Of a stretch of DNA of 38,790 nucleotides, positions 1 through 38,790 are shown piece after piece; the stretch's first letter is position 1; each line of letters opens with the position of its first letter. The stretch is from Deltaproteobacteria bacterium. Its GTDB lineage: Bacteria > Myxococcota_A > Polyangia > JAAYKL01. The translations under genes and the position numbers were made by a program. Where the stretch lies: positions 1 through 38,790 of the forward strand of contig JAFGQN010000054.1 in assembly GCA_016935665.1 (NCBI GenBank). The letters run 5' to 3'. The notes under the pieces are model-generated. The model saw nothing but the letters and a program-made list of their open reading frames with translations, was not told the origin of the DNA and searched no databases.

Positions 1-52
1 GGAAGGGGCTTCCAGTCTATTCCAGAAAATGTCAAACTGCTACGGCCTCCCC

Positions 53-160
53 GGCAGAGCCGGGGGAACTCCCATTACATTAGTAGAGCGCCCGGTGCGT
101 CCGCGATTTTTTGTTGTTGGATCGACTTACTTATAAAATGGAGGTTCCCCCGGTTCTGCC
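53..160. repeat. 18-base imperfect inverted repeat pair
   Basis: GGCAGAGCCGGGGGAACT at 53-70 recurs in inverted orientation at 143-160 with two mismatches, enclosing about 70 bases. This resembles the ends of a small non-autonomous element or a decayed insertion sequence, but no target duplication or transposase was seen. It may also be a long stem-loop. The rest of the stretch from 1 to 330 holds no gene I can support. Confidence 0.4.
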
Positions 161-330
161 CTCATGATACTTCATATCAATTGATTTACTGCGGTTGCCA
201 TTTCCCAGCCTATCTGTCGTTCCAGCATTCGGGTGTTTTGTCAGCTCGGCGCATGGACGTGCTCTCCAGGCAATTTACCCCGACGCATCAGGTACCTCTC
301 CCATATGCTGAAATTTCCAATCTTGCCGGG

Positions 331-2136
331 TTATCTTGCACCAGCGAACTCCAGTGCCCCCATATCTACAATGACGTTCGTCACTCGGTTTTCGCCCGCA
401 AGGTCCAGCGGTAATTGTTCATCCGTATCCATGTCCGCATCCAAATCCAAGCGATCGATGGGCAGTACATCGTTGAGCCCGCCATTGATTCCCGAGGATT
501 CGGGCGACAATGAGAAGTCCGTATCGGCAAACAATGGATTTTGACTGCTGTTCCAATTGCCGTTGACGGTATCTGTATCAGAAGAAGATGTCCAATGGCC
601 ATCCTCCACAATACTGTAGGCGATGATTGGTGTTGCTCTGTCGCTGGTGATCTGAAAACCTGTTGTTTGTGCATTTTCCCAAATAATGGAATTAAAAATG
701 TGAATGGTCTCAGCGTCAGCGTCGCCGTTATAAATAGCGCCCCCAAAAAGCGCGCGATTCTCAACAAGTGTACAATTGGTTATCGCAATGTTTTTGGGCG
801 CCATGTTACAAATGGCCCCCCCTCTGCCAGCGCTGCTGCCAGAAGTGCTATCCGTTCCATTTCCCCAAAACAGCGATCCTGTCACCGCGCCAATGCTCAT
901 TTTGGCATTGTAAATGGCCCCGCCATCATTGTAGGCATGATTGTTTACAAATCGGCAGTTTAACACCTCTTTGTTTGGCAGCAGTGCACTGTCACCATTG
1001 TTGAATATGGCTCCGCCAAAGCCTGCTGAGTTTTTTTCAAATGTCGAATTTACAACCAAATATCCGGATTGCGAGGTGGTGGAGATTGCGCCGCCTCTAT
1101 ATGATGCCCAATTGTTGCGGAATGTGCTGTTGGCAATGGTCACAAACACTCTTTCGTCAATATGTACGCCTGCACCGGACCGCCAACTATCCCATCCCGG
1201 GTGATCCGCACGACCACCGGTGATAATCACTCCGTTCAAAGCGCCATTCTGTTCTGCCCAAACCACAATGTACGAATTGTCTGCGGTTCCCTTCGTTCCA
1301 TCATCCGCAAAATTATCGCCACTTAGAATTGTTGGAAATAATACAATATCCCTGAGACACGGCAGAGTGGAATCAGCGGCGTATCCCCCTGCTATCTGAA
1401 TTCCTTTGCGCAACACAAAGGAGCGAAACCGCATCTCCTCAAGAGACCCTGTTTCTGTTTCCGGCGCCCATTTGGAACGTCCCGTTGGCACATACGTGCC
1501 CTGCGCCACACGTACCTCACACGGATTCCCCACTGCAAGGTCATACGCGGCATCAATACCATCCTGAACAGCAGAAAACGCTGTTTCCCAGGATTGGCCA
1601 TTCGCATTGGGAGCATCCGTATTTTGTCCATTCACATACACAACGCAATCGCCAGGGTGTGCACAAGAGTTGGCTGTATCCCCAACAAACGAGTCTGTCC
1701 CCCCCTCAGAATCCAATGTTACGCCTGTGTCTGTCTCGTCTTCAGTATCTTCTATTGAATCTGAATCTGATCCCGTATCCGAATCTGATCCCATATCAGT
1801 CCCCGTTCCACCACCCGGCACCGAGTCTGTACCAGCGGTGCCATTCGAGGATGTTTCAGTGTCGTCCCCCGTTTCCTGTTTCGAGGTCAAGGTATCTTCG
1901 TTTGTATCAAAAGACTCCGTACTCACCTGTCCACCGGATGGGCAACTGACACCGTATTCCGACTTCTTAAAACATCGATCCTGCTCGACACAGCACATAT
2001 ACATCGATTTATCACAGGGGCATGCTCTACTATCTTCATCAAGACTGGAGACGCATGCATTCAGCAGCGCCGTACACAGCACAACACAGGCAATCCTGCG
2101 GCCAAACCGATTTGATTTCACGATTATATCAATCAT
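331..2136 (-). CDS. Surface lipoprotein with Ser/Asp linker and beta-helix domain
   Basis: Predicted outer-surface lipoprotein of 601 residues. The N-terminus has a signal peptide ending in lipobox LNAC with lipidated Cys about 28. A Cys-rich patch follows (about 39-65), then a Ser/Thr/Asp/Gly-rich spacer (about 72-155). The rest is a right-handed parallel beta-helix of the polymorphic-outer-membrane-protein / 'choice-of-anchor Q' kind, seen from repeated GGAIYN, GGAIFN and GGAICN turns and a terminal VDMGALEF motif. Such domains usually bind or cleave polysaccharide or act as adhesins; no catalytic residues can be assigned. It lies 63 bases downstream of the caspase gene on the same strand, so it may be the last gene of the sigma-factor operon, although the gap and weak ribosome site leave an independent promoter possible. 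Confidence 0.85.
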   Translation of the reverse strand: MIDIIVKSNRFGRRIACVVLCTALLNACVSSLDEDSRACPCDKSMYMCCVEQDRCFKKSEYGVSCPSGGQVSTESFDTNEDTLTSKQETGDDTETSSNGTAGTDSVPGGGTGTDMGSDSDTGSDSDSIEDTEDETDTGVTLDSEGGTDSFVGDTANSCAHPGDCVVYVNGQNTDAPNANGQSWETAFSAVQDGIDAAYDLAVGNPCEVRVAQGTYVPTGRSKWAPETETGSLEEMRFRSFVLRKGIQIAGGYAADSTLPCLRDIVLFPTILSGDNFADDGTKGTADNSYIVVWAEQNGALNGVIITGGRADHPGWDSWRSGAGVHIDERVFVTIANSTFRNNWASYRGGAISTTSQSGYLVVNSTFEKNSAGFGGAIFNNGDSALLPNKEVLNCRFVNNHAYNDGGAIYNAKMSIGAVTGSLFWGNGTDSTSGSSAGRGGAICNMAPKNIAITNCTLVENRALFGGAIYNGDADAETIHIFNSIIWENAQTTGFQITSDRATPIIAYSIVEDGHWTSSSDTDTVNGNWNSSQNPLFADTDFSLSPESSGINGGLNDVLPIDRLDLDADMDTDEQLPLDLAGENRVTNVIVDMGALEFAGAR

Positions 2137-2199
2137 ATTTTCAACGTATCCATCCGGAAATTTTCAATACCTGGACAACGAAAAACGCACCGTGACCAT

Positions 2200-3777
2200 T
2201 TAAAATCGACGTTCCAGAATCATCCCGCCAAATCCCCATTTTGCCTCGGAATGGTGCGCACCAGTGCCGGATAGAACCGAAGCGGATTTCCTGTTCGCAA
2301 TGAGCGTCCATATCACCCATGCTGCAATCCCGACTCCAGCAGTGACGTAACAGACAACAGCACCCATATTCAGTCTTCGAATTACGTCATTTCTGGCAAC
2401 TGTCTTTAAATTTGATTCATCTTCGGGCGCGTCTTTGTACTTTTTCAGCGCCATCAGTGTCATTGTCAATCCCGCACCTGCCAGTAATCCTGACGATACC
2501 CCTATCGCGTTGCGCTTCCACTTCAACCGCGACGGGGCATTGAATAGCCTATCCCTATCACTGTAGCGCACCTCGTGATACTCCGACAGAACACCCAGTC
2601 CAAACGGAGCTGAAAACAATTGCAAAAATGCATGGTTCTCAGCCCCACGCGTCACCACTTCGGCATGTGTCTCTTTTAAGGACGTCAGTTCCACCCGTGC
2701 CACAGGCGGTATCTCGTACTCCTTTGAATATTCTGGTCGTCGAACATACAAAGGACGTTCCGCTGGAATGAGAATGGCCATGTTACGGGAATTTCCAGGA
2801 TGAAATTCAGCAATACGGTATCCCCGGGCATCTTCAATAAACTGTCGGACGTTTTTCGCCGGTGTAGCATGTAACCAGTGTCCGGTGGCCGAGGTCAAAT
2901 CGGCCAACACCGAATTGCTGGCGGATTCGCCGCGAGGGGGTCGCATATAAAATGCAGGTCGGAACTTTTTGACCGGGATGCCCCGATTGGCGTTCCAGAT
3001 AAACGCGGCGGCTTCCTCGTAAGTAATCTTTTGATTCAAATCCAAATCCGCGCCTCCCCGCAGAGCGGAACGGACCTCATGGCTAAACACGCCTGCTGAA
3101 ATCGCCTCCCACTCGTGGGAGTTTGCTGCGGACGATGTAGACAAAAAGACACCCGTATTGGACGGCAATTCATCCGCTGCTTCCAGTTTTCCAGTCACTT
3201 TACGGCGACTGCCACCGGGGCCCCGCTCATACACCATAAAATAGGATTTGCAGGCATCGATTATCAGGTGATTACGTGTGGCTTCAGATTTCTTTACCAG
3301 CGCCAGCAAATCATCTCGTGTAAACCGACCATCCGTTGCAGTGATGTAACCAGCGTTGTTTTTCACATTTCCGTGCCCCGTGTAAAAGAAAAAGAATTCC
3401 GGTCTGGCGCCTTTTTTTTTGGCTGCACGCATCGCCTCATTGATTCGGTACATTTCCTGCTGAATGTTTTTTTTGGAAGGTTCTTTGGGACGCAAACCCG
3501 GATACAGGCTCGCCGTTTCGTCATCCAGGGTTGTCAGCAGCCTCACATTGACAGCGCTTCCCATCTGCATCATAAACGCCGCATTCTGAACCGCATCATC
3601 ATCGGCGTAACGCAAATTGGACTGTCCCTCTACAGCCTTATTATTTCCCACCACCAATGCAAATACCGGCTTCGCCCTGCTTTTTTCGGGCAACTCTTCT
3701 GTGCGCCCCAAGGACGGGTGTAACGCTAAAAGCAATATCCCTAACGTTAATTCTGTAACGATAACCAACCTGGTCAC
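2200..3777 (-). CDS. Caspase-family (peptidase C14-like) membrane protein
   Basis: A 525-residue protein with a signal or anchor segment (about 4-20) followed by a caspase-like fold. The core begins at FALVVGNN, has the catalytic His in YTGHG (His about 135) and the catalytic Cys in IIDACKS (Cys about 176), the usual dyad of metacaspase/paracaspase relatives. Two hydrophobic helices lie near the C-terminus (about 430-450 and 470-492). The segment between them and the protease core may be a sensor or substrate domain. It starts with GTG overlapping the anti-sigma stop by 4 bases (GTGA), so it is translationally coupled. The topology suggests that the protease faces the periplasm. The substrate is unknown; cleavage of the anti-sigma factor or of an envelope protein is inference only. 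Confidence 0.9.
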   Translation of the reverse strand: MTRLVIVTELTLGILLLALHPSLGRTEELPEKSRAKPVFALVVGNNKAVEGQSNLRYADDDAVQNAAFMMQMGSAVNVRLLTTLDDETASLYPGLRPKEPSKKNIQQEMYRINEAMRAAKKKGARPEFFFFYTGHGNVKNNAGYITATDGRFTRDDLLALVKKSEATRNHLIIDACKSYFMVYERGPGGSRRKVTGKLEAADELPSNTGVFLSTSSAANSHEWEAISAGVFSHEVRSALRGGADLDLNQKITYEEAAAFIWNANRGIPVKKFRPAFYMRPPRGESASNSVLADLTSATGHWLHATPAKNVRQFIEDARGYRIAEFHPGNSRNMAILIPAERPLYVRRPEYSKEYEIPPVARVELTSLKETHAEVVTRGAENHAFLQLFSAPFGLGVLSEYHEVRYSDRDRLFNAPSRLKWKRNAIGVSSGLLAGAGLTMTLMALKKYKDAPEDESNLKTVARNDVIRRLNMGAVVCYVTAGVGIAAWVIWTLIANRKSASVLSGTGAHHSEAKWGFGGMILERRF

Positions 3778-4628
3778 TTTTTTGTCTCCACCTTCAACGT
3801 CTTCACGTAATGCGCCGCACCCCTTATATTGAACTGTTCAAGGCGTTTCACATCCGGGCGTAGTTTCATTCTCCGTGCAATGTCCTGTTCTATGGCCTGG
3901 ACATGTAGTGGGGTTCTGGAAAAAATGGCAATCATATCTATCAGTCCAGGAGTATATTTATGAGACACTTCATCGGGGAGTTGAAACTCGCCTTTCTGCG
4001 CTCGAAGTGAAATACTTTGGGGATTGGTCAGCGCGTCGATGTACGACGGATAGTACCAGAAAATTCCCGCCGTTTCATCCACCGCCAAAATCATCAAGTA
4101 CCGGTAGGGGTGACGTGAATAATCTTTGTACTTAAAAGCCAGCGACGCCGATGGCGAAATAGTGTCTGATACGCGCTGATACGTTCCGTTTTTATTTTCA
4201 AAAATCTGCAAAGACACAAAGGTGTCTCCATTGGGCGCGCCATCTGCGCGCGCATGAAACTGGTCATTTACATCTGCTGTATCTGCGTCCTTTTTCTTTA
4301 CTCCCAACCATATTGCGCCAACTACAAAACCTGCAATCAGCGCTGCCGCCACGGCCCAGAGTGCACGCATTCTATCGATACGGGGTCCGCGGATGGAAAT
4401 CGTATTTGCTTTTCCCACATCGATAATCGTTACGATTTTGTGAATCTCTGCACCAGAATGATACGCCGCATTGTCGGACTTCAATTGCGTCGCAATCTGG
4501 GAAAATTCATTGCCGAGAGACAGGCACCTTTGGCAAGAAGTAATGTGTTTACCAAAGGCTTCCGCCTCACGACGGGAGATGTCACCCGAAAAATATCGGC
4601 TCATTTGGGATTCGTTAAGACACTTCAT
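3774..4628 (-). CDS. Zinc-finger anti-sigma factor with DUF4384-like periplasmic domain
   Basis: A 284-residue membrane protein expected to hold the upstream ECF sigma factor inactive. The first 40 residues contain the anti-sigma zinc motif H-x3-C-x2-C (HITSCQRC, His28, Cys32, Cys35). A single transmembrane helix spans about 88-108 (ALWAVAAALIAGFVVGAIWL). The outer part, about 125-260, resembles DUF4384 domains: a Phe/Tyr-rich beta domain with YRYLMILAVDETAGIFWYYP and a late IAIFSRTPL. DUF4384 domains are commonly found with caspase-like proteins and serine/threonine kinases. The ATG overlaps the sigma stop codon (ATGA) and its own stop overlaps the caspase start, so all three are made together. 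Confidence 0.88.
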   Translation of the reverse strand: MKCLNESQMSRYFSGDISRREAEAFGKHITSCQRCLSLGNEFSQIATQLKSDNAAYHSGAEIHKIVTIIDVGKANTISIRGPRIDRMRALWAVAAALIAGFVVGAIWLGVKKKDADTADVNDQFHARADGAPNGDTFVSLQIFENKNGTYQRVSDTISPSASLAFKYKDYSRHPYRYLMILAVDETAGIFWYYPSYIDALTNPQSISLRAQKGEFQLPDEVSHKYTPGLIDMIAIFSRTPLHVQAIEQDIARRMKLRPDVKRLEQFNIRGAAHYVKTLKVETKK

Positions 4629-5230
4629 ACCGATTTTCTCTTCAACTTTTTATGGAGTCTTTTTAGCCCGCGCGCAGCGTGGGATTTCGCCGTCCCAATG
4701 GGAATATCCATTAAATCCGCCGCTTCCGCTATGGACATTCCCTGCCCATAACGAAGTAACAGCACTTTGCGTTCCTTTTGTGGCAATCGCACCAACTGCT
4801 CCTGAACGAGACGTCCCATTTCCGAGCGCATTAATACATCCAGCGGAGCATCCGGCGTGCTGATTCGCGTTATCTGCTCGCGATGAAAAGATTCCTTTCG
4901 ATTGCGATCTGCCTTGTGAGATCGGGCCATCATATGACAGAAATTAAACATCACTTTAACCAGATAACTTTTAAATCGCCCGGCAGGAACATAGTGTCGA
5001 CAGTGATTCCAGATAGATAAAAAAGTATCCTGCGCCACATCCTTTCCGAGTCCATCATCCCCCAGATACTGACTTGCCGTGGCGCACACCATGGCATAGT
5101 GCCGCGCCACAAGTGCTTCAAATGCATCCACTCGACCAGCCGCAGACAGCAACATGAGCTCATCATCCGAATTGGAAAATGCGTCCTGAGAATGTTCTTC
5201 AGATACCAATTTCAACTTTCTTTCCATCAT
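4625..5230 (-). CDS. ECF-family RNA polymerase sigma factor
   Basis: Sigma-70 family factor of the extracytoplasmic-function group, 201 residues from the chosen start. Region 2 (AFEALVARHYAMVCATASQYLG through DVAQDTFLSIW) and region 4 (LPQKERKVLLLRYGQGMSIAEAADLMDIPIGT...RGLKRLHKKL) are both complete; regions 1 and 3 are absent, as usual. The reading frame extends upstream to a TTG at 5275, but GAGGAGG stands 11 bases before the ATG at 5230, which is therefore preferred (a second ATG follows at once). First gene of a coupled operon with the anti-sigma factor and caspase. ECF factors commonly activate their own operon; no promoter copy could be assigned here. Confidence 0.93.
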   Translation of the reverse strand: MMERKLKLVSEEHSQDAFSNSDDELMLLSAAGRVDAFEALVARHYAMVCATASQYLGDDGLGKDVAQDTFLSIWNHCRHYVPAGRFKSYLVKVMFNFCHMMARSHKADRNRKESFHREQITRISTPDAPLDVLMRSEMGRLVQEQLVRLPQKERKVLLLRYGQGMSIAEAADLMDIPIGTAKSHAARGLKRLHKKLKRKSV

Positions 5231-5542
5231 TCTTTTGGGCGCCTCCTCGTAACGTACCAAAGGGCTATGCGGCAAGATTAAAATGCAGCGAGTCGGCGAA
5301 TGGTTGCATCTTTTTTCAAAGTAAAAAAAAAAGCCGGCGCTATCACCGAATCAATTCACATGAGATGCCCTTATTCCGGTTGTTTTCATTCGAGGTTGTG
5401 GGTTCGACATACTCGTCACAAAACAAACAGATATGGATAACCGGAATACGGAAAACCGCACATCGAGGTACCTCGGTGAGAGTTTGGGACCGCACTGTTA
5501 GTCATTCAACACCGGAGGGGACCACTCGAACCATTGGAAGGA
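5231..5542. other. Intergenic region upstream of the ECF operon
   Basis: No gene is supported in this stretch. It should contain the promoter of the sigma/anti-sigma/caspase operon and the 3' end of the small lipoprotein transcript. A 12-base palindrome CGAGGTACCTCG lies at 5464-5475, but one this short is expected by chance in a window of this size. Confidence 0.5.
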
Positions 5543-5962
5543 TTACTTTTTGGGGACCACCTGACATGACGATTTTTTTTCGAATTGGGTAATCGGATAC
5601 TCAAAAATCAAAGCGGCATACTCATCATCGGCGCCGCACGTCACGTTGAATGTCAGCTCCTCTTCGCAAATGGACACGCCAATTGACGTGATTCGTTCAT
5701 CGGTCAGGAAGACTGGGGTTTCGTCCGCAGTGGGGTATTGAATCATGAATTTCTCGCGACGGGTTGTCAAAATCTGTTTCTGGGCCAAACGCGCACTGCA
5801 GCCGGTTATTCGTGCTGCGGCACTTGCAGCCTTTGAAAGATACCCCACTTCAACGGAGTTCAGGTTATCCTGAAGGTTATCGGGCATCTCCGAACGGCTC
5901 TGATAACTCGGCACACATCCCACGCAAAACAAAACAAAAATACCAGCAGCATATTTTGTCAT
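5543..5962 (-). CDS. Small predicted lipoprotein, unknown function
   Basis: A 139-residue exported protein. The signal peptide ends at VLFCVGC, giving a probable lipidated Cys16; the -3 position is unusual for a lipobox, so simple secretion is possible. The mature part has four further Cys and no domain I recognise. A strong ribosome site (AAGGAGAGG) stands before the ATG. It lies upstream of, and in the same direction as, the ECF operon, but is separated from it by about 300 bases. It is not clearly part of that operon. Confidence 0.75.
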   Translation of the reverse strand: MTKYAAGIFVLFCVGCVPSYQSRSEMPDNLQDNLNSVEVGYLSKAASAAARITGCSARLAQKQILTTRREKFMIQYPTADETPVFLTDERITSIGVSICEEELTFNVTCGADDEYAALIFEYPITQFEKKSSCQVVPKK

Positions 5963-6001
5963 GATTTTCCTCTCCTTTTTGTAAATAGTTGGAACGTGTC
6001 A

Positions 6002-6358
6002 TCAATTCCTGCCTGCAAACATCGGAATCGCGACGAATTCCTGTTCCATGGGGACTATAGGCCACGGGCTACTTTTTAAAAAGGCAAAAATTCTGACCAA
6101 CATAGAACTGATTCGAAAATTGACCACCCGTTGCCAGGGGACATCACCGGGACATCGCGCCATTGCACTGCCCACCCACCTGGGACCAAACGCCCGATAC
6201 GTGTTTGCCGCCACACCGGGCGAAGGTGAAACGGATTTGGCCACCTGTCCGTAAGTCACAACCTTCCCGGCAGGCACGCGTTTCACAAACGCCCATACTG
6301 ACAGGTTGTATTGTTCCCTATTGGAAAAAGATGAATAAGTGGCCATGTTTGAATTCAT
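6002..6358 (-). CDS. Alkyltransferase-like (ATL) DNA-repair protein
   Basis: Relative of O6-methylguanine-DNA methyltransferase, 118 residues. Seen: VPAGKVVTYGQVAK, the PRWVGSAMARCPGDVPW segment and RVVN. In true methyltransferases the active site is PCHR; here it is PWQR (Trp75 at the Cys position), the mark of alkyltransferase-like proteins, which bind O6-alkylguanine without repairing it and recruit nucleotide excision repair. After about residue 80 the sequence stops matching the family: the expected basic C-terminal tail is replaced by an unrelated stretch (FRISSMLVRIFAFLK...). The C-terminus may be frameshifted or divergent. Stands alone between a lipoprotein gene and kbl. Confidence 0.8.
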   Translation of the reverse strand: MNSNMATYSSFSNREQYNLSVWAFVKRVPAGKVVTYGQVAKSVSPSPGVAANTYRAFGPRWVGSAMARCPGDVPWQRVVNFRISSMLVRIFAFLKSSPWPIVPMEQEFVAIPMFAGRN

Positions 6359-6605
6359 AAACCATTTGGAAAAAACAGAAAAACCAGACGTGTCGTTATT
6401 CTAATTTATCAGGCACGCGCCTCAGGCATGCGCCTTAGGTACAACTCTGTCAAAACAATAGTCCAGGATCCAAACGATTCATGAAGCAAATCGCCAAAGT
6501 GAGCGTGCACCAGCAATTTTCACAATTTATGGGATTCTCGTTATCTGTGACAGTGCCAAACAAAACTCAGAATCTTCCGCTTTAAAGCAAAGTCACAAAC
6601 AGTTA
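6359..6605. other. Intergenic region between kbl and the ATL gene
   Basis: No gene is seen. Two adjacent near-identical 13-base units, CAGGCACGCGCCT and CAGGCATGCGCCT, lie at about 6409-6434. The ATL gene promoter (reading leftward) should be in this stretch. Confidence 0.5.
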
Positions 6606-6657
6606 CTCTACCAATTGCAACTCCAGGTTAATCTCTACCGATTGCAACTCCAGGTTA
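6606..6657. repeat. Tandem 25-base direct repeat covering the kbl stop codon
   Basis: Two copies of a 25-base unit containing ATTGCAACTCCAGGTTA occupy 6606-6630 and 6633-6657, with a period of 27 and one mismatch. The right copy includes the stop codon of kbl (6655-6657), so the left copy looks like a local duplication of the gene's 3' end, or of an element that supplied it. Confidence 0.8.
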
Positions 6658-7860
6658 CTGATTTTGGTAAACATGAGCCACTCCCTGGAGGCGTTTGCCG
6701 ACTTTCTGGAATCCCAAAACGGCGCGTTCCATTTGCGTAATAGTCATTGCGGCGCTGATTTGAACGCGGATGCGCGCCTGCCCCAATGGAACAACGGGAT
6801 AGAAGAATCCCACCACGTAAATGCCTTCTTTCAGCATGGCAGCTGCCATTTGTTGGGTCAGCGCGGCGTCGTACAGCATTATCGGAACAATGGGATGTTC
6901 CCCTTCGAGTATGCTAAAACCGGCATCGGACATTCGCGAACGGAACCACATTGTATTTTCGCGCAGTTTGTCCAACAGCGCGGTGCTGCGGCTCAACATG
7001 TCAAACACAATTGAACCCGCGGCGACTATGGACGGCGCCAGTGCGTTGGAAAACAGGTAGGGTCTCGAACGTTGTCTTAGCAGGTCGATAGTCTCCTGAC
7101 GTCCGGTCGTGAACCCACCCGAGGCGCCCCCCAGCGCCTTGCCGAGAGTGGATGTAAAAATATCGATCTTGTCCATGACGCCGCAATGCTCCGCGGAGCC
7201 ACGCCCGGTTTTTCCAACCACACCCGTTGCGTGGCTGTCATCCACCATCACCATGGCATCATACTTTGCAGCGAGGGTGGTGATCTGATCCAGTTTGGCG
7301 ATGGTGCCATCCATGGAGAACACGCCGTCGGTGGCGATGAGTCGCAGGCGCGCCCCCTGTGATTCCACCAACCTGTTTTCAAGTTCTGTCATGTCTCCGT
7401 TGGCATATCGATATCGTTTCGCTTTGCACAGACGGATTCCATCGATAATGGACGCATGGTTTAATGCGTCGGAAATGACCGCGTCCGTCGGCCCCAGCAG
7501 GGTTTCGAAAAGGCCACCGTTGGCATCGAAGCACGAGGTGTACAAAATGGCGTCATCTGTACCGAAGAACCCGGCGATCTTTTTTTCCAGATCTCTGTGA
7601 ATATCCTGTGTGCCGCAGATGAACCGAACCGATGACATTCCAAATCCCCGCTCATCCAATGCGCGTTTGGCGGCAGCAATAACCTCGGGATGGTTGGATA
7701 GCCCCAGATAATTGTTGGCGCAAAAATTCAAGACCTCTCCCGCTTCCACAGTAGAGATGTCAACCCCCTGCGGTGTCGTGATGGTCCGTTCGTTCTTGTA
7801 GAGGCCCTCTTCTTTTATACCGCGAAGAATATCGGCAAAGTGCGTTTTTGATTCTTTCAT
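6655..7860 (-). CDS. kbl: Glycine C-acetyltransferase (2-amino-3-ketobutyrate CoA ligase)
   Basis: PLP enzyme of the alpha-oxoamine synthase family, 401 residues, full length for Kbl (about 398 in E. coli). It splits 2-amino-3-oxobutyrate with CoA into glycine and acetyl-CoA, the second step of threonine degradation. Seen: [15 protein letters not shown] near the N-terminus, the [14 protein letters not shown] motif, the cofactor pocket [15 protein letters not shown], and the Schiff-base lysine in [13 protein letters not shown] (about residue 240). AGGAGA precedes the ATG. It follows tdh by 17 bases on the same strand, so the pair is one operon in the order tdh-kbl, the reverse of E. coli kbl-tdh. 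Confidence 0.96.
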
Positions 7861-7877
7861 TTTGTTATCTCCTCAAC

Positions 7878-8900
7878 TCACCACTCAAGGACCACTTTGC
7901 CGCAATTACCGGATTTCATAATATCGAACCCTTTTTGAAAATCATCGATGGGAAGCCTGTGGGTGAGTACGGCGGAAATGTCCAGACCGCTTCGCCACAT
8001 CTGAGTCATCTTGTACCATGTTTCAAACATCTGCCGTCCATAGATTCCCTTGAGCACAAGGCCTTTAAAAATGACATGGTCCCAGTTAATCGGCGTGGTG
8101 TTTGGCAGTATTCCCAGCAGCGCGATTTTCCCTCCGTGGTACATATTTGCGAGCATATGGGCGAAGGCATCGGGATGCCCGGATACTTCAAGGCCAATAT
8201 CAAACCCGTTTGACATTTTGAGTTCACCGATAGCATCGGATATTTTTTCGCGACGAACATTCACCACCCGTGAAGCGCCCATCTGTTTGGCCAGATTAAG
8301 CCGATAATCGTTCACATCGGTTACCACCACATGGCGCGCTCCCACGAATCGGCAAATGGCAGTGGCCATAATACCAATGGGGCCGGCGCCGGTAATCAGC
8401 ACATCTTCTGCAACCATCTCAAACGACAGAGCCGTATGCACGGCATTTCCGAATGGATCGAAAAAGGCCGCAATTTCCGACGGTATATCGTTGTGAATAG
8501 GCCACACGTTGAATTCCGGCAGCACCAGATATTCGGCGAATGCACCGTCCCTGTTCACGCCTATGCCCACGGTGTTGTGACACAAATGCCGTTTGCCGGC
8601 CCTGCAGTTTCGACAGCTGCCGCAGGTGATATGCCCCTCCCCCGAAACCCTGTCGCCACGCTTATAGTTGGTGACTCCGGCGCCCACCTCCTCAATGACG
8701 CCACAGAATTCGTGTCCTATAACCAGCGGCAGTTTCAGCGTTCGTTTGGCCCAGTCATCAAACACATAAATATGGTAGTCGGTGCCACAAATGGCGGTAT
8801 GTGTGATTCTGATTTTCACATCGTTGGTACCAACCAACGGGATGGGGACCTCTTCCATCCAGATTCCTTTTTCTGCCCGTTTCTTCACAAGTGCTTTCAT
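7878..8900 (-). CDS. tdh: L-threonine 3-dehydrogenase
   Basis: Zinc-dependent medium-chain dehydrogenase, 340 residues, oxidising L-threonine with NAD+ to 2-amino-3-oxobutyrate, the substrate of the next gene. The start at 8900 ([14 protein letters not shown]) matches the family N-terminus; the frame runs 22 codons further up without family resemblance. Seen: catalytic zinc ligands in ICGTDYH and GHEFCG, the structural-zinc lobe [15 protein letters not shown], and the nucleotide-binding turn GAGPIGIMA. The C-terminal [13 protein letters not shown] is also typical. With kbl it gives a complete threonine-to-glycine plus acetyl-CoA route. Confidence 0.96.
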
Positions 8901-8966
8901 AGAGATAAGTGTACGCGAAAGCGACCCCAATGCACATTTGCAATCAGCCGAAAAGCGTAAACACAA

Positions 8967-9449
8967 ATGAAAGAAATTGATGCCCTCGAAATTGAGCTGA
9001 AAGTATTTGCCCGCTGGTATCCCCGCAACTGGCTTGCCATTCCGCTTGCCATGGGTGTGCAGTTTAAGAATATTCCCGAAACGAAACCGTTTGAGCGATG
9101 CGTTGCCAGACCAGGCTCCAGTCGGGACGTGACCGGCAAATCCTGTGAGGTAGACGCACTGTTTCTGGAACGGGAAGGCGAATTCAAAGTGGCGGGTGTT
9201 GTGGAAGCGGCACTCGTCGTGGTACCATTTCCATCCATGTGGCGAAAGCTGGCGCCCTGTCTGGAGATTCGAAATCGACTGGAAGGAATTGGACAGGAGG
9301 AGCTCAATCGTGTTTCGCTGGGCATTTTTGTGAGCCCAACCAATACGCCAATTCTATCCCGATTTGAAGTCTCAGCGGAGTATCTTCACAATTTTGATAC
9401 CCATTCATCTGACCTGCGGCCCGTACTGTTTGTAGGGGGCAGCATATAA
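8967..9449 (+). CDS. Hypothetical protein divergent from tdh
   Basis: A 160-residue cytoplasmic-looking protein with mixed hydrophobic and charged composition ([21 protein letters not shown] near the N-terminus, VLFVGGSI at the end), no signal peptide and no family I recognise. It diverges from tdh with 66 bases between the starts and meets the Cys-rich lipoprotein gene tail to tail. The opposite-strand frame here is low in complexity and looks like a shadow. No strong ribosome site precedes the ATG, so the start is uncertain. Confidence 0.6.
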
Positions 9450-9499
9450 AAAAAGGAATTTGCAGGGTGAAAGTCGCACCATCGCCGTATTCTCTGCTG

Positions 9500-10441
9500 T
9501 TAGAAACAGCAGTACATTTGAACTGCGTTCTGTGCCGTTGCTTCGGTACAATCGACAAAGGGTGCACTGTCATTCAAACAGGCGTAGCTGTATGTGCCGC
9601 CATCCGTACACAGGCTTTCGGAAAAGCCTGCATTACTGCAACCGGTAGCGCTGGCAAAGGCTGATGTACATTGAAAATAGGCGTTCTGGTACACGTCACA
9701 GGCAGGAATTTCTCCGGTTTCGCAATTCATGTCTGCGGCGTGTTCCGTTCGGCAATTAACAAAGGCCCGCCATCCATCGCCACATCCTCTCGCATCAAAC
9801 GACTGCCAGTGGGTGGTACAATTGGCAATTGTCGTGGTGAGATCACTGCCACTCGGACACGCGGCCTCTTCCGCTGCGGCATTGGCGCTGCACTCTTCTC
9901 TGGCAACTGAAATATTGTCCGGGTTTGGTATTACGGGAGTGGACAGTTCTGAGACGTTGACATCGCCTGAAAGCCCTGCATGTGAAAGAACCGCCTCCCT
10001 GTCTGTGGAACCGTATAATTCATAAACACAATCCATTGCGCCATCAAACTGCTGTTTCTGAGTTCCGGTAACCTCGTTCGGGTCGCCGACCGTAAATGAT
10101 TCTGCCAGAGTCATCGAGAGTCCCCTGGAGCATTCGATTTCTGAAGACATGGAGCAGCCGTTGTAGGTGACAGTAGATGTGCAGCCCGAGTAATTCACAA
10201 CGACAACACCGTGATTCTGGACGCTCGTGCCTTCGTCAAGCAGCGTTACCCCCTGGTCCGCACATTCCCCAAGGGGCGTCAAAACATAGTAGTAAGTGCC
10301 GTCCACTCCTGGACAGTCCAACGCACCCCCGGAACTGCTGCCATTTTTGTCATTTTCATTGTTACAGGCGGACAGAAATAACCCCGCCAGGATGCCGGCG
10401 ACGCAGATGTGAATGCTCATTATGGAAGCTTTAAAACACAT
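9500..10441 (-). CDS. Cys-rich lipoprotein, unknown function
   Basis: Exported lipoprotein of 313 residues from the ATG at 10441, preceded by AAGGAG at the right spacing; the frame extends 11 codons further. Lipobox LSAC gives lipidated Cys26. The mature protein is rich in Cys, many spaced as if disulphide-paired (for example TIANC, FDARGCGDGW, FVNCRTEH, MNCETG, YFQCTSA, and a final MYCCF). The N-terminal half (DCPGVDGTYYYVLTPLGEC...) looks like a small beta domain. Such proteins are common in Myxococcota surface repertoires; no function can be assigned. Confidence 0.82.
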   Translation of the reverse strand: MCFKASIMSIHICVAGILAGLFLSACNNENDKNGSSSGGALDCPGVDGTYYYVLTPLGECADQGVTLLDEGTSVQNHGVVVVNYSGCTSTVTYNGCSMSSEIECSRGLSMTLAESFTVGDPNEVTGTQKQQFDGAMDCVYELYGSTDREAVLSHAGLSGDVNVSELSTPVIPNPDNISVAREECSANAAAEEAACPSGSDLTTTIANCTTHWQSFDARGCGDGWRAFVNCRTEHAADMNCETGEIPACDVYQNAYFQCTSAFASATGCSNAGFSESLCTDGGTYSYACLNDSAPFVDCTEATAQNAVQMYCCF

Positions 10442-10837
10442 ATCAATGGTCTCCTTGTGAATGTTCGTCTGCAAACGTCAAAAAAGGATCAAGCCTCGTC
10501 CAACGCGCTATCCTGTCATACGTATGCAAACCGGTTGCGTTTGGCGGCGTGCTGTTGCATTTGGTGTGCCACTGAAAATAACCAATTATTCCGCCTCTTT
10601 CTGTCCCTAAAACGCAACCTGTTGTGAAAACGTCACAACCTCCGGTACTTTTTTGTTGCTGAAACAACATATTCTTCCCGCGCGGGTCTGGCACACTGTG
10701 AAGAGCCGACTCCCAACTGTTTTACATCGAGGTATGCTGTGGAGTTGCCCCCCATACACAGTCCGGGATGTGGCGGATTGTGCCTGCACAACAATTCCCG
10801 CAGGCAACCTGCCCCCCTTTTTTTGCCTGGCATGCGG
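10442..10837. other. Intergenic region between Usp gene and Cys-rich lipoprotein gene
   Basis: About 400 bases with no supported gene. An inverted pair GCCTGC/GCAGGC (about 10789-10812) lies near the 3' end of the Usp gene, without a T run on the minus strand, so it is a weak terminator candidate. The lipoprotein promoter should lie at the right end of 10442-10600. Confidence 0.45.
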
Positions 10838-11980
10838 TTACGAACGTTTTCTGGTGACTATTTCGCTGTGCACTTTTTTTTCCCAGAGCTTATTTTTTAT
10901 CTGCTTTGCCAGCTCAAGATACTGCTCGGCCTTTTTGTCATTGCCCACATCCCGATAACAGCTGGCGATAAGATCATATGCCGACATTTTTCTGTCGTTC
11001 AGTTTCAGGTACTGTTTCAAGTAGAAAATGGCCTCTTCGGCAAAGCCCGCTTTTTGCAGCCGTTGTGCGCGAGCCAGTAGTTCCTCTTTTCCCAGTTGAC
11101 TCTCAATAAATGTCCTGTCAGGCAACTCGAAAACATTCTGTTCTTTCATCGTCAAAAATGGTGTTTTTAGTCGTGGAATCACACGTTCGGAAACAGCGCC
11201 AATCAGCAGTGTTCGCAAACCGCTCTGTCCGCGGGTCCCGATAATCATCAGGTCCGGCTCTGTCTCATTGACCTGAAGCAAAATTTCTTCGTGGGGTTTG
11301 CCCCTAAGGAATATCCGGGCTGTTTTCAAATCCCCAAAGGCAAAATCATCCAAAAACTTATCTGCCGCCTCGATCTCCTGCTGAGCATACGTTTCAAATT
11401 CCTCTGTCGGCGTTCCCGTCCACCAGGAATAGGACGACTGCTCAATAACATGAAGCAGGTGAAGCTCGCATGAAAACCCTTTTGCCAAAACAATTGCATT
11501 TTTCACAATGCGCGCACTGTTCTCCGAAATATCATAGGCACAAAGGATAACATCAACCGCACCTCGTTTGGTTTGGTTTGGTGTGACCACCCATACAGGG
11601 GTCAGTGCCTTTCGAATAATTTTGTCGATTGTGGTATCGGCGTCATCTTCCTTCAGGTTTGTCTCATCAACAAAAATGAGATTTTTTTTCTCGAGATGTG
11701 CATATTCTATAATGCGCTCGTAAGCGGCGCCATGCTGAATCGTCACCTTCGCAACATGAACGCCATTGTGACTCAGCCGGTCTTTGATACGCTCCAATCT
11801 GAGATTTATGGCTTCTTCAAGCAACGCCTCATTTTCAACGTAAAACGGCGAGTCCGGCACAACATGCAGTAACTCGATATGTGAATTAAAGGTTTCCTGG
11901 ATCAATTTCAAATCCGCCATTGCATGGTCGCTCATGGCACTAAGGTTCACTGGTACAAGTATATCCTCTACCATTCTCAT
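10838..11980 (-). CDS. Tandem universal stress protein with C-terminal helical repeat
   Basis: A 380-residue cytoplasmic protein with two UspA domains followed by a TPR-like tail. Domain 1 spans about 4-130 (ILVPVNLSAMSDHA...); domain 2 about 140-290 and carries the nucleotide-binding signature GTRGQSGLRTLLIGAVSE (G-x2-G-x9-G-S/T type). The equivalent loop of domain 1 (VDETNLKEDDADTTID) lacks the glycines, so only domain 2 is likely to bind ATP. The tail (about 300-380) has helix pairs with AEEAIFYLKQYLKLN and KKAEQYLELA typical of TPR. The start at 11980 has AGGAGG 9 bases upstream. Likely a stress-response protein whose tail mediates a partner contact. Confidence 0.9.
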   Translation of the reverse strand: MRMVEDILVPVNLSAMSDHAMADLKLIQETFNSHIELLHVVPDSPFYVENEALLEEAINLRLERIKDRLSHNGVHVAKVTIQHGAAYERIIEYAHLEKKNLIFVDETNLKEDDADTTIDKIIRKALTPVWVVTPNQTKRGAVDVILCAYDISENSARIVKNAIVLAKGFSCELHLLHVIEQSSYSWWTGTPTEEFETYAQQEIEAADKFLDDFAFGDLKTARIFLRGKPHEEILLQVNETEPDLMIIGTRGQSGLRTLLIGAVSERVIPRLKTPFLTMKEQNVFELPDRTFIESQLGKEELLARAQRLQKAGFAEEAIFYLKQYLKLNDRKMSAYDLIASCYRDVGNDKKAEQYLELAKQIKNKLWEKKVHSEIVTRKRS

Positions 11981-12221
11981 AAACAAATACCTCCTGGCTG
12001 CAAAACCCAATCACAGCACTGCATAGGCACCCTAAGCGATGATTCAAATACGGCAGGTATCGGCCATCAGGCTCCGGCAGTACTATTTGTATTATTAATC
12101 ACCACCATTGCTGCCGCAACACCTGCGCCATCACTTTGGCATTGTCAACCGGATTCCTGATAAAAACAGATAACCGACATACAGGCAGGTCCACTGTCCG
12201 GGATTAAACGTGCCAGTTTTT

Positions 12222-13475
12222 TTAATCACTATCGGCTTTGATGAGGACCGATTTGCGCAGGCATTCGGCAAGAAAATCTCGGGCGTCCGCGAAGTCGGCG
12301 ATTTCCTTCTTTTCAAACAACACCTCGTCAATCACAACAGGTTCGGCAAACAATCTGAGAATGTCGGATTCCTCTTTATACAAAAAAAAACGGCGCGGTT
12401 TCGCCGTGTCGTCATTGCCGGACAGGGTCACCATCTTCGGACGATCACTGTACAGCTTTGATAACGCATCATCGGCGTTATTCTTTCCCACAGACGCCTT
12501 CGGATTGAGCACCACCGTTCCTTCTCCGAACGGAATTTCCCATAGTCGTCTGGCAGCCAGCTGCAGTTTGTACCACAGCGCCCCCACCGGAACCACATGG
12601 TCTATGGTCTCCGGCAGACACTGAATCTCTTTGCGCTGTGCGTCGGAGAGCCCTCGCTCAAGGGCCTTCTCGTACTTAAACGCCATTGTTGTGGCTCTGG
12701 ATTCCTCGGAGGTGGCAATATCGTAGAGGCTTTCCAAATTCTCAATCACAAAGTCGGCACAGGCCTCGAAGAATGCCACTTCATTTTTGAAAAATTCACC
12801 AAACAAATCGCGCCGTACCCACTCTGCCGCACCGCCTGTTTCAGCATCCCCCATCTCATCAATGCGGTCCACAATACTATCCAGATACGCATGGTAACCG
12901 GCGCTGTCAATTCCCGCGCTGGTCATCGCCCGCTGGCTCAGTATCACTTCGACCTGGCGGACGACATTTTGAAAATCATCCCAAAAGCTGTCTCCGGCGT
13001 CGCCGTGATCATTGGCGCAAAAGAACGACGCGCAAACAGTCCCTCTATACGCATAAATACCACATTCCCCTGTGGCACTTAAAAAAGGACAACGCAGGAG
13101 TTCGGATTTGCCAAAGCGGTCGGCCACATATTCTGCGGTCGCCACCCGCAGAGCCGAAAGATTTTGCACTGTTCCTTCCGGCAGCGCATGACCATCGGCG
13201 ATGACGCGCTCAACTAGCGCCCTGCTTTGGGGATCCTTGAGCGCCAGCCCCAGCATGTAATTGGGAATCTGCGGAAAGTACGAACAGCATTTGGTGTCCA
13301 TCCGGTACCCATCGGTATGCACCATGTTGCAGTTGGCGCAGTCGATGATACGCTCCGCCGGCACATGTATCCAGGAGAACTCCTCGGGCAGCATGTACTG
13401 CCACACCGCGGGAAACTGATGTCCATTGTTATTGAATACAGTTAAAAGTGATTGGGCTTTCTTTGATAAAGTCAT
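12222..13475 (-). CDS. Cysteine-cluster protein, unknown function
   Basis: About 417 residues from the ATG at 13475 (the frame begins 11 codons earlier). Two Cys groups stand out: CANC (46, 49) with TKCC (63, 64), and CPFLSATGEC (129, 138) with CASFFC (148, 153). This eight-Cys layout resembles YkgJ-type zinc or iron-sulphur cluster domains. No membrane segment follows; the C-terminal half is a helical domain with acidic patches and no motif I know. The protein is probably cytoplasmic and metal-binding. It stands alone, between the Usp gene and the esterase gene, all on the minus strand. Confidence 0.75.
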   Translation of the reverse strand: MTLSKKAQSLLTVFNNNGHQFPAVWQYMLPEEFSWIHVPAERIIDCANCNMVHTDGYRMDTKCCSYFPQIPNYMLGLALKDPQSRALVERVIADGHALPEGTVQNLSALRVATAEYVADRFGKSELLRCPFLSATGECGIYAYRGTVCASFFCANDHGDAGDSFWDDFQNVVRQVEVILSQRAMTSAGIDSAGYHAYLDSIVDRIDEMGDAETGGAAEWVRRDLFGEFFKNEVAFFEACADFVIENLESLYDIATSEESRATTMAFKYEKALERGLSDAQRKEIQCLPETIDHVVPVGALWYKLQLAARRLWEIPFGEGTVVLNPKASVGKNNADDALSKLYSDRPKMVTLSGNDDTAKPRRFFLYKEESDILRLFAEPVVIDEVLFEKKEIADFADARDFLAECLRKSVLIKADSD

Positions 13476-13811
13476 GGCGCTACATAACAGAAAACCCAAC
13501 AAAATCACAGCGCAATGGGCGCGGAACCAATTGGCGGTCGTGAAGTCTCATGTTGAGAAAACACCGCTGGACGATAGTTTATCTGCAGACAGGTGCTGTG
13601 AGCTGCCAGCCATAAAGTCCAAAAGAGGGCAGTCGCCTGACAGCTGAGCCCGTCTCATGCGTTGTTTGTCCTGCTTTCACTGCGATTTTACCGGGATAAA
13701 CAGTCATTTCCACTTGGACTGTCAGGTAAAAGATCAGCTGTCATGGGAGGAAAATGACTGGTGCTTACATTTTGAGACAAATATTCCAATGTGATTTAGT
13801 TGGAATGAAAA
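13476..13811. other. Intergenic region with long inverted repeats
   Basis: Holds no supported gene. CAGTCATTTCC at 13701-13711 pairs with GGAAAATGACTG at 13749-13760 (one bulged base), and TGACAGCTGA at 13638-13647 with TCAGCTGTCA at 13734-13743. These lie just beyond the 3' end of the esterase gene and may fold into its transcript end; no T run follows. Confidence 0.45.
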
Positions 13812-15422
13812 CTAATTAATTGGATCCAGGTTCCAATCAACCACCCCTGACGGATCCGCTTTAGTGCTGCCAGCATCCATAATATCCGTATTTGTCGATT
13901 CCTTGCCAAGGAGGAATCGGTCAACAAATGCCTGGGCGGCCTGCTTCTGTTTGTCGGACGGACTGCAATGCCCGCCCCCGTTGTTGTGTACCACCATCCC
14001 GGCGTGGTCCTCGATGCCCATGGCCTTCCAGACCTTCCTGGCAGCAGAAATGGATTTGGCCGCAGACTCGGGACCCAGCCAGGAGTTGCCCGGATCGCCT
14101 GGAAGCCCAAGGAATGCGCGGGGAGCCACCATTGCCACCAGCTCATGGTGATCGTGGGGCAGCAGGTGGGGTTTGCGGGTCGCCAGCTCGTCTTTAAACC
14201 AGGCCCAGTTGGTGCTGTCTATGTCTTCCACATCACCAGGCATATCTTCGGACGTTCGCCATGCGGGCGAACCGCCACCACCGGATTCATGAGCGATCGT
14301 CAATGCAATGCGCTCATCCAGAGCACCGGCCCACAGCGCCATTTTTCCCCCGTAAGAACAACCGGTGACGCCAATTTTAGTCAAATCGATGCCATGCTGT
14401 TCCTGGGTGAGTTCCAGACCGTCGATCAGTCGGCTCACCCCCCAGGACCATGCACTGTAACTGCCAATCGCCTTGGTGCCTATCGATTTTTCGCTGCCAT
14501 TAATCGCTTCTACCCACAACTCGGGATATACCTTGAAATACGGATCGTTCGGATCGCCCTTGCTGCTCATATGGTCATTCATCATCACCTGACTTTCGGT
14601 GAAGTTCAGTGTTTTGCAGCCAAGGCCTCCAAGAGACGACGACGGTGTGCCAATGATGATGCAGTCGCCGCCGGAACTCGAAATACTGCCGGACAGAGTG
14701 ATTTGGCCGTCAGCTGTTTTTACCGTTACGTTCAGCTTTCCACCGCTGTATGTGGCACTTACTTCCGGGGGCGCAGGTTTGGGCCCCACCTCGTATTCCT
14801 CCAGGTCTTTCTTGATTTCGGCGCGGCGGCATTCCCAGTCTTCCATACTGCTTACAATGCTGCCATCATTGAATTCGAATGGGTTGGGCAGGTTTGCGTT
14901 TTCAACGCCATATTCGCCAAACGTAACGTCACAGCCTGCCCCAAGGAACTCGGGGTATCCGTCTCCATCTGCATCGGTATCGCTATCGCTGTCACCGTCG
15001 GTATCGGAGTCGGAATCCGTATCACCGTCCGTGTCGGTATCGGCATCGGGCGTACCGGGCGCCATGTCGCAGCACATGTCACCTTCATCTTCACCTTCGC
15101 AAATGCCAGGCACTTCAACGGCTCCGTCATATCGGGAACAATCAGCGTGGCACGCCAATGGCGCTTCGCACAGCACTGGTTCGGAGTCTGCATCCGTGTC
15201 CCCATCTGAATCGGTATCGGAGTCTGCATCCGTGTCCCCATCGGTATCGGAATCGGAATCTGTGTCCCCATCGCCATCGGTATCGCCATCAGAGTCCCCA
15301 TCAGAATCCCCATCAGAATCTCCGTCGGAATTCCCGTCAGAACCCGAACTCTTCCCACAGGAAAACATAAATAATGTCATTGCCAAACACAACAGACACC
15401 ATAACGCTAAATGAAACTTCAT
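13812..15422 (-). CDS. CE15-type glucuronoyl esterase lipoprotein with Ser-Asp linker
   Basis: A 536-residue exported enzyme expected to cut the ester bond between lignin alcohols and 4-O-methyl-glucuronic acid on xylan. Start at 15422 is set by AAGGAG nine bases upstream. Lipobox MFSC gives lipidated Cys22; then come a Ser-Asp-Gly/Thr linker (about 28-80), a six-Cys patch (85-118), a second Asp-rich linker (127-154) and the catalytic alpha/beta-hydrolase. The family opening LPNPFEFNDG...DWECRRAEI is clear, with Ser356 in GCSYGGK, Glu379 in AHESGGGG and His485 in NGGGHCSP as the probable triad. Single-gene unit. Shares its design with the GH5-type lipoprotein in this window, suggesting joint action on plant cell wall. 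Confidence 0.92.
   Translation of the reverse strand: MKFHLALWCLLCLAMTLFMFSCGKSSGSDGNSDGDSDGDSDGDSDGDTDGDGDTDSDSDTDGDTDADSDTDSDGDTDADSEPVLCEAPLACHADCSRYDGAVEVPGICEGEDEGDMCCDMAPGTPDADTDTDGDTDSDSDTDGDSDSDTDADGDGYPEFLGAGCDVTFGEYGVENANLPNPFEFNDGSIVSSMEDWECRRAEIKKDLEEYEVGPKPAPPEVSATYSGGKLNVTVKTADGQITLSGSISSSGGDCIIIGTPSSSLGGLGCKTLNFTESQVMMNDHMSSKGDPNDPYFKVYPELWVEAINGSEKSIGTKAIGSYSAWSWGVSRLIDGLELTQEQHGIDLTKIGVTGCSYGGKMALWAGALDERIALTIAHESGGGGSPAWRTSEDMPGDVEDIDSTNWAWFKDELATRKPHLLPHDHHELVAMVAPRAFLGLPGDPGNSWLGPESAAKSISAARKVWKAMGIEDHAGMVVHNNGGGHCSPSDKQKQAAQAFVDRFLLGKESTNTDIMDAGSTKADPSGVVDWNLDPIN
14961..15341 (-). repeat. Ser-Asp-Thr-Gly repeat DNA inside the esterase gene
   Basis: Two runs of six-base units coding Ser-Asp, Thr-Asp and Gly-Asp pairs, at about 15183-15341 and 14961-15044, separated by the Cys-rich patch. 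The repeats form the flexible spacer between lipid anchor and catalytic domain and are prone to length change by slippage or recombination. Confidence 0.85.
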
Positions 15423-15978
15423 CTTATGAAACTCCTTCCTCAATAATTCACAGAACCAGAATTTTGCACATCCATTTTTTTTGATGATTAATAAACCATT
15501 AAAAGCAGAGTACCTGGCTTACCAGGAGTAGCTCAGAAATCGCCGCATTTCCTCCATTACCAGGCACGTTAAACATCCAAATATCCACCCAGAACAGATA
15601 AACGAACAAATATTGAAACGCGTCACAACACACTCGCGATTGGGCTTCGGTTCGCTAAGCGCGAGTCTGGTTAAATACGAACGCTCATCAGGCGCGTCTG
15701 TCTCGTACCATAGTCCGTTGGTGCTCGGACCATAACTCGCCAGTTAACTCGCTGGCCAGTAGCTTCTCAAATACGCCATGAGTACATTTGCACACTTTCG
15801 GTATTGGGATACAAATTCCCGACATAATCCAATCAGTTCCTTTTTTCATACTTTGCAATGCGTGAAAAATCGGATGCTGCAAGGAATTGAACTGATTCGT
15901 ATGCACACGGTATGCTGCGCAAACTGTACCGCATCAGGGTTTCTCGTCGTTTTAAAAAGTGTCGCACTTTAGACTATT
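15423..15978. other. Intergenic region between transporter and esterase genes
   Basis: About 550 bases with no convincing gene. A 72-codon frame on the minus strand (15688-15906) has no ribosome site and no recognisable motif. The esterase promoter should lie in 15430-15560. Confidence 0.45.
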
Positions 15979-18231
15979 TTACACGAACACATCGGCATCT
16001 CCATTGGACCAGACAAGCAATGTGGAAGGCAGACGGGCCAGCAGGGGGTCAAGCCACTCCAGGGATCGTTTGTCTTCTTCCGCGCTTGTGGCGTGCATTC
16101 CCAATATGACAAGGTCTGCTGCTGCAGAGGTTGCAGCGATAATGTCGGTAGGTGTATCTGTACTGCGGACTATCTCGGTTTGGGCCGACATACGGATGAT
16201 GTTTATCAACTCGTTCATGTGTTTTTTGGCTTCTTTTTCTTCGGTATCATTTTTGACAATTTTAAATATGCGTATGGTGGTGTGCGACCAGGCCGCATCG
16301 AGTGTTATCATGTAGGCGAACAGCGCCATGAGACTGCCGTTGCTTTCGCCACGCCACCAAATGTCAATAATCCGCGTTTTCTTTTTAAGCGCGATGTCTC
16401 CGGCGTTGAGTACGACCAGATTTTTATCGAAAGTGGCTATCACATCAATTTTTGCCAGGAATCGTTGTCGGCTAAGAATGTCGCCGACAGGTGGCATTGC
16501 GCATAGGACGGTATTGGGTCGGACACCGTTTAGAGAATAGCTTTGTAAAAAATCAAAAAGACCGGAACTAATATCGTCAGCTATCAGCGCCTCGGGAAAT
16601 GCGACGATACCTTCGGCATCCAGAAGGCGACGGGTTTCTTCTTCTCGTTCGGTTCGCAAACGGACCCTTGCAGCCATATCCTCGTTTGGCCGCTCGGCTA
16701 GCCAGGCCACGGAATACAGGCCTCTTTCTGCTTCAAGCCACGCCCCCATGCGGATAAGCTGCATCTCGTTTGTCGGGTCTTCACTAATGGCAACGATCAT
16801 CGGACGCCAGTTTTTGGGATGGGGTTTCGACTCTTTGAGATAGAGAAGATTATTTCGTGTCTGCTTAAAAATATAACCGCGTTTGGCGTCGCCATAGGTG
16901 GTACTGATGTCTCTTTTCTTTAAGTAAAAATAGATGACCCCCGTAACGACGAGGGCGATGAGGGCATACGTGTCATTAATCTTCATCATTACTACACCGC
17001 AACCAATAGCGCCAGCGAGCCCAACGGACCAGTGAAAAAAACGGAAAGTGGGTCGAAAGCTTGGATTCCCGCTTTTTGATTCGACAAATGCCGCCAGATT
17101 CAGCATGCCATAGGCAATGAGAAAGAACATCGATAACACCTCGGCCACGGTATTGAGATCTCCTGCCCAAATCACAGCCACAGCGACAACAAATGTAAAC
17201 ACAGTGGCTCGTTTGGGCTCGTTGTTGGCGCCTGACCCTTTGCGAAAGAAAACCAAAATACCCATTAGGTGGTCCTGCCCCATCGCCTGAAGAATGCGCG
17301 GTGCGCCGAGAAAGCTTCCGAGCGCCGAACTCAATGTCGCAGCAAAGACGCCAAGAACAATAAGCGGTCCGAAAATGCTCATCTGCTGAAGCGACTCAAA
17401 CGGCGTCTTTTGCAACGCGTCCTCCTTTATCGCGCCTGCCATGAGAACAATCTGTGTAACGTACACAGTTATAGTGAATCCGATAGCAAGCAGCGTCCCC
17501 AGGGGGATTGAGCGTGCTGGATTCTTCAAATCCCCTGACATATTAACGCCTGCGGTAATTCCGGTGGTCGCCGGGAACAAAATGGCGAATAGCGCCCAAA
17601 AACCGATGTTGTCGGTAAACGCCGGTCCTTGATTGGCATGAAAGGTCTCCGGGTCGAACGCCAGGACACCCCCGACAACAAAACTTGCGATAGCCAGTAC
17701 CAGGAGGGCTAAAATGAAGTACTGCGCACGGATGGCCACATCCGCGCCCTTGAAGGAAAGAAGAAACAGGCCACCTGTGACAACAGATGAAACGATTTGC
17801 GACAGATGCCAGTTTTCTATATAGAACGCGGCATTCGAGTCCATTTCAACCAGGAATGGTTGTGTGACGACAAAAAACGCCTCTGTAAACCCAATGACGT
17901 AAAAGGCGACGCCGACCGCTTGCGCAAAATAGAGCGTAATCCCAATGCTGCCGCCAAAATCAGGACCGAGTACCCTCGATATCATGTAATACGGTCCGCC
18001 ACCTTTCATTTTCATATTTGTGGCAATGGCCGAGATGCTCAATGTGGTTAGGAATGTAATCGTTTTGGCCAATCCGAGAATGGCTAAGGCGAACCACAGT
18101 CCGGCGTATCCGGAAACGTACCCGGTACGCATGAACATGATGACGCCGAGGATTGTCAATACACATGGTGTGAAAACTCCCCCAAACGTGCCAAAACGAG
18201 CCTGTGGACGATTATTGGATGTATTGTTCAT
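15979..18231 (-). CDS. SLC12/APC-type cation-chloride or amino-acid transporter
   Basis: Integral membrane protein of 750 residues: a short N-tail, about 12 transmembrane helices (to about residue 440) and a 300-residue cytoplasmic tail. The first helix FGGVFTPCVLTILGVIMFMRTGYV and the following KMKGGGPYYMISRVLGP segment are hallmarks of the SLC12 cation-chloride cotransporter branch of the APC superfamily. The tail has Usp-like stretches (PMIVAISEDPTNE, LVILGMHATSAEEDKRSLEW), as in bacterial and archaeal members. The ATG at 18231 has GGGG upstream; the frame also has a GTG four codons earlier. Probable role: potassium, chloride or amino-acid movement under osmotic stress; the substrate cannot be read from sequence. 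Confidence 0.9.
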   Translation of the reverse strand: MNNTSNNRPQARFGTFGGVFTPCVLTILGVIMFMRTGYVSGYAGLWFALAILGLAKTITFLTTLSISAIATNMKMKGGGPYYMISRVLGPDFGGSIGITLYFAQAVGVAFYVIGFTEAFFVVTQPFLVEMDSNAAFYIENWHLSQIVSSVVTGGLFLLSFKGADVAIRAQYFILALLVLAIASFVVGGVLAFDPETFHANQGPAFTDNIGFWALFAILFPATTGITAGVNMSGDLKNPARSIPLGTLLAIGFTITVYVTQIVLMAGAIKEDALQKTPFESLQQMSIFGPLIVLGVFAATLSSALGSFLGAPRILQAMGQDHLMGILVFFRKGSGANNEPKRATVFTFVVAVAVIWAGDLNTVAEVLSMFFLIAYGMLNLAAFVESKSGNPSFRPTFRFFHWSVGLAGAIGCGVVMMKINDTYALIALVVTGVIYFYLKKRDISTTYGDAKRGYIFKQTRNNLLYLKESKPHPKNWRPMIVAISEDPTNEMQLIRMGAWLEAERGLYSVAWLAERPNEDMAARVRLRTEREEETRRLLDAEGIVAFPEALIADDISSGLFDFLQSYSLNGVRPNTVLCAMPPVGDILSRQRFLAKIDVIATFDKNLVVLNAGDIALKKKTRIIDIWWRGESNGSLMALFAYMITLDAAWSHTTIRIFKIVKNDTEEKEAKKHMNELINIIRMSAQTEIVRSTDTPTDIIAATSAAADLVILGMHATSAEEDKRSLEWLDPLLARLPSTLLVWSNGDADVFV

Positions 18232-18256
18232 TTTTGTCCCCACTTTGGACTGGCAA

Positions 18257-18574
18257 TCAAATGTTCACGGTCAGCGCCTCAACAGGCGCCGTGTCGTCAG
18301 TCGCCAGTCTTGAGACGCGAGACTGAGTCTTGAATTTTGATACTGGAATTTGAACCTTTCCGTTATCCCGTAACCGTGATGCAGCTGTGTTTGTGTCTGC
18401 TTCGTTGCGGGTAAACGCTTCCATTTTTGGATATTTATTCACCAACACTATCACGTCAGCTGCCTCTACGACACTGTTCATTGTGTTAAAAGATAAAAAC
18501 CGAGCAATCGCGCGGGTCTCAAACGAAATAGTCGGAACTGCGTCACTAACGCTGACTACCCAATGGTTTCTCAT
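18257..18574 (-). CDS. Possible small protein upstream of the transporter
   Basis: A 105-codon frame ending 25 bases before the transporter ATG on the same strand. Its content (SVSDAVPTISFETRAIARFLSF, EAADVIVLVNKYPKMEAF) looks like a real protein fold more than a shadow, but it has no ribosome site and no recognised family, and an opposing open frame overlaps it. It could be a leader gene of the transporter or a remnant. Confidence 0.35.
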   Translation of the reverse strand: MRNHWVVSVSDAVPTISFETRAIARFLSFNTMNSVVEAADVIVLVNKYPKMEAFTRNEADTNTAASRLRDNGKVQIPVSKFKTQSRVSRLATDDTAPVEALTVNI

Positions 18575-18671
18575 ACCGAAATCTGCTGCACAAACTATAC
18601 CGAGACAACGCCATTCGATTGGTGGCGCCGGTTGTTGGCATTACAATATGAGCCCACAAGGAAACGCGACG

Positions 18672-19064
18672 ATGAAAATTGAAAAAAAAATAGCAGTGAA
18701 AACGGAGATTCCTGGTGCAACAGTGCGCCAGCAAACAGAGTTCGGTGACGCAACCGGGTATGGAAGAATTAGCGGTGAGTACTTCAGTTTATCAAAAGGC
18801 GTGGATACCATACCCCTTTTCCAGGGATCGGACGGTGATTTGTGCCAGTGTCCCCATTGGGGATTTGTTATCAGCGGGAAATTAACGACGACCGATGCCA
18901 AAGGCATAAAAGAAAGTGTTCAAAAAGACGACCTCTTTTACTGGCCTCCTGGCCATAATGTTTTCGTCGAAGAAGATGCGAATAGTGTGATGTTCAGCCC
19001 TCAGCATAAGCATACGCATGTGATTAATCACATGGTTGAAAAAGTGAGTCAACAACCCTCTTAA
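18672..19064 (+). CDS. Cupin-fold protein
   Basis: A 130-residue protein starting at the ATG at 18672 (AAGGA ten bases before); the open frame extends 95 codons upstream over non-coding sequence. The central part CQCPHWGFVISGKLTTTD...VQKDDLFYWPPGHNVFVEEDANSVMFSP matches the two motifs of a small beta-barrel cupin (PHWG...G and a Pro-Gly-His). Possible metal ligands are His in CPHWG and His in PPGHN. Likely a ligand-sensing or small-molecule-binding protein; the substrate is unknown. Transcribed divergently from the transporter gene and followed by the SPFH gene after about 215 bases. Confidence 0.75.
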   Translation: MKIEKKIAVKTEIPGATVRQQTEFGDATGYGRISGEYFSLSKGVDTIPLFQGSDGDLCQCPHWGFVISGKLTTTDAKGIKESVQKDDLFYWPPGHNVFVEEDANSVMFSPQHKHTHVINHMVEKVSQQPS

Positions 19065-19218
19065 AAACGCCCCATCTTCGTTTTGCCGTCCCCGGAACGC
19101 CCAAAACACCTCAAACCATTCTTGCAGTGAGTCCGAACAACATTACTTTTTTCTGATTAAACAGTTGGACAAAGAATGACCGTTTTACGGGCATGAACTC
19201 GATTATGCAGACATTGAA

Positions 19219-19234
19219 TGGCATGGATGGTGCA
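19219..19234 (+). promoter_or_regulatory. Candidate sigma-54 (-24/-12) promoter
   Basis: TGGCATGGATGGTGCA matches the sigma-54 consensus TGGCAC-N5-TTGCA with GG and GC exactly ten bases apart and one change in the -12 box. It lies 48 bases before the SPFH start, leaving room for a start site near 19246 and the AGGAGA ribosome site. A sigma-54 activator gene (20779-22200) lies two genes downstream. Confidence 0.5.
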
Positions 19235-19281
19235 GTGACAATGAAACGAACCATATGTGACATGGTTACTCAGGAGACACA

Positions 19282-19878
19282 ATGCAGATTCAAACAGTCG
19301 GACTCGTTTTTTTTACTTCTATGTTGATAATCACAGTTTTATTAACGTTGAGGGCTACCCTGTTTATTGTTACACGCGAAACAGTTGCAATCATCGAGCG
19401 GTCTGGCGCTTTTGCAAGGACCGCCTTGCCAGGACTGAATGCAAAAATTCCATTTTTTGAACAGGTCGCTGGAATTGTCAGTTTGCGTGTGCGACAGTGG
19501 GATGTGGAACTCGATACACAAACAGAAGACGGTACTATTGTTCGAATTGCGGTATCAATTCAATACCATGCATTGCCTGAAAAGGCGTTTGAAGCATTTT
19601 GCAGGCCGGATGGGGCCAATAGTAAACTCACCGACTGTGTGCCCAGCGCGATTGACACAATGATTTCCAAAATGAAATTGAACGATGTTTCTGCAGGAAA
19701 ACGCGATATTGCAAATATTTTGCAAAAAAAATTGAGCCGAATAATGCACGGTTCCGGATATCGTATTTTGAGGCCATCAGTAACCAGTCTTGAAGCCGGC
19801 GGCCCCACAATCATGTCTGCAGCAGACATCAGCAGCGCTCAGCGATTGCAACGGGTAGCCGCTGAATTGAACAGATAG
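19282..19878 (+). CDS. Short SPFH/Band-7 membrane protein
   Basis: A 198-residue member of the stomatin/prohibitin (SPFH, Band 7) group. One N-terminal transmembrane helix (about 7-27), then the Band-7 domain: FIVTRETVAIIERSGAFARTALPGLNAKIPFFEQV, VSLRVRQWDVELDTQTEDGTIVRIAVSIQYHAL, and a late AQRLQRVAAELNR. The family is usually 260-320 residues; the long coiled-coil tail used for oligomerisation is missing, since the protein stops where that helix should begin. AGGAGA precedes the ATG by 5 bases. It is 13 bases upstream of the WrbA-like gene, so the two form an operon. Confidence 0.85.
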   Translation: MQIQTVGLVFFTSMLIITVLLTLRATLFIVTRETVAIIERSGAFARTALPGLNAKIPFFEQVAGIVSLRVRQWDVELDTQTEDGTIVRIAVSIQYHALPEKAFEAFCRPDGANSKLTDCVPSAIDTMISKMKLNDVSAGKRDIANILQKKLSRIMHGSGYRILRPSVTSLEAGGPTIMSAADISSAQRLQRVAAELNR

Positions 19879-19891
19879 GCAGGTATCAATC

Positions 19892-20530
19892 ATGTTGATA
19901 TTCATCGTGTTTTGCGACAGACATGGTCATGTATACAAATTGGCCAGAGCGGTTGCAGAGGGCGTTCAATCTGTTGAAAGCGCATCAGTGAAAATGTTCC
20001 GGACTGCAGAGTTGGGCATCTGTGGAAGCCCCCACGACAAATCGGATGTGCAGTCAAACAGACCATCGGATGACATCCCCGTCATTTCCGCCAGTGCGCT
20101 GGTTGAAGCAGATGCCATTATCTTTGGCACTACATCAAAATCCGGTATGATGGCCGCATCAATGCACAATTTGTTGGACCAGACGCATCAGCTCCGGCTC
20201 GATGGCGCATTGACAGGAAAAGTTGGCAGTGTTTTCGCGTCGACAACGATTCATAATAGTGGGGCGGAAACAACGTTTATGACTTTTTATGCGACATTGC
20301 TTCACCTGGGGATGATTGTTGTGGGTGTCCCTTTTACAGATGATCGCCTGCTGGCAATGACCGCATTTTCCGGTAGAAATCCGTATGGCGCATTGGCGTT
20401 GGTTGACCCTGGCGGCTTCGGCGAACCAGGTGAAATGGAAATTGCAATTGCGCATTTTCAAGGTCAGTATGTGGCTGAGGTGACCAGACATCTCCTTCTT
20501 GGAAAGAAATCGTCAACTGACAAATTTTGA
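19892..20530 (+). CDS. WrbA-like flavodoxin / NAD(P)H:quinone oxidoreductase
   Basis: A 212-residue flavodoxin-fold protein close to WrbA, which carries two-electron reduction of quinones with FMN and limits oxidative damage. Seen: DRHGHVYKLARAVAEG (phosphate loop), AIIFGTTSKSGMMAASMHNLLDQT, GKVGSVFASTTIHNSGAETTFMTFYATLLHLGMIVVGVP (the WrbA signature block) and NPYGALALVDPGG. Two departures are notable: the usual Thr/Ser-rich FMN loop is altered at the start (FCDRHGH), and the usual GT-PTRFGNM reads GTTSKSGMM, so cofactor affinity may differ. Follows the SPFH gene by 13 bases. Confidence 0.85.
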   Translation: MLIFIVFCDRHGHVYKLARAVAEGVQSVESASVKMFRTAELGICGSPHDKSDVQSNRPSDDIPVISASALVEADAIIFGTTSKSGMMAASMHNLLDQTHQLRLDGALTGKVGSVFASTTIHNSGAETTFMTFYATLLHLGMIVVGVPFTDDRLLAMTAFSGRNPYGALALVDPGGFGEPGEMEIAIAHFQGQYVAEVTRHLLLGKKSSTDKF

Positions 20531-20778
20531 ATTTGAGATAGGCTCTTATCTGGGAACACTCTGCTCAAAATTCTGAACGCGAACACCCTGGGGTCGAACC
20601 CGCTTCCTGCGATATTGTTAATGAAATTGCTGGTCTGATATTGGCTTGCATTTTCGGTGCGCGACAATACCTTGAAAACATGCTATCTGACAGGCGTATA
20701 TGCACTATCAAACCGTTTTGGGATATACAGCCTGGAGCGATGCGCCTGATTTGATTTCGGCGGGATTGGTGAGTTTTC
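20531..20778. other. Gap between flavodoxin and response-regulator genes
   Basis: About 250 bases with no gene. No terminator hairpin was seen, so transcription from the SPFH operon into the regulator gene is possible, as is a separate promoter. Confidence 0.4.
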
Positions 20779-22200
20779 ATGGCTCTTGTACTGGTTGTCG
20801 ATGATGATCGACAGGTTCGCGAAACCATTGTCAATGAGGTCCACCGAATAGGCCATGAGGCGCACTGCGCTGCATCGTATGCAGAGGGACTGGCAATGTC
20901 ACTCGGGCATGTGTTTGCGCTGGTGCTGGTAGATGTGCAACTCCCCGATGGAAACGGGCTGGATATGCTGCCTCTTCTGCGAGAAACGCAGCCCTGCCCG
21001 GAGGTAATCATTATGACGGTCAGTGATGATCCTGACGGAGCTGAGCTGGCAATAAGAAATGGCGCCTGGGACTATGTTCACAAACCATTCACGCTGAAAA
21101 TTATTTCTCTGACATTAACAAGAGCCCTTCAGTACCATGCGGAGAAAAGCAAACACGCCATTCCTGTTCCATTGATTCGAGATATGATTATTGGCAATAG
21201 TCCGGCCATTAAGGAATGTCTCCACCAGGTTGCTCTCGCCGCTGCGAGCGGCGCCAATACGCTCATCTGTGGAGAGACCGGCACTGGAAAAGAATTGTTT
21301 GCCATGGCCGTTCATCAGAACAGCTCACGCGTTGACAATAGTTTTGTTGTTATTGACTGTTCCGCGCTGCCGGTCACTCTCGTTGAGAGTCTTCTGTTTG
21401 GTCATGAAAAAGGCGCATATACCGGCGCCGATCGAGCCCAGATGGGACTGATTGCGCAGGCGGACAACGGCACTCTTTTTCTTGATGAAATAGGCGAACT
21501 GCCCTTAAGTATTCAAAAAGCATTCCTGCGTGTGATACAGGAAAGACGCTATCGTCCAGTGGGTAGTCGAAGGGAAATTGTCAGCAATTTCGTCCTAATC
21601 GCAGCAACCAATCGAAATCTCGATGAAATGGCAAAAAGGGGCGAGTTCAGAGACGATTTGCTCCATCGCCTCAAGACCATTCAGATGGTGCTGCCCCCTT
21701 TAAGGGAGCACAGAGAAGATATTAAAGCAATCACTCAAAGTTATGTCAGCCGGTTTTGTCTCAATCATAAAATAGTGATAAAGGGGTTTACACCGGAATT
21801 TTTTGATGTGCTCGAGTTATATGACTGGCCCGGAAACGTTAGAGAGCTTAACCATGCACTGGAAAGAGCCATCGCATCGGCAGGCCCCGGACCGATTCTC
21901 TACCCCATGGACCTGCCAATGGAAATTCGGGCAAAGCTGGCGAGGGAATCGGTTTATGCGTCAATTGACCATCCTGCGAGTCAAAATTCAGATACTCATG
22001 ACAAATCTTTTCCCCAACTTGAAAAAATCCGTTCCGCTGCCATCATCGAGGCTGAGCGTTCGTATCTCATCGAACTGATGAAACACGTTGAGGGGAATGT
22101 CACAGAAGCCATTGCGACATCAGGGCTTTCCCGCGCCAGATTCTATGCCCTGCTAAAAAAACATGGCATTACAAATTCGCTTCGAAACGGGTCATCATAG
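20779..22200 (+). CDS. NtrC-family sigma-54 response regulator
   Basis: A 473-residue transcription activator with three parts: receiver domain (about 3-115, phospho-acceptor Asp52, acid pocket VVDDD, switch Lys in VHKPF), AAA+ sigma-54 interaction domain (about 138-370) with Walker A GETGTGKE, the sigma-54 contact loop GAYTGA (a GAFTGA variant), Walker B GTLFLDEIG and arginine-finger region GEFRDDLLHRL, and a C-terminal Fis-type helix-turn-helix (about 420-465, VTEAIATSGLSRARFYALLKKHG). All key residues are present. No histidine kinase gene is in the window, so its partner is elsewhere. A sigma-54-like promoter stands in front of the SPFH operon just upstream. Confidence 0.96.
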   Translation: MALVLVVDDDRQVRETIVNEVHRIGHEAHCAASYAEGLAMSLGHVFALVLVDVQLPDGNGLDMLPLLRETQPCPEVIIMTVSDDPDGAELAIRNGAWDYVHKPFTLKIISLTLTRALQYHAEKSKHAIPVPLIRDMIIGNSPAIKECLHQVALAAASGANTLICGETGTGKELFAMAVHQNSSRVDNSFVVIDCSALPVTLVESLLFGHEKGAYTGADRAQMGLIAQADNGTLFLDEIGELPLSIQKAFLRVIQERRYRPVGSRREIVSNFVLIAATNRNLDEMAKRGEFRDDLLHRLKTIQMVLPPLREHREDIKAITQSYVSRFCLNHKIVIKGFTPEFFDVLELYDWPGNVRELNHALERAIASAGPGPILYPMDLPMEIRAKLARESVYASIDHPASQNSDTHDKSFPQLEKIRSAAIIEAERSYLIELMKHVEGNVTEAIATSGLSRARFYALLKKHGITNSLRNGSS

Positions 22201-22408
22201 AACGGGCTGCTGTTTATTTTATGCGGAAGTTGCTTTATTTCGATGACCCATAACGAATGGGATTTTTATTTACATATGCGATTAGTCACAGATCGTTGAC
22301 CGGCTGGGAATAGCCATCTCAACTCAGCGTCTGCTACGACAAGACGGAAATCCTGTTATTCAAGACTGAATCGTTCCCTCAATATATGTTGTATGAATTG
22401 ATTGCCAC
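22201..22408. other. Intergenic region between regulator and RRM genes
   Basis: The genes on either side converge here. No gene and no clear terminator hairpin was found. Confidence 0.4.
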
Positions 22409-22876
22409 CTATCTGCCAGTGGCGACTTTAACAGTAATGGGACGCCCGTCCAGTTCGTAGCCATCCAGTTCTTCGACCGCTTTGGCCCCGTCATGCCGGT
22501 TTTCAAACGTGACAAAAGCAAATCCTCGTGACTGGTTAGTGCCTCGGTCGGTAATGATCACCGCTTCCGACAGTCGTCCAAATTTTGAAAAGACATCTCG
22601 CAACACAGCCTCTGTCACCGCGTCGGTCAGACTGCCAACGAATAACTTGCAGGGTACTGTTGCTGCTGCTTTGGGCGCTGATGCGCGTGCTTCAATCATT
22701 CGCATGGCTTCGGCGCTTGATGGCAGCCGTCCGACAATATCTTCCGCTAAAACCACTTCAAATTCTTTGGGGCCTTCCTGTTGCCGCTGCTTCCGGCGTT
22801 CTGCTTTTTCACTTTTTCGTTGCGCCTTTTCCAGCGCGCGTTGTTTTTTCCCTTGTGAATATAAATTTCTGCTCAT
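22409..22876 (-). CDS. RNA-binding protein with one RRM domain
   Basis: A 155-residue protein from the ATG at 22876; the frame runs 29 codons further up without family character. The first 35 residues are strongly basic and helical (KKQRALEKAQRKSEKAERRKQRQ). The RRM lies at about 77-152 with RNP2 KLFVGSL and RNP1 RGFAFVTF, including the aromatic residues that stack on RNA bases. Bacterial single-RRM proteins of this kind (as in cyanobacteria and Myxococcota) are usually cold- or stress-linked RNA chaperones. GGGGG abuts the ATG, so the ribosome site is atypical. Transcribed against its upstream neighbour. Confidence 0.93.
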   Translation of the reverse strand: MSRNLYSQGKKQRALEKAQRKSEKAERRKQRQQEGPKEFEVVLAEDIVGRLPSSAEAMRMIEARASAPKAAATVPCKLFVGSLTDAVTEAVLRDVFSKFGRLSEAVIITDRGTNQSRGFAFVTFENRHDGAKAVEELDGYELDGRPITVKVATGR

Positions 22877-23092
22877 CCCCCGACTTAACACAATACAGAA
22901 ATTAAAGATGTAAAAAATGGCGTCGGGAATTCCAGCCTCCCCCGTTACTCCATATGTGTTCAATTATTGCATCATTTTGATGGAAACATTCAATCATATT
23001 GGTTGAATGCCTATGCAGTGTATGTAGATGGGAACCAGTTAATTCTCTCCCAAACCATTAAAAAAGCGCTTTTCCCAGAAATCATACCAACA

Positions 23093-23108
23093 TGGCCCCA
23101 AATGTGCA
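23093..23108 (+). promoter_or_regulatory. Weak sigma-54-like promoter match
   Basis: TGGCCCCAAATGTGCA keeps TGGC and TGCA with GG and GC ten bases apart, like the match in front of the SPFH gene. It lies about 190 bases before the first small open frame. Matches of this quality occur by chance about once in a window this size, so this one is only suggestive. Confidence 0.25.
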
Positions 23109-23212
23109 TAAGTCATAGTTGCATCTTAACCGCGCCGATTTGCCCGCAATATAACGAACTACGTCAAATTCGGTAATATTTCCAAATATCAGTGCGATTG
23201 CTGATTGAGTAA

Positions 23213-23246
23213 CGAAACATATGTAGAGTGTTGATTCTACGTTTCG
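23213..23246 (+). promoter_or_regulatory. Bulged hairpin upstream of the small-gene cluster
   Basis: CGAAAC (23213-23218) and GTAGA (23223-23227) pair with TCTAC (23236-23240) and GTTTCG (23241-23246), leaving a four-base bulge on one side and an eight-base loop. It is 50 bases before the first ATG, so it may act in the mRNA leader or as a binding site. Confidence 0.35.
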
Positions 23247-23296
23247 ATTCCTAATTTATTATTACGTCATAAACATATCGGAAAGCAGTAGCGATT

Positions 23297-23553
23297 ATGA
23301 ATACAGAGACCAGTGCATCAATGCAACAGCAGAATTTCGAGCATCAAACTTGCCCGGATGGGACACGATTCAGTGTATGGACGGATTTTGTTTATTTAAG
23401 ACTGTGTCGTCCATTTTTCCCTTTGCCGAAGGTGGTTGGCCCTTCGTCAAACCAAATACGGTTGTCCTCGTGCGACGCGATAATAGCAGCGCACGATGCG
23501 CCAAACAAAACGTAAAGACCGATTCTCTGGAATCAGAGTCAAAAACACCATGA
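23297..23553 (+). pseudogene. Small gene with probable frame break, unknown function
   Basis: An ATG at 23297 opens a frame (MNTETSASMQQQNFEHQTCP...) that runs to 23515, but the frame that ends at 23553 (FAEGGWPFVKPNTVVLVRRDNSS...) overlaps the next gene's ATG as ATGA, the normal sign of a coupled gene. The two halves join if one base is gained or lost near 23390-23400 (TTTTGTTTATTTAAG). So either a frameshifted gene, or a complete gene starting at a TTG (23350). No family is recognised. Confidence 0.35.
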
Positions 23554-23765
23554 AAAACAAAGTAACAAACAAAGTAAAGAGCACAACTGCACGAATTCCC
23601 TTTATGCCAATAATCTGTAACGAGTGCAACGCACTGGCATTGGCGGATATGAGTGGCAGGCCACTATGCATTCGTTGTCTCTTCGCAGCGGTTGCAACGA
23701 TGAAATTCAACAAGTCTATAAACATCACACCGCTGAAACTGGGGGTAGCATTAAGCACATTTTGA
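23550..23765 (+). CDS. Small zinc-ribbon-like protein
   Basis: A 71-residue basic protein from the ATG at 23550. A CxxC-x14-CxxC zinc ribbon (ICNECNALALADMSGRPLCIRC) lies in its centre. The ATG overlaps a preceding TGA (ATGA), suggesting coupled translation. A longer frame exists on the other strand, but the paired CxxC motifs and overlap favour this one. Small zinc-ribbon proteins usually bind nucleic acid or protein partners. First intact member of a run of four tiny genes. Confidence 0.6.
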   Translation: MKNKVTNKVKSTTARIPFMPIICNECNALALADMSGRPLCIRCLFAAVATMKFNKSINITPLKLGVALSTF

Positions 23766-23808
23766 CACGCCGCCACATACAGCCAGCGCCAGGAGGGGGG
23801 ACACAACA

Positions 23809-24009
23809 ATGCGCAAATGCAAATGCACCAATAAAAATCACAATCTGGCTTTTCCGCCGATTCGGATTTGTCCACAATGCGGGAAAACTATGAATGTTAT
23901 GATACCTGAAAACATTTGCAGTGCTGTCATTCATGCGCGCAAGAGCTCTCAACATGATGCGTATTGCACTGATTGTGGTGAATATCTTTTAAGTCAGATG
24001 CATGGTTGA
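23809..24009 (+). CDS. Small protein with CxC, CxxC and CxxC motifs
   Basis: A 66-residue protein with CKC, then CPQC and CTDC 31 residues later; the last two pairs would form one zinc ribbon. The ribosome site GGAGGGGGG lies just before the ATG. It follows the preceding zinc-ribbon gene by 43 bases on the same strand. No family name can be given. Confidence 0.65.
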   Translation: MRKCKCTNKNHNLAFPPIRICPQCGKTMNVMIPENICSAVIHARKSSQHDAYCTDCGEYLLSQMHG

Positions 24010-24130
24010 TGCTGTTTGGGATTCAAAAATAGATATTGGGAAACAGCATTGATTGATCAGACACAACAGGGACGCCAGTTCATTTGAGCGTGCTGGAACA
24101 TCGCGTATCGCGATAAACGGAGTCATTACA

Positions 24131-24400
24131 ATGAAAAAAGAAATCGGAAAAACAGAATCGTCCCGGCAGTATGCGGCAGCCTATGAACTTCACTATGGAT
24201 CAGAAAATTTGCTGGAGGCGTTTGCGCACTACCAGAATATTCTTAGAGAATATCCAAATTCAAAGGAGTCGGGGTATGCGTGTTCTCAGCGACAGAACGT
24301 TATTAACGGTATGGTGCCCAAAGAGGAGCGGCTGAAAAGCCAGGTGAAGCTGGCAACAGCGATTTTTGAAAAAGAAACTTATTTTCGAGCAACGATCTAA
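24131..24400 (+). CDS. Small TPR-like protein
   Basis: An 89-residue soluble protein from the ATG at 24131 (GGAG eight bases before). The stretch AYELHYGSENLLEAFAHYQNILREYPNSKESGYACSQRQNVIN reads like one and a half tetratricopeptide repeats, as in very short TPR proteins found with stress genes in deltaproteobacteria. A perfect six-base stem ATCGCG-TAT-CGCGAT lies at 24100-24114, directly before the ribosome site, and could affect its access. The next gene starts 13 bases on. Confidence 0.7.
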   Translation: MKKEIGKTESSRQYAAAYELHYGSENLLEAFAHYQNILREYPNSKESGYACSQRQNVINGMVPKEERLKSQVKLATAIFEKETYFRATI

Positions 24401-24413
24401 AGCAGGAGCAACA

Positions 24414-24626
24414 ATGCAGTATCAAACAAATATATTCATATTTTGGGGAACCATTCTGGCAGCGGTATGTGTGGCAGTTTTAAGCGTCATTTCTTTTGGC
24501 ATGAAACAACGAATCATTAGTATTGCCGAAAAACTTGAAAAATATGTGCGCTCGGCCTTACCTCGTGTTCGAACCCCTGTTCCAGTGACGAAAACAGCCA
24601 CGCATATCAGAACAAGGAAATTGTGA
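24414..24626 (+). CDS. Small single-pass membrane protein
   Basis: A 70-residue protein from the ATG at 24414 (AGGAG six bases before). One transmembrane helix (about 8-30, IFIFWGTILAAVCVAVLSVISFG) is followed by a basic tail (KQRIISIAEKLEKYVRSALPRVRT). Its opening MQYQTNIFIF recalls the opening MQIQTVGLVFF of the SPFH protein in this window. Last gene of the small-gene run; probable role as a membrane partner of the small proteins before it, by position only. Confidence 0.65.
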   Translation: MQYQTNIFIFWGTILAAVCVAVLSVISFGMKQRIISIAEKLEKYVRSALPRVRTPVPVTKTATHIRTRKL

Positions 24627-25294
24627 ATCAATTGTAAATGACGTTGGAGACTATAAACGAGTACCAACTGCCTTTCGTAAATATCACGTGCGTGTCGTCA
24701 TCACATCCGTCCGGAGAGCGTGTTCAATGAATTTTCAATGATCTTCAGTGAACGAAAGAGATTCCTTGTACTAAACCATTCGTTGTCGCTTTCACAATCT
24801 TTTAAGTGGCTTTCCAACGGCAAAATGGATTTGCCTGACATATAAATGCGCACATAAAAAAATATCTGTTTTTTGTGTTGAAGACGCAATTTCATCATAA
24901 CCTTGTTGAAGAAGGGAATGATGCATGTGACGCCCTATCTGGCAACACCGTTATGTCGTGTGTTAATTCGGCCACGTATGTGGCCCCCTGTATTTTTTGT
25001 TTGCCCCCCAATAGCACTCCAACGTCAAAAAATTACAAATAGTGGAACATGGATCTCAGTATAATTCACGAAAAGAGCCGTTCACCATTCCACGTATTTC
25101 TTAAATTAAACTTCTGTTTAACAATTTCGTGTCAAGGAGCACAGGGTTATCGAGGCACAGGAGGACCCAACGCTTCTGCGGAAGGCCCCCAACCCTGGTA
25201 CTCCAGTAATTTTTTCCAGTAGCTACCCGGTCTCGAAAAAAAAGTACACTGACTCCGTGACGTGCAAAAAACGACGCATGATGGAGGTTTAGGG
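24627..25294. other. Long intergenic region before the GH5-type gene
   Basis: About 670 bases without a gene I can support. A 65-codon frame on the minus strand (24701-24898) has no motif and a poor ribosome site. The right half should hold the promoter of the glycosidase gene. Confidence 0.45.
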
Positions 25295-26590
25295 ATGAAT
25301 AAAACAAAACAGTACTCTGCGATTCTTTTAATTGTTTCATGTTATTTAACGTTCAGCTGCGCAGAAAATCCAACACAAGACACAGAAGATACTCAAAACA
25401 GCGGAGCCATGGACTCGGACACAGACTCGGACGCGGATACAGACTCGGACTCGGATACTGACTCGGACTCAGATACAGACTCAGACTCAGACTCGGACAC
25501 AGATACCGACTCGAACTCGGATACAGACACAGACTCGGACACAGACTCGGACGCGGATACAGACTCGGACTCGGATACAGACTCGGACTCGGATACAGAC
25601 TCGGACCCGGATACAGACTCGGATACCAGCACGGATTCGAGCACCGACACAACGTCGACAGAAGACGATCAATTCAGGGGCGTCAACTGGGCCGATCCCA
25701 GGGACAACTTTCAGTCCGGCGTCCTCTACGTTTCCGGCCTTTCCTCGGCCGATACTTATGAATCAGCGTTGGCAGTGGGTACGGCCGTGATGGATCAGTT
25801 CATCTCTAAAGTGGGCGCCAACGCCGTCCGCATGCCCATCAATGAAGCCACGATTTCGCAATACTGGAACACCTATACTGGCGCCATTGACGCAGTGCTG
25901 GCCAAAGGCAAAGTGGTGCTGGCTTACTGGGACAGCCACAAGGACAACAGGCCCCCGGACATGAACGCCTGGTGGAACATGTGGAAGACAGTGACAGACA
26001 AATACGGCAGCGACAAAAACGCCTATTTCGAGGTTTTCAACGAGCCCAACATGTACAACAGGACCGAGCTTAGGGATTTGTACGACAGCTGGCTGACCCA
26101 TTTTCCAGAAATACCTCACGGCAGGGTCATCCTTGACGGTACCGGTAACGCTCAAAATGTGCCGGACGTTGGCTCTGACGACCGACTGAAAGACTGCCTG
26201 CTGGCGGTGCACGACTACAGCTTTTTTGGTGGAGAATCCATGATCAACGAATCAGATTGGGAGAATCACATCAGGGGCTCGGTCGGCAACTTTGCCCATC
26301 GCACCATCTGCACCGAATGGGGTGGCCCCATGAGCCCGGGCAGCAAGAACGGCAAAAACTATGATTACCTGGACTACAGTAAGCCCCCCAGCAACTACTT
26401 CGAGGGATACATACGCGGCATCAGCAACCAGCTGCACAACTGGAACATGGGCAGCTTTTACTGGCCGGGGCTCAGAGATGGAGATTGGTACAGCATGACC
26501 ATCAAAGACGGAAGCGGTGCCAACACCACTCTTTCCATTCCCAACCAATCAGGCCTCGATCGTTTGCACTACGCCTGGGGCATGGAATAG
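25295..26590 (+). CDS. GH5-type glycosidase lipoprotein with Ser-Asp linker
   Basis: A 431-residue exported enzyme; the start at 25295 has GGAGG seven bases upstream. Lipobox TFSC gives lipidated Cys22. Residues about 40-111 are an almost pure Ser/Thr-Asp spacer; the catalytic barrel follows. Family features of clan GH-A, family 5 (cellulase/mannanase type): [10 protein letters not shown] on strand 2, acid/base Glu250 in FEVFNEPN, His306 in AVHDYSF, nucleophile Glu341 in TICTEWGG, and a late Trp in FYWPG. Expected to cut beta-1,4-linked plant polysaccharide at the cell surface; exact substrate cannot be told. Same design as the CE15 esterase in this window. Confidence 0.92.
25412..25630 (+). 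repeat. Ser/Thr-Asp tandem repeat DNA in the GH5 gene
   Basis: About 36 dipeptide units coded by six-base blocks (GACTCGGAC, GATACAGAC and close variants), with nearly identical 12- and 18-base sub-blocks repeated. Copy number can change by slippage without breaking the frame, since units are multiples of six. Confidence 0.9.
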
Positions 26591-26635
26591 ACCGGAGATG
26601 CAAAGAGAAACCGTAATACAAACAACACGAGCGGG

Positions 26636-26655
26636 GTCAATTGTGCACAATTGAC
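26636..26655. promoter_or_regulatory. 20-base perfect palindrome
   Basis: GTCAATTGTGCACAATTGAC reads the same on both strands. It lies 45 bases after the GH5 stop and 30 bases before the start of the decayed lipoprotein gene. The size and symmetry fit an operator for a dimeric repressor of the LacI or TetR kind, placed where the promoter of the lost gene would have been. No regulator gene of that type is in the window. Confidence 0.55.
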
Positions 26656-26684
26656 AATTACCGGGATTGAAAGGCGCTTGAACC

Positions 26685-27179
26685 ATGACCTCAGGAAAAC
26701 CAAATTTACGAGTGTACAGCCTGCTTGCTTCTCTCCTGACGATATTTTTCACCGGCTGGCAACAGTAGCAGCGTTGCCACAATCAACACACAGGCAGACA
26801 CATCGACCCCAAAAAAAAGCGACAGCTCTGATACCGACAGCGATTCCGTTGCTCACTCTGACAGCAATTCCGATTCCGATGCCAAGTCTAATTGTGAGTC
26901 TGGATATCCATTTGCTCAATGGCGCCGAAGGGCCCCACGGCGATATCATTGACATCTCGGATGTGAGAGAAATCGGTTTTGAAATCAACACCGGGCCGCG
27001 TCTCGAGGATTGGTGACTCAGAAACAGTGCTGCCAATAGTAGAGCCGGGGACCATCAGAGTTTCCGTCTACAGCATTGTTGAGAAGCAGGCCCCCAAACC
27101 CCTCCCGGCCCGCGGAGAATCAGACAGTGACAATTTTGCAGAGTTCACTTCCGGGGCAATCCGCCAAAGAACTCAATGA
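26685..27179 (+). pseudogene. Decayed Ser-Asp-linker lipoprotein, sister of the GH5 gene
   Basis: The ATG at 26685 opens a signal peptide (YSLLASLLTIFFTG) whose frame then ends at a TAG. Removing one G at about 26757-26758 restores lipobox FTGC and a continuous frame NSSSVATINTQADTSTP followed by a Ser-Asp linker (SDSSDTDSDSVAHSDSNSDSD). A second shift near 26900 leads to a third frame with HGDIIDISDVREIGFEINTG, which resembles the beta-strand end of carbohydrate-binding modules, stopping at 27014. A further open stretch runs to 27179. The gene is broken in at least two places and shortened. Original function: probably a second surface polysaccharide-binding or -degrading lipoprotein. Confidence 0.7.
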
Positions 27180-27455
27180 TATCCCGAATCCAAACATAAT
27201 TAAATCAGGCCAGGTTTTGTCTAAAAAGGTTATTTGAGTCAAATCGCCCCGAATCCGTAACCGTTTCCCCGGAAATTTCGTCAGGGTTTCCTTCACCCGC
27301 TGTCCTGCTGCTTCTGATTTTACGTATATTGCAAAACCAAAATGTTTGTTTGGGCTAAAGACGTTCAATTGATTCACTTGTATCAATCCTGCGTATCGCA
27401 ATTTGTGGAATTGTTCCCCCAAAAACGGCGATTTGAAAAAAAATCGCTGAAGCAC
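27120..27455 (-). other. Coding-like fragment on the minus strand
   Basis: A 111-codon frame whose middle (NKHFGFAIYVKSEAAGQRVKET, GKRLRIRGDLTQITFLDKTW) has the texture of a real soluble domain, possibly OB-like. The upstream half lies in another frame, past a run of eight T. No ribosome site and no family recognised. Listed as a possible remnant only. Confidence 0.25.
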
Positions 27456-27553
27456 AGCGGTGTGTCCGTATAGCGTTATACCACCCCAAAATCGAGGATA
27501 GATGGGTATTTGAGGCAGCTGTCGGATGCCCCTCTGACAAGGAGGTTTGAACT

Positions 27554-28291
27554 ATGAAAGGCAAATGGTTGCTGATATTGGCTGTTATGGCGGTTTCCAT
27601 CGCTGGAATACTTTGTTTTCAAAGCATCTCAACAGAGAACAACCCGGAGAAAACGATAATCAATGTCACGGAAACTCGAAATAAAGACGCTGTTTCTGCA
27701 AATGAGACCGTAGGCGCAGTCAAACAAAAAAAGCGGATGACAGCAGCACAGTTCAGATTGTTGCAGCAACACCTGCAAAGAAACAGCGATGAAAATTCCG
27801 AACCAATTGATGACGAGCTGCGGGAGGTGTTCGAGGCATCGGGTTACAGCAGAGACGAATGGGATGAGATGACTCGTATCGTTCGCGAATCAGACCCGTA
27901 TTTCTGGGACAACGCGACCGAAACGTTGACCGAAATGCACGAATCTGAGGCGAAAGATCCACTCTGGGAGTCAGAAGTACGGAACAGGGTGATGCGGTCA
28001 TTTGACATGAAATCAATTGGCGACACTGATTTGGATGGTATCGATTGCAGACAAACATTGTGTAGAATTGACTTCGTTCACAAAGATTCCGATGCGCTTG
28101 ACCAACTCAGAAACGTTATGCGCGAGAGTGACTGGATGAATGAATCGTCGAATGCGTATGGAAACAATGAAACCCTCGAAGATGGAAGAATCATGTCCTT
28201 TGTTTACTTTTCAAAAAATGATGACGGCGCTGCCTTTCTTGAGATGCGAAAGCGCATTATTGAAAAAGTCAACCCGGCATCCCGCTCTTGA
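27554..28291 (+). CDS. Exported protein with CxxxxC motif, unknown function
   Basis: A 245-residue protein with an N-terminal membrane or signal helix (about 4-22), then a charged, helical, periplasmic domain. AAGGAGG precedes the ATG. The motif DCRQTLCRIDFVH near residue 165 is a short pattern seen in many uncharacterised myxobacterial exported proteins (C-R-x-T/S-L-C-R); the two Cys probably form a disulphide. No catalytic motif is visible. The next gene starts 95 bases on, in the same direction, so the two may be co-transcribed. Confidence 0.8.
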   Translation: MKGKWLLILAVMAVSIAGILCFQSISTENNPEKTIINVTETRNKDAVSANETVGAVKQKKRMTAAQFRLLQQHLQRNSDENSEPIDDELREVFEASGYSRDEWDEMTRIVRESDPYFWDNATETLTEMHESEAKDPLWESEVRNRVMRSFDMKSIGDTDLDGIDCRQTLCRIDFVHKDSDALDQLRNVMRESDWMNESSNAYGNNETLEDGRIMSFVYFSKNDDGAAFLEMRKRIIEKVNPASRS

Positions 28292-28386
28292 AAGTAATTG
28301 CCGTTAAATGGCGTGTGATCAGGCTATCAGCACTATGTATTGTGGTTGCATCAAGTGCCACCACAAAAATGAAAGGAAAAAATGAA

Positions 28387-28848
28387 ATGAAATTGACCGT
28401 TCTAACATTAAATTTTTTAGCAGCAATAACGGTTGCCGGGTCCGCATTTGCCGGCAACAATTGCCAGGCAACACCCAATTGGATTGAAGTGCATAACGGA
28501 TCTGGCTGGACATCAACCTCTACCATTATAGAATCGAATGGAGAGCAGTTTTATGCATTTGGACTGCCCAGAACGAATGTGCGAGGCATCTGGGCAGGGG
28601 CAAGGGCGAATAACAATGTCCCATTGAAAAGCAAAGGAAGATGGTTCTTCTGGGACAACAACACCAGCAGGTGGGAAATTGCCTACGACTCCAACATGCA
28701 ACAGGATGGGGTGTATACATGGGGTGTCCATTATGGATGGCCCATATGGGATGAAAATTACAGCCTCGCACAGAATGCGATATTATATATGTATCAGGCT
28801 GATGGATACCTCTGCTACAGTGAGGAATTCAATGTCGGCTTGATGTGA
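28387..28848 (+). CDS. Small secreted protein, unknown function
   Basis: A 153-residue protein from the ATG at 28387 (AAAGGA ten bases before; an in-frame ATG also lies at 28369). Signal peptide cleaves after AFA (about residue 22). The mature part is rich in Trp, Tyr and Asn (PNWIEVHNGSGWTS, GRWFFWDNNTSRWEIAYDS, YTWGVHYGWPIWDE), like a small beta-sandwich that binds sugar or the cell surface. Two Cys may pair. No family recognised. Confidence 0.75.
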   Translation: MKLTVLTLNFLAAITVAGSAFAGNNCQATPNWIEVHNGSGWTSTSTIIESNGEQFYAFGLPRTNVRGIWAGARANNNVPLKSKGRWFFWDNNTSRWEIAYDSNMQQDGVYTWGVHYGWPIWDENYSLAQNAILYMYQADGYLCYSEEFNVGLM

Positions 28849-29326
28849 TGGCCACACTCGTCATTGAAGTCTTCAATAATTGACTGAAAGACTGATCACA
28901 CTCGTTTTTAATAATTGGCCAATCGGAATTGAGGTACACCCAATCCAGCACTGTGTAGGGGCAAAGGGGCACGTCGTCAGGACGGTAAAGCTATCAAACG
29001 TATCCGTCTTTCTTTAGCCTCTTCATTTTTAAATTCATCACAGATTCACCGTTGCTTGTTTTATGAGAATCAAGCCATTACGAACAGCGCTTCGAAAATC
29101 CGAACCGGGACACTGCGCTCGCCAAATACGTAAAAATCAAAGCGGATGCAAATTCCATTGAACCTTGCTTTCCTGAGACACATCGCTTTTTTTTGACAAA
29201 TCTCCCGTTATCAGACGCAGTTTTACCATACATACTATCGTTTTCTCCCTGTTCTTGCGCACTTTCATCGATTCCGTTTCGGCTTGCATCATTCGTTTGT
29301 CCATGGACGCATCGATATTCAATTTG
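28849..29326. other. Intergenic region between two convergent genes
   Basis: About 480 bases with no gene I can support. A GACGG/CCGTC stem around 28980-29012 gives a possible hairpin, but it has no T run. The purine-rich 5' part was considered as a riboswitch and rejected. Confidence 0.4.
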
Positions 29327-29956
29327 TCACCGGCGTTTGCGTTTCTTTTTGCGCTTTCGCTTTTGTTTATTCTTCGATGTTTTGCCGGATGAGGCGTCAT
29401 CGGTGCGGTCGGATTCATCCGCCGCTGATGTTTGCGTTTCTGAAGCCGGCACCGTAAATGTTCCTTGATGCGTCGCATGTATCGGTGACGTTGCGGCGGG
29501 CACTGTTGTTATGCGTGCCGGTGGCAGCTGCGAGGGATCGCTGACGACTTCGGCCTCCGAGCTGTCCTGTCCGATTACCTGCGACACCACGCGTTCGGTC
29601 ACTTCGGAAAGGTAGCTCTCCAGCGATTGGGAAAACTGCTGAAACTCGGGCCAAAGTGTTTCATCCACAAACTTTTTGGAAACTCTGGCCATCACGGTGG
29701 TATATCGCTGGCGTTTATATCGATATGGCCTGATGCCATACCTTCGAAGCAACGCCACAAATACCTTCCGTGACCACATATCGCTCATCGTAAACGTGTA
29801 TTCGACGGGCGGGTCTTCCCTTTCCATCGTGCTGAGACGCTCAAGTATCCGCTCGCGAGCACGCTCAGCCGCAATCCGTTCCCCTTCGGTACCAGCACCC
29901 CCAAACAACGCTTCAATCAATCGCAGTTTTTCAATAAGTTTGGCTTCATCCATCAT
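29327..29956 (-). CDS. Conserved hypothetical protein with basic C-terminal tail
   Basis: A 209-residue protein. The N-terminal two thirds (about 1-125) form a conserved-looking helical domain: EKLRLIEALFGGAGTEGERIAAERARERI followed by WSRKVFVALLRRYGIRPYRYKRQRYTTVMARV and FVDETLWPEFQQFSQSLESYLSEVTERVV. I recall this pattern from uncharacterised proteins in many bacteria but cannot name a family. Residues 130-190 are a low-complexity Ser/Thr/Ala spacer, and the last 20 are nearly all Lys/Arg (KNKQKRKRKKKRKRR), suggesting nucleic-acid or membrane binding. Stands alone. Confidence 0.8.
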   Translation of the reverse strand: MMDEAKLIEKLRLIEALFGGAGTEGERIAAERARERILERLSTMEREDPPVEYTFTMSDMWSRKVFVALLRRYGIRPYRYKRQRYTTVMARVSKKFVDETLWPEFQQFSQSLESYLSEVTERVVSQVIGQDSSEAEVVSDPSQLPPARITTVPAATSPIHATHQGTFTVPASETQTSAADESDRTDDASSGKTSKNKQKRKRKKKRKRR

Positions 29957-30487
29957 CGCTGCTGTTGCTTTCTTCCTGCAGTCGTAATCATGTTTTCGTT
30001 TCCGTTATTGTCGCACGCACTGGCATCGATTTGTTTCTTGCTGTCTTTTCAGTTTTCCTTGTCTTTTTTCAAAAAGGCCGTAGCATACCCTGTATTCCTC
30101 TTCTACAAAAGAATGACCCGTTTTTGAATATCGCCCATTTTTCCCGCTATTTTCCAGCTCCACAGTAGATTACCAAACTCAGCTTTGCAATAGAATCGGC
30201 AAAAGCGCCATCCACTTTGCAAGTGAATGCGTATGTAAGTTGCGTAAAGCCCCGCTGTCACGTCTATTGTTTGTATCATCGGAGTCCAGTTAAAATCCCG
30301 CACTATTCCTCATCTCCACCATTATGGTAAAAAATCCCGCCCCAACTCATACCATCTGAAATCATTGGTTTTTGAAAAAATGCTCAAAAATATGCAACAA
30401 AATCTGAAACCGGCCAATCAGAGTCTGGAATCTTTATGTACGGTGTCAACCGGGCACCCAGCGATGGGCGGTTTGATTTTGCTGGTG
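29957..30487. other. Intergenic region with no recognised content
   Basis: About 530 bases; short frames on both strands show no motif, ribosome site or neighbour relation. It should include the promoter of the leftward basic protein gene. Confidence 0.4.
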
Positions 30488-30820
30488 CTACAGTCCTGCA
30501 GGGCACTCCCCTTTTGTGTTGGTCATACCTGGATTATCAGCCGTTTCAAACCAGTCCACGTACCATTGACAACCAGCCATCATATCTGGCCTGTCCACAA
30601 ACGCAGTCTGGCATTTTTGTAAAACACAGTTTTCATACCCACAATCAATAGCCCAGCCATCAAAGGTGCTTCCCCAGTTTACAATTGGAAACTGCACGGA
30701 ACAACCGCTTACAGAGCTGCCCAATCCCAGCTCAGTTTTAAACCGGATTCCATTTACGAACAGGCTCGGCGCACCGTGGACAGGCAGTTTCTGTTTGCCC
30801 AGGTTCCTGACGGGAAGCAT
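30488..30820 (-). pseudogene. C-terminal fragment of an expansin-like secreted protein
   Basis: A 110-codon open frame with no signal peptide or ribosome site. Its end, DMMAGCQWYVDWFETADNPGMTNTKGECPAGL, together with NWGSTFDGWAIDCG, resembles the C-terminal part of Cys-rich, Trp-rich expansin/cellulose-binding proteins of Myxococcota, which normally have a signal peptide and a barrel domain in front. Upstream sequence on this strand does not continue the frame, so the N-terminal half is lost. Family assignment is from memory of the motif and needs a profile search. Confidence 0.45.
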
Positions 30821-30986
30821 ATAAACAAAAAGGGCAGCTCTAATTTATTCCATTGTCAGTTAAAACGATGTCGACCTTCCACAACTGTTGGCTGGAAATC
30901 GTCGCTTTCTTATAAAATAATAAAAACCCTATTTCACTCTGAGCCTGTCAGATGGGGATGTGTAAAATACACAGACCTGAAAGAAA

Positions 30987-31961
30987 TCAATCGCCAAGAG
31001 ATTCAATGGTTTCTTTGGAGAGGCCGGTGTATGTCATGATTTTTTCGATGGGTTCACCGTGCTGCTTCATGGTTTTTGCAAACTGTAACGTTTTGTTGGC
31101 CTCTCCTTTTTCCATTCCTTTTTCCATTCCTTTTTCCATTCCCTCGGCCACGCTTTTTTTTTGATGCCGGCTGCCAACCCTTTTCGCTCGGCTTCCTCGT
31201 ACCAGCTCTGAACTGTTTCTCGAAGCATTGTATTGACCTCCGTTAAATCCCCGAATGCGGGAATGTCATGGATATTGCTTTTCGCTGGGCGCAGCACGCG
31301 GTCAAACCATCCGGCCAACGCCCTGGAAAGAGATTGGTGCGCGGGGAGTTGCAGCCATTGCAGCATCTCCTCAACCACGGTGAGTATAGCATATTTATCT
31401 GGCGCGTTTTCAAGCGCAAAAAGGGCTGCCACCAGGTTTTGCGAGGATTTCATTGATGGGGATATTCGGGAATCGCTCACCACATCACCCTCATCAATAA
31501 GGAGAAATGAGAGCCTGGGAATAAAGCATTGAAAATCCTTTGATATATGCTCAATCAAATCAAATATTTCCACAGAGTGCTGCCAAGCGTGGTGTACCGT
31601 TATAGAGCACAACCGGCAGCACCGGCGGCAGCCGTCCTGTTTGCAGCAATTGGCCACTACGCACAATATCTTCGTACAGAAGACCCAGATAAGTCATCAT
31701 GCGAAGCGGCATAAATCGGTCCGGACGACTCTGAAACTCCAGCATGATACACACATAAATCCAGGAATCGCGCAGCTTCACCTTCCAGACTGTGTCGTTG
31801 AATCGCTGGTCCCAGTTGTCACTGATATGGTCCGACTTCACCCTTGCCAGAGTGGAAAAATCCGCCTCCTTTACCCAATCCTGATGGATATAGCCCTTGA
31901 GCAAATCCTGAACCATACGAGGTTCACTGAATATCCGTTTGTAACTGCCATCGTTGTCCAT
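30987..31961 (-). pseudogene. Rpn-family nuclease/transposase gene with two frame breaks
   Basis: Recombination-promoting nuclease family (Rpn, PD-(D/E)XK fold; annotated as putative transposase). The first frame (31961 to 31560) begins MDNDGSYKRIFSEPRMVQDLLKG and has the catalytic region LEFQSRPDRFMPLRM. It shifts by one base near 31585-31595 into a second frame (WQHSVEIFDLIEHISKDF...GLAAGIKKK), and at the run of nine A (minus strand) at 31154-31162 into a third frame ending EGMEKGMEKGMEKGEANKTLQFA...TYTGLSKETIESLGD at 30987. Read through, the protein is full length with the family's usual EGMEKG repeat tail. A strong AAGGAGG precedes the ATG. Inactive, or expressed by slippage. Confidence 0.85.
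31154..31162 (-). repeat. Nine-A slippery tract in the Rpn gene
   Basis: On the coding (minus) strand the sequence is GGCATC, nine A, then GCGTGG. Reading continues into a Trp/Lys-rich dead-end frame; with ten A it enters the family-typical EGMEKG repeat. A natural site for replication, transcription or ribosome slippage, and also for sequencing error. Confidence 0.8.
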
Positions 31962-32459
31962 AGGGGAAACCTCCTTGAAAAAGGATTCCTCCTACTCGGC
32001 CGTTTTTGTGATTTGCAAAAAAAAGTGAAGAAAGTTTGTTACGTGAGACATTCCATGGGTGGATGCTGACAGCTATCGTTTATCCTCTCCTGGCACTGTT
32101 TGGATTTTAAAATGGGCACCATGCAAAAAAAAGGAGCCGGGCCCCTTTTAGGTACATCAAAATAACGTGAAATAAAGGGCCGGAGGGGAAGGAATGTGTT
32201 GAACGTCGGACGCCAGAATTCAGGTAGGATACGAAGTCTGGACTCACGACAGCGGAATTACATCTTTATATAGGCACGTCCCGTGCCAACATTGTATGGT
32301 GTTCGCAAATCCCCAAAACAATGGGGTTTTCCCGCCAGTCGAGGGATATTATTCCGGGTGGGCTATAAATAGTTTCCACATTTGAAAGAGTGCATTGCAA
32401 ACCGAGTTCCGGACCCGCCTGGGCAAGAACTGACCCTGGTCACTTCGCTTTGAGTGGGG
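31962..32459. other. Intergenic region between Rpn and lipoprotein genes
   Basis: About 500 bases without a supported gene. Contains an imperfect hairpin near 32129-32149 and a perfect six-base stem GGCACG-TCC-CGTGCC at 32273-32287. Confidence 0.45.
32129..32149 (+). terminator. Possible bidirectional terminator hairpin
   Basis: AAAAGGAGCC pairs with GGCCCCTTTT with one mismatch, placing an A run on one side and a T run on the other, so it could end transcripts in either direction. It lies in the gap downstream of the leftward lipoprotein gene and upstream of the leftward Rpn gene. Confidence 0.4.
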
Positions 32460-33791
32460 TTATTCGTCACTGTTTTTGGACAATAGGTTTTTCACACCTT
32501 TCGCAGCACGTCCAACGCCGTCCACGGACAGTGCGGTTTTTTGCAGAGTGTGAGCGAAACCGGAGATTACGCGAAACAGTGCCGTATTTTCCATTTTTTC
32601 GCCCATATTGTGTTGTGTTGCAACGCGGGTGGTCAATTCCAGCATCTTCCCGGCAAACAGCAGTTTGCGCGCCGCATCCACCTGTGTTTTCTCGTTGGCC
32701 TCGCAATACGCCTGCAGCGCTTCAACGGTCTCTTTTTCCAGGGGATTGTGCGAGGCAAATTTTTTCAAACGTTTAAGGCCGCTTTGCACCGCATCATTAT
32801 CGCCCCCACATTCGTAGAATGCTTCCAATAATATCACATCGGCCGTTGGCATCACGTTTGTCTTTGCGCCATAGTCGATGAATTTGCGCACAAACGGACG
32901 CGCGAGCCTGTCATCGCCGCGGGATAAATGACACAATGCAGTTGACCCAAATCCCACCGCCGAAATCGCCGCTGAAATCTGCTGTGCATTTTCCAGTGTC
33001 TGTTCATCGTTTGCCAGCGAGAGCATTTGCAAATCGCTCATCAACTGCGCATCATTGAGCGGTTTGGCGGCAGCGGCGTCGGCTTCCTTGGCGGACAAGT
33101 CGCAAAAATCGTTGGCCCCATAGGTCCAGGCCTTCAGGGCATGAAACGCCGGCGCCAACCCCGCAAAGGATATCTTTTCGGGGTCGGTATGCCACGCCTC
33201 ATACAACAGAATTTCTTCCGGTATGGGAACCGGCGATGTTTTATGAAACTTTAAAATGGAAAAAACCAGGTAAAACAATGCGTGTTCGGTGGGCATATTG
33301 ATGCGCTCCACCAGCGGACCATTCGCGCCCGCAGCTTTGAGCAGCACGGGCAACGCGGGCAAAAGCGTATCCTCCCCCTCGCCCCGCACGATATCGGCGC
33401 CGGTTTGCTTCAAATTCCAAAGGTGCCTGCCAATGGTGAGCAACTCCCCGGGGCTGATTTGTGCATCGCTGTTTTCTTTTACCGACGCATCGCTGTCCCC
33501 ACTGGATTCACTGGGGGCTACCGGTTGCCTTGGTTTGGCAGTCGTTGACCACGTACCAATCAGCTTCATCAATTGCTGCTTCGCCTTGGCCACCTTCGGA
33601 TCCGCATCGACTTTGGTAATCGCAACTTTGGTGGCCACATACAAATGCACCTTTGAGGAGTCCACCCTGCGCAACAAACGCTCTTCATCACTCAACTTCT
33701 CGGAACACAAACAGCCCGGCAAACCAAATGCAATCAGCATCAACCAGATTCTGGTGCACCGTATATATTTCGTTATCAACATAAGTATCAT
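32460..33791 (-). CDS. Large predicted lipoprotein, unknown function
   Basis: About 443 residues from the ATG at 33791, chosen because GAGAGG stands just before it and a signal peptide follows (the frame extends 41 codons further). Lipobox LPGC gives lipidated Cys27. The mature protein is Ala/Leu/Lys-rich and helical, with a short Ser/Asp spacer (SESSGDSDASVKENSDAQIS) and repeated helix pairs that look like TPR or Sel1-type scaffolding (FAGLAPAFHALKAWTY, KPLNDAQLMSDLQMLSLAND, ETVEALQAYCEANEK). No catalytic motif is visible. Divergent from the dCTP deaminase gene, 190 bases apart. Confidence 0.75.
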   Translation of the reverse strand: MILMLITKYIRCTRIWLMLIAFGLPGCLCSEKLSDEERLLRRVDSSKVHLYVATKVAITKVDADPKVAKAKQQLMKLIGTWSTTAKPRQPVAPSESSGDSDASVKENSDAQISPGELLTIGRHLWNLKQTGADIVRGEGEDTLLPALPVLLKAAGANGPLVERINMPTEHALFYLVFSILKFHKTSPVPIPEEILLYEAWHTDPEKISFAGLAPAFHALKAWTYGANDFCDLSAKEADAAAAKPLNDAQLMSDLQMLSLANDEQTLENAQQISAAISAVGFGSTALCHLSRGDDRLARPFVRKFIDYGAKTNVMPTADVILLEAFYECGGDNDAVQSGLKRLKKFASHNPLEKETVEALQAYCEANEKTQVDAARKLLFAGKMLELTTRVATQHNMGEKMENTALFRVISGFAHTLQKTALSVDGVGRAAKGVKNLLSKNSDE

Positions 33792-33982
33792 CTTCCTCTC
33801 CCGTTTCTTCCCGCGACGCAATGCGCGATTCACATATGCGTTTATTGAGACAAAACGCACGTGGTCAAACGGTCCTATACAGTCCACTGGAATATAAATC
33901 CCAAAGGACGGCATTAAAATTGATTCCTTGTTTAAAACTGTTCAGAATAAAGCGAAATGTGAAATTCTCAGGATAGTGCGAC

Positions 33983-35557
33983 ATGAATGATAATAATACA
34001 GATGTAACAGATGTGAATCTACTGTACCCGCACCCGGAACTGGTGCTTGGCATCTGCGCGCCTGTGGGGACCAATTCAAATAGGGTTGTCGATGCCATGA
34101 AGCAGCGACTTGAGCAGCACTTTGGATATACAGTAGAAGAAATTCGCGTATCATCTGCGGTCATCCGCACATATGCGTCGGTTGAGGAAATCCCTGGCTG
34201 GAAAGAATACGAGCGCATTAACGCTTATATGGATGCCGGAAATCATTTGCGATTGCGCACTCGAAGTGACGGCATCATGGCATATGGCGTTATTCGGAAA
34301 ATATTCAGCAAACGCGACCCAAAAAATCTTTATCGACGGAAAACGGCGTACATTGTCAACTCGCTGAAGCATCCAAAAGAAGTGGAGGCGCTTAGAAATG
34401 TGTACGCGGGCGGCTTTTATCTGTTCGGAATCGCTTCTCAGGAAAGCACCCGAAAAAAATTTTTGATGGAGGAGCGAAATGTCCCGGAAGCGGAAGCGGA
34501 AAAATTAATTGCCCGAGATCGCTGGGAGGATGAAGATTACGGTCAACAAACCAGCAAGGCATTTCATTTATCTGACTTTTTCATTCCCCAGGAATCCGAA
34601 AGAGACCTTTTAAATCAAGCAATTTGGCGTTCCTTCGACTTGCTGTTTGGTAATCCGTACACCACCCCTTCTTTCGATGAATATGCCATGTTTATGGCAT
34701 TCACTGCCTCTTTGAGGTCTGCGGATCTCTCAAGGCAGGTTGGCGCGGTCATTACCCGTGACAATGAAATACTTTCTTCTGGCGCCAACGATTGCCCCAA
34801 ATATGGCGGAGGCCTGTATTGGCCTGTGTTTAATGAAGCAGAGAAAAAGTATGTTGATCATGTGGGCGGACGCGACTACACGCTTGGCAAAGATAAAAAC
34901 AAGGAAGCGCAGCAGGAAATCATCGACAATATCCTGGCCCAGATTAAAACTGGCTGTGACAAACTAAATACAAAAAACGGAATCGAATGTCTTTCGCAGC
35001 AGTGTCTTGAAAATATTCGTTCCGCTTTGAAAAACAGCGAAATTCAGGATTTAACAGAATTTGGAAGGGTTGTTCACGCAGAAATGGAAGCAATGCTGTT
35101 TTGCGCCAGGAACAATATCTCATGTCGTGGCGCCACACTCTATTGCACCACCTTTCCCTGCCACAATTGCGCCAAACACCTGATTGCGGCGGGGATAGAA
35201 AAAGTGATATACGTTGAACCGTATCCCAAAAGCCGCGCGTTGCAGTACTATCAGGAAGAGATTTGCGAATCCTCGTTTTACAACACGGAAAAATCCGATA
35301 AAGTGGCATTTGTTCCTTTTGTGGGCGTGGGGCCTCGAAAGTTTTTCGACTTATTCTCCACGAAGCTAAGCTCTGGTTATGTTGTCAAGAGAAAAGACAG
35401 TGACGGAAAAATTGCCGACTGGACCAAGGAAAATGCGTCACCACGGTTGAACATGACACCAATTGACTATTTTCAAAAGGAAGCAATTGCTGTAGATATA
35501 TTCAGCCGTATAATAGAACAATTCGAAAAGGAGAATTTTAATGACAAAGCCGAATGA
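33983..35557 (+). CDS. Anti-phage dCTP deaminase (DCD/AvcD type)
   Basis: A 524-residue two-domain protein of the anti-phage dCTP deaminase family, which on infection converts dCTP/dCMP to dUTP/dUMP and starves phage replication. N-terminal part (about 15-200): nucleotide-kinase-like P-loop region ELVLGICAPVGTNSNRVVDAMKQRL, with the loop lacking the usual Lys, and FYLFGIAS/SKAFHLSDFFI. C-terminal part (about 228-470): zinc deaminase with ADLSRQVGAVI, zinc ligand His365 and catalytic Glu367 in VVHAEMEA, and Cys393/Cys396 in FPCHNC, followed by KVIYVEPYPKS. Full length for the family. A 59-codon gene overlaps its end; in known AvcID systems the deaminase is held by a small RNA encoded upstream, which cannot be judged here. 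Confidence 0.94.
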   Translation: MNDNNTDVTDVNLLYPHPELVLGICAPVGTNSNRVVDAMKQRLEQHFGYTVEEIRVSSAVIRTYASVEEIPGWKEYERINAYMDAGNHLRLRTRSDGIMAYGVIRKIFSKRDPKNLYRRKTAYIVNSLKHPKEVEALRNVYAGGFYLFGIASQESTRKKFLMEERNVPEAEAEKLIARDRWEDEDYGQQTSKAFHLSDFFIPQESERDLLNQAIWRSFDLLFGNPYTTPSFDEYAMFMAFTASLRSADLSRQVGAVITRDNEILSSGANDCPKYGGGLYWPVFNEAEKKYVDHVGGRDYTLGKDKNKEAQQEIIDNILAQIKTGCDKLNTKNGIECLSQQCLENIRSALKNSEIQDLTEFGRVVHAEMEAMLFCARNNISCRGATLYCTTFPCHNCAKHLIAAGIEKVIYVEPYPKSRALQYYQEEICESSFYNTEKSDKVAFVPFVGVGPRKFFDLFSTKLSSGYVVKRKDSDGKIADWTKENASPRLNMTPIDYFQKEAIAVDIFSRIIEQFEKENFNDKAE

Positions 35558-35720
35558 CAAAAAAAAGGGAATTTTCTCCAACGACAAAGTTGTTCAAACG
35601 GCCAGAGAACTCATCGAGAAGATGCCAGGCTGGCAAAAAACATATGCCAAAGAAATAATTGAATCCGCAACGCGTCCGGTATCGCGATCTTCCTCCTTCC
35701 CCCCCAAAATGCTCGGTTAA
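35541..35720 (+). CDS. 59-codon gene overlapping the dCTP deaminase gene
   Basis: Starts at the ATG at 35541, inside the last codons of the deaminase gene (17-base overlap), with AAAGGAG seven bases upstream, and ends at TAA 35718-35720. The product is basic and helical: MTKPNDKKKGIFSNDKVV, then QTARELIEKMPGWQKTYAKEII, with a Ser/Pro-rich tail. No family known to me. The strong ribosome site and overlap indicate co-translation with the deaminase, so a role as regulator, inhibitor or partner of the defence enzyme is the natural guess. A fortuitous frame cannot be excluded given its length. Confidence 0.6.
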   Translation: MTKPNDKKKGIFSNDKVVQTARELIEKMPGWQKTYAKEIIESATRPVSRSSSFPPKMLG

Positions 35721-35906
35721 TCGCCAGCGCTTCCCTTCATTTTTAGCTTTTTCACATCGTCAGGTATTAGGCTTTGTCTCAAAAGGTGATTGAGCCTTTC
35801 AGTCTGCTGCCCCTTACCCCGAAGGGGCCGAAGCAATCGGATAGCCGGGACGATCACTCACCTCCGGCTCCCACACCACCGTGCGTACGGTTCCGTACAC
35901 GGTGGT

Positions 35907-36149
35907 TCAGGTTGAAAAATTGAAACGTTGATATTCGTTGAAGAGGCTTTTAAGTCCCATTTGGGCCAGCGTTTTGTTTTGATAGGCCATCTGCATGGCA
36001 GGGTGTCGTGCTGATTTCCATGGACCCGCGTTTGAGCAGGCCAGACTGTGGGCTATGGAGAGTGATGCGCCATGAGAAATCAGATTCTTTATACGGGTTC
36101 GCAATCGTTTCCACTGACGCCATATGATACATCTGATTCTGCGACGAAT
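35907..36149 (-). pseudogene. C-terminal maturase fragment of group II intron protein
   Basis: The frame reads IRRRIRCIIWRQWKRLRTRIKNL, then GPWKSARHPAMQMAYQNKTLAQMGLKSLFNEYQRF, matching the maturase-specific end of group II intron proteins. The codon before IRRR is TGA where the family has Trp (TGG), so a stop mutation lies there too. It is only about 65 bases from the N-terminal fragment, so roughly 1 kb of coding sequence has been deleted. Confidence 0.85.
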
Positions 36150-36214
36150 TCAGTCGGCCCATCGCCCAGCCGGTTTCATCAAGCCGAAAGTGTGAGGCCC
36201 AACCGATTATTGTC

Positions 36215-36496
36215 TTAAGGACCCAGTTCTTCCACGGTCATTCGGTCGACGCCCGGGGCGCCTTTGTTCCCTTTTACTCTCTTATACGCTGTCCAAATGT
36301 TCACTTTGCGAAGCACCTCCTCAAGTAACGCCATCGTTTCCTCCCCGGCATTCTCATCGTGTGCCGAACGCGTTTGACTCTCGTTTCCGCCCCGTTCCGT
36401 GTTTCCGACATCTCCCGTGGCGGGCGCATGGCCCTTCTCTGGCCAACTGGACAAGCCTCCTTCGCGCTTCGAACTCTTCGTTCCGGTTCTCTTCAT
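36215..36496 (-). pseudogene. N-terminal fragment of group II intron reverse transcriptase
   Basis: A 93-codon frame whose end, LLEEVLRKVNIWTAYKRVKGNKGAPGVDRMTVEELGP, is the canonical start of intron-encoded reverse transcriptases (the L-x-R-A-x-x-R-V-K-x-N-K-G-A-P-G-V-D block). It stops right there, so RT domains 1-7 with the YADD site are missing. The start ATG is uncertain; the first 55 codons overlap intron RNA sequence. Confidence 0.85.
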
Positions 36497-36861
36497 CCCG
36501 TTCCTCCGACACCGTCGTTCGCAGACGGCTTACGGATTCCGCTGACTTCTGTCTGCCCATCGGCCACCTTGCGGCGTTCCCTGTTCGTCCATGGTTTACC
36601 TCCCCATTTCGAACAGACAGACAGCTCTCCCGGGGTAAGACGTGTGACCTTCGTTCCACATATCCGCCGCATCTACAGTAGTGGCGTCCGGATGACTTGC
36701 GGGCTTTGGACCAACCTGCGCCCTTCCCCATCGCCACCTCTGCCTCATATGCGGTTTGTGGTCCTCGGACCGGAACTTTGCCTCCAGCTTCCTCCCCACG
36801 CACCCTCGCGGCGAGTCGGGTTAACGTTTTAGAGAATCGTTCATACTTTGACCGGAAAATG

Positions 36862-36966
36862 AATGGTCTCGAAACCGATGTCGATTGTGGCGAACCGAAT
36901 TGTGATGCCTGCCATGTGGCTGCTACCGATGCATCGGTAGGCCAGTTTGTAACTGGCCACCCCCCC
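36862..36966 (+). pseudogene. Relic of a Cys-rich secreted protein
   Basis: The plus strand encodes NGLETDVDCGEPNCDAC, a hallmark motif (N-G-x-E-T-D-V-D-C-G-x-x-C-x-x-C) of Cys-rich extracellular proteins common in Myxococcota. The frame continues for about 20 codons and then loses character. On its left it runs straight into the group II intron. A leftover of a longer gene cut by the intron insertion or by a later deletion. Confidence 0.5.
36923..36958. terminator. Two abutting perfect palindromes downstream of the glycosyltransferase gene
   Basis: CTACCGATGCATCGGTAG (36923-36940) is an 18-base perfect palindrome. It shares its last G with a perfect stem-loop GGCCAGTT-TGT-AACTGGCC (36940-36958). 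They lie 22 bases beyond the end of the leftward glycosyltransferase gene, a place where a terminator is expected, though no T run follows. Confidence 0.45.
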
Positions 36967-36979
36967 AAAAAAACTCTTT

Positions 36980-38065
36980 TCAACAAGAGATGCCGCTTTT
37001 CAAAGACTTCCAAAGTTGCGTCCCCACTTGACGAAGTGATTTCATTTTTTTATTCAAACTCTTTTTTTCACTTTTTTCGCTGACCACCACATTCGTTCGC
37101 TGAAGGACGTTTTTTACTTCATTGGGCTTTTTGGCCATACACTCCGGAATAATATCAATCAGGCGTTGGGCGTTGGCGGCAATTCGATTTTGGGATTCAA
37201 CGATGGGTTTTGTTAAGTTGTTTTGAACGATAAAATCGTCTCTTTTATTTTGATAAACAGTGTATTCATCTATTGGAAATTTGATTTCGACAACGTTTTT
37301 CTCGTGACCTGGAAAGCCAAAGCCATCTCTATTTAGTTTTATTGGAAAATTCAGTTGCGGATTGCCTCTGTACAGCGATGATAAATACTCCGCATTTGAG
37401 CGGTACATGCGATGCAAAATAAAAAAATCCTTTAAAGAACTCTTCGATGCATGCACATCCTGATTTCGGCGCCCGGGGCCCTGCGAGCGAAACGTCGACT
37501 CATCCGCAAGCAAAATGGCGTTTTCGTTTTCGTATTTGGGAACATGCAGGCGTACGTGCTTAAACGATACAGGAAGACGCGTCAGACACTTTCCGAGCAC
37601 ATCCACCTTCCCTCGGGTGGTTTGCAAAATGGGCGAAAACGCCACATCGACGGCATCCTCATTGAACCATTCAAAATAAATTGACCCAAAGGATTTGTTT
37701 TCCATGCTCCTGGTGAAATCATTGATGGTGGTCTTAAAATCGCTGCACAGCCAGAACTCATCAATGTCTAAAAACATCACGTATTTAAAATCCGCACTTT
37801 GTGAAACAGAATGCATGTAGCATATCTGCTGCAAGTGTTTACGAGAATCGCCCGGCAAAAAATCTATCCAATCCGCCAGATGATAATCCACATTGGGGTG
37901 TGTTTTTTTTATTTCTTCCAATATTTCAATACTGTTGTCACTCGTGCGATTGACGTATATTTCAATTTTATCGAATCCAAAAAACAGATGATGAAAGACC
38001 CAGTCTGCCAGATATGGGGCTTCATCTTTCGCAACAGCGACCGGTTTGACATTGTGAATGGTCAT
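36980..38065 (-). CDS. Glycosyltransferase, GT92/GT2-like
   Basis: A 361-residue cytoplasmic or membrane-associated enzyme. The opening PVAVAKDEAPYLADWVFHHLFFGFDKIEIYVNRTSDNS is the classic start of GT92 (DUF23-like) transferases; the metal- and sugar-nucleotide-binding DxD is DIDEFW (Asp100, Asp102). A conserved LKDFFILHRMYRS segment with the late acidic/His residues follows. The C-terminus is basic (KKSLNKKMKSLRQVG). Probable role: adding a sugar to a surface glycan or lipopolysaccharide; acceptor unknown. It may be part of a polysaccharide locus that continues elsewhere, but no other glycan gene is in the window. Confidence 0.88.
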   Translation of the reverse strand: MTIHNVKPVAVAKDEAPYLADWVFHHLFFGFDKIEIYVNRTSDNSIEILEEIKKTHPNVDYHLADWIDFLPGDSRKHLQQICYMHSVSQSADFKYVMFLDIDEFWLCSDFKTTINDFTRSMENKSFGSIYFEWFNEDAVDVAFSPILQTTRGKVDVLGKCLTRLPVSFKHVRLHVPKYENENAILLADESTFRSQGPGRRNQDVHASKSSLKDFFILHRMYRSNAEYLSSLYRGNPQLNFPIKLNRDGFGFPGHEKNVVEIKFPIDEYTVYQNKRDDFIVQNNLTKPIVESQNRIAANAQRLIDIIPECMAKKPNEVKNVLQRTNVVVSEKSEKKSLNKKMKSLRQVGTQLWKSLKSGISC

Positions 38066-38515
38066 AGATACCCATACGTACTTTCTGTTTTATAATTTCG
38101 CGTCTCACCCAGGTCTGAAAGGGATATTATGTGGCCGACCACAATAATCCAGCGAAAAATGCGTCTTTAGCCAAAAAGGTGTGCGGGTATCCGAGTAGAC
38201 TCATTTGGCAGCAGTGTAGCAGCCGGTTTTCCCTGCACGCATCACTTCGTACACTGCGCTCTCACAAATGATTTGCAACCAGACAAGGCAGCCCGGCAGC
38301 TCAAATTGAACGTAAATCGATAATTTAAAGCATCTATTTGCCAAAATCAGGCAGGTAACCGCAGCAAAACGGTCCATTCCAACTCTCAATCGTACTCACA
38401 CTAACGATTTTCCAACCTTCCACTTCCAGGCACATCCAACCCCAAACCATGAAATCCATCTCTACTGCGCATCAGGAGGGGGGTTGCTGCGGGGGAGGGA
38501 ACAACTGCTTCAACG
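38066..38515. other. Intergenic region, no recognised gene
   Basis: About 450 bases. A 62-codon minus-strand frame (38201-38389) is Cys-rich but has no ribosome site or motif. The glycosyltransferase promoter should lie at the left end. Confidence 0.4.
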
Positions 38516-38714
38516 CTATCTGTTGGCCCCAAACAATTTCAGCGCTTCATTTTCGTGGTATTTAATAAAATCATTTTTTCCCGCGCAATACGCCTCAATG
38601 TCATCAATTGCACGATGTCGCCAGATTTGTTTTTAGCCGGGCATACTCGGTTTGCACCGTCGAATTCAGTTTGAGGTAATCGCGAAACGCAAGATGTCTT
38701 AAATCCAATGCCGA
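38516..38714 (-). pseudogene. C-terminal remnant of a GrpB-family protein
   Basis: Reading leftward, DLRHLAFRDYLKLNSTVQTEYARLKTNLA is followed, after a one- or two-base shift near 38628, by RHRAIDDIEAYCAGKNDFIKYHENEALKLFG and a stop at 38516. HLxFRDYL...YxxLKxxLA...D-x-x-A-Y-x-x-x-K-x-x-F-I is the C-terminal pattern of GrpB/UPF0157 nucleotidyltransferase-like proteins. An in-frame TGA lies just before the fragment; the N-terminal catalytic part is absent. A decayed gene. Confidence 0.65.
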
Positions 38715-38780
38715 TCACTTAAGCGCCTGATTTTTTGAAGATACAGAAAAATTTTGTATTGCAATCCGAGGAGGAAAAAA

Positions 38781-38790
38781 ATGGATTGCA
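38781..38790 (+). CDS. Start of a gene leaving the window
   Basis: ATGGATTGCA at the window edge is preceded by a strong GAGGAGG ribosome site (38768-38774) with good spacing. Only three codons (Met-Asp-Cys) are visible; nothing can be said about the product. Confidence 0.55.

What the first reader, a model, noticed from the sequence alone, without database searches (positions are those of the whole stretch)
33983..35720. Anti-phage dCTP deaminase with an overlapping 59-codon partner gene
The dCTP deaminase is intact and full length, with all zinc and catalytic residues. A 59-codon gene starts inside its last codons behind a strong ribosome site. Known deaminase defence systems are controlled by an upstream small RNA; a coupled downstream small protein would be a different control or effector layout. 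The accessory surroundings (Rpn nuclease remnant, group II intron remnant) fit a defence-prone region.
Basis: partly seen in the sequence, partly recalled or inferred. Interest (0 to 1): 0.7.

Follow-up and report, generated by a model that had tools for sequence, protein, structure and literature searches.

The report
Anti-phage deaminase with small partner
Bacteria carry an enzyme that starves invading viruses of a DNA building block, and in one large branch of this enzyme family a tiny, unnamed second gene almost always sits right behind it, probably to keep the enzyme in check; some viruses carry look-alike copies of that tiny gene.

Summary
The deaminase is intact, scores above the NF041025 cut-off and keeps its HAE/PCxxC residues. 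A 59-codon ORF starts 17 nt inside it behind AAGGAG. In bacterial genomes searched whole, its only strong hits lie beside the deaminase, except one inside a phage-type protein. In E. coli P4-like satellites the hotspot cargo is exactly deaminase plus small gene. AvcD-type deaminases form a separate clade: 0 of 13 have the downstream gene, 12 of 13 have an upstream ORF at the AvcI position. So the window holds an apparently undescribed two-gene layout of a known defence enzyme. Most likely the small protein, a predicted helical hairpin, is a coupled protein inhibitor taking the place of AvcI RNA; this is inferred, not shown. Relatives stand alone in two lytic jumbo phages, as antitoxin mimics would. 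Caveat: the window's own copy (MPGWQK) is divergent and is recognised by position plus P.W, not by a significant profile score.

The parts
33983..35557 (+). Anti-phage dCTP/dCMP deaminase, 524 aa: N-terminal kinase-like domain plus C-terminal cytidine deaminase domain
   Evidence: NF041025 458.1 bits over cut-off 400; PADLOC dCTPase; PF00383; fold matches of a relative's model to adenylate-kinase-related 3h0k and dCMP deaminases
35075..35083 (+). HAE catalytic motif (aa 365-367)
   Evidence: read in sequence; conserved in alignments
35156..35170 (+). PCHNC zinc motif (aa 392-396)
   Evidence: read in sequence; invariant in alignments
35528..35533 (+). Shine-Dalgarno AAGGAG of the small gene, 7 nt before ATG, inside the deaminase frame
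   Evidence: read in sequence; SD-like word in 34 of 46 relatives
35541..35557 (+). 17-nt overlap of the two genes
   Evidence: overlap of up to 60 nt in 26 of 46 relatives
35541..35720 (+). 59-codon partner gene, divergent member of the WP.WK family
   Evidence: position, size, SD, aligned P.W; weak profile score
35622..35639 (+). MPGWQK, counterpart of the family motif WP.WK
   Evidence: alignment A3

Best explanation
A two-gene anti-phage cassette. The first gene is a dCTP/dCMP deaminase that would deplete dC nucleotides during infection. The second, translated from an overlapping start, is a 50-70-residue protein predicted as a helical hairpin with a P.W turn and loose ends. The small protein most likely binds the deaminase and holds it inactive in uninfected cells, doing with a protein what AvcI RNA does for AvcD; when a phage shuts down host expression, the small labile protein would be lost and the enzyme freed. 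Shown here: enzyme identity, conserved gene pair, coding selection, close linkage, mutual exclusion with the AvcI-type layout. Inferred: binding, inhibition, lability, trigger.
For: Small gene present in 42 of 50 window-like loci and in 0 of 13 AvcD-like loci, which instead have an upstream ORF in 12 of 13; the two layouts fall in different clades. Purifying selection on the small frame. One strong hit per genome, at the deaminase. Two-gene cargo of an E. coli P4-like satellite. Overlapping or adjacent starts with SD. AvcD needs an inhibitor to be harmless and is freed on transcription shut-off (PMC9455884, PMC10511110). Stand-alone relatives in two jumbo phages without a deaminase beside them.
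Against: No binding or inhibition data. The read-through model did not dock the small part (pLDDT about 35). A second-gene antitoxin is the less usual order. The phage copies also occur as a module inside larger proteins, which suggests a wider role than silencing one enzyme. L010, L015, L093 and L125 are window-like and show no such gene. The window's own copy is divergent.
Confidence: 0.5

Rival explanations
1. The small protein is a required subunit, activator or phage sensor rather than an inhibitor: its hairpin docks on the enzyme or captures a phage product and switches the enzyme on. The phage proteins with the same module would then be its natural cue or competitors.
For: The module recurs inside larger proteins of phages D3, KPP10, phiTE, Peat1 and P018-4. 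The gene follows the enzyme in translation, as subunits often do.
Against: The sister clade is inhibitor-controlled and lacks the gene. The module inside a phage protein is no proof of sensing.
Confidence: 0.3
2. The family gene is real, but the window ORF is not a member or is decaying: a chance or degenerate ORF at the same place, so this copy of the deaminase may act alone.
For: Leave-one-out scores are not significant; MPGWQK departs from WP.WK; a group II intron fragment lies about 115 bp downstream.
Against: Right place, length, Shine-Dalgarno and overlap. Aligned P and W kept. Best tblastn match among 65 loci falls on the downstream gene of L036, E 0.013. The deaminase lies in the downstream-gene clade. 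Other partners also keep only P.W (L030, L088, L091).
Confidence: 0.15
3. The conserved downstream segment acts as RNA (a downstream AvcI-like RNA) and the frame is secondary.
For: AvcI of the sister clade is described as RNA.
Against: pN/pS 0.12-0.53 in three groups, amino-acid motif kept across phyla, SD and start coupling; no Rfam match at the place in the window.
Confidence: 0.05

Closest known systems
AvcID type III toxin-antitoxin system (AvcD deaminase plus AvcI RNA)
   Same: Same enzyme family and expected chemistry (dCTP/dCMP to dUTP/dUMP); a small genetic partner beside the enzyme
   Different: About 29-38% identical deaminases in a separate clade; partner is upstream and described as RNA; the window has a downstream protein-coding partner
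E. coli 'dCTP deaminase' defence gene as catalogued (NF041025, PADLOC dCTPase)
   Same: The window deaminase is a member by score
   Different: Catalogued as one gene; the small partner is not in the models or in Pfam, NCBIfam or PADLOC
E. coli P4-like satellite cargo WP_044686932 + WP_000021256
   Same: Deaminase 47% identical, small gene 1 nt after it with EWPEWKK
   Different: Sits in a mobile satellite; its small gene is a typical WP.WK member, the window's is divergent
PHROG 38465 and 29728 (unknown function)
   Same: 18 and 6 of 32 small proteins match them
   Different: Uncharacterised phage clusters; the window copy itself does not match
Clover (CloA dGTPase with CloB)
   Same: Nucleotide-depleting defence enzyme restrained by a partner gene (PMC12265719)
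   Different: CloB is an enzyme that makes a nucleotide inhibitor; here the partner is about 55 residues with no enzyme domain found

Membership tests
NF041025 anti-phage dCTP deaminase | Score over curated cut-off (400 bits) | tested here: met
   458.1 bits, aa 19-461
NF041025 anti-phage dCTP deaminase | Deaminase zinc/catalytic residues HAE and PCxxC | tested here: met
   aa 365-367 and 392-396
NF041025 anti-phage dCTP deaminase | dCTP deamination and phage protection | not testable with these tools
   needs experiment
AvcID type III toxin-antitoxin | AvcD-clade deaminase | tested here: not met
   Window lies in the downstream-gene clade
AvcID type III toxin-antitoxin | AvcI locus just upstream | tested here: not met
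   No upstream ORF of the AvcI-position type in any of 50 window-like loci; none seen upstream of the window deaminase, where a divergent ORF begins 68 nt away; no Rfam model of AvcI exists to test the RNA itself
WP.WK small partner family (defined here) | Same-strand gene of about 50-75 codons overlapping or adjoining the deaminase stop | tested here: met
   35541-35720, overlap 17 nt
WP.WK small partner family (defined here) | P.W of the WP.WK turn | tested here: met
   aligned in 32 sequences with P and W invariant
WP.WK small partner family (defined here) | Significant profile score without itself in the model | tested here: inconclusive
   1.4 bits; 5.3% of shuffles and 1.7% of background ORFs as good; not reported in own genome
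Type II toxin-antitoxin (works-like comparison) | Small protein partner translated from an adjoining frame | tested here: met
Type II toxin-antitoxin (works-like comparison) | Protein binds and inhibits the toxin and is labile | not testable with these tools
   Read-through model uninformative

The most novel reading that the evidence does not exclude
A large branch of the anti-phage dCTP deaminases is controlled by an undescribed protein antitoxin, and lytic phages (XbC2 and Kaldavass as stand-alone genes; KPP10-, D3- and phiTE-type phages as a module) carry captured copies that disarm it. In the sister branch, part of the supposedly non-coding AvcI locus also encodes a conserved small protein.
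Probability: 0.25. Interest if true: 0.8.

Novelty: new variant of a known kind. Interest (0 to 1): 0.62.

Why it matters
A defence enzyme that is catalogued as a single gene has a near-constant second gene across several bacterial phyla, including E. coli satellites where it can be tested at once. If the small protein is an inhibitor, it explains how this branch avoids self-harm without AvcI, means that tests of the enzyme alone miss half of the system, and points to candidate phage counter-defence genes.

Tried and rejected
(1) Small gene as a chance ORF: rejected for the family by conservation, selection and position. (2) Homology between the downstream proteins and the upstream AvcI-position ORFs, suggested by similar 'ASK..W' ends: profile comparison gave probability 0.1%, not supported. 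(3) Docking by AF2 through a natural read-through (L026, one TAA read as Gly): deaminase confident, small part pLDDT about 35, uninformative; a mixed alignment meant to deepen it placed the small proteins on the deaminase GLYWP motif and was discarded. (4) A known family or structure for the small protein: none in Pfam, NCBIfam, PADLOC or PDB sequences. (5) Rfam model of AvcI: none matched. (6) A viral-contig scan with one small protein found nothing, and the alignment was too variable to scan with. (7) Rpn remnant: not confirmed. (8) Papers: no mention found of a downstream partner; the P4 hotspot paper does not mention deaminases. The two founding deaminase papers are not held, so an earlier mention cannot be excluded.

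Full report
Observation. The window holds an intact 524-aa deaminase at 33983-35557 (+). It passes the NCBIfam cut-off for anti-phage dCTP deaminase (458.1 vs 400 bits) and matches PADLOC dCTPase. HAE at aa 365-367 and PCHNC at 392-396 are kept and conserved in relatives. The AF2 model of a relative (L026) matches an adenylate-kinase-related fold (3h0k) and dCMP deaminases (2hvw, 1vq2). The 59-codon ORF 35541-35720 begins 17 nt inside the deaminase, 7 nt after AAGGAG.

Is the small gene real? Among 45 deaminase loci from GTDB genomes, most have an ORF of 49-76 codons at the deaminase stop with a shared V..WP.WK motif. A profile of these ORFs, searched against 4,314 ORFs on both strands of 71 loci, hits with E<0.1 only at the deaminase 3' end on the same strand; the next place has E above 1. 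In a larger, de-duplicated set, 42 of 50 window-like deaminases have the gene. Of the eight misses, L035, L039 and L040 carry a small ORF with a Trp motif in the same place. pN/pS is 0.12 (Pseudomonas set A), 0.33 (set B) and 0.53 (Photorhabdus), with the helix and WP.WK kept and the tail freer. Starts are tightly coupled: 26 of 46 overlap the deaminase by up to 60 nt, 14 of them by exactly 4 nt; 12 start within 20 nt after it; 34 of 46 have an SD-like word. Several hits (E. coli satellite L092, viral contigs L097 and L099-L101, L142) were not used to build the profile.

The pair is a unit. In seven whole genomes the profile had at most one strong hit, the deaminase locus. In 248 Enterobacterales and 198 Pseudomonadaceae genomes the only hits were the two deaminase-linked genes and one module inside a phage-type protein. 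In E. coli the two genes are the cargo between psu and the integrase of a P4-like satellite beside tRNA-Sec. The small gene is annotated 'hypothetical protein' WP_000021256, and the deaminase is 47% identical to the window's. P4-like satellites are known to carry hotspots of antiviral systems (PMC9122126), but that paper does not mention deaminases.

Contrast with AvcID. A tree of 69 deaminases puts the window in the downstream-gene clade (98/97), next to Clostridia/Acidaminococcaceae sequences (99/93); loci with an upstream small ORF form their own clade (100/97) inside a 14-row set without downstream genes. The classes do not mix: 0 of 13 AvcD-like loci have the downstream gene and 0 of 50 window-like loci have the upstream ORF. 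AvcI is described as an upstream RNA that binds and inhibits AvcD and is lost on transcription shut-off (PMC9455884, PMC10511110).

The window copy is the weak point. MPGWQK replaces WP.WK. In an alignment of 32 sequences P and W stay invariant with it included, and its best tblastn match falls on the downstream gene of L036 (E 0.013). But a leave-one-out motif model gives only 1.4 bits, matched by 5.3% of shuffles and 32 of 1,933 background ORFs, and a leave-one-out search of its own genome does not report it. Other divergent partners also keep only P.W (L030, L088, L091). Position, size, SD, overlap and clade make homology likely; sequence alone does not prove it.

Mechanism. AF2 on the small family predicts two helices joined at the WP.W turn (H14-33, H37-55; block pLDDT about 93 around the turn) with a loose N-terminus. 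A read-through fusion of L026 did not place it on the enzyme, so binding is untested. The enzyme family depletes dC nucleotides and harms the cell if unrestrained (literature), and the small gene stands where AvcI is missing, so an inhibitory role is the most economical reading (about 0.5). Stand-alone relatives of 37-38 aa occur in the jumbo phages XbC2 and Kaldavass without a deaminase beside them, and the module occurs inside larger proteins of phages D3, KPP10, phiTE, Peat1 and P018-4. This fits phage antitoxin mimics, for which ICP1 AdfB against DarTG is a precedent (PMC11481870), but it also fits a more general phage module (rival 1).

Side result on AvcI. Upstream ORFs of 56-68 codons in the AvcD clade end in a shared ..A....W*. 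Pairs show coding-type change: codon-position differences 10/3/15 in the last 22 codons of L104/L147 and 16/20/33 over the ORF of L069/L070, with three different stop codons and spacers of 11-87 nt. So part of the AvcI region looks translated. Published data nonetheless support RNA action: a complex of AvcI with AvcD in vitro, and loss of AvcI with rifampicin but not spectinomycin. The founding papers could not be read.

Verdict. A real and widely conserved two-gene layout around a known defence enzyme, with a partner protein that has no name in the libraries searched. New variant of a known kind. The partner's function is inferred, not shown.

Noticed in passing
L104, L147, L069, L070, L068, L071, L074, L123, L095: upstream of the deaminase: The AvcI-position region of AvcD-type loci holds an ORF of 56-68 codons with a conserved C-terminal helix ending in Trp-stop and coding-type substitutions, although AvcI is described as non-coding RNA.
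   Followed up: partly
L156 1495-1608 (XbC2 gp73), L157 1495-1611 (Kaldavass CDS0585): Stand-alone 37-38 aa relatives of the partner protein in two jumbo phages, in a run of tiny genes after polynucleotide kinase, with no deaminase in the stretch read.
   Followed up: partly
L158, L159, L160, L161, L162, L163, L164, L165: The same helix-WP.[WY]K module inside larger proteins of phages D3, KPP10, Epa16, 15G, Peat1, phiTE and P018-4, and in one Pseudomonas genome.
   Followed up: partly
window 35836-36815 (-): Group II intron pieces (D1-D4 and domain V type matches) with only a short reverse-transcriptase remnant; the intron ends about 115 bp beyond the small gene and does not cut it.
   Followed up: yes
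G000:C125:21217-22590 (L090): The same genome has a second, distant deaminase (about 34-38% identical) in the clade without WP.WK genes, followed at +19 by an unrelated-looking 60-codon ORF.
   Followed up: no
L092, L096 (E. coli): P4-like satellites beside tRNA-Sec carry the deaminase and its partner as hotspot cargo; deaminase hits of the same kind are listed in some O157:H7 chromosomes.
   Followed up: partly
window 20779-22200 (+): Response regulator with a sigma-54 activator domain also scores against PADLOC RtcR/PspF models, probably through the shared AAA/HTH part.
   Followed up: no
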